Source of the DNA: Lentilactobacillus farraginis DSM 18382 = JCM 14108
GTDB lineage: Bacteria > Bacillota > Bacilli > Lactobacillales > Lactobacillaceae
Direction: 5' to 3'
Assembly (NCBI RefSeq): GCF_000583655.1
Contig: NZ_BAKI01000020.1
Span: 1-45,664, forward strand
DNA length: 45,664 bases
Below, in pieces: positions 1 to 45,664 of this stretch; the first letter of the stretch is position 1, and each line of letters starts with the position of its first letter. Both the position numbers and the translations under genes were made by a program. A model generated the notes under the pieces. That model saw only the letters and a program-made list of their open reading frames with translations, was not told where the DNA came from and did no database searches.

Positions 1-209
1 TTTACTTAAATTCTTTGCTAATATCAAGTTTATATATAAAAAATCGGCCAATTTTAGAATATTTATTATACTCATTATTAATAATTTAAAACCGGTAATT
101 CATTATTTTAACCACGCTTAAATCAAAAATCAGTAAGGCCGGTTTATGAAATTATCATTGGAAAAACGAGACTTTTTCATCAAAATATCATTTTTACTTT
201 CAAAAGTAG

Positions 210-238
210 TTGACACAATCTTCCAAGTTATGTATATT
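210..238 (+). promoter_or_regulatory. Promoter of the cys leader/cysK-ctl-cysE operon
   Basis: A consensus -35 TTGACA at 210-215 and a -10 TATATT at 233-238 are separated by 17 bases. This places the transcript start near 245, shortly before the ribosome site of the leader peptide. The first 200 bases of the window are AT-rich and show no gene I can support. Confidence 0.7.
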
Positions 239-268
239 AAGAACAACAAAAATTTCGGAGGTGTCACT

Positions 269-343
269 ATGACTCAATCAATGTTTCATGCGATTAATTG
301 TTGCTGTCGAACAACGCGTTTTTGGCGATGTTCGGCCTGTTAG
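269..343 (+). CDS. Cysteine-rich leader peptide (24 aa)
   Basis: A 24-codon ORF starts at an ATG preceded by a strong ribosome site (CGGAGGTG, 256-263). Five of its 24 residues are Cys: a CCC run at residues 11-13 plus Cys21 and the C-terminal Cys24. It lies between the operon promoter and an intrinsic terminator that precedes the cysteine-synthesis genes. This is the arrangement of an amino-acid-sensing attenuator, in which ribosome stalling at Cys codons reports the supply of charged tRNA-Cys. A longer in-frame ATG at 146 lies upstream of the promoter and is rejected. The function is inferred from composition and position. Confidence 0.75.
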   Translation: MTQSMFHAINCCCRTTRFWRCSAC

Positions 344-410
344 CATTGACATTTTTTGAGGAATAATGACCTTAAAGAGTTCAATGTCCACCTGGCTGGA
401 GTTGAACTAA
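344..410 (+). promoter_or_regulatory. Alternative hairpins of the cys attenuator
   Basis: Two mutually exclusive pairings are visible between the leader stop codon and the terminator. CATTGA (344-349) can pair with TCAATG (381-386). AGTTCAA (378-384) can pair with TTGAACT (402-408), the latter with an inner TCCA/TGGA stem. The second hairpin abuts the terminator stem. Which one is the true antiterminator cannot be settled by eye. Confidence 0.5.
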
Positions 411-455
411 GGGCGCGAAAATTCTGTTTTTTCAGGATTTCGCGCCCTTTTTATA
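411..455 (+). terminator. Intrinsic terminator in the cys leader
   Basis: GGGCGCGAAA (411-420) pairs perfectly with TTTCGCGCCC (438-447). The stem extends after a one-base bulge by TTCTG/CAGGA around a T6 loop, and a T tract follows. It lies before cysK and after the Cys-rich peptide, so it would end transcription when cysteine is plentiful. Confidence 0.85.
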
Positions 456-538
456 TCTTCAATAATCAAAGTTGCTTTTTTTAAATGCTGGCAGTCGAAC
501 CAAATCCCAATTGCTACAGAAAGGATCCTGATTTTTCT

Positions 539-1449
539 ATGCTAATCAAGTCAGTTTCACAGCTAATTGGTCACACGCCGTTGATCGATTTGCAAATTGA
601 TGTCCCAAATCACAGCCATATCTACGCTAAACTGGAAATGTTCAATCCAGGCGGCAGTATTAAAGACCGTCTCGGTCAGTACATGATTCAAGATGCCATT
701 AACCACGGCGATGTAATCGAAGGAACCACCACTATCATTGAGCCAACCGCCGGCAATACCGGCATTGGCGTCGCACTTGCTGCTCAACAGCACCATTTGC
801 CAGCTATCTTGGTGGTGCCCGAAAAATTCAGCTTCGAAAAACAACAGTTGATGAAAGCTTTGGGCGCAAAACTAATCAATACCCAAGTGACCAAGGCATC
901 AAGGGTGCGATTAAAGAAGCATACCGGCTCCATGAACAAACGCCTGACAGTTTTGTTCCAATGCAGTTTAAAAATCCGGCAAATCCGGCTGCTTATTACC
1001 ACACATTGGCACCGGAACTGGTAAAAGAAATCGACGGCCCCATTGATGCCTTCGTTGCCGGTGCCGGAAGCGGCGGTACATTTGCCGGGATTGCCCGCTA
1101 CCTCAAAGAACAGAACCCGGCGACCCGAACAATCGTGGTTGAACCCGAGGGCTCAATCTTAAACGGTGGGCCTGCTCACGCCCACCGAACTGAAGGAATC
1201 GGCGTCGAATTTATCCCACCTTTCTTCGAGAATGTTCAAATTGATCAAACACTAACCATCTCAGACGCAGATGCATTTGACCAAGTCAAAAAAATGGCCC
1301 GGACCCAGGGCCTATTCATAGGCAGTTCCAGTGGTGCGGCCTTGGCAGCCAGTTTAAAGGTTGCCGCTCAACTTCCAGAAAACAGCCGAATCGCAACAGT
1401 TTTCCCGGACAGCAGTGAACGCTATATGAGTGAAAATATTTACGACTAA
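539..1449 (+). CDS. cysK: Cysteine synthase / O-acetylserine sulfhydrylase, frameshifted
   Basis: PLP-dependent beta-replacement enzyme making cysteine from O-acetylserine and sulfide; some lactobacillar members also act as cystathionine beta-synthase. The N-terminal part has the family motifs: a PGGSIKDR segment with the PLP lysine and a PTAGNTGIG phosphate/substrate loop. The C-terminal part has [16 protein letters not shown] and [10 protein letters not shown]. The frame breaks near 881-884 in a C run; adding one C (ACCC to ACCCC) gives a continuous protein of about 303 aa, normal for the family. The start at 539 is chosen because it gives the usual N-terminus ([18 protein letters not shown]) after an AAGGA site; an ATG at 485 has no ribosome site. 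It is first in a cysK-ctl-cysE operon, a gene order known in L. casei and dairy lactobacilli. Confidence 0.9.
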
Positions 1450-1483
1450 AAATTCAATCAAAAACAGAAAGAGGTTATTCATT

Positions 1484-2668
1484 ATGGAATTCGATACAAA
1501 ATTAATTCATGGCGGCATCAGCGAAGACAAGACAACGGGTGCGGTTTCCGTTCCGATTTACATGGCTTCCACTTTCCATCAGCAAAAAATCGGTGAAAAC
1601 AAGTATGAATATTCACGTTCAGGTAACCCAACCAGAGAGGCGGTTGAAAAATTAATTGCCGAGCTCGAAGGCGGGACTGCCGGTTTTGCCTTTGCATCCG
1701 GGTCAGCTGCCATTGACACGGTGTTCTCGATGTTTTCTGCCGGCGATCATTTCGTTATCGGTAACGATGTCTACGGTGGCACCTTCCGGCTGATCGACGC
1801 GGTTTTAAAACGCTTTGGCATGACATTTACAGTTGTTGACACCCGAGACCTGGCAGCCGTTCAAGCCGCCATCACTCCCGAAACCAAAGCCATTTATCTC
1901 GAAACACCGACCAACCCGCTGCTAAGGGTCACCGACATCGCTGCTGTCGCCAAAATTGCCAAGGCCCATCATATTCTAAGTATCATTGACAATACATTCT
2001 CCTCACCTTATGTTCAGCGGCCCTTAGAGCAGGGCGTCGACATTGTCCTTCACAGCGCTTCCAAGTATCTCGGTGGCCATAGTGACGTCATCGCCGGCCT
2101 GGTTGTTACAAAAGACGAAGCATTGGGTGAAAAAATCGGTTATCTGCAAAACGCAATTGGTGGTATTTTAGCTCCTCAAGAAAGCTGGTTACTTCAACGC
2201 GGCATCAAAACGCTTTCACTTCGCATGCGAGCCCATCTGGCAAACGCGGAAGCCGTCTTCGACTACCTCGCCAACCAACCACTGGTAAGCAAAATTTACT
2301 ATCCCGGCGATCCGGATAATCCCGATTACGAAGTTGCCAAGAAACAAATGCACGGCTTCGGTGCCATGATCTCATTTGAACTTCAAGACGGTCTCGATCC
2401 AAAACAATTCGTTGAGCAGCTTCACGTTATTACGTTGGCAGAAAGTTTGGGAGCCTTAGAAAGCCTGATTGAAATTCCTGCTCTGATGACCCATGGCTCC
2501 ATTCCCCGCGATATCCGGCTAAAAAACGGCATCAAAGATGAATTAATCCGGCTTTCCGTTGGTGTTGAAGATCAAAAAGACCTGCTGGCAGATTTGGCAC
2601 GCGGTTTCAATCAGCTTAAGGGGAGTCAAAAAAATGTTTCAGACAGCAAGATCCATTCTAAAGCGTGA
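1484..2668 (+). CDS. ctl: Cystathionine gamma-lyase/beta-lyase-type PLP enzyme
   Basis: 394-aa member of the Cys/Met-metabolism PLP family (MetB/MetC/MccB). It would cleave cystathionine or work in reverse transsulfuration between homocysteine and cysteine. Visible motifs: YSRSGNPTR (about residues 43-51), FASGSAAI (70-77), ETPTNPLL (140-147), DNTF (169-172) and the PLP-lysine segment SASKYLGGHSDV with Lys194. The start at 1484 follows an AAAGAGG site; an upstream ATG at 1430 lies inside cysK. The last 14 or so codons extend past the usual family end and overlap cysE by 35 bases, so the stop may have moved. The family does not allow a sure choice between lyase and synthase activity; the cysK/cysE context favours a lyase. 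Confidence 0.85.
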   Translation: MEFDTKLIHGGISEDKTTGAVSVPIYMASTFHQQKIGENKYEYSRSGNPTREAVEKLIAELEGGTAGFAFASGSAAIDTVFSMFSAGDHFVIGNDVYGGTFRLIDAVLKRFGMTFTVVDTRDLAAVQAAITPETKAIYLETPTNPLLRVTDIAAVAKIAKAHHILSIIDNTFSSPYVQRPLEQGVDIVLHSASKYLGGHSDVIAGLVVTKDEALGEKIGYLQNAIGGILAPQESWLLQRGIKTLSLRMRAHLANAEAVFDYLANQPLVSKIYYPGDPDNPDYEVAKKQMHGFGAMISFELQDGLDPKQFVEQLHVITLAESLGALESLIEIPALMTHGSIPRDIRLKNGIKDELIRLSVGVEDQKDLLADLARGFNQLKGSQKNVSDSKIHSKA

Positions 2669-3191
2669 TCCGGCAGCCCATAGCCTTTTAGAAGTTATTC
2701 TAACCTATCCTGGTATTCGTGCGCTGTTTTGGCATCGAATTGCCCATTTCTTGGCCTTTCACCGTTTCTATACGCTGGCAGCTCTTTTAAGTCAACACGC
2801 CGCTAAAGTCACCGGAATCGCCATTTCGCCCGAAGCCCAAATCGGCAGGCGGGTGTTTATCGACCACGGCATTGGCGTTGTGATCGGTGCCACCGCAATT
2901 ATTGAAGATGACGTTACCATTCTACACGGCGTTACCTTGGGTGCCAGGCGGGCCGTTACCGGCCGCCGGCATCCCTATGTTAAAAAAGGGGCGTTTATTG
3001 GTGCCAACGCACAATTATTGGGTGCTATTACCATCGGTGCATCGAGTAAAGTCGGTGCCGGGGCCATTGTTTTACACGATGTCGCCGACCGGACAACGGT
3101 TGTCGGTAACCCGGCCCGAAGCGTTGAGAAGCCAACTAAAGTCATTAACGTTACTTTTGCCGAGTTAAATACCGGCAACAAAAATCACTAA
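2634..3191 (+). CDS. cysE: Serine O-acetyltransferase
   Basis: 185-aa protein that acetylates serine with acetyl-CoA, giving the CysK substrate. The C-terminal half is a left-handed beta-helix of hexapeptide repeats with the active-site segment FIDHGIGVVIGA and ILHGVTLGARRA, then RRHPYVKKGAFIGANA. The N-terminus is short, as in Gram-positive CysE. The start at 2634 is chosen for the AGGGGAG site 8 bases upstream; the longer frame from 2559 lies within ctl. Last gene of the operon, followed at once by a strong terminator. Confidence 0.9.
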   Translation: MFQTARSILKRDPAAHSLLEVILTYPGIRALFWHRIAHFLAFHRFYTLAALLSQHAAKVTGIAISPEAQIGRRVFIDHGIGVVIGATAIIEDDVTILHGVTLGARRAVTGRRHPYVKKGAFIGANAQLLGAITIGASSKVGAGAIVLHDVADRTTVVGNPARSVEKPTKVINVTFAELNTGNKNH

Positions 3192-3194
3192 CCA

Positions 3195-3247
3195 AAAACA
3201 TCTTGGCAGTTTCCATTAATTAATTGGAAACTGCCAAGATGTTTTTT
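3195..3247. terminator. Bidirectional terminator between cysE and icd
   Basis: A near-perfect 20-bp stem, ACATCTTGGCAGTTTCCA against TGGAAACTGCCAAGATGT, has an AT-rich loop. A T6 tract follows on the plus strand and an A run precedes it, so it can serve both convergent operons. Confidence 0.9.
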
Positions 3248-3275
3248 CGTACATAAATTATAAGAGCAGTGATTA

Positions 3276-4564
3276 TCAGTTTACCGCGGCTTTTCGCGGC
3301 AGTTCTTCAATTAATCGTGCCACGTAATCACCAAAGCCACTGGTAGTCAGTACCGTGGCGTCCGCATTTTTGGCAAAGTCGACGGTCACGTGATGCGACT
3401 TGATGGCTTGAGAGATTCCCGCCCGGATTAAATCGGCAGCGGCCGACCAGCCAGATAGTCAAACATCATTGCACCGGATAGAATAATCGACGTCGGATTA
3501 AGTTTGTTTTGACCGGCAAACTGAGGCGCCGTGCCATGCGTTGCTTCGAAAATCGCATGTCCGGTTTGATAATTAATATTGCCGCCGGGAGCAATTCCGA
3601 TACCACCGACTTGAGCAGCCAACGCGTCCGAAATATAATCGCCGTTTAAATTCATCGTTGCCACAACTTCAAAATGTTCCGGATAAAGCAGTGCTTGTTG
3701 AAAAAAGTTATCCGTAATGACGTCATTGACAATCAATTTCTTGGCTGCCCGGGCTGCTTGATAGGCCCTTTCAGCAGCTTCAGTGCCTTGGTCAGCTTTA
3801 ATTTGATTATATTGATTCCAAGTAAATACCTTATCACCATATTCTTCAGCTGCTTCATAACCCCACTTTTTAAAGCCGCCTTCAGTTTTTTTCATAATAT
3901 TTCCCTTGTGAACCAGCGTCAAGGTATGCCGATTGTTAGCAAACGCATAGTCAATGGCGGCCTTTACCAACCGGGTCGAACCCTGCTTGGAAATCGGTTT
4001 AATCGCAAACGCGGACGTATCGGGAAAACGAACTTTGCCCAGCTTACCCTGCTTGGCGAGTAACGCTTTCCAAGCTTTCGCATCATCAGTATCAACATCG
4101 CTTTCAATCCCCGCATAAATGTCTTCGGTATTTTCCCGAAAGACATCAATATTAACGTTTTCCGGGTGAACAACCGGTGACGGGGTACCGGCATAATAAG
4201 TTACCGGTCGAAAGCAGGCATATAAATCAAGCTTTTGTCGCAACGTGACATTAATGGAGCGATGGCCAACGCCAATCGGAGTCGTCAAAGGTCCCTTAAT
4301 CCCGACTAAATAGTCTCGTAAAGCGGTCAGTGTTTTATCCGGCAGCCACTGTCCCGTTTGCTTATAAGCTGTTTCACCGGCCAATAATGGCAGCCATTTA
4401 ACCTGCTTTTGACCATCAAAAGCCTTTTTAACTGCTTCATCAAAAACGGTTCGCGCTGCCCGCCAAATTTCGGGGCCAATCCCATCGCCTTCAATGAAAG
4501 GAATTGTCGGTTGATCGGGAACCTGAAGCCGGCCATTATTCATTGTTATTTTTTCTTCAGTCAA
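3276..4564 (-). CDS. icd: NADP-dependent isocitrate dehydrogenase, frameshifted near the C-terminus
   Basis: Converts isocitrate to 2-oxoglutarate, CO2 and NADPH. The protein closely follows Bacillus Icd: [27 protein letters not shown] (the serine is the phosphorylated residue in E. coli), [45 protein letters not shown] and ATHGTAP. The start is TTG at 4564, 9 bases after a perfect AAGGAGG, giving MTEEKITM like the Bacillus N-terminus; it overlaps the citZ stop. The frame breaks near 3450: restoring one G (CTGG to CTGGG) yields the expected [13 protein letters not shown] tail and a 429-aa protein ending at 3276. Without repair it would stop at 3428 and lose about 55 residues. Third gene of acnA-citZ-icd. 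Confidence 0.92.
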
Positions 4565-5659
4565 TAATTTTTTCCTCCTTATCGGCAAAATAATGTCGAT
4601 TGGTTTCACCCACGTATTCAGACGACGGCCTAATTAAACAGCCTTCCGACTGCTGTTCAATGATATGCGCCAACCAGCCAGCCGTTCGACAGGCCGCAAA
4701 CATTGTGGTGAATGTCTGCCTGTCAAGGTTAAAGCAATGATAAATCAATGCCGTATAGTAATCAACATTTGGGTGCAGACGCGTTGTTTTAAACATATAA
4801 TCTTTGATTTCTTCCTGAAGCGCAAAATAATCGTCGTTGCCCGTTTCATGAGCGGCTTGCCGGGCAATTTCCCGCAGAATTGCTGCCCGCGGATCACCGT
4901 TTTTATAAACACGATGACCGAAGCCCATTATCTTATGACCACCAGCCATTCTTTGGGCAACATATTGAATCGGATCCTGACCCGTTTGCCGGATCTTTTC
5001 GAGCATCTTGAAAACCTGCTCATTGGCACCGCCATGTAAGGACCTTTCAATGCACAAATCGCAGCGGTCAGGCACGAATAATCATCCGATTTGGTTGATG
5101 CAACCACGCGGGCAGTGAATGTCGATGCATTAAACTCATGATCGGCATGCAGCACCATAACCGTATTAAACTGAGCTACCTGCTCAGGTGTCGGCCGGTT
5201 ACCCGAAAACATATAAATAAAATTTTCAACAACGCCCCATGCTTTATGAACGTGCTTAATTGGCTGATCGTTTCGAATTCGAATAATGGCGGCAATTGCC
5301 GTTAACATCTTGGCTAAAATCCGAGGTGGGTCATCTCTTTCGATATCATTGGTTGTCCCAAGCAGCGAGACTGTCGTTCGCAAAATACTCATGGGGTGCT
5401 GCGGTTCCCTGGCAATTCGTGCCATCAACTGAACCGTTTCGTACGGCAGCACCATTTTAGAAACCAGCAGCTTTTTAAAATCATTCAACTCTTCTGCGCT
5501 TGGCAGCCGCGCGTGCCACAGTAGAAAAACCACCTCTTCAAACGGTGCATTTTTTAGTTCTTTAATCGAATAACCTGCATACGTTAAAACAGCGCCCTGA
5601 GTCGAGCTGACCTTTGTCTGGTCAACCACCACGCCTGCAAGTCCTTTTGGTAGTGTCAT
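4557..5659 (-). CDS. citZ: Citrate synthase, frameshifted
   Basis: Condenses oxaloacetate and acetyl-CoA to citrate. The two open frames join near 5041: adding one C (GGTCC to GGTCCC) gives the conserved ALKGPLHGGANE catalytic-His segment and an intact product of about 367 aa. Other conserved elements are [11 protein letters not shown], the second catalytic region [15 protein letters not shown] and the late Asp region [13 protein letters not shown]. The start at 5659 has a GGAGGTGAC site. It lies 22 bases after acnA and overlaps icd by 8 bases, so the three are translationally linked. Confidence 0.92.
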
Positions 5660-5681
5660 GGGTCACCTCCGAGTATTAAAC

Positions 5682-8318
5682 TCATTCTTTTTGAGCAGCA
5701 TCTTTAGCCGATGCCAGCTTATTTTCAACAATCATTGGCATAATGCCGCCATCTTTGTAGTAGGTCCAATCCACCGGCGTATCAAAACGAACAATCGTAT
5801 CGAATTTTATCTGTCGACCAGACTTTTCAGCCGTCACATGAGCAATTGGCCCATCCAAGTCAATCGAAAAAGTTTCGGTGCCATCTAATCCCAACGTTTC
5901 CGCGGTTTGGCCGTCACGGTACTGAAGCGGCACAACGCCCATCATTGCCAGATTAGCCCGATGAATTCGTTCAAAGCTTTCAGCAATAATTGCCTTTACA
6001 CCTAATAACTTAACGCCTTTAGCTGCCCAGTCACGCGAAGATCCCATACCATAATCCTTACCAGCCAGAATAACCAAACCGGTCTGATCAGCTTGGTATC
6101 GCTGGGCGGCTTCAAAAATAGTTGTTTCTTCACCCGTTGGCAGGTATTTGGTAAAACCACCTGTTTTATCGGGTGTCAATTGATTTTTTAATCGGATATT
6201 AGCCAAAGTTCCCCGCATCATCACTTCATGATTACCCCGGCGGGAACCATAAGAGTTGAAGTCTTTAATGGCGACACCTTTAGACTTTAAATAACGACCA
6301 GCCGGTGTCTGTGAACCGATATAGCCGGCCGGTGAAATATGATCGGTCGTAATCGAATCCCCCAGTTTGGCAAGCACGCGAAGCCCCGATAAGTGTTGAC
6401 TGCCGGCAATGCCGTCAAAAAATGGCGGAGACGCGATATACGTGGAATTCGGATCCCACTCATAAGTTGCTGATTCGGGGGCAGGAAGTGCGTCCCAAGT
6501 AGCGTTTTGGTTCAAAATCGATTGATAATTCTTTTTAAATTCTGCTGGTTTTAAATATTTTCGACTTAGCTTGGCAACCGCTTCATCTGTCGGCCACAGA
6601 TCCTTTAGATAAACCGGCTGACCATCTTGGCTTTTTCCGACTGGTTGGGTTGTTAAATCAATATCGCAAGTTCCAGCCAATGCATAAAGAACAACCAACG
6701 GTGGGGACGCTAAATAAGTATCTTTAATTAACGGATTAACCCGGCCCTCAAAGTTTCGGTTACCGCTCTCAACTGCCGCAATCGGATAAGGGTCTTCAGT
6801 CAAGCGGGTCTGCAGGTCTTCCTTCAGCTGACCGGAGTTGCCGATACATGTCGTGCAACCATAACCAACCAGATTAAAGCCCAGCTTATCCAGATATGGC
6901 TGAAGTCCGGCCGCCGCCAAATACTGAGTCACAACCCGTGACCCGGGTGCCAACGATGTTTTCACATAGTCCGGTACTTTTAGTCCCAACTCAACGGCTT
7001 TTTTAGCGATTAGACCGGCTGCCAGCAACACTTCTGGATTAGAGGTATTCGTACAACTTGTAATGGCTGCGATTCCTAATGAGCCTACCCGGATATTAAA
7101 TTTCTTACCATTGACTTTGATTGGATAATCCGGTATTTGCCGACGATCATCAAACTGTTTTGGCATATCTTTTAAAAAGACAGTATCCTGAGGACGGTTG
7201 GGGCCCGCTAAACTACTTTGAACCGTTGTCAAATCAAGCAAAACCGTTTCTGTATAGTGACGGGCTGCCTTATCGTCGTAGAACAGATGATTAGCCTTGG
7301 CGTATGCCTCAACCAACTCAATTTGTTCAGCAGGTCGGTTTGTTAATTGCAAGTAATCAATGGTTTGCTGATCAATTGGAAAGAACCCGCAGGTAGCACC
7401 ATATTCCGGGGCCATATTGGCAATGGTTGCCCGATAAGCCAACGGTAGATTCTGCGCGCCACCGCCGTAAAATTCAACAAACTTTCCAACCACATCGTGC
7501 TCTCGCAATAAATGGGTTAACGTTAGTGCCAGATCCGTTGCTGTAATCCCTTCCCTTAGCTTTCCGGTCAGTTTTACACCAACTACTTTTGGCATTGGCA
7601 TATAAGTTGCCGCTCCAAGCATACTGGATTCAGCCTCGATTCCGCCGACACCCCAGCCAAGAACCCCCAACCCATTAATCATCGTGGTATGGGAATCTGT
7701 ACCGACCAATGTGTCCGGAAATGCTTCATAGCTACCGTCCGTTAATTTTTTAGCATGAATGACGTCTGCCAGATATTCCAAATTTACCTGATGAATAATC
7801 CCGGTATCAGGTGGGATCACCGTTAGATTTTCAAAGCTGTTTTGAGCCCACTTTAAAAACGTATAACGTTCACTATTTCGTTTAAATTCCTGCTGGATAT
7901 TATACGAAAAGGCATCCTCATTTCCAGAATGATCGACTTGAACCGAGTGGTCGATTACAAGATGAACCGGCACTTCCGGATTGATCGAATCAACGTCTCC
8001 GCCTCGCCTGGCAACAGCATCACGAATTGCCGCTAAATCAACCAACGCCGGTACGCCCGTGAGGTCTTGGAGAATGACCCGTTCCGGTTGATGGGGAATA
8101 TCTTTATCATGCTGATGGTCCCAATCGTTAAAAGCGGAAAGGACCTGTTCTCTTTCGGGGGTTTCGCTCGCGTGCCGCAGCGCTTCTTCCAGCAAAACTC
8201 GGATGCTGTAGGGAAGTGTTTCAACGTCCTGTCCCTGATCTTTTAAATAAGCATCAATATTATAAAACTGGTAGGTACCGCCCGTTAGCTTGAGTTGTTG
8301 CCGGTACGAATTGTTCAT
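5682..8318 (-). CDS. acnA: Aconitate hydratase
   Basis: 878-aa [4Fe-4S] aconitase of the AcnA/CitB type, isomerising citrate to isocitrate. Cluster cysteines are visible at Cys422 (SCTNTSNPEV) and Cys488/Cys491 (GYGCTTCIGNSGQ). Other markers are LVIDHSVQVD, VGTDSHTTMINGLG, GAATYMPMP and the C-terminal swivel-domain motif GKDYGMGSSRDWAAKG. The ATG at 8318 is preferred over a TTG at 8339 because a GGTGG site precedes it. First gene of the acnA-citZ-icd operon; no frame break. Confidence 0.95.
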   Translation of the reverse strand: MNNSYRQQLKLTGGTYQFYNIDAYLKDQGQDVETLPYSIRVLLEEALRHASETPEREQVLSAFNDWDHQHDKDIPHQPERVILQDLTGVPALVDLAAIRDAVARRGGDVDSINPEVPVHLVIDHSVQVDHSGNEDAFSYNIQQEFKRNSERYTFLKWAQNSFENLTVIPPDTGIIHQVNLEYLADVIHAKKLTDGSYEAFPDTLVGTDSHTTMINGLGVLGWGVGGIEAESSMLGAATYMPMPKVVGVKLTGKLREGITATDLALTLTHLLREHDVVGKFVEFYGGGAQNLPLAYRATIANMAPEYGATCGFFPIDQQTIDYLQLTNRPAEQIELVEAYAKANHLFYDDKAARHYTETVLLDLTTVQSSLAGPNRPQDTVFLKDMPKQFDDRRQIPDYPIKVNGKKFNIRVGSLGIAAITSCTNTSNPEVLLAAGLIAKKAVELGLKVPDYVKTSLAPGSRVVTQYLAAAGLQPYLDKLGFNLVGYGCTTCIGNSGQLKEDLQTRLTEDPYPIAAVESGNRNFEGRVNPLIKDTYLASPPLVVLYALAGTCDIDLTTQPVGKSQDGQPVYLKDLWPTDEAVAKLSRKYLKPAEFKKNYQSILNQNATWDALPAPESATYEWDPNSTYIASPPFFDGIAGSQHLSGLRVLAKLGDSITTDHISPAGYIGSQTPAGRYLKSKGVAIKDFNSYGSRRGNHEVMMRGTLANIRLKNQLTPDKTGGFTKYLPTGEETTIFEAAQRYQADQTGLVILAGKDYGMGSSRDWAAKGVKLLGVKAIIAESFERIHRANLAMMGVVPLQYRDGQTAETLGLDGTETFSIDLDGPIAHVTAEKSGRQIKFDTIVRFDTPVDWTYYKDGGIMPMIVENKLASAKDAAQKE

Positions 8319-8450
8319 AAAAAGTCCACCATCCTTCAAAGGTGCCGGCGAATAATGCCTTTAATGTTGATCAAAAGCGAACAATCTGTGCTCTTGTCAA
8401 TTAAATCGTCAATGATTCGCCTAATTTTAATGTTATTTTCATGTATATTT

Positions 8451-8480
8451 AATCTAACCGTAAGAACAGGACGATGTCAA
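8451..8480 (-). promoter_or_regulatory. Probable acnA operon promoter
   Basis: On the minus strand a perfect -35 TTGACA (8475-8480) is followed 18 bases on by TAGATT (8451-8456). The leader is about 120 bases. The 8340-8648 gap otherwise holds only the terminator of the neighbouring operon. Confidence 0.5.
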
Positions 8481-8570
8481 GGCCACTTTGTATATTTATG
8501 TATTAATCAAGACAAAAATAGAAATAAATCCACTATTGCAAATTGTCTGCTGAAAACAGGACCTTAACCT

Positions 8571-8609
8571 AAAAAGGCATCTAGACCAATTATGATCCAG
8601 ACGCCTAAA
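8571..8609 (-). terminator. Terminator of the ECF/capture operon
   Basis: Read on the minus strand, AGGCGTCTGGA pairs with TCTAGATGCCT (two G-T wobbles) across a 10-base loop, followed by a short T run. It lies about 40 bases after the DUF4430 gene. Confidence 0.75.
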
Positions 8610-8648
8610 AATAATATTTAATTTTTTGCTCAATTACCATTTATAATC

Positions 8649-9422
8649 TTAGTGTTTATAGCCATCGACCGAAAAATACCAGTGAACATGATCACCCGGC
8701 TTAACGCGCTTTTCACCGGCCGACTTGTCAACATATTTACCGTTGACAGAATACATCCAGCCACTTCCTACCCGGACATCATTTTCTTTTAAGCCGTTAA
8801 TCGCACTGACATAGATGTCGGGATTCCGGGTATACGTGACTTTTAAATGGGCCTGCATTAAAAGCGAAAAGGCAGTTGTTTTGCCGGTAATTTTTTGCCA
8901 GCCGGCATAAAATTGCTTTTTATAACCGGAAACCTTGAGATAGGCTTTCTTGGTCGACGTAGCGTGCCAATTTTTTTTAGCCGGCTTGGTGGTAGCCTGT
9001 TGCGCGGTTGCCTTGGCTTTTTTAACCGACTGCTTTTTTCGAGTCGGCTGCTTGGCAGTGCCACTGGTTTCATGGTTCTGCCGGGTGGATTTAGTCGCCG
9101 GCCGGCGAGCCGACCGCTTTGGCTTATTTTTTGATGCATCACTAGCAGTCGGTTGTTTAGCCTTTTTAGTCGCGCTAACCGTCGTTTTGCCGGTTGCTGC
9201 CCGAGACTTTTTCTGTGATTGATGACTGCCGGCCCGCTTATTAGCCGTTGACGTAGCTGAACTGGCTTTGCCCGCCTTTGAGGACGAAGCTGGTTTTGCG
9301 GTTTTCTTAACCGTGGCGGTTGATGGCTGATCAGCGGCTCGATTGGCAACAACTTCCCGAATGCCCACCGCCAATCCCACTACTAATACAACCGCGATGA
9401 TGAGCCCGACGATTTTTTTCAT
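8649..9422 (-). CDS. Membrane-anchored DUF4430 (transcobalamin C-terminal-like) protein
   Basis: 257 aa. Residues 4-22 form one hydrophobic segment after MKK, with no lipobox, so it is a signal anchor or uncleaved signal. Residues 30-150 are a Lys/Ala/Thr/Ser/Gln-rich low-complexity linker, as expected for crossing or binding the cell wall. Residues 160-257 match the DUF4430 fold: NGLKENDVRVGSGWMYSVNG followed by KPGDHVHWYFS. DUF4430 resembles the C-terminal beta domain of intrinsic factor and transcobalamin (family knowledge). It is the last gene of an ECF-transporter operon, 18 bases after the partner that resembles the N-terminal domain. Ligand capture for the transporter is inference. Confidence 0.75.
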   Translation of the reverse strand: MKKIVGLIIAVVLVVGLAVGIREVVANRAADQPSTATVKKTAKPASSSKAGKASSATSTANKRAGSHQSQKKSRAATGKTTVSATKKAKQPTASDASKNKPKRSARRPATKSTRQNHETSGTAKQPTRKKQSVKKAKATAQQATTKPAKKNWHATSTKKAYLKVSGYKKQFYAGWQKITGKTTAFSLLMQAHLKVTYTRNPDIYVSAINGLKENDVRVGSGWMYSVNGKYVDKSAGEKRVKPGDHVHWYFSVDGYKH

Positions 9423-9440
9423 TTAAACCACCCTGGCCGC

Positions 9441-10489
9441 TTAATTTAGTGTATAAACCGACCGCTTTTGCTGCGCCTGTCGGTAAGCCGCATTTGCCAG
9501 GTTAACCTGCCCCACGCCCAGTGTTTGACTGGCGGCACCCTTAATGGAACCGGTTCGGTTGACATAGCTTAACATTGCCCGCAACGGTGAAGCGGTTTGG
9601 CCGACTTTAAAACTGCCGTTAACGTATTTCAATGTGTTTAATTTGGTTGAAAAGGCAATTACGGCTTCGGCGGTTGAGTTGGCATTCGGAATCTGCTTGC
9701 CGTTATAAGTGTAACCATAGGCGCCGTTTGAGTAAGCCGCGTTCTTTAAGTAAGCCTGACCGGTCTGCAGCGCCGTCTTTACCGTAGTGGTATTGGCTTT
9801 CCCACGGGCCAAACTGATAATGGCCATTGCCGTGGTGTCACTGTCAACGGCCGCCGCGGTATTGTTATACGCCCACCCGTGATTACTTTGCTGGTGCTGC
9901 ACAATCAACTTACTCAAACTGCTCTTGGAGAATTTGGCAGCTGCCGGGCGCTTAAAGTGGCGGCTCATGGAAACCGCAATTAACGCCTGACTTTGAACGT
10001 TGACGGTTTGCTTGGTCATGGTCTTTTGATACAGGGCACGCACCAGGTTGACCTTTTTTCGCGAACCGGCCAGTGTGAAACGCTGCGGATTATAGCCCAC
10101 TGCTTTTAATCCCATAATGGCATTAGCCAAGTCGGCCGGCGTACTCTTTTTATTTAACACCAGGTTTTTCGCCACTCGCTGGCGTTGGGTCTTGGTAAAA
10201 TGATAGCCTAATCCCTTTAGCCCCAACAAGAAATCCGAGTACCCCGCCGCAGCCCCGGTGGCTGGATAGGCTTTCCGGCTAAACAGCGCGGTGGTCTTCC
10301 CGGACAAACCGGTCTTATTTTTCACCAGCATCTGCTTGGCATAGCGATAACTGGCCTTAACCTTGGCCTTCTGATAGGCCGTTGAGGCTGTTTGAACACT
10401 TGCCGCCTGCACCTGCGTCACCGGTGCCGCAGTACTCAGGCTAATAGGCCCACTGCCGATAATAACAACGTTTTCTTAAAATGTTTCAT
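9441..10489 (-). CDS. Secreted alpha/alpha-barrel protein, intrinsic-factor N-domain/prenyltransferase-like; frameshifted in the signal peptide
   Basis: The frame open from 10421 lacks a start with a ribosome site. Upstream, an ATG at 10489 with GGGAG encodes MKHFKKTLLLSAVGLLA, then hits a stop. Adding one C at about 10440 (GCC to GCCC) joins them into a 349-aa protein with a classic signal peptide and a likely cleavage after QVQA. The mature part has helical repeats with NHGWAYNNTAAAVDSDTTAM and NANSTAEAVIAFS, the pattern of terpenoid-cyclase-like alpha/alpha barrels and of the N-terminal domain of cobalamin-binding intrinsic factor/transcobalamin. No enzyme motif is visible. Gene order (ecfS before, DUF4430 after) suggests a surface ligand-binding role. 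A cell-wall or adhesion role is the alternative. Confidence 0.7.
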
Positions 10490-10505
10490 TCTTCAAAACT
10501 CCCTT

Positions 10506-11211
10506 TTATTTTTGAGTCGGTAAAAAATCATACTTATCATTTAAGCGTTGAAACAGCTGCTGCCATAAGTTCGCAAACAGGATTAAAAATATGACGTTGG
10601 CCGCCGCGTGATAAGCGTCAAACTTAACGCTTACCAAAGCCGCCGTTAAAAAGGCCTTTCCGGTTAACGGCTGGACATATGCCAAAACATACCAGGCATC
10701 CATGAGCCAGCCGAAGCCAAATCCCCAAAGACCGCCAAAAATTGCCAGGGGCAGGCGGCGCTTTCCAATCACCGTATGGGCAATCAACGCCGCGGTAAAG
10801 CCCATTAAACCCCAGGCAAACATCTGCCAGGCGTCCAAGGTCCCTGCCCCAGAAATAAATTAGAGACCAGCGCGGTGGTTGCACCGACCACAAAGCCCAA
10901 TTCCGGTCCCAAGGCCATGCCGCCCATGATAATCACAAAACTGGCCGCCTGGAAACTGGGAATGGCAGCGAAGATCAGTCGACCGATTACCGCCAACGCA
11001 ATCAGCGTTGCCATAAACATTAAGGTGGTCGTCTTGATGGCTGGTGTTCAAATCGCCAGTAAACCAAGAGCAACGCCGAAAATAAAATCATGAAACTAAA
11101 CATAAAATAATGCTTGCCATGCAATTGTAACGCCAGTGTCAAAAATATTCCCATGATGGCCAATCCCAGCAGCCAGCGAAAAATCATTAATTTGGAAAAT
11201 CGTCGTTTCAA
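10506..11211 (-). CDS. ECF transporter substrate-binding (S) component, two frame breaks
   Basis: A membrane protein of about 235 aa and some six hydrophobic segments, which would bind the imported micronutrient. It is read from three pieces: a TTG at 11211 overlapping the ecfA stop (TTGA), a break near 11040, a middle piece (LIALAVIGRLIFAAIPSFQ, GGMALGPELGFVVGATTAL, NLFLGQGPWTP), a break near 10830, and the end piece starting WQMFAWGLMGF. Each break closes by adding one base, most simply a C in CCC. The GQGPWTPWQMFAWG junction is typical of ECF S proteins. The substrate cannot be read from sequence; the exported partners suggest a cobalamin-like ligand. Confidence 0.8.
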
Positions 11212-12867
11212 GTGGTCGCCTCCTTGGTTGCCCGCACATCACTGACCAACACGGCTGATGGAACCTGATCACCGACCAAACGATTAACCGCCGTCGTGAA
11301 GAAAGAATTCTGTGCAAAAAATTGTCGCCGCGGTAAAATCGTTTCCACGCGATGATCAAACATAAAGCTGCAGGTCGTGGAAAAGTTTGCGGCAAAGGCC
11401 ATGTCATGAGTCGCCATGACGATGGTGCCCCCACGTTGCTGATAGGTCTTTAATAATCGGCCGACATAAAATTTAGTGTTGGGATCCAACCCATTGGTCG
11501 GCTCATCCAAAATCAATACCTTGGGCCGGGCCAGCAACGCGATCGCCAGGCCCAACAACCGTTGTTGGCCACCACTCAAATCAAACGGGTTATGATCCTT
11601 CAGTTGGGTTAAATGAAACGTCCGCAACAGTTCCTCGGCTCGACCGGTCGGATCGGTTAATCCCAACTGATCGCCCTGCGCGGTTAACTCCTGAAGAACG
11701 GTCGGATTACCAAACTGCAGGCTGGGATCCTGTGAAAGAAATGATAATTGCTGAATCCGTTTCAAATTCGGCAACCGCCACAGAATCTGACCGGCCAACC
11801 TGATTTTGCCATGTGGCGGTTTACGCAGCCGGCCAGCAGGCTGAGTAAAGTCGACTTGCCGGAACCGTTTTTCCCGACAATCGTCAGCCAATCCCCTTTG
11901 GCCAGCGTTAAGTTCTGATGGTCAACGATGAGTGACTGCTGATCAAATGAAAAGGATACGTGCCGCATCGTTAAGATTGGCGGGGCTGCCGGAGCCGCTT
12001 CATTTGGCGAGGTCAGGTCCCCGGCAGCCCGAAACTGAAGCTGCCGCGCTTGAATTTGCCGTTTGCCCGTGCCAACTGCCAACGGTACCGGTTTTAATTG
12101 CGGATAGCAGCTCAGGAAAAGTGCCGGAACTTCCGGGACAAACCGGCTTAATGCCGGCTGGTCAAACATCTTGGCCACCACCTGATCGACCGGGCCGTCA
12201 GTCGCAATTGTCTGCTGTGCTAACAGGATCATCCGGCTGGCCAGTGTTAACGGTCCGGCCAGGTTATGCTCCGTCATAATAATCGTCAAGCCCAGCTCGT
12301 CATGCAGCCGTGCCAAGATAGCCATAAAAGTTTGCGTCATTAAGGGATCCAGTTGGGCCGTCGGTTCATCCAGTAAAATAACCTGCGGCCGCAGCGTCAG
12401 GACCGCGGCTAAATTGACAATCTGCAGCTGGCCGCCCGACAATTCACGCAATGGTTGATGCAGCCACTGATCCAGCCCCAGGTAATTGGAAAGCTCGGCC
12501 AAGCGGCGGTTAATTTCCGCGCTGGGGCAGCCGATATTTTCCAGTGAAAAGGCCAGTTCCTCAATAACGGTCGCCATTACCGGCTGATTTCGCGGATTTT
12601 GGCTGACATACCCAATGGTTTGGGCGCTTTGCAGCTGCGCCATTTGAAAAATGTCCTGCTGGTTGACCAGTACCCGTCCCTGGCGCTGCCCATGCGGTGC
12701 CAATTCTTTTTTTAAATGGCTCAACAGTGTGGTCTTACCGCTGCCACTGGCACCCGCGATCACCAGGAAGTCCCCAGGATAAATTTTCAGATTAATATCC
12801 CGCAGGTCGGCGCCGACGCATGCGGATAGGTAAACGTCAGGTGCGTGACGTTGATTAATTCGTCCAT
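11208..12867 (-). CDS. ecfA: Fused double ATPase of an ECF transporter (EcfA1-A2), two frame breaks
   Basis: About 553 aa with two complete ABC domains. Domain 1 has Walker A GASGSGKTTLLSHL, signature LSGGQLQ and Walker B VILLDEPTAQLDP. Domain 2 has GKNGSGKSTLLSLL, LSGGQQRLLGL and VLILDEPTNGLDP. The start at 12867 follows a GGGGTGG site and overlaps ecfT by 13 bases. One break lies near 12810 (GCGCC to GCGCCC restores the link from the first strand to ADLRDINL) and a second near 11830 just after the second Walker A (restoring one G or C gives AGLRKPPHGKI). Fused A1-A2 is less common than separate ecfA1/ecfA2 genes and marks a dedicated system rather than the shared housekeeping module. Confidence 0.88.
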
Positions 12868-13751
12868 AAAGCAGCCACCCCTTCAAAAATCAATGGTAAG
12901 CCTAAAAATAAGCCCACTAAGCCGAGAATCCAACTATCCATCAGCGAAATCGACCCGTTAAACGTTAAAGCTGAGCCGGTCCAACCATATGAGCCGACCC
13001 GCAAGCCGACCAAGCAAAAAAAGAGGATTGCTGAGCTGCCCAAAAACCAACTATCGGCAATCTGCCAGCGAAAGGCCCGGTACTGACTGCGTTTAGTTGC
13101 GCCAAATCCGCGGGCATCCATGCTGCGGGCTCTTTCCATCCCGGCAGCCAATGCTTTTTCCAATAGAATATTCATGAACCGCATGCCGACTTTTAAGCGG
13201 TGTTTTACCGACCCGCTGGCCGGATCAATGTTGCGGGTCTTTTGAAATAACGCCAACTGCCGAAACGTCTGCTTTAACGTTCCGACCAAGTTCATCGACA
13301 ACACCACCAGCAAAGCCAGTCGGGGACTGAGCGGTGAAAGCACCGCTAATAATTTATTGGCAGTCAAAATTGCGTTAAATAACGCAAACGCCAGCAGCAT
13401 CGCTACCAGCATCAATCCCATGACACTGCCGTATAGGAGGGCCGGCATTGATAATTTCCAAGTAACTCCCAGCAGCTTAACCTGCCAGAGATATGGCCCG
13501 CCGCTCTGATTTAACAACACGTTAAAGATAACAATGGTGATAAACAGCCAGCCGCTATATTTCAACTGCCAACCAACTTGTTTAAATCCCAAGTACCACC
13601 CGTCCAAAAGAATCAAACCGCCAAAAGCCGTCCCAACAATGCCCACGTGATTAAACATCAGCAGTAACGCCATGAGCGCCACAAAATAACCGGTTGCGGC
13701 CAGCGGGTGAACATGAAAAAGAAAGCGGCTTTCAATCGGTATCCGGTTCAT
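12855..13751 (-). CDS. ecfT: ECF transporter transmembrane (T) component, CbiQ family
   Basis: 298-aa membrane protein coupling the ATPase to the S component. It has N-terminal hydrophobic helices, a cytoplasmic region, and the coupling motif ERARSMDARGFG, whose Ala-Arg-Gly element docks on the ATPase groove. The start at 13751 is preferred (AAAGGGG site, MNRIPIESRFLFHVHP) over an ATG at 13778. First gene of the operon, overlapping ecfA. Confidence 0.85.
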   Translation of the reverse strand: MNRIPIESRFLFHVHPLAATGYFVALMALLLMFNHVGIVGTAFGGLILLDGWYLGFKQVGWQLKYSGWLFITIVIFNVLLNQSGGPYLWQVKLLGVTWKLSMPALLYGSVMGLMLVAMLLAFALFNAILTANKLLAVLSPLSPRLALLVVLSMNLVGTLKQTFRQLALFQKTRNIDPASGSVKHRLKVGMRFMNILLEKALAAGMERARSMDARGFGATKRSQYRAFRWQIADSWFLGSSAILFFCLVGLRVGSYGWTGSALTFNGSISLMDSWILGLVGLFLGLPLIFEGVAALWTN

Positions 13752-13793
13752 GATATGACGCCCCTTTCCCAAATTCATCTTCGCACAATTTAT

Positions 13794-13802
13794 AGTATAT
13801 CA
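13794..13802 (-). promoter_or_regulatory. Probable extended -10 promoter for the ecf operon
   Basis: On the minus strand TGATATACT gives a TGn extended -10 with TATACT about 43 bases before the ecfT start. The -35 (TTAATG at 17 bases) is poor. No cobalamin-riboswitch-like sequence is seen in the short leader. Confidence 0.4.
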
Positions 13803-13886
13803 TCAGTTTTACAGTCCATTAATATATTGCAAGGAATTAGTTTCTATATAAATTCGGCATTTATTCAACCACAACTTTTAAACTAA

Positions 13887-14486
13887 TTAGTCTTTAACCG
13901 CCACACCTAACAAACCAATTAATAGACTTGCTTGCAATGGATTGATTATCAAACCTTTAAGTAACGTTGGATTCACCACCAGTGTTTCAAATCTTGCTTG
14001 AGATAAATCAACGTTTTTTAATTTAGTATCAAGAAAGTCAATCTGATCAAGATCACTTTGGTAAAAAGAGATGGCTTTCTTAAATGTCACTGCTTGAAAA
14101 CTGGCCTCTCTTAAGTTAGCGTGATTAAATTGCACATTTTCAATCTTGGTTTCACTGAAATTAGCGTATTGCAAATTAGAGTCCATTACTTTGACATTGA
14201 CAATTTTGCTTCCAATTGAAAAATCGGCGCCCATTAACTGGCTGCCGATAAACTGACTATTTGAAAAATAGCTTTGGTGAAAGCTGGCGTTGAGAAAGTG
14301 ACAGCCCTTAAACACCACAAAATTCCAATCACTTTGATCAAAATTATCCTGCTCAAATTTACAATGATCAAACGTGACATCACTAATGCGCAGCGGCTTA
14401 TTTGAAACCCGAAACGTACAATCCAGATACATATTCTCCGGCTCAACATCATCCAAGCCCAATGTCTGTCTCTGAATAACTGTCAT
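13887..14486 (-). CDS. Pentapeptide-repeat protein
   Basis: 199 aa of tandem five-residue repeats with a Phe/Leu centre and Ala/Asn/Ser before it (for example ASFHQ, ADFSI, ANFSE, ANLRE, ASFQA, VDLSQ, ARFET). This forms a right-handed square beta helix. The C-terminus (about 170-195) is hydrophobic (NPLQASLLIGLLGVAV), so the protein may touch the membrane. It starts one base after the permease stop, so the two are one transcript. Family members range from Qnr/McbG gyrase protectors to unknowns, and no function can be assigned. Confidence 0.75.
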   Translation of the reverse strand: MTVIQRQTLGLDDVEPENMYLDCTFRVSNKPLRISDVTFDHCKFEQDNFDQSDWNFVVFKGCHFLNASFHQSYFSNSQFIGSQLMGADFSIGSKIVNVKVMDSNLQYANFSETKIENVQFNHANLREASFQAVTFKKAISFYQSDLDQIDFLDTKLKNVDLSQARFETLVVNPTLLKGLIINPLQASLLIGLLGVAVKD

Positions 14487-14487
14487 C

Positions 14488-15858
14488 TTATGCCTCCTGG
14501 TAATTCCGTCGAATCAATTTGCTTAAAACAATGTAAATAATAGCCGCAATCAGCATTGAAACAAAAGTGGCACCAATACTATCCGCTATGATTGCAACCG
14601 TTTTAAGATAGCCATATGCCGCAACTGCAACTATCCACGAAATGATCGCAATCCAGTTAATGCCACCCGTATACCAATACTTACCTTCACGAATCGCAAA
14701 ATGAGCAACATCGTAATCCTGCTTGGTTACAATATAATAATCAACGAGAAAGATGGCAATTTCCGGTCCTAAGAACATCCCAATTCCATCTAAGAAGGCT
14801 GTAAAAACATCCAGAAAAGTTGCGTAAAAAATTGGAATAAACGTGACAACTACCGCAACCAACGTCACCAAAACAATGCTGACGGTTAATGATAACCGCT
14901 TTGTCATATTGGTAAGCGCCGAACCGGCGGACATTAAGTTAACTGCATTGGCGGTAGTACTCGTAATAATAATGACCAACATTGCCAAAACGCCCAATCC
15001 TAACTTACTGGCAATTGTCGAAGGGTCCGAATTATTTGCATCAAAGTGATTCAACGTAATCGCAGTTGCAATTGTCGAAATCACACCGATCATCGCAAAC
15101 CAAATCAAGCCAAGATTGGCACCCCAAAAAGGCGCTCGGGTTGCACTACGCTTCTTCTTGGCAAAGCGGGTAAAGTCGCTGGCGGCCGTAACCCAAGCCA
15201 AATTAAAAGCAGCCAAGACATCTACCGCCTGACCAGAACTCATTTGCAACCGGTGCGGTGGCCGCCAGGCAATAATTTGAGAAAAGGAAACGTGCTGAAA
15301 AACAACAACACACTCCCAAATAACCAACACAAAGACCAGAATAATCCCAATCCGTTCAATAATTTGAACCGAACGTTCACCCATTGAAATACTCAATAAA
15401 TGAAGAATACTCATGACAATGATCCCTAAAATTAAGCCTTTCAAACCGCCCGCCTTTCCATATACCGGCCAATTGAGGATATCGTGAAGAATATAACTGA
15501 TTGAAGTCGCCGCAATAAATGTATTGACAGCGGCCCAGCCGATAAACTGAACAACGTTAATGATCGATGGCAGGAAACTCCCCTTCAAACCAAACGATGC
15601 CCGGGTCAAAGCCATTGCCGGCAATCCGGTTTGATAGCCCATATACCCGGAAAGAGCTAACAATAAATATGTAATAATACCAACTACAATTAAGGCTGTT
15701 GAAGCGGTCGCAAATCCACAGGCAGCAATCACGCCACCCACATACCAAGTACCGTTGTTGGCATTAGCGCCAACCCACGTCGCAAACATATCCCAGTATG
15801 ATTGATGCCGGTGCTCCTTTGAGATTGCAACAACCCGCCCAAATGTTTTGTCTGCCAT
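14488..15858 (-). CDS. NCS1-family nucleobase permease (cytosine/uracil type)
   Basis: 456-aa membrane protein with about 12 hydrophobic segments. An NCS1 signature is visible near the N-terminus (SYWDMFATWVGANANNGTWY), and the substrate region has GYQTGLPAMALTRASFG. The start at 15858 has a GGAGGAAAT site; the longer frame to 15903 would begin inside the leader terminator and is rejected. A PyrR-type attenuator precedes it, which argues that the cargo is a pyrimidine rather than thiamine or allantoin. Followed directly by the pentapeptide gene. Confidence 0.82.
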   Translation of the reverse strand: MADKTFGRVVAISKEHRHQSYWDMFATWVGANANNGTWYVGGVIAACGFATASTALIVVGIITYLLLALSGYMGYQTGLPAMALTRASFGLKGSFLPSIINVVQFIGWAAVNTFIAATSISYILHDILNWPVYGKAGGLKGLILGIIVMSILHLLSISMGERSVQIIERIGIILVFVLVIWECVVVFQHVSFSQIIAWRPPHRLQMSSGQAVDVLAAFNLAWVTAASDFTRFAKKKRSATRAPFWGANLGLIWFAMIGVISTIATAITLNHFDANNSDPSTIASKLGLGVLAMLVIIITSTTANAVNLMSAGSALTNMTKRLSLTVSIVLVTLVAVVVTFIPIFYATFLDVFTAFLDGIGMFLGPEIAIFLVDYYIVTKQDYDVAHFAIREGKYWYTGGINWIAIISWIVAVAAYGYLKTVAIIADSIGATFVSMLIAAIIYIVLSKLIRRNYQEA

Positions 15859-15882
15859 AATTTTATTTCCTCCAATGCCTCC

Positions 15883-15990
15883 AAAAAAGACGCCTTGGCT
15901 CATAGCAAGTCAAGGCATCTCTTACCAGATGTATTCTGGAAGAACAATGTTCATTAATGGCATTCCTTGACAGGCTCGCTGGACTGTTTT
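15883..15990 (-). promoter_or_regulatory. PyrR-type attenuator before the permease
   Basis: The minus-strand RNA contains AGUCCAGCGAGCCUG (from about 15985 to 15971), close to the conserved PyrR binding loop of pyrimidine genes. Just after it, GUCAAGG can pair either within the leader or with CCUUGAC further on (15909-15915). A terminator stem, AGATGCCTTG against CAAGGCGTCT with a T6 tract (15883-15920), ends just before the permease ribosome site. PyrR plus UMP would expose the terminator when pyrimidines are plentiful. PyrR itself is not in the window. Confidence 0.7.
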
Positions 15991-16017
15991 TAAAGGAGTA
16001 ATATTTTACTGGCTTTA

Positions 16018-16046
16018 ATTATACGGGAGCCTGTATCAAAATGCAA
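16018..16046 (-). promoter_or_regulatory. Promoter of the permease-pentapeptide transcript
   Basis: On the minus strand TTGCAT (16041-16046) and a perfect TATAAT (16018-16023) are separated by 17 bases, about 30 bases before the PyrR loop. Confidence 0.65.
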
Positions 16047-16053
16047 TTTGATG

Positions 16054-16192
16054 TAAAAGTGTGTGAGGCTAACCGGGATAAACCGGCGTGTAAGGCGTCC
16101 TTTTCGGAAATCCCGGGCTTGGATTTTTGAAAGGGATCCCTTACATGCAGGTTTGTGGTTAGCGGAACAGTCCTAATAAAAGTGTGTGAGGC
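16054..16192. repeat. Nested palindromic element between direct repeats
   Basis: A 16-base direct repeat TAAAAGTGTGTGAGGC occurs at 16054 and near 16177. Between the copies lie four nested inverted repeats: GCTAACC (16068-16074)/GGTTAGC (16157-16163), GTGTAAGG (16088-16095)/CCTTACAT (16139-16146), CCTTTTC (16099-16105)/GAAAGG (16129-16134) and AAATCC (16108-16113)/GGATTT (16121-16126). Together they form one long imperfect hairpin. It encodes no credible protein and looks like a REP/MITE-like or structured intergenic unit between adh and the permease promoter. Confidence 0.6.
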
Positions 16193-16211
16193 AAAGCGGT
16201 ATAGACAGTCA

Positions 16212-16970
16212 TCATTGAGCCGTGTAGCCACCGTCAACCGTAAATTCCGACCCTGTCGCAAATTTAGATTCATCCGAAGCTAAATAAACACAAATCCAAG
16301 CAATATCATCCGGTTCACCAATGTGACCCATCGGCGTTTTGGTACGAGCAGACATCGCTTCTTCAGCTCCGGGCAAATCATCAACCAATGGTGTCTTAAT
16401 GTAACCGGGGTGTACTGTATTAACCCGAACACCGTAATCTTTCAAAGCGCAATCAACAGCCGCTGATTTCGACATAATTCGAACGGCACCTTTGGAAGCG
16501 TTGTAAGCACCTAAATTAGGATCACCCACAAATCCTTCGATTGAAGACATGTTGATAATTGAAGCACCAAGATGTTTATTTTTCATTCGCTGAATTCCAA
16601 GTCGGGTACCAAAGAAAACCCCGTCCAAATTAACGGAAAGCAGTTTCCGCCATTCTTCGGTAGTCGTATTTTCAACACTCTTGTTAACGGCAATCCCGGC
16701 ATTGTTGACAACCGTGGTAACCGGTCCAAAAGCTTGTTCAGTCTCATCCCAGGTTTTAACCCAACCAGCTTCATCAGATGCGTCCTGTTGAATAAAGCGA
16801 ATCACATCCGGTCCGCCGATCGACTTGGCAGCTTTTTCACCAACATCCGCGTGCCGACCGGTAATGACAACCTTGGCACCTTCGTCAACAAACCGATGGG
16901 CAACTGCCAATCCAATTCCCAACGTTCCACCGGTTACGATTGCGACTTTTCCCTTTAAACGATTACTCAT
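16212..16970 (-). CDS. adh: R-specific NADP-dependent alcohol dehydrogenase (SDR)
   Basis: 252-aa short-chain dehydrogenase reducing prochiral ketones and aldehydes with NADPH; a cytosolic Mg-bound tetramer in its family. From memory it is very close to the L. kefiri/L. brevis R-ADH over its whole length and has the same size. It has the GGTLGIG nucleotide loop (14-20), VITGRHADVGEKAA with the Gly-Arg region that favours NADPH, NNAG (89-92), and the catalytic Ser143, Tyr156 and Lys160. The C-terminus VDGGYTAQ is also as in that enzyme. The start at 16970 follows AGGAAAGCAGG. Monocistronic. Confidence 0.95.
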   Translation of the reverse strand: MSNRLKGKVAIVTGGTLGIGLAVAHRFVDEGAKVVITGRHADVGEKAAKSIGGPDVIRFIQQDASDEAGWVKTWDETEQAFGPVTTVVNNAGIAVNKSVENTTTEEWRKLLSVNLDGVFFGTRLGIQRMKNKHLGASIINMSSIEGFVGDPNLGAYNASKGAVRIMSKSAAVDCALKDYGVRVNTVHPGYIKTPLVDDLPGAEEAMSARTKTPMGHIGEPDDIAWICVYLASDESKFATGSEFTVDGGYTAQ

Positions 16971-17195
16971 AGTGACAACCTGCTTTCCTTATTAAAATTA
17001 TTTACATGTGAATCGTATCACATTTATGTATTAATTGAAAGCGTTTTAATTGGAATGACAGCCCATTTGTTAACCACGATAACTACATTTTTGGCGAACT
17101 ATCCGCTGCCAATTGAAAATTACTTACGCTTAAATTTATTTCACAAAATTATCTCTTACGTTATTCACAAGAAAATAATTTTCAATATTGGCATC

Positions 17196-17224
17196 TTGAC
17201 ATCCTTGAATTTTCATTCTAAACT
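17196..17224 (+). promoter_or_regulatory. Promoter of the first T-box transcript
   Basis: TTGACA (17196-17201) and TAAACT (17219-17224) are separated by 17 bases, just before the T-box leader. The stretch 16971-17195 between adh and this promoter is AT-rich and shows nothing else I can support. Confidence 0.7.
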
Positions 17225-17239
17225 GCATGATATTGAAAA

Positions 17240-17537
17240 TAAATGAAAAAGCTATGAGAAGATAAGTAACAGTTTTAATCGTCCCCAGAGAGTTTGTGTC
17301 GCTGAAAACAAATGTCGATTAGCTGTGAAGATGGTCTTTGAGCAAAAATATAACCGAGCTTTAAATAAAGCTAAGTTATATTGGTAGGCGCCCATTAACG
17401 TGCTGAGATAAGGTTTTCAAATTAAGTTACCCAACTTAAAAACCTTACCTCCGGAGTTGATCAATGTGAATTGATCAAAAATTAAGGTGGCACCGCGATT
17501 AATCGTCCTTGGAATTCATTTTCCAAGGATTTTTTTG
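17240..17537 (+). promoter_or_regulatory. T-box leader, probable Met specifier
   Basis: The leader carries an AGAGAG box near 17286, a long stem I, a candidate specifier loop GAAGATGG with ATG at 17331-17333, the T-box core AAGGTGGCACCGCG (17484-17497) and a terminator TCCTTGGAA/TTCCAAGGA followed by T7. Uncharged tRNA-Met would favour the antiterminator and let the downstream methionine-synthase-like gene be made. The bulge reads TGGC rather than the TGGT seen in the second T-box, so the tRNA assignment rests mainly on the specifier and the gene. Confidence 0.85.
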
Positions 17538-17574
17538 TAACTAAAGCAAACAAAATAACGTTAAGGAGTGTTGT

Positions 17575-18693
17575 ATGATGACAGTTGAAACCACTACGAT
17601 GTACCCGAACCGCTTTGATATCGTCGGCAGTTTCCTAAGACCGGCAAAGCTCAAACAGGCAAGAGCCGAGTTTCAAGCAAATAAAATCAGTCGCCAAGCA
17701 CTGACCGAAGTTGAAAATGCTGAAATTAATCGCCTCGTAAAAAAAGAAGTCGAGGTAGGATTAACCGATGTTACTTCCGGCGAGTTTCGCCGCAGCTGGT
17801 GGCATTTGGACTTTTTCGACGGCTTAAACGGTGCCCGTTTTTTCACACCCGAACACGGCTTTATTTTTAACGGGCAGGAAACTCGCAAAGGTGGGATTAA
17901 AATCACCAATAAGCTCACTTATAACCCGAACCATCCATTTTTTGACGATTTTAATTATTTAAAGAAGATTGTCCCGGAAGGCATCACACCAAAACAAACC
18001 ATCCCAAGTCCCTCAGTCTTTTTCCCTAATAAAGAAGCTGAGGTTTACGATAACTACTACCATAATGATCTTGACGCTTTCTTAGAAGATGAAATCAAAG
18101 CTTATCAAGAAACTGTTCAACATTTTTACGACTTGGGGTGCCGTTATCTCCAGCTTGACGACACGTCATGGGGCATGTGGGCTTCTTTCTCCAAAAATAC
18201 TATTAAACCGGAATTAAAACCACTTTGTGAAGCAGCTGTTAAAGCAATCAATGCGATCGCTGATAACAAGCCTAATGACCTGACATTAACCATGCACGTT
18301 TGCCGAGGAAATTACGATTCCAATTGGGCAGGTGCCGGTGCTTATGATCCGGTCGCCGATTATCTTGCCCAATTGCACATCGATGGGTATTTTCTTGAAT
18401 ATGACGACGAACGTTCCGGCGGTTTTGAACCATTGAAAAAGATTGCCGATAATGGCCGCCATCAGCGAATCGTCTTGGGACTGGTTACGACCAAACGTCC
18501 TGAGCTGGAAGACCCGGCTCTTTTACAAAAGCGGATTCAATTAGCCAGCCAGTATGTCCCCTTAGCTGATCTTTGCCTTTCACCGCAATGTGGGTTCGCC
18601 TCGACTGAAGAAGGCAATCACTTAACCGAAGCTGATCAGTGGAATAAATTAAAATTAGTAATTGATACAGCCAAAGAAGTCTGGTCTGACTAG
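17575..18693 (+). CDS. Short cobalamin-independent methionine synthase-like protein (YxjG/YxjH family)
   Basis: 372 aa, corresponding to the C-terminal catalytic half of MetE without the N-terminal half. It would transfer a methyl group to homocysteine or a related thiol; the methyl donor is not certain for this family. Motifs: DIVGSFLRPAKLK near the start, SGEFRRSWWHLDFF, LQLDDTSW, the zinc ligands in TMHVCRGN (His and Cys) and the late Cys in LSPQCGFAS. The start at 17575 (or 17578) follows AAGGAG. Sole gene behind the first T-box, and distinct from the full MetE at 19.8 kb. Confidence 0.85.
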   Translation: MMTVETTTMYPNRFDIVGSFLRPAKLKQARAEFQANKISRQALTEVENAEINRLVKKEVEVGLTDVTSGEFRRSWWHLDFFDGLNGARFFTPEHGFIFNGQETRKGGIKITNKLTYNPNHPFFDDFNYLKKIVPEGITPKQTIPSPSVFFPNKEAEVYDNYYHNDLDAFLEDEIKAYQETVQHFYDLGCRYLQLDDTSWGMWASFSKNTIKPELKPLCEAAVKAINAIADNKPNDLTLTMHVCRGNYDSNWAGAGAYDPVADYLAQLHIDGYFLEYDDERSGGFEPLKKIADNGRHQRIVLGLVTTKRPELEDPALLQKRIQLASQYVPLADLCLSPQCGFASTEEGNHLTEADQWNKLKLVIDTAKEVWSD

Positions 18694-18733
18694 GATTTAC
18701 AGATAGTCTTCACCAACATTTAAAACTTAAGTG

Positions 18734-18762
18734 TTGACAATCATTAAAGAGACGTCTATTAT
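18734..18762 (+). promoter_or_regulatory. Promoter of the luxS T-box transcript
   Basis: TTGACA (18734-18739) and TATTAT (18757-18762) are spaced by exactly 17 bases. Confidence 0.7.
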
Positions 18763-18769
18763 TATCATT

Positions 18770-19081
18770 AAATTTTAATGCTAATCCGAAAAGAAAAAAG
18801 CTCCGAAGAGAAGAGTAACTGATTTTATAAGGTTCAAAGAGAATCCGGTTGGTGAAAAAGGATGCCTGAACAGTCAGCGAATATGAACTCTGAATAGCAT
18901 AATCAAGTTAACGCTTGATTGTCGGCTGCAACCGTTACATTGCAGAGTCTCAAAAATAATATTGGTTATTTTTGGCACTTTCAGAGGTATTGCTTGTGAG
19001 AGTAATACGAATTCAGGGTGGTACAGCGACGCATTCGCCCCTCCGTCAGATTATTCTGATGTGTGGGGCGAATGCTTTTTA
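18770..19081 (+). promoter_or_regulatory. T-box leader before luxS, probable Met specifier
   Basis: Contains an AGAGAAT box near 18837, a candidate specifier loop GAATATGAAC with ATG at 18883-18885 (the same GAA-N-ATG-purine context as in the first T-box), a T-box core AGGGTGGTACAGCG near 19016-19029 and a strong terminator GCATTCGCCCC/GGGGCGAATGC with T5 (19031-19080). The core deviates from the usual TACCGCG. The TGGT bulge fits the A discriminator base expected of tRNA-Met. Confidence 0.85.
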
Positions 19082-19172
19082 ATTGCCGTACCTCCAAAAG
19101 GATTTTATTATTTAGCAGTGACTGTTAAGATAGTAACTGTATAAAATAATTTTTAAGGAGATTTGATATTTT

Positions 19173-19646
19173 ATGGCAAAAGTTGAAAGTTTTACATTAG
19201 ATCACACAAAGGTTAAAGCACCTTACGTTCGTCTCATCACTGAAGAAACTGGAAAAAAGGGCGACGTCATTTCTAATTACGACTTGCGACTTGTTCAACC
19301 AAACACCAACGCCATTCCTACCGGTGGCCTGCACACGATTGAACATCTCTTAGCCGGCCTGCTTAGAGATCGTCTTGACGGTGTTATTGACTGCTCACCG
19401 TTTGGATGCCGAACCGGATTTCATTTGATTACCTGGGGTGAACACAGTACAACCGAGGTTGCAAAGGCTTTAAAGAGTTCTCTTGAAGCCATCGCAAATG
19501 ATATCGAATGGAAAGACGTTCAGGGTACCGACAAGTACAGCTGCGGAAATTACCGCGACCACTCTTTGTTCTCTGCTAAGGAATGGAGCAAAGAAATCTT
19601 GTCGCAAGGCATCTCAGACAAGCCTTTTGAACGTCACGTTATCTAG
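19173..19646 (+). CDS. luxS: S-ribosylhomocysteine lyase
   Basis: 157-aa metalloenzyme splitting S-ribosylhomocysteine into homocysteine and DPD, the precursor of autoinducer-2. Metal ligands His54, His58 (HTIEHLLA) and Cys124 (CGNYRDH) and the active-site Cys79 (GCRTGF) are all present. It has an AAGGAG site and is monocistronic between a T-box and its own terminator, so it seems run by methionine supply as part of homocysteine recycling. Confidence 0.97.
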
Positions 19647-19683
19647 TTTCTGAAAGTCACACATCTAACTGCGTTTTTAATAC

Positions 19684-19718
19684 GCCGCGATAATCTGAAA
19701 GGGTTATCGCGGCTTTTT
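19684..19718 (+). terminator. luxS terminator
   Basis: Perfect 10-bp stem GCCGCGATAA/TTATCGCGGC with a 10-base loop and T5. Confidence 0.9.
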
Positions 19719-19813
19719 CATTTTCGGGGCACTTTATCGGATTAGCCTATCAAGACCAGCTTAAAACTTGGCTGGCAGTATTCGGGTTTTTATATTTGAG
19801 GAGGATTTTACTT

Positions 19814-22099
19814 ATGACAACGACAATTATTGGCTTTCCAAGAATCGGCCATCATCGAGAATTAAAATTTGCGACCGAGCATTACTGGAAGAATAAAATT
19901 AATCAAGAAGAACTGCAGCAAACCGCCTATCAAATCAGAAAGAACCACTGGCAGGCCCAGCAAAAAGCCGGCATTGACTTAATTCCGGTCGGCGACTTTT
20001 CATTTTTCGATGGTGTTTTGGACACTGCCAATCTGTTAAACATCGTTCCCGCCCGCTACAAAGAACTTAACCTCTCAGAATTGGATGAGTATTTTGCCCA
20101 GGCCCGGGGTTATCAAAAGGGTACGGAAACCGTAAAGGCACTGCCAATGAAAAAATGGTTCAACACAAACTACCATTACATTGTTCCTGAATTTTCAAAA
20201 ACCACTGAGGTTAAACTAGTTGGTAATAAACTTTTCAATGAAGTAAACGAGGCCCTTGAACTTGGCGTTAATGCCAAAGCAGTGATTACCGGCCCTTATA
20301 CGTTACTAAAATTGAGTCGTTTTCTTGACGGCACCAAGCCCCGTGATTACGTTGACAGCTTAATTACCGCCTACCAGCAAGTGATCGCCCGCTTGGGAGA
20401 AAAAGGCGTAAAGTGGCTGCAAATTGATGAACCAGCTCTAAGCTTTGATGTCGACGCGGCTGAAAAACAGCTTTTTGATGATCTTTATGATGGTATTTTA
20501 GCTGAAAAACATACCACCAAGATCTTACTTCAAAACTACTTTGGCGATATTCGTGATATTTATAACGACGTTGTTTCAAAAGATTTTGATGGAATTGGCT
20601 TGGACTTTGTTGAAGGTAAGTACAACAACCAATTGCTTCAACAAAACGGCTTCCCGGATGATAAGGTCTTATTTGCCGGTGTTGTCAACGGTAAAAATAT
20701 CTGGCGCAACCACTACGCAAATACAATCAAGTTCTTAAATCAACTCAACACCAAAGCCGACGTTGTTTTAAGCAGTTCCGCATCCCTGCTTCACGTACCG
20801 TACACAGCAGAAGACGAAACCAAATTGCCCGCTGATGTCAAACAACATTTGGCATTCGCCCTTCAAAAATTAGACGAAATCAAGGAACTCGATAATATTT
20901 ATCGTGACGAAGCAGATGGCAAGGCCGCATTGGAAAAGAACGATGCGCTGTTCCACAATGTAAAGCATCCCGTCAACCCTGCCGTTCACAATCGAATTGC
21001 CAACCTGACAGACGCCGATTACACCCGTTTACCAGCCCGGGCCGAACGTGAAAAGGTTCAGAAGAAAGAATTCAAGCTGCCGATTCTGCCAACAACCACC
21101 ATTGGATCCTTCCCGCAAACCAAAGATGTCCGCCAAAACCGTTCCAAGCTGCGAAAAGGTGAAATCACCCGCGAACAATATGACAAATTCAACGAAGATA
21201 AAATCGTTCGCATTCTTAGGAAACAGGAAGAAATCGGCCTTGACGTTCTTGTCCATGGTGAATACGAACGAAACGACATGGTTGAGTACTTTGGTGAAAA
21301 ACTGGACGGCTTTGTCTTCACCCAAAACGGCTGGGTTCAATCATACGGTACTCGAGGTGTTAAGCCGCCAATTATCTGGGGTGACATTTCCAGAACCGCA
21401 CCAATTACCGTTAAAGCTTCTGTTTTTGCCAAGAACCACACCGACAAGCTGATCAAAGGCATGCTGACGGGACCGGTTACCATCTTCAACTGGTCATTCC
21501 CACGTGAGGATGTTACGCCTAAGGAATCAGTTACTCAGATTGCATTGGCCCTTCAAGACGAAGTTCTGGATCTCGAAAAACACGACATTAAGATTATCCA
21601 AATCGATGAACCGGCTTTACGGGAAAACCTGCCATTGCGTAAGTCAAACTGGTATTCCGAATACCTTGACTGGGCTGTGCCGGCATTCCGGTTGGTTCAC
21701 AGTAAAGTTCAGGCTTCTACCCAGATTCATACGCATATGTGTTACAGCGAGTTTGGCGATATTATCAAAGCCATCGACGACTTGGATGCCGATGTCATTT
21801 CCTTTGAAGCATCTCGAGCTGACTTTACTTTGATTGATCAATTGGTTGCCGCCAACTTTCAAACCGAAGTTGGTCCCGGTGTTTACGACATTCACTCGCC
21901 ACGAATCCCATCAGAGCAGGAAATCGAAGACCTGATCAAGCAATTGGTTCACAAATTACCAATCGACAAAATTTGGATCAACCCCGACTGTGGTTTGAAG
22001 ACCCGAACCGAGGAAGAATCCTTTAAGAGTTTGCAAAATATTGTTGATGCGACGAAGAAAGTAAGAAGTGAGATTAATGAGCCTAACAGCGTTATTTAA
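19814..22099 (+). CDS. metE: Cobalamin-independent methionine synthase
   Basis: 761-aa 5-methyltetrahydropteroyltriglutamate-homocysteine methyltransferase. It has both halves of the family: an N-terminal barrel starting TIIGFPRIGHHRELKFA, and a C-terminal barrel with TTTIGSFPQTKDVR, GEYERNDMVEYFGE, the zinc segment IHTHMCYSEF (His and Cys) and NPDCGLKTR (last Cys ligand). The start at 19814 sits behind GAGGAGG; the in-frame ATG at 19796 lies upstream of that site and is rejected. The 95 bases upstream show no T-box, only a short CCAGC/GGCTGG hairpin. It overlaps metF by 23 bases. Confidence 0.95.
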   Translation: MTTTIIGFPRIGHHRELKFATEHYWKNKINQEELQQTAYQIRKNHWQAQQKAGIDLIPVGDFSFFDGVLDTANLLNIVPARYKELNLSELDEYFAQARGYQKGTETVKALPMKKWFNTNYHYIVPEFSKTTEVKLVGNKLFNEVNEALELGVNAKAVITGPYTLLKLSRFLDGTKPRDYVDSLITAYQQVIARLGEKGVKWLQIDEPALSFDVDAAEKQLFDDLYDGILAEKHTTKILLQNYFGDIRDIYNDVVSKDFDGIGLDFVEGKYNNQLLQQNGFPDDKVLFAGVVNGKNIWRNHYANTIKFLNQLNTKADVVLSSSASLLHVPYTAEDETKLPADVKQHLAFALQKLDEIKELDNIYRDEADGKAALEKNDALFHNVKHPVNPAVHNRIANLTDADYTRLPARAEREKVQKKEFKLPILPTTTIGSFPQTKDVRQNRSKLRKGEITREQYDKFNEDKIVRILRKQEEIGLDVLVHGEYERNDMVEYFGEKLDGFVFTQNGWVQSYGTRGVKPPIIWGDISRTAPITVKASVFAKNHTDKLIKGMLTGPVTIFNWSFPREDVTPKESVTQIALALQDEVLDLEKHDIKIIQIDEPALRENLPLRKSNWYSEYLDWAVPAFRLVHSKVQASTQIHTHMCYSEFGDIIKAIDDLDADVISFEASRADFTLIDQLVAANFQTEVGPGVYDIHSPRIPSEQEIEDLIKQLVHKLPIDKIWINPDCGLKTRTEEESFKSLQNIVDATKKVRSEINEPNSVI

Positions 22100-22988
22100 T
22101 GACAAAACCGTTTTTTCACTCGAGGTCTTTCCACCTAAGAAAGACTCTCCCAAAGAAGCCATTCTGCCCACACTTCAACAGTTGCAGGCTATCAATCCGG
22201 ATTTCATTTCAGTAACATTGGGGGCCGGTGGTTCCGATCATTACACCGGTACGGTATCAATTGCTGATTTAATTCAAAATCAATTAAATATCCCGGCAGT
22301 TGCCCACGTCCCCGGTTTATATCAAACCGAAAGCCAAGTCCTTAATTTACTGGATCATCTCTCTGAAATCAATGTCAAAAATATTTTGGCACTTCGCGGC
22401 GACAAAATTCCCGGTAAGGAACCGGTAGGCGTCTTCAATCATGCTAACGAACTAGTTTCCTTTGTTCATAAAAACCGGCCTGATTTCAGCATCGCCAGTG
22501 CCTGTTATCCGGACTGTCATGCCGAAGCAACGGGCTTTGTAGATGACATCGCGCATTTAAAGGAAAAAGTTGATGCCGGTGCCGATCATCTGATCAGTCA
22601 GCTTTTCTTTGACAACCAGTCATTTTACGACTTTAAAGAAAAAACTGAAATTGCCGGCATCCATGTACCAATCGAGGCTGGCATCATGCCCTGCACCAAT
22701 AAAAAGCAGATTGAACGGATTACCCAAATTACCGGTGTCCCATTACCGAAAAAATTCAGTGCGATTCTTGACCGATATCAAGATAGCAAACTGGCCATGA
22801 AAGATGCCGGGATTGCTTTTGCCGTTGATCAAATTATCGATTTAGTTTCCGAAGGTGTTGATGGGATTCATCTTTACACAATGAACCACGCCGACATTGC
22901 GGAACGCATTTGGGAAGCTACTAAATCTGTCTTTGAGGCCGCTAGTCAGAAAAAAGCCGAAAAGGCTGAAAAAGCGAGTAATCACTAA
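22077..22988 (+). CDS. metF: 5,10-methylenetetrahydrofolate reductase
   Basis: 303-aa flavoprotein making 5-methyl-THF, the methyl donor for MetE. Motifs: FSLEVFPPKK at the N-terminus, VTLGAGGS, NILALRGD and LISQLFFDNQSFY. The ATG at 22077 gives the normal N-terminus; an in-frame GTG lies three codons earlier. It overlaps the metE end, so translation is coupled. The C-terminus ends in a Lys/Ala/Glu-rich tail. Confidence 0.95.
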   Translation: MSLTALFNDKTVFSLEVFPPKKDSPKEAILPTLQQLQAINPDFISVTLGAGGSDHYTGTVSIADLIQNQLNIPAVAHVPGLYQTESQVLNLLDHLSEINVKNILALRGDKIPGKEPVGVFNHANELVSFVHKNRPDFSIASACYPDCHAEATGFVDDIAHLKEKVDAGADHLISQLFFDNQSFYDFKEKTEIAGIHVPIEAGIMPCTNKKQIERITQITGVPLPKKFSAILDRYQDSKLAMKDAGIAFAVDQIIDLVSEGVDGIHLYTMNHADIAERIWEATKSVFEAASQKKAEKAEKASNH

Positions 22989-23010
22989 TCGTTAAACTGC
23001 CAAATTAAAA

Positions 23011-23053
23011 AGTACCGACCAGCATGTTTTTTCATGTTGGTCGGCACTTTTTT
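23011..23053 (+). terminator. metE-metF terminator
   Basis: AGTACCGACCAGCATG pairs with CATGTTGGTCGGCACT around a T6 loop, followed by T6. Confidence 0.9.
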
Positions 23054-23074
23054 GAATGGACCCGATTAGTTATT

Positions 23075-23182
23075 CTAACGCTCACGGTTCATCAACCGTA
23101 ATTTAGGAATGGCTGCCGCAGCTGTTGCCATAATAATCACAACCGCCCAGCCAGTCAGATGATAAACATTTTTTCCGGTCAT
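23075..23182 (-). CDS. Small single-span membrane peptide (35 aa)
   Basis: ATG at 23182 after a near-perfect AAAGGAGGG. The 35-aa product has a polar start (MTGKNVYHLTG), one hydrophobic span (about 11-25, WAVVIIMATAAAAI) and a basic tail (KLRLMNRER). I recognise no family. It lies alone between two terminators and points opposite to metF. The strong ribosome site and the single membrane span argue that it is real. Confidence 0.5.
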   Translation of the reverse strand: MTGKNVYHLTGWAVVIIMATAAAAIPKLRLMNRER

Positions 23183-23491
23183 ACCGGCCCTCCTTTCTTT
23201 GACTTCATCTGTTTCAACTCGATTTATATTTGGCCGAATATATTAAGAAAAGTTTGAAATTCCGACAAAGCTTGTTTCAACACGAATCGGTTTCAGTTCG
23301 CTGACTGAGATTAACCGTTTTTATAATAAAGTCACGCGGCTCCTCCTTTCTTTTTGAATTAACCATAGACTACCGGCAACAGCTTAATCAAAGCTTAAAT
23401 CAGCGGTTCTGCTCTGAGTTCGACCGATTCTTTAGAAAATCACAACCTTTATTTTCCATTCAGGAACCATAATTAAAATCAAAGGACATCA
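23183..23491 (-). other. Gap with a second strong ribosome site and a four-codon ORF
   Basis: About 150 bases upstream of the 35-aa peptide, on the same strand, AAAGAAAGGAGGAGCCG (near 23346-23330) precedes GTG ACT TTA TTA TAA. The same AAAGAAAGGAGG-G-CCG block precedes the 35-aa ORF, so this may be a decayed duplicate. No gene is supported in the rest of the stretch. Confidence 0.35.
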
Positions 23492-23493
23492 CA

Positions 23494-23540
23494 AAGGCCC
23501 CCACCAAATCAGTCGTTTTAACTGATCTGATGGGGGCCAA
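23494..23540 (-). terminator. Aminotransferase terminator
   Basis: A long stem, GGCCCCCATCAGATCAGT against ACTGATTTGGTGGGGGCC, lies directly after the gene on the minus strand. The T run is short (TTTG). Confidence 0.7.
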
Positions 23541-23544
23541 TGAA

Positions 23545-24663
23545 TTAATCATATTGGCGTAAGAAAGCTGATAAACGTTTAAGACCCGCTCTTAAAGTCT
23601 GCTCATCCGCGCAATATCCCAATCGAACATGTCCTGGCATATCAAACCGGGTTCCAGGCACCAGCAACACACCCTGTTCCTTCAAAAGGCGCACACAGAA
23701 CGTTTCAATATCCTCTGGAATATCCAATTTGGGAAACGACGTTGAGACACCCTGAGGCATCACAACGCTTGCCCGCGGTTCTGAATCCAGCCAATCTTTA
23801 TAAATCTTTAAATTGGTTAGCACCAGCTTTTTATTTCGTGCCAGCACCCGCTGACGATTTTTAAGCAGGTAAACGGCCATCGCGTCATTAAAGACACCGC
23901 AGCAAATCATCGTATAATCACGATATTTTCGAAAAAGATCGGCAACTTCAGCATTTGATGCCGTCCAGCCCACCCGGATTCCCGGCATGGAGTAGGTCTT
24001 TGAAAGCGAGTTGGTCGCAATCCCCCTATCATATAAATCGACGATCGATACAAATTCATCAGAGCGAACCAGCGGCAAATAAACCTCATCTACCAGAACA
24101 TAGGCCCCTGACTGCTTGGCTAATGCAACCACCTGTTTTAAAAAGTCTTCATCCAGCAGCGTCCCCGTTGGATTATTCGCATTGTTTAAACAAATCATTT
24201 TTGTATCAGGCCGCATCAGCGATTTTAATTCTTCAATATCCGGATACCAATTTCGATCCTCATGAATATGCCAGTAATCAACTTCGGCACCCAATGACTT
24301 GGGAATATCATATAATTGCTGATAAGATGGATACTCGGAAATAACGTGATCACCAGGCTCAATTAACGCATATAATGCTAAATGATTGGCACCCGTCGCA
24401 CCGTTGGTTTGGAGAATGTTGTCCGGATCAATATGCCGATATAGTTTTGAAACTTCTTTCTTGAACTCTGGGGAGCCTTCGATCCACCCGTAATTCATTT
24501 TTTGCCGATCCAATATTTTGTAGAATTCTTCACCATCTTTACCATCTAAAGAAAGGGCTTCATTCATTGTCATAGAAGCAATCGTACTCTGAGAAATGTC
24601 ATAAGTTGCTGATTTTTCCCATTTATTAAGCCATTCTTCAACACCAAATCCTGCTATTTTCAA
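23545..24663 (-). CDS. PLP-dependent class I/II aminotransferase
   Basis: 372 aa, fold-type I aminotransferase. The PLP lysine is Lys222 in TNSLSKTYSMPGIRVGW; cofactor-binding residues are visible in NNANNPTGT (160-168) and VDEVY (191-195). The C-terminal arginine region is PGHVRLGYC. The start at 24663 has a short GGAG site. Annotated homologues carry the generic name aminotransferase; substrate and pathway are not evident. It is next to the methionine genes but on the other strand, so a role there is only a guess. Confidence 0.85.
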   Translation of the reverse strand: MKIAGFGVEEWLNKWEKSATYDISQSTIASMTMNEALSLDGKDGEEFYKILDRQKMNYGWIEGSPEFKKEVSKLYRHIDPDNILQTNGATGANHLALYALIEPGDHVISEYPSYQQLYDIPKSLGAEVDYWHIHEDRNWYPDIEELKSLMRPDTKMICLNNANNPTGTLLDEDFLKQVVALAKQSGAYVLVDEVYLPLVRSDEFVSIVDLYDRGIATNSLSKTYSMPGIRVGWTASNAEVADLFRKYRDYTMICCGVFNDAMAVYLLKNRQRVLARNKKLVLTNLKIYKDWLDSEPRASVVMPQGVSTSFPKLDIPEDIETFCVRLLKEQGVLLVPGTRFDMPGHVRLGYCADEQTLRAGLKRLSAFLRQYD

Positions 24664-24804
24664 TCGAAAACACTCCTTTTTCTAAAAAATAGTAATGCCA
24701 AAAACATAATATGCATCAATCATAATGATTGTGAACAATTTAATTATCTGAAATTCTTACGGATAAATCCAATACAAATTTTACAAAACGCTTTAAAATA
24801 GCCG

Positions 24805-24832
24805 TTGACAAACCAGACAAATATGATATGAT
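24805..24832 (+). promoter_or_regulatory. Promoter of the spx-like gene
   Basis: TTGACA (24805-24810) and TATGAT (24827-24832) with a 16-base spacer. Downstream, AATCG-TTAG-CGATT forms a short inverted repeat near 24844-24857. Confidence 0.65.
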
Positions 24833-24912
24833 AAATATATCAAATCGTTAGCGATTCAAATCGCATAACTCATGTATTATTGTTGGCTGGTTACAAAGGG
24901 GGAGAAGTAACT

Positions 24913-25308
24913 ATGTTAAACTTATATGTTGCACCAAGTAGCGCTTCTAGTCGAAAAGCCCGCAAATGGCTTGTTGATCACGGTATTGAATTCAAGGAAC
25001 GAAACATTTCACGGATTCCATTAAATGCCGATGAGATTAAGCGAATTCTCCGATTGACGGAAAACGGCAGCGAAGATATCATTTCAACCCGTTCAAACGC
25101 CTTTCAGAAGCTGCACGTTGATTTGGATAATTTAACTGTATCACAATTAATCGATTTGATGGTTAAACACCCTGATTTAATCAGGCGACCATTAATCTTT
25201 AATGATGAACAGCTTCAGGTTGGCTTTAGCGAAGAAGATATCCGCAGCTTCCTGCCAAGAAATGTCCGTGAAGCCAGCTTAAAACAATTGATGGATAAAA
25301 TTAGCTAA
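24913..25308 (+). CDS. Spx/ArsC-family regulator lacking the CXXC redox switch
   Basis: 131 aa, the right size for Spx, an RNA-polymerase alpha-CTD-binding stress regulator. Its N-terminus reads LYVAPSSASSRKARKWL where B. subtilis Spx has LYTSPSCTSCRKARAWL, so both Cys10 and Cys13 are Ser. Other Spx features are kept: GSEDIISTRS around residue 52 and RRPLIFND at about 92-99. The start at 24913 follows GGGGGAG. As a paralogue it would not be controlled by disulfide formation. The alternative, an arsenate reductase, is unlikely without the Cys. Confidence 0.85.
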   Translation: MLNLYVAPSSASSRKARKWLVDHGIEFKERNISRIPLNADEIKRILRLTENGSEDIISTRSNAFQKLHVDLDNLTVSQLIDLMVKHPDLIRRPLIFNDEQLQVGFSEEDIRSFLPRNVREASLKQLMDKIS

Positions 25309-25327
25309 ATAAAACTTAAGCTTCATA

Positions 25328-25372
25328 AAGGGGACCCAACCAGTTTTGATCTGGTTGGGTCCCCTTTGTTTT
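25328..25372. terminator. Bidirectional terminator between spx and the MFS gene
   Basis: AAAGGGGACCCAACCAG pairs with CTGGTTGGGTCCCCTTT, with T-rich sequence downstream on the plus strand and an A run on the other side. Confidence 0.88.
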
Positions 25373-25381
25373 GAAATGAAC

Positions 25382-26880
25382 TTAATCCCCCGCCGGGTGG
25401 TTAAGTTCATTTGCCAATCTATGTTTTCTGATCATCAAATACCAGCCACACAATGTAACCACAACTGAAGCGAGGATGGCCAGCCAAAACATGTGTTGGT
25501 AAGCCTCTTGAGCTGTTGCATAAAAGGATTGTAATAGTTGGTGGCGCCCGCTGCCGGTCATTCGCTGAAGTCCCCGATAATATTGTTCGATAGAGGTATT
25601 CATTTGAATGCTGCTAAAACCATTTTGAATTACTGTCGCATAAACGATAGGAGCAATTGTAATACCGACTTGCCGGCTGACCGACAACGTACCAAGTGCA
25701 ACCCCATTATCTTTTTTGCTGGCGACTTCAGCCATCAATACAGACAGCGGGGCACCCATTAGCATGCCAAAGCCAATCCCGGCAATTGTTGAAGAGACAG
25801 CAAACCAAAACAGGTTGGGGCTTAAATAGGCAATTAGTGCAAAGCCAAAAGTAGCTAAAAGACCCGAAACAACAATCGTTTTGGTTGAACCAAGTTTGGA
25901 AGTCAGCGATCCGCCAACTGCTGCTCCAACAATCGAACCCAAACCAATCCCACTCATCCAAACACCACTATTGTCAGCTGAAATTCCATACCGTTGTTCA
26001 ACAAAACTTGGAATGAAAACAAAAATACCAATTAAGGCGCCGGATAGCAGTCCCATTAATAATGTCAAAACAAATCCCCGACTCCGTAATAGTTGGTACG
26101 GCAAAAATGGATCCACTTGATGTGGAACCCGTTTTTCAATTTGAATAAACATCATAAATAAGATAATCCCCAGCCCAATCAGGCCCCAAACCTGGATCCG
26201 TAAGAAGCTATTGACCAAACTGCGACTTTGCAAATTAGTAATGGCCAGCATGAAGCTTAAAATTCCTAAACTTAATAAAACCAGTCCCTTAAAATCAATT
26301 GTTTTAATATCCCCGGTTCTTGTTTCCGGAATTACCAAATAACCGCTGATAATCACAAATAAGGCAATCGGCAGATTAATCAAAAAAAGCCAATTCCAGC
26401 GGCCGGTCAGGTTTAAAATTAGACTTCCAAGATTTGGGCCGACTACTGAAGCAATCCCATTAACTGCTCCCAAGGCGCCCAGTAACCCGCCCTGCTTCTC
26501 CTTAGGGTATGTCGATAAAACATGACTGGAGCAATAATAAAAATACCGCCACCACCAACTGATTGAATTAACCGAGCTGCTAAAAAGAGGCTAAAGGACG
26601 GGCTAAGCGCTACTAAAAGTGAGCCCAGTGCAAAAATACCAATTTCAATTAGAAATAATTTTCGCCGCCCAAACTTATCAGCCAACTTACCAATAATCGG
26701 CGTCGTAATTGCCATTCCCAGTGTATATCCTGTAATTCCCCATGTTCCCTGGACCTCGCTCACTTTAAACGAATAGTTGATTGTTGAAAGGGCACTGGCA
26801 ATAATACCGTTATCCAACGCAGACATAAACACCCCAATAATCAGAATAATCATTGCAAATGTTGTATTCTTTTTTCCCAT
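25382..26880 (-). CDS. MFS drug/metabolite exporter, DHA2 (14-span) family; frameshifted
   Basis: About 499 aa with some 14 membrane segments. The N-terminal part has SALDNGIIASALSTI (motif D1-like) and GKLADKFGRRKLF (motif A); the motif C region has IGFGMLMGAPLS. The frame breaks near 26528: one added C (GCTCC to GCTCCC) gives IIAPSHVLSTYPKEKQGGLLGALGAVNG, the expected segment. The start at 26880 follows GAGGGATGATGAT. EmrB-like proton-coupled export is inferred from the family. An operator-like palindrome lies upstream, but no regulator gene is adjacent. Confidence 0.85.
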
Positions 26881-27000
26881 ATCATCATCCCTCGTAGAAT
26901 TATAATAATAAAACCCAATTGCTTTATGCACCAATTCAAATAGATTGTTTGAAAACTTACTCGCCACACTAGAAATATCAGTGCCCTTGAATTTGGTCCT

Positions 27001-27059
27001 TTGCGTTATGACACGGTGTCACTAATTTACTCTAAGAGCATATCACAAAAATAACGCAA
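27001..27059. promoter_or_regulatory. Palindromic operator upstream of the MFS exporter
   Basis: TGACACGGTGTCA (27009-27021) is a perfect 13-base palindrome with a one-base centre, like a TetR-family operator. It lies inside a wider inverted repeat TTGCGTTAT (27001-27009)/ATAACGCAA (27051-27059). Both are 120-180 bases before the MFS start. The cognate repressor is not in the window. Confidence 0.55.
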
Positions 27060-27105
27060 TGTCATCTACCAACGTATTCAGTAACTTTTTTAGCTGCACT
27101 TTTAA

Positions 27106-27136
27106 TCAAAAAAAGAGTGCCAGGCAAAGGCACCCT
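27106..27136 (-). terminator. Terminator of the first yhgE
   Basis: On the minus strand GGGTGCC and GGCACTC form a stem around TTTGCCT, followed by T7-8. Confidence 0.85.
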
Positions 27137-27200
27137 TCAAAAAACGCGTAATGATCCTTAATTCAATTAAATTTTAAATAACCTTTTTCACTTTGTTAAG

Positions 27201-29359
27201 CTATCCCATTCCCGTCTTTTTAAAATCATCCAACAGTCGATCAGTATATTTCTTTAACGGTTTCTTTGTCGAAAGTCCAACCGTCAGCATTATAAGAGAC
27301 ATACAAATCAGAACGAAAAAGTCAATGACCACGGTTCCCATATTAGCGCCACCAATTGCTTCCCGAAAGCCGCCAACACTATAGGCAAACGGAAACAGTG
27401 GTTGAAAGATTCTAAAGAGCAATGGATTCAACTGAACCGGGTACATAGCTCCGCTCCCAGCCAATTGAACCGCCATCAGCATCACAATAAACGCTTTCCC
27501 TAAATTACCAAACAAGGCTGCCATGGTGTAAACAATAATTGTAAATGTCATTGAAGACAGCAAGCCAACCATTAAAAGCAGAAAAAAGCTGGCTACGTGA
27601 ATCCGTAAGATCAAGACTGCCGACAACAGGATAACCAACGTCTGAACCAACGATAACGTCCCAAATGTCAATAATTTACCCAAATACTCTTCTCGCACGG
27701 ATAGTCCCCTGAACTTAGCTAGTTTAGGAACTTTTGTTTTTAAAACTGCTACCAACATCGTACAGCCAACCCAGATCGAAAGTGCGATATAAGTCGGCGC
27801 AAACGCCGCACCAAAACTGTTTACTTTATAGATGTCCTCATTTTTTACCGTAAACGGCTGTGCCAATGCGCTGCCCATTAAATCAGGATTACTCTGCAGA
27901 ACCGTAATAATATCCGCAATATTATCATCACTGGTTAATTTTAGTTTATTACTAATGGCAACAATATCATTTTTATACGCCAGCAGCTGGTTCTCCAGCT
28001 TTCCAGAAGTAGTTGCGACCAGCCGGTTTCCTTGAATCGCCGTATCCAAAGATTGGTTATTAAGCTGTTTAACCTTTTTCAAATTCCCCAAAACATCCTG
28101 AGATGAATCGACAGTCGAAATCAGGTTGCTGCCAATGCCGGCCATCTGTTTTTTAACAGCCTGATTATATTGAATCAAGGCTGTACTTAAACCTGTAACC
28201 GTTTCAGACATACTGCTAATCATCTGGCGTCTCACGGCCGCACCCAGGCGACTATTTTGACTTGTTGTTTTTTTTAACTGCTTCAACTGCTGTTTTTGAG
28301 ACGCTGTCAATTGCTGAACGCTGGCTAATGCTTGATTAGATCATAGCTTTGCCGGGAGTGACTGATTTTATTAAATGATCTTGCAAATTCCAATAATGGT
28401 TGAACTTGACCGCTCAATAAATCTACCTGCAGCGTTAAATTATCGATTTTATTTTTAAAGTCACTCTGTGTTGCAGTAGTAGAGACATCGTCAAGCTGGT
28501 TGGCCAACGCTCTGATTTGCTTGGCAGTTGCGTTAACCCCTGCCAGATTTTGACCAAAATTAGTGAATGACCGGTTTATTGCCTGCCTAACCAGTGGCCG
28601 CATATTAGCAGTCGATGAACCCGATTGACTATCTAAATTAACATTCTGGGAGGCATTAATCACTGGTTTAAATTCGGTAAACGCCAGTGCCAGCGTATTT
28701 GACGTATCACTAATTGCCCCCAGAGAATTGGACGCCAAGCTCATACTATCACCAAGTGTAATAATAAAATCCTTCAAGTTTAAAATCTGAGTTTGATGTT
28801 CATCCGCTTTTCTCCCCGCAATGTTTAAATACGAAAAAATCGTTCGATTAACCTCGTAAATAAACTTTTGTCGAATTTTGGTAACCAATGTCTTGGCAGC
28901 CATTGCCGTAATTTTGGCTCCCATTGGGCTGTTCTTCGTGTTTGTCCGATACACAATCTGGGCTTTTTGCGGGTTAGCCGTCGCAATGCTGGTTAATTCT
29001 TTCGAAAAATCTGCCGGAATTTCAATTTCCGCATAATATTTCCCTTTTCGCAGCTTTTGGGCAGCTTCAGCGGCAGTGGTAAATTTCCAGCCGATTTGAT
29101 TATTTTTATGTAAATTGGCAATCACTTGGTTCCCCAGATTAATTTTCTGGCCGCGAAGATTAGTCCCTAAGTCCTTATTAACCACCGCTACGGAAATATT
29201 GTCCACTGCGGCCGGCTTATAGGGATCCCAAATTGCCCGGACATTAATTAGTGTATATAGACTCGGTAATAGGCACAGAACCGTTATGGTGACAAAGGCT
29301 GCCCGATAATTAAAAATTGCATGAAGATCTCGATGATAAATACTTCTAATATTAGCCAT
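27201..29359 (-). CDS. YhgE/Pip-family membrane protein, copy 1; frameshifted
   Basis: About 719 aa. One N-terminal span (AAFVTITVLCLLPSLYTLIN), a long extracellular helical/coiled-coil region (about 50-510), then five or six spans at the C-terminus with the ABC-2-like end (LFPFAYSVGGFREAIGG). YhgE/Pip proteins include the lactococcal phage infection protein and are tied to envelope export. The frame breaks near 28335; adding one base (CTAATC to CTAAATC) joins ISHSRQSYDL to NQALASVQQLTASQKQ. It is divergent from copy 2 and shares its architecture. Confidence 0.85.
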
Positions 29360-29400
29360 CCAACTAACTACCTTTCAAATCGCAAATTCCCCCTTTAAAT

Positions 29401-29445
29401 TCAAATACAAAAAAGGCCACAACAAAATATTCCGTTTTGTTTCGG
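29401..29445 (-). terminator. Terminator-like hairpin in the leader of yhgE copy 1
   Basis: On the minus strand GGCCGAAACAAAA pairs imperfectly with TTTTGTTGTGGCC and is followed by T6, ending about 40 bases before the yhgE start. It is in the same direction as the gene, so it may act as an attenuator. Confidence 0.55.
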
Positions 29446-29709
29446 CCCCAATAATGCCTATGTAATTATTAACGTCCCCATTACTTTCAGTTACTTTTAT
29501 TGTTCACAGTCAGTTAAAGCAATTTCTTTTTTCTTCAAAATATGACTGTTTTCTCACTCAGAATGCACTATAATAATTGTAATGCATTCGTTAATTATTA
29601 ACAAGTTACAATTATCCTGCCCATTAATCATTCTGGGCATATCGTACTTGTTAATGGTTAAGATCAGCGGGCAACCATTCTTATTAATTTAATACTGGAG
29701 GATTTTACT

Positions 29710-30395
29710 TTGAAAAAAATACTGATAATAATTTTAGGAACTCTAAGCAGCTTTTTCATTTTGATAACCCTCTTTACTTCCGCAAGCACTAGCGCAGCAG
29801 CCGTTGTTACATCAACTACAACGCTAACCAAAGCCCCATATCGCGCCGTCAGCGGTTATATTTACAGTTCTGCTGCACTTACTAAAAAAATTCATAACGC
29901 CGACCATTATCCCCTTACAACTTTCTATGCGACCCGCTCGGCAACCATTACCCGGTCAAACGGTAATAAAGCTGTCTACTACTATATCAAAAACGGTAAC
30001 AACAAGATTCGCGGCTGGATTTGGCGCGGCTATCTGGTCAGAATCATTAACATTCAGAAGCAAAAGGCGGCCATTAACAGGTTGGTTTCAACTATTGACT
30101 CGTTAACTACTGCCAATAAAACCAATATAACCACGCTTTTAAAAAAGATTCATAAAGCCGATCCACTGACAACACTACTAAAAGACATTCAATCTTTGTC
30201 GGCGACGATTACGAATCATTCGGATCTCAAAAAATAGCGACCATCTACCGGTTACTAAAAACAGATGGTCAAACCTTAGCAGCGATTTTCCAAAACGGAC
30301 TGGATAAATTATACACTGGTGTTATCGCACTTCACAATTTCAATAATCACGTCTTTGCATTAGCCCGGGGATTATTGGCGCTCACTCCTTCATAA
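29710..30395 (+). CDS. Secreted SH3/SLAP-like cell-surface protein, frameshifted
   Basis: Starts with TTG behind CTGGAGG. A signal peptide (MKKILIIILGTLSSFFILITL, cleavage probably near ASTSAAA) is followed by a surface-domain segment: GYIYSSAALTKKIHN, TTFYATRSATITRSNG, and KIRGWIWRGYLVR, typical of wall-associated repeats in lactobacilli. The frame appears to stop at 30237, but one A added to the A6 run at 30229-30234 opens 53 more codons (IATIYRLLKTDGQTL onward) to a stop at 30393-30395, giving about 228 aa. It lies 27 bases before yhgE copy 2, probably in one transcript. A TATAAT-like -10 at 29569-29574 may drive it. Confidence 0.7.
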
Positions 30396-30422
30396 ACGAA
30401 ATTTAACAAGGCGAGGTTATTT

Positions 30423-32594
30423 ATGCATACAATATTTAGACTTTTGATCAGAGATTTTAAAAATATCTTTCGCAGCCGACCAGTGTTGATCACACTGATC
30501 GCTTTTTGTGTTATTCCGGCACTCTATGCCTTACTCAACATTAAAGCTTCTTGGAATCCATATGCCCAAGCCAACACCCGGCGGCTGCCAATTGCCGTTA
30601 TTAATAATGATGAGGGCAGTATCGTCAATGGAAAAAGCCTCAACGTTGGCGATCAGGTCATTGGCGAACTCAAAAAGAACCATGAAATTAACTGGGTAAT
30701 CACTAACGATTGGCAGGGAAACAATGGCTTGGATCAGGGAAAATATTATGCATTAATTGAAATTCCCAATGATTTTTCGAGCCGGTTGGCAACGCTGGCC
30801 AGCGGCAATCCTCAAAAGCCCAAAGTTATTTACAAATCCAATGAAAAGTTAAATCCTGCTGCAACCATTATTTCCGGACAGGCCCGCGACACGCTAACGC
30901 AAAGAATTCGAACTAATTTTACAAAGATTACCGGTCGCGAAATCCTTCAGGAAATGAATGCCGTTGGTGACAAGCTGAACACCAAAAAGCCCCAAATTCT
31001 TCAAATCAGAACCTCGCTGCTTAACGCAATCACAACGATTAATAAGACTAAAACCTATTTAAACCACCTAAGCAATAATTCAAATGATGTTCAGGATTAT
31101 CTCAAAAATATTAATCAGGACATCCCTAAAATTTCAGCTCAAATCACGCATCTCCAAGCCATCGTCAACCACGGCAGAAGTCTTAATCAGGCGACCAATC
31201 GAACCATTGATTCCGCCCGAAGCACCCTTTCAAACGGCTTTGACAGTCTCCGTTCACAAAATGACCGGGTTCAGTCAATTCTAACCAACCTGGCCACAAT
31301 GCTTAACGCAAAAAGCAACTCGTCGCTCTTAAAAGCCGAAGTCGTTCAGGTAACGGCATTAAACGATGCCATGGTAGATCAGATTAATACGCTGCTGAGG
31401 GCCTTGGATGTTATCAACAACCTCCTTCCAAATAATGGGGCAACTTCGTTAATTCGATCATTGGCAACGCTCAAATCAAGCCTTAAGGGCCAGCAAACAA
31501 CCATTTCAAAATTAAATCAGCTTATCAGCCAACGCCATCGGGCAACATCAAAAACTCGGACACTTATCAACCATTTAACAAGCAAAGATGATCAGCTTTC
31601 AACCAATATCGATAAGGCCGCTAATACATTTAACGCCACAACCACCCAATCCTTGGACAATCTCGACAGCATCAACAGTAACAGCCTTAATAACGACAAT
31701 TCGGTAACCCAGACCCTACAAAATCTGGTTACCGAACTGCAAGCCCTGCAAAGTGCCGGCAGTTCGGCAAGTAAGCTCTCGTCAGGTAGAATCGATAAAG
31801 TAAATGACCGACTTGATAATGTTCAAGACACCCTTCGTGATTTGGACCAAAAAGCGCATTTTATCAACAATAAAAATCTTACTGAGTTGACCAACCTTTT
31901 GGAAAAGGATCCCGACCTTTCCAACTTATTATCTTCACCTATCAGCCTTAAAAGTACTGAGCTTTATAACCTTGGAAAATTCGGTTACGCGGCAATGCCT
32001 TTCTATGCCGTGCTCTCAATCTGGGTCGGAATTGTGCTTTTAACAGCCATCGTCACTTGGCATTACAAATTGCCCAAAAACAGTCGATTGCCGCGGCCAT
32101 CGCTTCTACAACAGTACATTGGCAAACTGCTGCTTTTTATGACTTTTTCATTTTCGCAGACTACTTTTGCACTCTTAGGTGAACTACTCATTCTGGGAAT
32201 TCGCCCCAGCAGCCTTTGGGCATTGCTGATTGTTGCCTACACAACGACGTTTATTTTTTCAGTTATCCTGTTCTCACTGGTATTTTTATTTGGCAATGCC
32301 GGCAAAGTCTTTGGCGTTTTAATGCTGATCGTTCAAATTTTTGGAACGGGCGGGATTTATCCACTGGAGACTATCCCGCATGATTTGGCAGCGCTGGCAC
32401 CACTACTGCCATTTACGTATGCCATTCGCGCCTTTCGAGAAGCCATTGCCGGCCCCGACTGGGGGGTACTTGGCCACCTTCTTTTGGCGCTGGCTGTTTT
32501 TGGTAGTATTTTCCTGTTACTGACACCACTAAAACGTTTCTTTATTCGGCCGGTTAAAATGCTCGAGGAGGGCATGCGTCGTTCAAAATTATAA
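30423..32594 (+). CDS. YhgE/Pip-family membrane protein, copy 2
   Basis: 723 aa, intact. One N-terminal span (LITLIAFCVIPALYALLN), a long extracellular region rich in Asn/Ser/Leu helices (about 170-500, coiled-coil-like), then six C-terminal spans with FGNAGKVFGVLMLIVQIFG and LLPFTYAIRAFREAIAGPD. Same layout as copy 1. It has an AAGGCGAGG site and follows the secreted SH3-like gene. Function is unknown beyond the family; phage receptor or envelope export are the usual suggestions. Confidence 0.88.
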   Translation: MHTIFRLLIRDFKNIFRSRPVLITLIAFCVIPALYALLNIKASWNPYAQANTRRLPIAVINNDEGSIVNGKSLNVGDQVIGELKKNHEINWVITNDWQGNNGLDQGKYYALIEIPNDFSSRLATLASGNPQKPKVIYKSNEKLNPAATIISGQARDTLTQRIRTNFTKITGREILQEMNAVGDKLNTKKPQILQIRTSLLNAITTINKTKTYLNHLSNNSNDVQDYLKNINQDIPKISAQITHLQAIVNHGRSLNQATNRTIDSARSTLSNGFDSLRSQNDRVQSILTNLATMLNAKSNSSLLKAEVVQVTALNDAMVDQINTLLRALDVINNLLPNNGATSLIRSLATLKSSLKGQQTTISKLNQLISQRHRATSKTRTLINHLTSKDDQLSTNIDKAANTFNATTTQSLDNLDSINSNSLNNDNSVTQTLQNLVTELQALQSAGSSASKLSSGRIDKVNDRLDNVQDTLRDLDQKAHFINNKNLTELTNLLEKDPDLSNLLSSPISLKSTELYNLGKFGYAAMPFYAVLSIWVGIVLLTAIVTWHYKLPKNSRLPRPSLLQQYIGKLLLFMTFSFSQTTFALLGELLILGIRPSSLWALLIVAYTTTFIFSVILFSLVFLFGNAGKVFGVLMLIVQIFGTGGIYPLETIPHDLAALAPLLPFTYAIRAFREAIAGPDWGVLGHLLLALAVFGSIFLLLTPLKRFFIRPVKMLEEGMRRSKL

Positions 32595-32600
32595 ACAAGT

Positions 32601-32656
32601 AAAAACAGCGGCACTTTTGAGTCGGATTAACATTACTCAAAAATGCCGCTGTTTTT
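32601..32656. terminator. Bidirectional terminator between yhgE2 and ppx
   Basis: CAGCGGCACTTTTGAGT pairs with ACTCAAAAATGCCGCTG, with T5 downstream and A5 upstream. Confidence 0.92.
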
Positions 32657-32666
32657 ATTATTCAGT

Positions 32667-33617
32667 TTAAATTAGTTTTTTTGCTACGTTTTCTTTCAAA
32701 ATATCGTGCAGTCGCTCAAATAAAATCCCCTCTCTTAAACCACTGGTTGAAAACGTAATTTTATCCGAATCCAAGTAATTCATTAGAAAAATGACCGGAA
32801 TCAAACCACCAACAATAATATCGGCCCGATCCTTACTAATTCCCGGCACCTGTTTTCGACCGGCCAAATCATGGCTGACAATGTTCTCAAAGGTTTTGTT
32901 AACTTGGGTGTCTTTTAATTGGTAACCGTGAATATCATCAATATCCAAAAAATTGTTCAGCCGGCGATTGATTTTTGCCAGCGTTCGATTACTGCCACCC
33001 AATCCAATAATCGGTAGGTTAAGGCCGTTTTTAAGCCACCAGACACTTTGGAAAATCTCGTTCACAAAAATAACGGCCTTAAAAAGCTGTTCCGGTAAAA
33101 TCTTGTCTCCCAAATCAAATTTAGAGGAAAGGGTTACCGAGCCAATTGGAATGCTAATCAAATTAGTTACTTTACCGTTTTGAACCAGGATAATTTCGGC
33201 ACTGGCGCCCCCTGTATCAATAATAACCTCATTGGTTGCCGGCAATGTCTCACTGACACCAATATAATCATAGTAGGCTTCTTGAGCACCAGAAATAACT
33301 TCCAGCTTGATACCGATTTCTGACTTAACCTTTTTTAAAAATTCCTTTTGATTAGCTGCCTGACGCACTGCTGCCGTTGCAACCGCCTTTAACTTTAAGT
33401 TTTCCAATTTGGAATAAACTTCCTTGAACGAACGAAGTGCCGCCAGTGTTCGTTCAATTGCATCCGGCTGAAGGATTTTTTCAGGCCCCATATTTTCTGA
33501 AAGTCGCACGTATTCCTTCATCTGCGTCACATTATCATACGTTCCATCCTCGTTGATTCGGCTAACCGTCATTCGAACCGAATTGGATCCCAAATCAATT
33601 ACGGCAAAATTTTCCAT
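32667..33617 (-). CDS. ppx: Exopolyphosphatase, Ppx/GppA family
   Basis: 316 aa with the ASKHA fold: phosphate loop AVIDLGSNSVRMTV (5-18), VATAAVRQA, IDTGGASAEI (phosphate 2) and LGGSNRTLA. It would release phosphate from polyphosphate chains or hydrolyse pppGpp. Without the C-terminal HD domain it is the short type. Its ATG overlaps the ppk stop (TAATG), so it is third in a coupled ppx-HD/ppk/ppx operon. Confidence 0.9.
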   Translation of the reverse strand: MENFAVIDLGSNSVRMTVSRINEDGTYDNVTQMKEYVRLSENMGPEKILQPDAIERTLAALRSFKEVYSKLENLKLKAVATAAVRQAANQKEFLKKVKSEIGIKLEVISGAQEAYYDYIGVSETLPATNEVIIDTGGASAEIILVQNGKVTNLISIPIGSVTLSSKFDLGDKILPEQLFKAVIFVNEIFQSVWWLKNGLNLPIIGLGGSNRTLAKINRRLNNFLDIDDIHGYQLKDTQVNKTFENIVSHDLAGRKQVPGISKDRADIIVGGLIPVIFLMNYLDSDKITFSTSGLREGILFERLHDILKENVAKKLI

Positions 33618-35789
33618 TACGCTTCATTTCCCCCATCCTGGTCTTCATCACTTAACGGGTCAGGCTGATTTTCAGGCTCATCATCGGCTGAAATTGATTA
33701 GGATTCTGCTTATGAGATTCCGACTGCTGCTTTTTCGCCAATTTTGTTGCTTGATCCGCAAAAAATTCTTGAGAATTAAGCGGTGCCCGTCCCCGGCGGT
33801 CAACACGCTTATAAGTTCCGTCCGCGTCAAGCACCCGTGTTTTGACATTATCATCCCACATTGCGCGATAAATATCTAATACCTTTGTGTTAAATCAGGC
33901 TGCTCAACTGGGAATAACTGTTCAACCCGACGGTTTAAGTTACGCGTCATCAAATCAGCAGACGACAGGTAAACCTGTTTTTCACCGTCAAAATCAAAAA
34001 TATAAATCCGGCTGTGTTCCAAAAATCGGCCAACAATTGAATGAACCTGAATCGTGTCACTGATGCCCTTAATGCCCGTCTTTAAACAACAGATTCCCCG
34101 GACAATCAAATTGATCTCGACACCAGCATGAGAAGCTTCATACATTTTGGCAATCATATCTTTGTCAGAAAGTGAGTTCATCTTCATTTGAACGCGCACC
34201 GGACGCCCTGCTTTGGCATACTCAATTGCCTGATCCAATCTGTCGGTAATAAATTCTCGAATACCTTTAGGTGAAATATGCAGTTTATGGAAATACGGTG
34301 GTCGCGAATAACCTGACAGCATGTTGAAAATGTTTGTCACATCAATACCAATGTCGTTATTTGCCGTCAATAAACCAATATCAGTATAGAAATGGGCAGT
34401 GACATCATTATAATTTCCCGTTCCCAAATGAACATAACGCCGAATACCGCTTTCCTCACGGCGAACAACCAACGACAGCTTGGAATGGGTTTTTAAACCA
34501 ACCAGGCCATAGATTACGTGACAGCCCATTCGCTCAAGTTGACGTGCCCAATGAACATTGTTTTCCTCATCAAATCGGGCTTTAACTTCGACTAAAACCG
34601 TTACCTGTTTACCATTTTGAGCAGCCCGGCCCAGATATTTGATAATCGGTGAATTTCCGGAAACCCGGTAAAGCGTCATCTTAATCGCTAAGACTTCTTT
34701 GTCAATTGATGCTTGGCGAATAAATTCAACAACGGAATCGAATTTATCGTAGGGATGCTGCATTAACCAATCGTGTTTTTGAATAGCTTCAAAAATATTA
34801 TGGTCCGAATTAAGTGCTTCAGGTTGATAAGGCTTAAATGGTGGATACTTCAGATCATCATGACCCGTAACCGCACTGGCCAACTTACCTAAGAAGGTCA
34901 AATCAATCGGGCCATTCACTTCATAAACGGAATCTTCATCGGTTTCCAGTTCGCGAACCAATCGTTTCCGCAATTTCTTACTGATATCGGAGTCAACTTC
35001 CAACCGGATAACTTTCCCGTGTTCACGAAGTTTCAATTGCTGCTGGACTTTCTTTAAAAGATCCGAAGTATCCTCTTCGGCCACATCCAGATCCATGTCC
35101 CGAATAACCCGAAAAGTGGAAACCTCTTGAATATCATAGTTAACAAATAATTGATCCACAAACTGTTTAACAATCTCTTCCAACAGTATAAAATCATTCT
35201 CCGCACCCGGCAGCTTAACTACCCGCGGGAAGATACTCGGTACTTGTAGCGTCGCGTACAATGACTTATCATCGCCTTTTTTATTAAGCCGCAACGATAA
35301 GTTCAACGTATCATTACTAATAAATGGAAACGGTCGTGAACTGTCGTCTGCCATTGGTGTCAAGACCGGATACAATTCATCATGAAAATAGCTCTTAATA
35401 AATTGATATTGTTCCTCGCTTAAATCAGTCACTTTCAAAAGTCGAATGCCAACCTGTCGAATTGCCGGCAGAATAATTCGATTCAAAGTCGTATACTGCT
35501 TAACCAATTGTTCATGCGACTTGTCGTTAACTGCTTTTAACTGCTGAGCTGCTGATAATCCAGAAGCATCTCGGCCATCCCATTTTACCTCGGTCAACTT
35601 GGCAAGTGAGGCCACCCGAACCATTACAAACTCATCCATATTACTTTGGGTAATCCCCAAGAACTTCACCCGTTCCAATAACGGATTACTTTTATCCCGC
35701 GATTCTTCAAGAACCCGGTCATTAAAATTAAGCCAACTTAACTCACGGTTTGTGTAGTAATGTGGATCTTCATAATCAATCTTTGCCAT
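33617..35789 (-). CDS. ppk: Polyphosphate kinase 1, two frame breaks near the C-terminus
   Basis: About 724 aa; makes polyphosphate reversibly from ATP. The N-terminal domain begins YTNRELSWLNFNDRVLEE; catalytic histidine regions are LKTHSKLSLVVRRE and FLEHSRIYIFDF, both phospholipase-D-like. The first break near 33884 is repaired by one A (CAAAGG to CAAAAGG), giving LTQKVLDIYRAMWDDNVKTR. The second near 33691 is repaired by one T, giving an acidic tail (SADDEPENQPDPLSDEDQ) ending at the TAA that overlaps the ppx ATG. The start at 35789 overlaps the previous stop in the same TAATG manner. Confidence 0.92.
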
Positions 35790-37330
35790 TAATCTTTCAC
35801 CCCTCTTTGTTTTAATACTGCTTTTAATCCGTAAGTTTCTTGGAAGAAATGACTCTTGGAATTAAAAATCCAGTTTTCATAAGCCAGGTTGGCATTACTA
35901 TATACGGTAATGACCACACTGTGACTCTTGATGGATACCGAAATCTTTTTGATTTTCTGTTGTCGATCGTCATCCAATGCATCCGCCAACCTTAAAATAG
36001 CTGCCAACTTGGATATCAACCGTCTGTTCTCTGCCGAAATTTGACTAAAATGGCTTAAATCTTCGCTGGGCGTTGTTGAACTGTGGTACCGGGCAATTGC
36101 CGCTATAACCGCCCGCTCTTCACGTGATAAGCCAATAATGTCAGAGTGTCGAATAATATATTCAGAATGAATATAATGTGCATGAATGCCAACATAGTTA
36201 CCAACATCGTGTAAGATTGAAGCAACTTGTAATAAAACCCGTTCACGACCGCCCAACATGTGCAACGGTTTCAACTGGTCAAATAAGTGAAGCGCAAATT
36301 TAGTAACCAAATCTCTATGAACCGGCTCGACATCATAATGGTCCGCCAAATTAATCGCCATTGTAATTGTCTGATACGTAAAATCATGTTTTGAAAATCC
36401 CAAGGCTACTTCTTCATTGTTAACCAGCCCGTCAACAATTCCCGAATCTGAAAAACTTAGTTCCTTGGCTCCCGTCAACTGGATAACCCGACGAATTAGT
36501 AACAATTCCGGTAAAATTAGTGGAACCGCATCTTCACTAACCAAAAGCTGTTCAATCAGATACTGATCCGATGCATCCACAATATCATCAACCAAATCAT
36601 TAAAAGCTGAAACTGGCAGAGATGTCAACGAATCATCTTTTTCATAATGACTAACCAAACCTCTGATTGGTGATGTGCCGAGTAAAACAATTTTTGTGGG
36701 ACTTGGATTCGAAACCAAGCTGGCTAAATCACCCATATCAAAATCATTTAATTTACTGTCAATATAATCATTTAAAACGCCGGTTGAATTTGGTGCCGAC
36801 TGCCGCAAGCTTTGCAAATCTTCGGCAATTTTAATCGGTCCCAAAGCAAAATTGGTCGATGTAACAAATTTGCCACCGTCAAAGCGGGTTACCGAAGTAT
36901 TTCCGGAAGTAATCCCAACCAGGTAGACAATCCCATGACTAGCTTTCTTTTTATCTTTAAGTTCCAACGAAATATTCTGGTTACGGTAATAAGCTTCCTC
37001 ACTCATTGACAGCCAGCGAACCTCAAGCCCGGTATGCAGAAAGAACTGATCCGCCATAAAGTCTGCATTAACTGCCTGCGATAATGCCTGACTACCCCAC
37101 AATTGATAATTTTCAACTCCGTAATCGTGCAGAATTTGAACAAATCCCGTTAATGCTTCAACAACTTTACTAACCGTTTCAAATTGCACGGGCTGATCAC
37201 GATAAACATCGTCACCGAGGTTAATTTCCTTTGTTACCCGTTCAAGTGATTTATGAGTCTTCAAGTTAACAATCAACAGCTCAACACCTGTCACGTTAAC
37301 CATCATTACTCCAAAATATTTTTGAGCCAT
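35789..37330 (-). CDS. Ppx/GppA phosphatase with C-terminal HD domain
   Basis: 513 aa. The N-terminal ASKHA part is degenerate relative to the short Ppx (VNVTGVELLIVNLKTHKSL; VGITSGNTSVTRFDGGKF). The C-terminal part has HD-type metal motifs: ASILHDVGNYVGIHAHYIHSEY with His-Asp and further His, and RLADALDDDRQQ. It could be an exopolyphosphatase, a guanosine pentaphosphatase or a regulator of the pair. The start at 37330 sits behind GGGAGAG; an ATG at 37345 overlaps that site and is rejected. First gene of the polyphosphate operon. Confidence 0.85.
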   Translation of the reverse strand: MAQKYFGVMMVNVTGVELLIVNLKTHKSLERVTKEINLGDDVYRDQPVQFETVSKVVEALTGFVQILHDYGVENYQLWGSQALSQAVNADFMADQFFLHTGLEVRWLSMSEEAYYRNQNISLELKDKKKASHGIVYLVGITSGNTSVTRFDGGKFVTSTNFALGPIKIAEDLQSLRQSAPNSTGVLNDYIDSKLNDFDMGDLASLVSNPSPTKIVLLGTSPIRGLVSHYEKDDSLTSLPVSAFNDLVDDIVDASDQYLIEQLLVSEDAVPLILPELLLIRRVIQLTGAKELSFSDSGIVDGLVNNEEVALGFSKHDFTYQTITMAINLADHYDVEPVHRDLVTKFALHLFDQLKPLHMLGGRERVLLQVASILHDVGNYVGIHAHYIHSEYIIRHSDIIGLSREERAVIAAIARYHSSTTPSEDLSHFSQISAENRRLISKLAAILRLADALDDDRQQKIKKISVSIKSHSVVITVYSNANLAYENWIFNSKSHFFQETYGLKAVLKQRGVKD

Positions 37331-37406
37331 GTGATACTCTCCCATTTTGACATTGTTTTTATCAATTATTATTCTTTTATGCTAGTATACAATAGTTTCC
37401 CGGTCA

Positions 37407-37434
37407 TTGATTCATAGTTGCGATAAAATATATG
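37407..37434 (+). promoter_or_regulatory. Possible promoter of the aldo/keto reductase gene
   Basis: TTGATT (37407-37412) and TATATG (37429-37434), spacer 16, in the divergent gap to the polyphosphate operon. Confidence 0.35.
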
Positions 37435-37541
37435 CAACTTTTACATAGTAAATTTAAAATTTCCAATCTATGTATTTATCGTTCGGACTTAAATCGTTTA
37501 AAATAGAGTTGCACCAAATAAACAAGAAAGAAGTGGCTTTA

Positions 37542-38410
37542 ATGACAGATTTAAATGCAGCCAATTCCGGCACATACAAGTTTGACGATACTTTTAAAAT
37601 TAATCGTCTCGGATACGGCACCATGCAGTTAACCGGTCCAGGCACTTGGGGACCTTATAAGGACCCCAAGCAGGCTGAGTCCGTCATTGTCAGAGCAACC
37701 GAACTGGGAATCAATTTCTTCGATACCGCTGATTCATACGGTCCGTGGTTTGCCGACCGCTATTTGGCAGCCGGTTTAAAGAAAGCCGCCAATCGCGAGC
37801 AAATCTTCATTTCCGATAAAGTCGGTCAAACTCGTCAAGGACCGGGAATTTGGACACCGCATGGTGAACCCAACTATCTGCGTCAACAAGTAGAAGTTTC
37901 CATGATGGCGCTCGGCATCGACCACGAAGACCTTTTGTTCCTTCACCGGATCGACAGCCATTTCTCAGTAGCCGATCAAGTTGGTGAGCTAAAAAAGATG
38001 CAGGACGAAGGCAAAATTAAGCATATCGGCTTAAGCCAAGTTACCGTCGATCAAATTAAAGAGGCCCAGAAGTATGCCAAAATCGACGCCATCGAAAATC
38101 TCTACAACGTTGCCAATCATAAAGATGATGATGTTGTTGATTACGCAGAATCACAGCACATGGCCTTTGTTCCCTGGTTCCCATTAAATACCGGTAAGCT
38201 AACGGGGGCTGACAGCCCGCTAAGTGCGCTGGCAAAGAAATACAATGTTTCGGACGCCAAATTGCCTTGGCCTGGTTATTGAAACGTTCGCCAAATATCT
38301 TGCCAATTCCAGGAACCTCTTCCATTCAGCACTTGGAGGATAATGTTGCCGCGGCCAATGTTAACTTAAGCGATGAAGACTTTGAACAATTAAGTCACTT
38401 GGCAAACTAA
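37542..38410 (+). CDS. Aldo/keto reductase, frameshifted
   Basis: About 289 aa, NADPH-dependent (beta/alpha)8 reductase. It has [16 protein letters not shown], the catalytic Asp/Tyr in [11 protein letters not shown], Lys in FISDKVG and His in LLFLHRID. The frame breaks near 38257: one C added (GACGCC to GACGCCC) gives [20 protein letters not shown] and a C-terminus ending at 38410, both typical. The start at 37542 follows AAGAAAGAAG. The substrate is unknown. Confidence 0.88.
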
Positions 38411-38468
38411 CTTACTAAAAAGTGCAAACCGGTTTTCGATTATCAATCAAAAAAGTTATAAAAATCAA

Positions 38469-38502
38469 ATAAGGGGTTGAGAGTATTAGGCTCTCAGCCT
38501 CT
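38469..38502. terminator. Terminator between the reductase and small membrane gene
   Basis: AAGGGGTTGAGAG pairs with CTCTCAGCCTCTT; T-rich downstream on the plus strand. Confidence 0.75.
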
Positions 38503-38511
38503 TATTTAATA

Positions 38512-38742
38512 TTATAGATACGGATGCATCGGCATCTTTTTTTGTTTGATTTTAAGAAATTTGACGGTTCCATCAACTAAAACAAGTAACATCCCACCAG
38601 CCAGCAGCAACAGATTAGGTGATAGCAACTGACCGGCCATCCACATTCGAATAAATTCAATTATTCCCAAAACCAGTAAAATATAATGACTGGTTAATTT
38701 CTTATAACGTTGCGCAAATTCAGGCCTGTATTTGGTTAACAT
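38512..38742 (-). CDS. Small membrane protein (76 aa)
   Basis: Two hydrophobic segments (about 20-35, YILLVLGIIEFIRMW; and 41-58, NLLLLAGGMLLVLVDG) with basic ends (KFLKIKQKKMP). The ATG at 38742 is chosen; a TTG at 38751 is the alternative and neither has a clear ribosome site. No family recognised. Confidence 0.55.
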   Translation of the reverse strand: MLTKYRPEFAQRYKKLTSHYILLVLGIIEFIRMWMAGQLLSPNLLLLAGGMLLVLVDGTVKFLKIKQKKMPMHPYL

Positions 38743-38900
38743 ATTTTTCAATTAAGCTGTTATCATGATACAGCCTAAATCTGCCTCCATTCTTCATAAT
38801 GTTTCTTCAACTAACTAACACCCATACCATACCCTTTAAAATTATATACGTGCATCTTCATCTTTATTTTTGCTTAAATTGGTTTTTGACAAAAATTCAT

Positions 38901-39764
38901 TCAGACGTTTAATTCTTGCGGCTTATTTTCACCATTCAGACCAACTTTTTCGGCAAACCAGAGCAATCCGCCAATTACCACAATTTCGGCAGCAACGATT
39001 AACACTTCATCTAAAGCTGAAAGCGAAAGAAAGAAACCAAACGTTGCCAAAAGGTTGTTAGCCATATGTACCAAAATCGAGGTTAACAATCGCCCCGTTT
39101 TCATATAGGCATACCCTAAGATTATCCCAATCACTAAATATACCAAGTATTGGGGAATGTTGGCCGTAGCGTGAAACCAGGCAAAAAAAGCGGCGCTTAC
39201 AACAATCGGCAGCCAAAAGAGATTATCTTTAAAAATCAGATTGATCAAAAGTCCGCGAAAAATCAGCTCCTCAAGGATTGGTGCAACAATAACAGCCATA
39301 ACAACAAAGCCGACAGCCGTATTCACATTGATACTTTTTTCCAAAAATGTCTGATTCTCAGTTGTTGACACAACCAAATGTGAAAGAAGACTAAACCCAA
39401 AGACAGCAATCAACGATACCGCGAAAACTTTAAATACCTGTTTGAAGTTCACGTGGCGACTGCCAATTCGAACATTGGGTGTCATAATTTCTTGATAAGA
39501 CTTGTAAGCAAATCTAATTGCAATTGTGGCAAATATGCCCACAAATAAAATGAAAAAGATTATAAATGTCAGTGACCTACCATGAATGTACTCGCCAAAC
39601 GGGAGTGGCACTGACACAAGTTGATACAATAAAAATGAAATTAAAAGATAGTATATGGTGTGTGAAATTGGCGTTGATTTAAAAAAGCGCTTTTCCTTTT
39701 GACGATTGGCTTTTGATAATTCCGGTTTGTTAAGCGGCGCTGTTGTTTGCTGTTCTTCCTGCAT
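38901..39764 (-). CDS. CPBP-family intramembrane metalloprotease (Abi/CAAX)
   Basis: 287 aa with about eight hydrophobic segments. The family's three motifs are present: EELIFRG (about 165-171), FAWFHATANIPQYLVY (motif 2 His) and HMANN (motif 3). Start behind GAGGAG. Members include bacteriocin self-immunity proteins (PlnI, PncO) and prenyl-protein proteases. The adjacent double-glycine peptide gene on the same strand, which would be transcribed before it, makes a bacteriocin-immunity or peptide-processing role attractive. Confidence 0.85.
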   Translation of the reverse strand: MQEEQQTTAPLNKPELSKANRQKEKRFFKSTPISHTIYYLLISFLLYQLVSVPLPFGEYIHGRSLTFIIFFILFVGIFATIAIRFAYKSYQEIMTPNVRIGSRHVNFKQVFKVFAVSLIAVFGFSLLSHLVVSTTENQTFLEKSINVNTAVGFVVMAVIVAPILEELIFRGLLINLIFKDNLFWLPIVVSAAFFAWFHATANIPQYLVYLVIGIILGYAYMKTGRLLTSILVHMANNLLATFGFFLSLSALDEVLIVAAEIVVIGGLLWFAEKVGLNGENKPQELNV

Positions 39765-39850
39765 CTTTTACGTCTCCTCATATTTTTTAGCTAAGTTTAT
39801 TATTCTACCCTACAATTTGACCATTATATTTAAATCTCCTGCTTGATCGG

Positions 39851-40033
39851 TTATTTAAACGTCCGGTTAAATCCTTTCATAAACTGATGAACCCAATCTT
39901 CCATTCTACGATGCATTCTGGGAACCCCACCTTGAATGTATGACAGTTCGCTGCCGAATAATTCTTGGATATTCTTAATTGAACCCAAACTATTAAAACC
40001 TTCACTGAAATTTTTCTTTTTCGAATTAAGCAT
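39851..40033 (-). CDS. Double-glycine leader peptide (putative bacteriocin or peptide pheromone)
   Basis: 60 aa, behind a perfect AAAGGAG site. Residues 25-36 read LFGSELSYIQGG, fitting the L-x-x-x-E-L-x-x-I-x-G-G consensus of leaders cut by C39-peptidase ABC exporters. Cleavage after Gly36 leaves a 24-residue basic peptide with Trp, Phe and Met, starting VPRMHRRMEDW and ending FNRTFK, net positive and possibly amphipathic. The leader is longer than most (36 residues). No exporter, kinase or second peptide is in the window. Confidence 0.65.
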   Translation of the reverse strand: MLNSKKKNFSEGFNSLGSIKNIQELFGSELSYIQGGVPRMHRRMEDWVHQFMKGFNRTFK

Positions 40034-40099
40034 AAAAATCGCTCCTTTTGTTTTGATGTTTACAGGTTAACCATCTGGGCACCGACAAGTCAATGAAAT

Positions 40100-40124
40100 C
40101 ACTGTCTCTAATTAACAGACAATG
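40100..40124. promoter_or_regulatory. Inverted repeat upstream of the double-glycine peptide
   Basis: CACTGTCT (40100-40107) and AGACAATG (40117-40124) form an inverted repeat with one mismatch. On the minus strand a TTGACT lies just after it, toward the peptide gene. It may be an operator; there is no direct evidence. Confidence 0.35.
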
Positions 40125-40211
40125 TCTAATAACCATGGCCTTTGTTGATTTACCGGTAACAGGGATGTGCTTTAATCAGCATATTTAAGTTCAAAATATC
40201 GATCGCAAACT

Positions 40212-40248
40212 AAAACGTAACCACCATTTTAAAGTGGTTACCGTTTTA
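40212..40248 (-). terminator. Terminator of the GNAT operon
   Basis: On the minus strand AAAACGGTAACCAC pairs with GTGGTTACGTTTT with a one-base bulge, just after the GNAT stop. Confidence 0.75.
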
Positions 40249-40253
40249 TTAAA

Positions 40254-40649
40254 TCAGTATTCTCGAGGTAACTGAAAGCCGGAATCAATCTGCTCAAAGC
40301 CCATTTTCTCATCAGTTGCCAATGAATCCGGAATGACTGCCGAAACCAGCGATATACCAGAGCCCAGCTCACGATGGATCTTATTAATAAGTTTTCGACT
40401 GATTTCCAGTTGTGGGTAATCATCCCTGACAACCAATTCGGATAAATAACAACACGTTGCTTCATCACTAAAGCCACGAACCACGCCTACCAGCCGGTCA
40501 TCATCCCAGGCACTGTACAACAGGTTGGCATTTCGAATCATTCGAGTCAGTCTGCCAAGGTCATTAGTCGGCCGTTGACTTTTCGAATGTGCGATCAGGT
40601 TGGCCAGTTGCTTACTACTAATTTTCGCCGTTGCCGAATAAATAATCAT
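40254..40649 (-). CDS. GNAT acetyltransferase, second of pair
   Basis: 131 aa. GNAT core visible as LYSAWDDDRLVGVVRGF, CCYLSELVVRDDYP and LEISRKLINKIHREL (weak acetyl-CoA loop: Q-L-E-I-S instead of Q-x-x-G-x-G). The C-terminus KMGFEQIDSGF has the usual GF motif. It starts 3 bases after the preceding GNAT. Substrate unknown. Confidence 0.8.
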   Translation of the reverse strand: MIIYSATAKISSKQLANLIAHSKSQRPTNDLGRLTRMIRNANLLYSAWDDDRLVGVVRGFSDEATCCYLSELVVRDDYPQLEISRKLINKIHRELGSGISLVSAVIPDSLATDEKMGFEQIDSGFQLPREY

Positions 40650-40652
40650 TTG

Positions 40653-41054
40653 CTACGCCTCCCGTCGAATCCGAACTAACTTTGACAACTTCTGATATCC
40701 CAAAGCCTTATAAAACCCAATCGCTTCTGGGTCAGCTCGCAAAACAATTGTTACCCGACTGCCCAAATAAGCCTGAATGGTTTTCAAAAGTTGTTTGCCA
40801 AGCCCTTTTCTCTGATAAGCCGGCAAAATTACAATTTCACTCAAATAACAGCTGTCCTCATAATCTGTCAGACAACGGGCCATGCCGATCAATTGCCCAT
40901 TTTCCCACATAGTAGCTGTTAATTGTGTGTGATCCAACATCGTCTGAAGCCGCTTGGAGTCATACGACCACTTTTCTTCAACAAAGCCAGCTGATTTGTA
41001 TAAAGTCAGCAACTGATTAACCGTTATTCGCTTATTAACCTTAATTTCTACCAT
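40653..41054 (-). CDS. GNAT acetyltransferase, first of pair
   Basis: 133 aa with a clear acetyl-CoA loop YQRKGLGKQLL and the motifs SEIVILPAYQRKG and AIGFYKALGYQKL. The start at 41054 is likely (MVEIKVNKR; GGGAGA upstream at a long spacing); the frame is open to 41144 but that part has no family similarity. It resembles its neighbour (YEDSCYLSEIVI and TCCYLSELVV), suggesting an old tandem duplication. Confidence 0.82.
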   Translation of the reverse strand: MVEIKVNKRITVNQLLTLYKSAGFVEEKWSYDSKRLQTMLDHTQLTATMWENGQLIGMARCLTDYEDSCYLSEIVILPAYQRKGLGKQLLKTIQAYLGSRVTIVLRADPEAIGFYKALGYQKLSKLVRIRREA

Positions 41055-41130
41055 AATTATTAACAGTCTCCCAAAATTATAAAAATTCGTCTTTTGATAA
41101 AAGCAGACCTGGCTAACCCAACAACCGTCA

Positions 41131-41379
41131 TCAAAACGATCCATGCATAAAGCCCATTTTAGCCATCAACTCTTTTTGCATCTTTTCCTGAAATTGTTTA
41201 ATCGACTTGGCGTTCCGGGTGAGAAAGTCAGTAAAACTTTGACGATCAATATCAAATGTTTGATCATCAAAACTACCGGTAGTCTGAAATCGGCCATCAT
41301 TAACCCAGCGCTGTAACAAATTCTTGTCGACATAGATTCCCTGCTTTTTGGCCAGACTAATCGCTTCTTTCGCTGTCAT
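41131..41379 (-). CDS. Small helix-turn-helix-like DNA-binding protein
   Basis: 82 aa. The N-terminus (MTAKEAISLAKKQGIYVDKN then LLQRWVNDGRF) looks like an excisionase/MerR-type winged helix: one helix, a turn with a Tyr/Val, then a recognition helix and a basic GRF. The C-terminal half is helical and Gln/Lys-rich. The start at 41379 fits GAGAGG nine bases before; the ATG at 41388 is too close. It is 76 bases upstream of the GNAT pair on the same strand. Confidence 0.6.
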   Translation of the reverse strand: MTAKEAISLAKKQGIYVDKNLLQRWVNDGRFQTTGSFDDQTFDIDRQSFTDFLTRNAKSIKQFQEKMQKELMAKMGFMHGSF

Positions 41380-41566
41380 TGCTATCATCCTCTCTTCAAG
41401 AAACCATTCAAACTTTACATGCAGTTTAAGCCAATCTGATTTTCAAAACAAGTCTGGCGCAAAGTCATTTTACGCCTTGTTCACCAGTGAGCGTTATTGT
41501 CGACTACCTACTTTAGAATTGTTATAATGTAGATAGAAATAAACCGTTTTGGAATGGAGGAAAATT

Positions 41567-43415
41567 ATGAAAACACAGTTAACCAACTATCGACGTTTAA
41601 TCGGTGTGCTTATCGTAAGTGCACTGGCATTAGTGCTTCAGTTTGTACTTGGATTACCGCAATACGCCCAAATTACGATTTCGATTCTCGGCTCACTGAT
41701 TGCACTGCTCATGTTTATTGACATGGTTCAAACCCTTCGTTCTGGTAAATTCGGTGTTGATTTATTAGCAATTACTGCTGTTATCGCCACTATTGTTGTT
41801 GGCGAATATTGGGCGGCTATGATCGTCCTGTTAATGTTAACGGGTGGTGATGCCTTGGAAGACTACGCAGCTAATAAAGCCAATTCCGAGCTTAAGTCAT
41901 TAATTGAAAATTCACCGACTGCCGCACACCTTGTTAGCGGCGATACGATTCAAGATATCAAAATTGATGTGGTTAAAATTGGCGACCGGCTGCTTGTTAA
42001 ACCAGGTGAAATTATTCCGGTTGACGGCACCATTACAGAAGGCTGCGTTACGGTCGATGAAGCATCATTAACCGGTGAATCACGACCAATCGATAAGCAA
42101 ACCGGTGATAACGTCATGTCCGGGGCCGTCAATGGTGACGCTTCTTTTTATATGATTGCCGACAAAACGGCTGATGATAGTCAGTATCAAAACATTATCC
42201 GATTGGTTAAACAGGCCGAGTCCCAACCGGCTCACTTTGTTCGGTTGGCAGACCGGTACGCCGTTCCATTTACGCTAGCCGCCTATGTTATCGCCGGAGT
42301 CGCTTGGTATCTTTCCGGTGATCCGGTCCGATTTGCGGAGGTTCTGGTTGTCGCCTCCCCCTGCCCACTAATCCTAGCCGCACCAATCGCGCTGGTTTCC
42401 GGTATGAGCCGGGGCAGCCGAAACGGGATTATTGTTAAGAGTGGAACGATAATTGAAAAGTTGGCCGGCGCAAAAACATTTGCGTTCGATAAAACAGGAA
42501 CCATTACCAAGGGACATTTAACCGTTGATGATGTTTTTGGAACCAATGGTTATACGCCTGATCAGGTTCTTCAATTGGCCGCCGGTGCTGAACAACAATC
42601 CAGCCATATTCTGGCCCGCTCATTGGTAGCGGCCATCCCCGACCGAATTCCAACTGCCCAAGATGTTAGGGAAACAACTGCCGAAGGGGTTTCTGCAATA
42701 ATTGACGGTCAGTTGGTTAAAGTCGGAAAAGCCGCATTTGTTACACCTGACCCCATTAAAAAAATTGACAAAACAACCGTCTATGTATCCGTTGACGGCA
42801 CTTATGCCGCTACGTCAGTTTTGCTGACGAACTGCGCCCCGAAGCTAAGCGTGTAATGGAACGACTACATCAACTCGGCGTTAAGCAAATTATGATGATT
42901 TCCGGCGACCGTCAACCAATCGCACAGCAAATCGCCGATAAGGTCGGCATCGATAAAGTGTATGCCGAAAAACTGCCAAAGGAAAAAATTGCTGTTTTGG
43001 ATCAGCTTGATAATACTGAACGACCCGTTTGTATGGTTGGCGATGGTGTAAATGACGCACCTTCCCTGGCTACAGCAGATGTCGGTATCGCGATGGGGCT
43101 CATGGTTCCACCGCTGCCAGTGAATCGGCAGATGCCGTAGTCTTAAAAGACGATTTGAGTCTGGTTGGTAAAGCTGTGGCCATCTCCAAGGAAACCATGA
43201 GTGTGGCCCGCCAATCAGTTTTAATCGGCATTGCTATTTGTTTAGTCCTAATGCTAATTGCCAGCTTCGGCGTTATTCCGGCAATTATTGGCGCACTTTT
43301 CCAGGAAGTTGTCGATACCGTTACTATTTTATGGGCCCTGAGAGCTCGAATTGACAAAACTGAGGTAACCTCAATTTCTTCTGGAAATGGGAAAAAGCAT
43401 CCTGCCAAAGCTTAA
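41567..43415 (+). CDS. P1B-type heavy-metal ATPase, two frame breaks
   Basis: About 616 aa, metal-pumping ATPase. It has the actuator motif LTGES, the transmembrane metal site ASPCPLILA (an SPC signature, as in P1B-4 Co/Fe/Zn pumps), phosphorylation motif FDKTGTITKG and hinge MVGDGVNDAPSLATADVGIAMG. No N-terminal metal-binding domain. Breaks near 42809 (adding G: YAGYVSFADEL) and 43097 (adding G: AMGAHGSTAASESAD). The C-terminal HEGGT motif of typical P1B-4 pumps is not seen (QEVVDT instead), so the metal is uncertain. It has a GGAGG site; TGTTATAAT at 41520-41528 is an extended -10. Confidence 0.88.
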
Positions 43416-43445
43416 AAACCAGTAATTACAGAAATCAATAATAAA

Positions 43446-43490
43446 AAGGCTATTAGTCGGGGAAATCCCTCAATTAATGGCTCTTTTTTA
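43446..43490. terminator. Terminator between the ATPase and rpiR
   Basis: GGCTATTA...GGG/CCC...TAATGGCT forms an imperfect stem between A5 and T6 runs, usable by both convergent genes. Confidence 0.65.
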
Positions 43491-43491
43491 A

Positions 43492-44280
43492 CTACGATTC
43501 CTGACTTTTTTCATATTCCAAATACTGATACAACAGCAATTCCATAATAATAATTAATGAGACATGTGAGGTCATATCAACCTGATTAATCTTTAATTCA
43601 TCGGTAAATAAATACAAATTTTCATCACTCATATTTTGAATCGTATTATTATTAGCCCCCGTTATAGAAACTAACGCAGCGTAATTTTTATGCCGTTTTA
43701 GATTTTGAATAATTGAAATCAGTTCATCATCCTCACCGGCATAATCAAACACAAAGATGAGATCGTTTTGGTCAACGTTACGGTAAGCTAATTTTCGCTG
43801 TTCAAAGTTTTTGGGGAAAACGACAATAAAATCATTTAACGTATACAAATATTCGATATAATCAGTCGCATACTTGCTGAAACCCTTGGCATAAAAATAA
43901 AGCTTGGGATGATGCGCCATTTGCCGACAAATTTTTAAAAGTTTGCGTTCATCGAGAACCCGAATCGTTTCTTCAATATTTTTAAGGTATTCGCCCCGAT
44001 ACTGAGATTGCTTCTCGACAAAGTTAACATCTGGATCTGTTTTCTTGTCACTATTTAAAACAGTATATTTGATCACCGTACTAAATTCACTATACCCGGA
44101 AAAGCCGATTTTACGGACAAACCTTAAAAACGTCGTTGTTGAGACAAAGCAAGCTGCCGCGACCTCCCGGATACTTTTATTCTGAATTTCGGCCATATGT
44201 TTAATCACATAATCAAGCAGTGTATATTCATTTTTAGTCAATTTTTCCACATATGGCTTAATAATTTCAAAAAAATTCAT
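43492..44280 (-). CDS. MurR/RpiR-family transcriptional regulator
   Basis: 262 aa. N-terminal HTH_6 domain with SIREVAAACFVSTTTFLRFVRKIGFSGYSEF (about residues 36-66); C-terminal SIS-like domain (about 110-250) that normally binds a phosphosugar, with YFYAKGFSKYATDYIEYL. It starts 10 bases after the agmatine-deiminase-like gene, so it is in the same transcript. RpiR-type regulators accompany agmatine deiminase genes in other lactobacilli. The ligand is unknown. Confidence 0.85.
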   Translation of the reverse strand: MNFFEIIKPYVEKLTKNEYTLLDYVIKHMAEIQNKSIREVAAACFVSTTTFLRFVRKIGFSGYSEFSTVIKYTVLNSDKKTDPDVNFVEKQSQYRGEYLKNIEETIRVLDERKLLKICRQMAHHPKLYFYAKGFSKYATDYIEYLYTLNDFIVVFPKNFEQRKLAYRNVDQNDLIFVFDYAGEDDELISIIQNLKRHKNYAALVSITGANNNTIQNMSDENLYLFTDELKINQVDMTSHVSLIIIMELLLYQYLEYEKSQES

Positions 44281-44290
44281 TAAAATCCCT

Positions 44291-45379
44291 CTAGTCCGGA
44301 ACGCCTAATACGATTGAATGGATATTACCGCCGCCAAGCAGCAATTCACGCGCGTATACGGGTTCGATTTTTCGATCAGGAAACAGCTGCTGATACTGAT
44401 CAATAGCCGCTTGATCGTGTTCATCCCCAAAAACAGGTAAAATTACGGCGCCGTTCGTTAAGTAACAGTTAATGTAGGAAGCCGTCAATCGATCACCGGC
44501 ATACCTTGGCAGTAAACCGTTCACCGGGTCGACGCCTTCACTTTCTGCTGCCGTTGCCAACAGCGGCTTGGGTAACGTGACCTTGTGAATTTTTAACTTG
44601 CGCCCCTTGGCATCAACAGCCCCGTTTAAAACTTTAAAGGCTTTATGCGTGATTGCAAACATCGGATCAGACCGGTCTTCCGTCCAATTTAATGCGACTT
44701 CCCCAGGTCGAATAAAAGTCACCAGGTTATCAACATCCCCATTGGTTTCGTCCATAAAGTACCCCTGTTCCAACCAAATAATTTTGGTAACATCGAGATA
44801 CTTTTTTAAAACTGTCTCAACGGCAGCTTTGGAAACCTGACCGTTTCGCCCCTCCGAGAGAACCGATTCTTCAACTGCCATCAAGGTTCCCTCACCGTCA
44901 GTCTGGTAACCGCAGCCTTCCAGCACAAAATCAACGCTGTAATAATTCAGCCGGTCTAAATCAGCCAATTTTCCAGCTACCAGGTTATCCTGGTCCCACG
45001 GAAAATATAAACCGTCAAACAAGCCACCCCACGCATTAAACTGCCAATTAGCCAGCCGGACCCGGTGATCATGATTAATAAGATAAGCCGGCCCAATATC
45101 CCGTATCCAGGCATCGTTATAACTCATTTCAACGACTCGGATTTTCTCGGAAAGGACGTGTCGGGCGTGTTGATACTGTTCCCGTGAGACCAACATCGTT
45201 ACTGGTTCATATTGACTGACCTTAGCAGCCACTTCAGCAAACGTTTTTTGAGCCGGCTTGGCACCTTCCCGCCAGTTATCCGTTCTTTGGGGCCACATCA
45301 TGTAAGATTGTCGGTGATGCTGCCACTCGGGTGCCAAATAATAGCCATCCCGCTGTGGATTTGAATTTCTAATTTCCAT
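44291..45379 (-). CDS. Agmatine deiminase paralogue with lost catalytic residues
   Basis: 362 aa, full-length member of the agmatine deiminase/peptidyl-arginine deiminase family that hydrolyses agmatine to N-carbamoylputrescine. Family landmarks: SYNDAWIRDIGPAYL (Asp94), DGEGTLMAVEESVLSEGRNG and GGGNIHSIV at the C-terminus. The catalytic Cys (GGGNIHC in active enzymes, Cys357 in E. faecalis) is Ser355, and the catalytic His (NGHVDN) is Asp215. Asp217 is kept. The enzyme should be inactive as a deiminase; a binding or sensor role is possible. Lactobacilli often carry two aguA copies. It has a GAGGT site, and the promoter region is cut close by an IS right end. Confidence 0.85.
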   Translation of the reverse strand: MEIRNSNPQRDGYYLAPEWQHHRQSYMMWPQRTDNWREGAKPAQKTFAEVAAKVSQYEPVTMLVSREQYQHARHVLSEKIRVVEMSYNDAWIRDIGPAYLINHDHRVRLANWQFNAWGGLFDGLYFPWDQDNLVAGKLADLDRLNYYSVDFVLEGCGYQTDGEGTLMAVEESVLSEGRNGQVSKAAVETVLKKYLDVTKIIWLEQGYFMDETNGDVDNLVTFIRPGEVALNWTEDRSDPMFAITHKAFKVLNGAVDAKGRKLKIHKVTLPKPLLATAAESEGVDPVNGLLPRYAGDRLTASYINCYLTNGAVILPVFGDEHDQAAIDQYQQLFPDRKIEPVYARELLLGGGNIHSIVLGVPD

Positions 45380-45438
45380 TTTTTTACCTCGACTCGTTTC
45401 TAAATCAATTCTATCATGTTCCCCAATTTAATAGCCAG

Positions 45439-45556
45439 TGAACTACTCGGCCATGAATGACCGAGCTTCTGGGAACACGAAGTAGTATTTAGGCTGTTAC
45501 ATCGGTATGCCGAACACCTAACTTACAGAACCCCGCTCTTTTACCATGGCTAGTCC
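45439..45556 (-). mobile_element. Right end of an IS200/IS605-type element with presumed omegaRNA region
   Basis: The minus strand after the tnpB stop ends in a hairpin CTCGG/CCGAG (45446-45450 with 45461-45465) followed by TAGTTCAC, the usual layout of subterminal palindrome and cleavage site in IS605-group right ends. The stretch between the stop and this hairpin matches the place where TnpB guide RNA (omegaRNA) lies. The end is about 60 bases upstream of the deiminase start codon. Confidence 0.65.
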
Positions 45557-45664
45557 CTAACCAGTAGCTTTTAATCCGCGCTTCAGGATATTAACTGCCG
45601 CATTAATATCCCGATCGTGATGGGTCTGACACTCAGAACACGTCCATTCCCGAATTACTAAGGG
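45557..45664 (-). CDS. tnpB: TnpB-type nuclease/transposase accessory, C-terminal part only
   Basis: The last 35 codons are in the window; the rest lies beyond its end. They contain the second half of the zinc finger and the RuvC-III Asp region: [20 protein letters not shown]. This is the conserved C-terminus of IS605-family OrfB (TnpB). Direction is minus. Confidence 0.88.

Follow-up and report, generated by a model that had tools for sequence, protein, structure and literature searches.

Two exported proteins with intrinsic-factor-like folds encoded beside a CbrT-like ECF importer in Lentilactobacillus farraginis: a probable corrinoid uptake system

Which compound is taken up by an ECF importer that is encoded together with two exported proteins? 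The question is raised by five genes on the minus strand (8649-13751) of a 45,664-nucleotide stretch of DNA from Lentilactobacillus farraginis, the whole of which is called the window here. They encode EcfT, a fused EcfAA', EcfS, a secreted alpha/alpha-toroid protein and an anchored DUF4430 protein (Table 1), and the original prediction had placed them correctly, in that order and on a single strand. The toroid ATG (10489) lies 16 bases past the EcfS stop, and the DUF4430 gene starts 18 bases past the toroid gene. That the five genes are real was borne out; frame breaks in three of them had been overlooked, namely in EcfAA' (near 12805 and 11830), in EcfS (near 11045 and 10840) and in the signal peptide of the toroid protein (near 10440). 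All five frames were open in loci of the L. hilgardii (L032) and L. raoultii (L034) type, and similar breaks disrupt three of the window's housekeeping genes, presumably those for cysteine synthase, citrate synthase and isocitrate dehydrogenase; read or assembly errors are therefore the simplest and likely, if unproven, cause of the frameshifts.

Table 1. Positions of the five genes and their neighbours in the window
Feature	Position	Strand	Basis
EcfT, transmembrane coupling protein	12855..13751	-	frame open; 66% identity over 298 residues to intact L032 orthologue
EcfAA' fused double ATPase	11208..12867	-	2 frame breaks; TIGR04520/TIGR04521 pieces; tblastn pieces
EcfS, substrate-specific membrane component, CbrT-like	10506..11211	-	2 frame breaks; PF12822/PF07155 on middle piece
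Secreted alpha/alpha-toroid protein, intrinsic-factor alpha-domain-like	9441..10489	-	AF2 + Foldseek; frame break inside signal peptide
Membrane-anchored DUF4430 protein, transcobalamin beta-domain-like	8649..9422	-	PF14478; alignment of 20 proteins
Terminator-like hairpin 3' of last gene	8575..8606	-	pattern scan: 14-pair stem + T run; consensus match only
NCS1-type permease, upstream neighbour	14488-15903	-	PF02133
Pentapeptide-repeat protein, upstream neighbour	13887-14486	-	conserved in the window's subtype

The ECF module was identified largely with the help of orthologues. The EcfT copies of the window and of L. hilgardii gave no Pfam or NCBIfam match and were recognised through homologues, one of which matched PF02361 at 1.1e-9. 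For EcfAA', tblastn recovered pieces in three frames with 63-76% identity to orthologues, and these matched the ECF ATPase families TIGR04520 and TIGR04521 with scores under the curated cut-offs. The middle piece of EcfS fell just below the cut-offs of PF12822 and PF07155, both of which were passed by the L032 orthologue. The window gene for EcfS being broken, homology to CbrT was measured on orthologues: a profile of 17 of them found CbrT (6fnp_A) in the PDB at 8e-20, with the next match at 0.19, and a single orthologue matched the same chain at 8.7e-9. By sequence, EcfS thus resembles CbrT and appears to be a relative of a B12 transporter. The window pieces and the intact orthologues together showed EcfT, EcfAA' and EcfS encoded side by side as a dedicated module, in line with the predicted ECF importer accompanied by two exported partners.

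The secreted protein, which was 84% identical to its L. raoultii and 83% to its L. hilgardii counterpart, gave an AF2 model of pLDDT 80.3 and pTM 0.83. Its best PDB match in Foldseek was transcobalamin 8ixu (E 1.2e-4), with other toroids scoring equally, and VIA Z values were 21.6 for squalene-hopene cyclase, about 20 for glucuronyl hydrolases and 20.1 for transcobalamin; the toroid fold is common to terpene cyclases and glycoside hydrolases, with Z equal to or higher than that of the carriers, and is not exclusive to the latter. In its partner, the DUF4430 domain (PF14478, E 4.1e-17, residues 184-251 of 257), which resembles the beta domain of transcobalamin, follows an N-terminal helix that anchors the protein in the membrane and a linker of low complexity some 130 residues long. 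This was the only DUF4430 match in a search of the whole genome, and across the phylum the domain occurred in 91 of the 299 genomes that were sampled. The division into one soluble and one anchored protein, as predicted, describes the window and cannot be generalised: toroid proteins from other genera end in a sortase-type anchor and their DUF4430 partners are in part lipoprotein-like, and other Bacillota have natural single-chain fusions of toroid, DUF4430 and SLH repeats.

At the level of sequence, it was with these natural fusions that the resemblance to the animal carriers became visible. When the PDB was searched with either protein by itself, a toroid of the window type or the DUF4430 protein, only weak cyclase or low-complexity matches came back, and the haptocorrin signal emerged only with the fusion alignment, the profile of which matched haptocorrin across both domains (3.6e-5), with stronger matches to cyclases in the toroid part. 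In Foldseek, the top 15 matches of a natural fusion were all transcobalamin, haptocorrin or intrinsic factor; among the 50 VIA matches listed for the fusion model there was one transcobalamin entry and no intrinsic factor or haptocorrin. The beta domain of the fusion, a structure having been modelled for the homologous domain of a single locus (L165), reached TMt 0.83 to 5np4. Both folds were present in the AF2 fusion model, in which the linker had pLDDT<50, the rmsd to transcobalamin over both domains was about 22 A, and the clamp-like packing of the transcobalamin domains was not reproduced. PF14478, the AF2 and Foldseek results and the fusion profile together support the prediction that the exported pair carries both intrinsic-factor folds.

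The grouping of these genes was then surveyed in 55 named loci, which had been found with the toroid protein and in which genes were counted within the fetched flanks. DUF4430 was present in 54 of the 55 and all three ECF genes in 43 (on the strand of the toroid gene in 40); such frequencies argue that the grouping is not chance, and the expected co-occurrence of the two exported proteins, with its link to ECF genes, was thereby found. Nine of the 12 loci lacking ECF genes were cobalamin-riboswitch clusters. In 20 picked Bacillota regions with DUF4430, EcfT was detected with an HMM of its family in 18, EcfAA' in 17, EcfS in 14 and a cobalamin riboswitch in 19.

What the system carries was approached through gene content. 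Within the genus (24 genomes), the toroid occurred in 17, and the same 17, the window's genome included, had a class II ribonucleotide reductase (RNR; TIGR02505), against 0 of the 7 others. Across 397 genomes of the family, the PF01923 adenosyltransferase was found in 44 of 45 toroid-bearing genomes (the exception being G367) and in 75 of 352 others, these genome correlations being uncorrected for shared descent; three further genomes (G047, G113 and G138), the toroids of which had escaped the first search, carry the five genes but lack PF01923, and including them gives 44 of 48. The original prediction had doubted a corrinoid on the ground that the window has only MetE-type methionine synthases, a doubt answered by the class II RNR and the cobalamin adenosyltransferase on another contig of the same genome. 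Genes of the pdu or cob type, adenosyltransferase or RNR genes flanked 31 of the 55 named loci, and a cobalamin riboswitch, searched for in the loci of the genus only, preceded 10, nine of them outside the 31, so that 40 of 55 have a B12 context. Conversely, 13 cobalamin riboswitches in the genus scored over the cut-off, and 12 of them lead into a toroid/DUF4430 cluster or a gene of the DUF4430 family. No such riboswitch was detected in the window, as had been noted before, a scan of the genome at E<=0.001 gave none either, and riboswitch control of the window operon was rejected. Diol dehydratase was also discarded as a common denominator, being present in 9 of 24 genomes and absent from that of the window.

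On these grounds the ligand of the window system is most likely a corrinoid, vitamin B12 or a close relative, and a dedicated uptake system for corrinoids of the cobalamin or cobinamide type is the best explanation of the locus, to which we give a probability of roughly 0.7. Counting against it are the missing riboswitch, the lack of the searched B12 genes beside loci of the window's subtype, the L. sakei-type operon, the cydA association within the genus, the domain packing of the fusion model, the non-exclusive toroid fold and the frame breaks in EcfAA' and EcfS.

The alternative that survived best is heme. A two-part surface receptor would catch heme, and its import through the ECF module would supply cytochrome bd and heme peroxidases. 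Heme uptake is the role reported for the homologous lsa1836-1840 operon of L. sakei, the cluster and a deletion phenotype reportedly having been described by Verplaetse and co-workers in 2020. The three genomes that keep the five genes without PF01923 favour it too: their operon is syntenic with lsa1836-1840, and the loci L187-L189 hold homologues of the window operon. L189 reads pox, DyP-type peroxidase, ADH, one gene, ADH, EcfS, EcfAA', EcfT, DUF4430, toroid, two ABC genes and ogt, where DyP was assigned by Pfam and pox, ADH and ogt are what we take those genes to be. This order fits the L. sakei numbering, passages of one paper giving LSA1830 as pox2, LSA1832 and LSA1835 as ADH, LSA1838 as a membrane subunit, LSA1839 as a substrate-binding lipoprotein and LSA1843 as ogt (PMC3146418). 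A heme ligand is thus backed for one homologous clade, the L. sakei type.

For the window the same reading is unlikely. Its genome does have cydA, which in the genus accompanies the toroid in 16 of 17 genomes against 2 of 7 (p 0.003); however, RNR matches the toroid exactly, whereas cydA is mismatched in three genomes (G002, G020 and G019). In the family cydA is not associated with the toroid (36 of 45 toroid-bearing genomes against 247 of 352 others, p 0.22), and G047, G113 and G138 themselves lack it, so that as a heme marker it was set aside. In a tree of EcfAA', where intact relatives stood in for the broken window gene, the window's nearest relatives grouped with pdu- and cob-linked members (100/100). 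L187-L189, of the L. sakei type, fell in a separate, likewise supported clade, which also holds members with a B12 context. Finally, the nearest solved S component is that of ECF-CbrT from Lactobacillus delbrueckii (6FNP), which according to passages of its description moves cobalamin and cobinamide, with hemin neither competing nor inhibiting (Santos et al. 2018, PMC5997447).

Slightly less probable still is a drift of the window's subtype to a third compound, perhaps tied to the NCS1 permease, with riboswitch-controlled paralogues handling the corrinoid. The NCS1 permease and pentapeptide genes (13887..15903) adjoin the operon in 7 of the 55 named loci, which make up this subtype; it alone has these neighbours, and in all seven the B12 genes searched for were missing alongside. 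Relatives such as G001, G007, G012, G013, G015 and G022 hold both a window-type operon and a riboswitch paralogue. In the window's genome, however, a search that covered importers of this family gave a single toroid, a single DUF4430 protein and a single EcfS; the genome has no riboswitch, yet a B12-dependent RNR, and the EcfS of the subtype stays CbrT-like. That the toroid is a secreted enzyme of the terpene-cyclase or glycosidase fold unrelated to capture, and the DUF4430 protein an adhesin or wall protein in the operon by chance, would suit the cyclase and hydrolase scores but is highly improbable given the near-constant DUF4430 pairing, the natural fusions, their cobalamin-carrier structural matches and the B12 riboswitches.

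For the corrinoid uptake system, we infer the following route. The anchored DUF4430 protein would span the wall by its linker, and together with the toroid it would hold the corrinoid from both sides, as the two domains do in animal intrinsic factor, haptocorrin and transcobalamin. The CbrT-like EcfS may then take over the corrinoid from the loaded pair, and EcfT and EcfAA' would use ATP hydrolysis to turn EcfS and empty it into the cell for the adenosyltransferase and the B12-dependent RNR. A wider reading, which we hold tentatively and at somewhat less than even odds, sees in the window pair the vertebrate B12-carrier architecture genuinely split in two, with separate wall proteins clamping one corrinoid for a CbrT-like ECF pump. 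The pair would then stand for one branch of a family that spans the Bacillota, is largely under riboswitch control and shares ancestry with the animal carriers; the L. sakei type would be a branch that turned to heme, and the beta domain would also have been taken into PocR-type regulators to sense corrinoids in the cytoplasm. If so, capture by two proteins with the folds of human intrinsic factor would offer a mechanism and link the animal B12 carriers to a bacterial family; DUF4430 would gain a function, and the change between corrin and heme ligands would become a question of its own. The literature searched says little about the step at the Gram-positive wall by which scarce corrinoids are captured before they reach the ECF S component.

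In comparison with known systems, the open-access literature searched yielded no description of an intrinsic-factor-like partner of a bacterial ECF transporter; the 2020 L. sakei study, outside that scope, may describe one. The L. sakei operon has the same five gene types and differs in its EcfAA' clade, its gene order, the sortase-type anchor of its toroid and its ligand, reportedly heme. ECF-CbrT of L. delbrueckii shares its ECF module with other S components, in contrast to the window, where the S component and two surface proteins have EcfT and EcfAA' encoded alongside them; cbrS, which adjoins cbrT there according to the same passages (PMC5997447), could be a DUF4430 gene. In L. rhamnosus, passages of one paper describe an 'additional lipoprotein component' of a predicted cobalamin ECF transporter and a DUF4430 gene beside rtpR, the surface protein being annotated as part of a putative cobalamin ECF system, with no intrinsic-factor-like pair in those passages (PMC9963975). 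LhaSTA of Staphylococcus lugdunensis is a dedicated tetrapyrrole ECF transporter for heme, the S component of which has little sequence in common with other heme ECF systems; the passages concerned hold no toroid/DUF4430 pair (PMC7299338). The animal carriers (2pmv, 4kki, 2bb5, 8ixu) have the same toroid and beta domain, in an order kept in the bacterial fusions. They belong to PF01122, to which the window toroid gave no match at E<=1 and one Bacillota toroid-DUF4430 fusion a match below the cut-off (E 0.051), and cobalamin binding by the window pair is a prediction. They are also single chains, a form seen elsewhere in Bacillota, whereas in the window the domains lie on separate proteins, of which one is tethered through a long linker, and go together with an ECF pump; because two genes are involved, we place the window pair as working like intrinsic factor and not as a member of its family.

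The original prediction had described five closely spaced genes on one strand, and these were found on the minus strand from 13751 down to 8649, tightly packed in the order EcfT, EcfAA′, EcfS, toroid and DUF4430. We read them, with a probability of about 0.7, as an ECF importer whose capture stage is split and resembles intrinsic factor, the likeliest ligand being a corrinoid; that the toroid and DUF4430 proteins clamp one ligand jointly is roughly an even bet. The window is one contig of a 2.84-Mb genome, and a scan of named genomes placed its closest relatives in Lentilactobacillus (toroid identity 84% to L. raoultii and 83% to L. hilgardii). In these two relatives the operon was intact; tblastn with their orthologues as queries spread the window EcfAA′ over three frames and recovered EcfS in pieces, and the toroid signal peptide was broken. 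Because housekeeping genes (read as cysteine synthase, citrate synthase and isocitrate dehydrogenase) were likewise broken, the assembly appears error-prone, and the breaks in the operon are probably read errors; the class II RNR of this genome was also split into two pieces. Between the window and L. hilgardii, dN was 0.10 for the toroid, 0.12 for the DUF4430 domain and 0.27 for EcfT, while dS reached 2.3 in the DUF4430 domain and could not be computed (taken as saturation) for the other two, a pattern of purifying selection.

Features of the window and of compared loci (L numbers); long genes encode 755-781 residues
Feature	Position	Strand	Match or remark
EcfT	13751-12855	minus	no Pfam family match
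EcfAA′	12867-11208	minus	pieces match ECF ATPase models
EcfS	11211-10506	minus	one piece matches PF12822/PF07155, slightly below cut-off
Secreted toroid protein	10489-9441	minus	no Pfam family match
Anchored DUF4430 protein	9422-8649	minus	PF14478, 4.1e-17
Frame-broken stretch, housekeeping genes included	500-12870		
NCS1-type permease and pentapeptide-repeat genes, upstream of window-type operon	13887-15903		conserved in 7/55 named loci
T-box leader	17245-17513	plus	RF00230, 105 bits
Gene behind T-box leader	17575		MetE-like as read
Long DUF4430-family gene	L036:6315-8654		
Long DUF4430-family gene	L039:7044-9380		
Long DUF4430-family gene	L041:2418-4763		
Long DUF4430-family gene	L044:953-3220		
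Long DUF4430-family gene	L047:4420-6705		
Long DUF4430-family gene	L048:4397-6685		
PocR-like regulator	L112:14178-15272		best NCBIfam match PocR, 6e-28, below that model's cut-off
PocR-like regulator	L113:3282-4373		
PocR-like regulator	L043:138-1238		
PocR-like regulator	L039:1384-2442		
DyP-type heme peroxidase gene	L189:4640-5593		

Association of the exported proteins with an importer, which the original prediction had proposed to survey, was evident in 55 named toroid loci whose flanks were fetched and scored with purpose-built HMMs: DUF4430 was present in 54, all three ECF genes in 43 (on the toroid's strand in 40) and all five gene types in 42. The toroid occurred in 17/24 Lentilactobacillus genomes, which often held a further paralogue (51-55% identity to that of the window), and most of these second copies sat behind a long gene. 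One long protein, when scanned, gave DUF1542, DUF5776 and a C-terminal DUF4430, and its N-terminal part was read, from sequence, as a putative toroid. In the six tabulated loci this wall-type protein begins about 150-290 bases past a cobalamin riboswitch, and in five of them a toroid paralogue follows downstream. EcfAA′ was nearly identical in three Lentilactobacillus loci (L033, L046, L041; tree branches about 0.003), one of them adjoining a transposase gene. Genes in this order, together with CobS and a CblT-like gene, recur in three Levilactobacillus loci, perhaps as a recent mobile cassette; L066-L069 and L103 are also listed for this pattern.

B12-linked genes flanked the toroid in many named loci (PduV 16, PduA 14, CobS 6, CblT-like S component 5, PduO 5, RNR 1). 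At least one was present in 31/55, and 40/55 were reached on counting cobalamin riboswitches, searched within Lentilactobacillus; the other 15 comprised eight loci from Levilactobacillus or Secundilactobacillus and seven of the window subtype, whose flanks held none of the searched B12 genes. For the window operon and its subtype the riboswitch search was negative, in agreement with the original prediction for the window. These negatives, and the NCS1 permease and pentapeptide gene conserved upstream of this subtype, count against the corrinoid reading. Thirteen cobalamin riboswitches scored above cut-off in Lentilactobacillus genomes: 11 lay 2.4-2.7 kb upstream of a toroid paralogue on the same strand, another preceded a DUF4430-family gene and one (genome G004) lay elsewhere. 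Among 20 DUF4430 regions from 19 Bacillota genomes, some congeneric, mostly with two neighbouring DUF4430 genes and chosen blind to riboswitches, 19 carried a cobalamin riboswitch on the gene strand; purpose-built profiles detected EcfT in 18, EcfAA′ in 17, EcfS in 14 and all three in 13. Near pdu clusters, 16 AraC-type, PocR-like regulators occur in 15/55 named loci, and 15/16 by eye retain a C-terminal DUF4430 tail; PF14478 scored 1.7e-12, 3e-11, 5e-5 (at cut-off) and 1.8e-4 (slightly below) in the four tabulated. This cytoplasmic transcobalamin-like beta domain could be a corrinoid sensor.

Across 397 family genomes, 45 of them toroid-positive by alignment A1, the adenosyltransferase PF01923 was found in 44/45 toroid-bearing versus 75/352 other genomes (Fisher p 4e-25, shared descent ignored). 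By EcfS (E<=1e-60, 359 genomes searched), 59 were positive, with PF01923 present in 56 and absent from three. Within Lentilactobacillus (n=24) the 17 toroid-bearing genomes, including that of the window, were exactly those with the adenosylcobalamin-dependent RNR TIGR02505, and PF01923 occurred in the same 17 plus genome G009; the heme marker cydA, in 18 genomes, overlapped strongly but inexactly (16/17 with toroid versus 2/7 without, p 0.003).

Less probably, the importer serves heme, as is reported by Verplaetse et al. (2020) for lsa1836-1840, a five-gene ECF operon of L. sakei. Three genomes of genus g25 keep the operon without PF01923, their toroid, missed by A1, being inferred from position and sequence. 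Surroundings of the g25 locus L189 match the L. sakei 23K gene numbering from pox2 to ogt; g25 is therefore probably Latilactobacillus. A DyP-type heme peroxidase gene lies at LSA1831's place, a few genes off the operon. PMC3146418 lists LSA1830 as pox2, LSA1832 and LSA1835 as alcohol dehydrogenases, LSA1838 as membrane subunit, LSA1839 as lipoprotein and LSA1843 as ogt; a review describes the system in Verplaetse et al. (2020) as the first heme-importing ECF. However, the same three genomes also lack cydA, which was not associated with the toroid across the family (36/45 versus 247/352, p 0.22). In the EcfAA′ tree (38 rows), L. sakei-type loci, joined by Lentilactobacillus genome G021, clustered with B12-context members (support 100/98), and window-type, pdu-linked and cob-linked Lentilactobacillus rows formed a separate clade (100/100). 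Heme use may have branched off within a corrinoid family, or the same machine may handle both; by context, the window's side is the corrinoid side.

Such a system is partly known from CbrT, the L. sakei operon and a predicted cobalamin ECF importer with an extra lipoprotein. CbrT was the nearest PDB match of the window-family EcfS profile (8e-20; next match 0.19), and it transports cobalamin and cobinamide without competition from hemin, according to the accessible part of PMC5997447. What sets the present system apart is the pairing, as separate wall proteins, of the two folds that animal B12 carriers unite.
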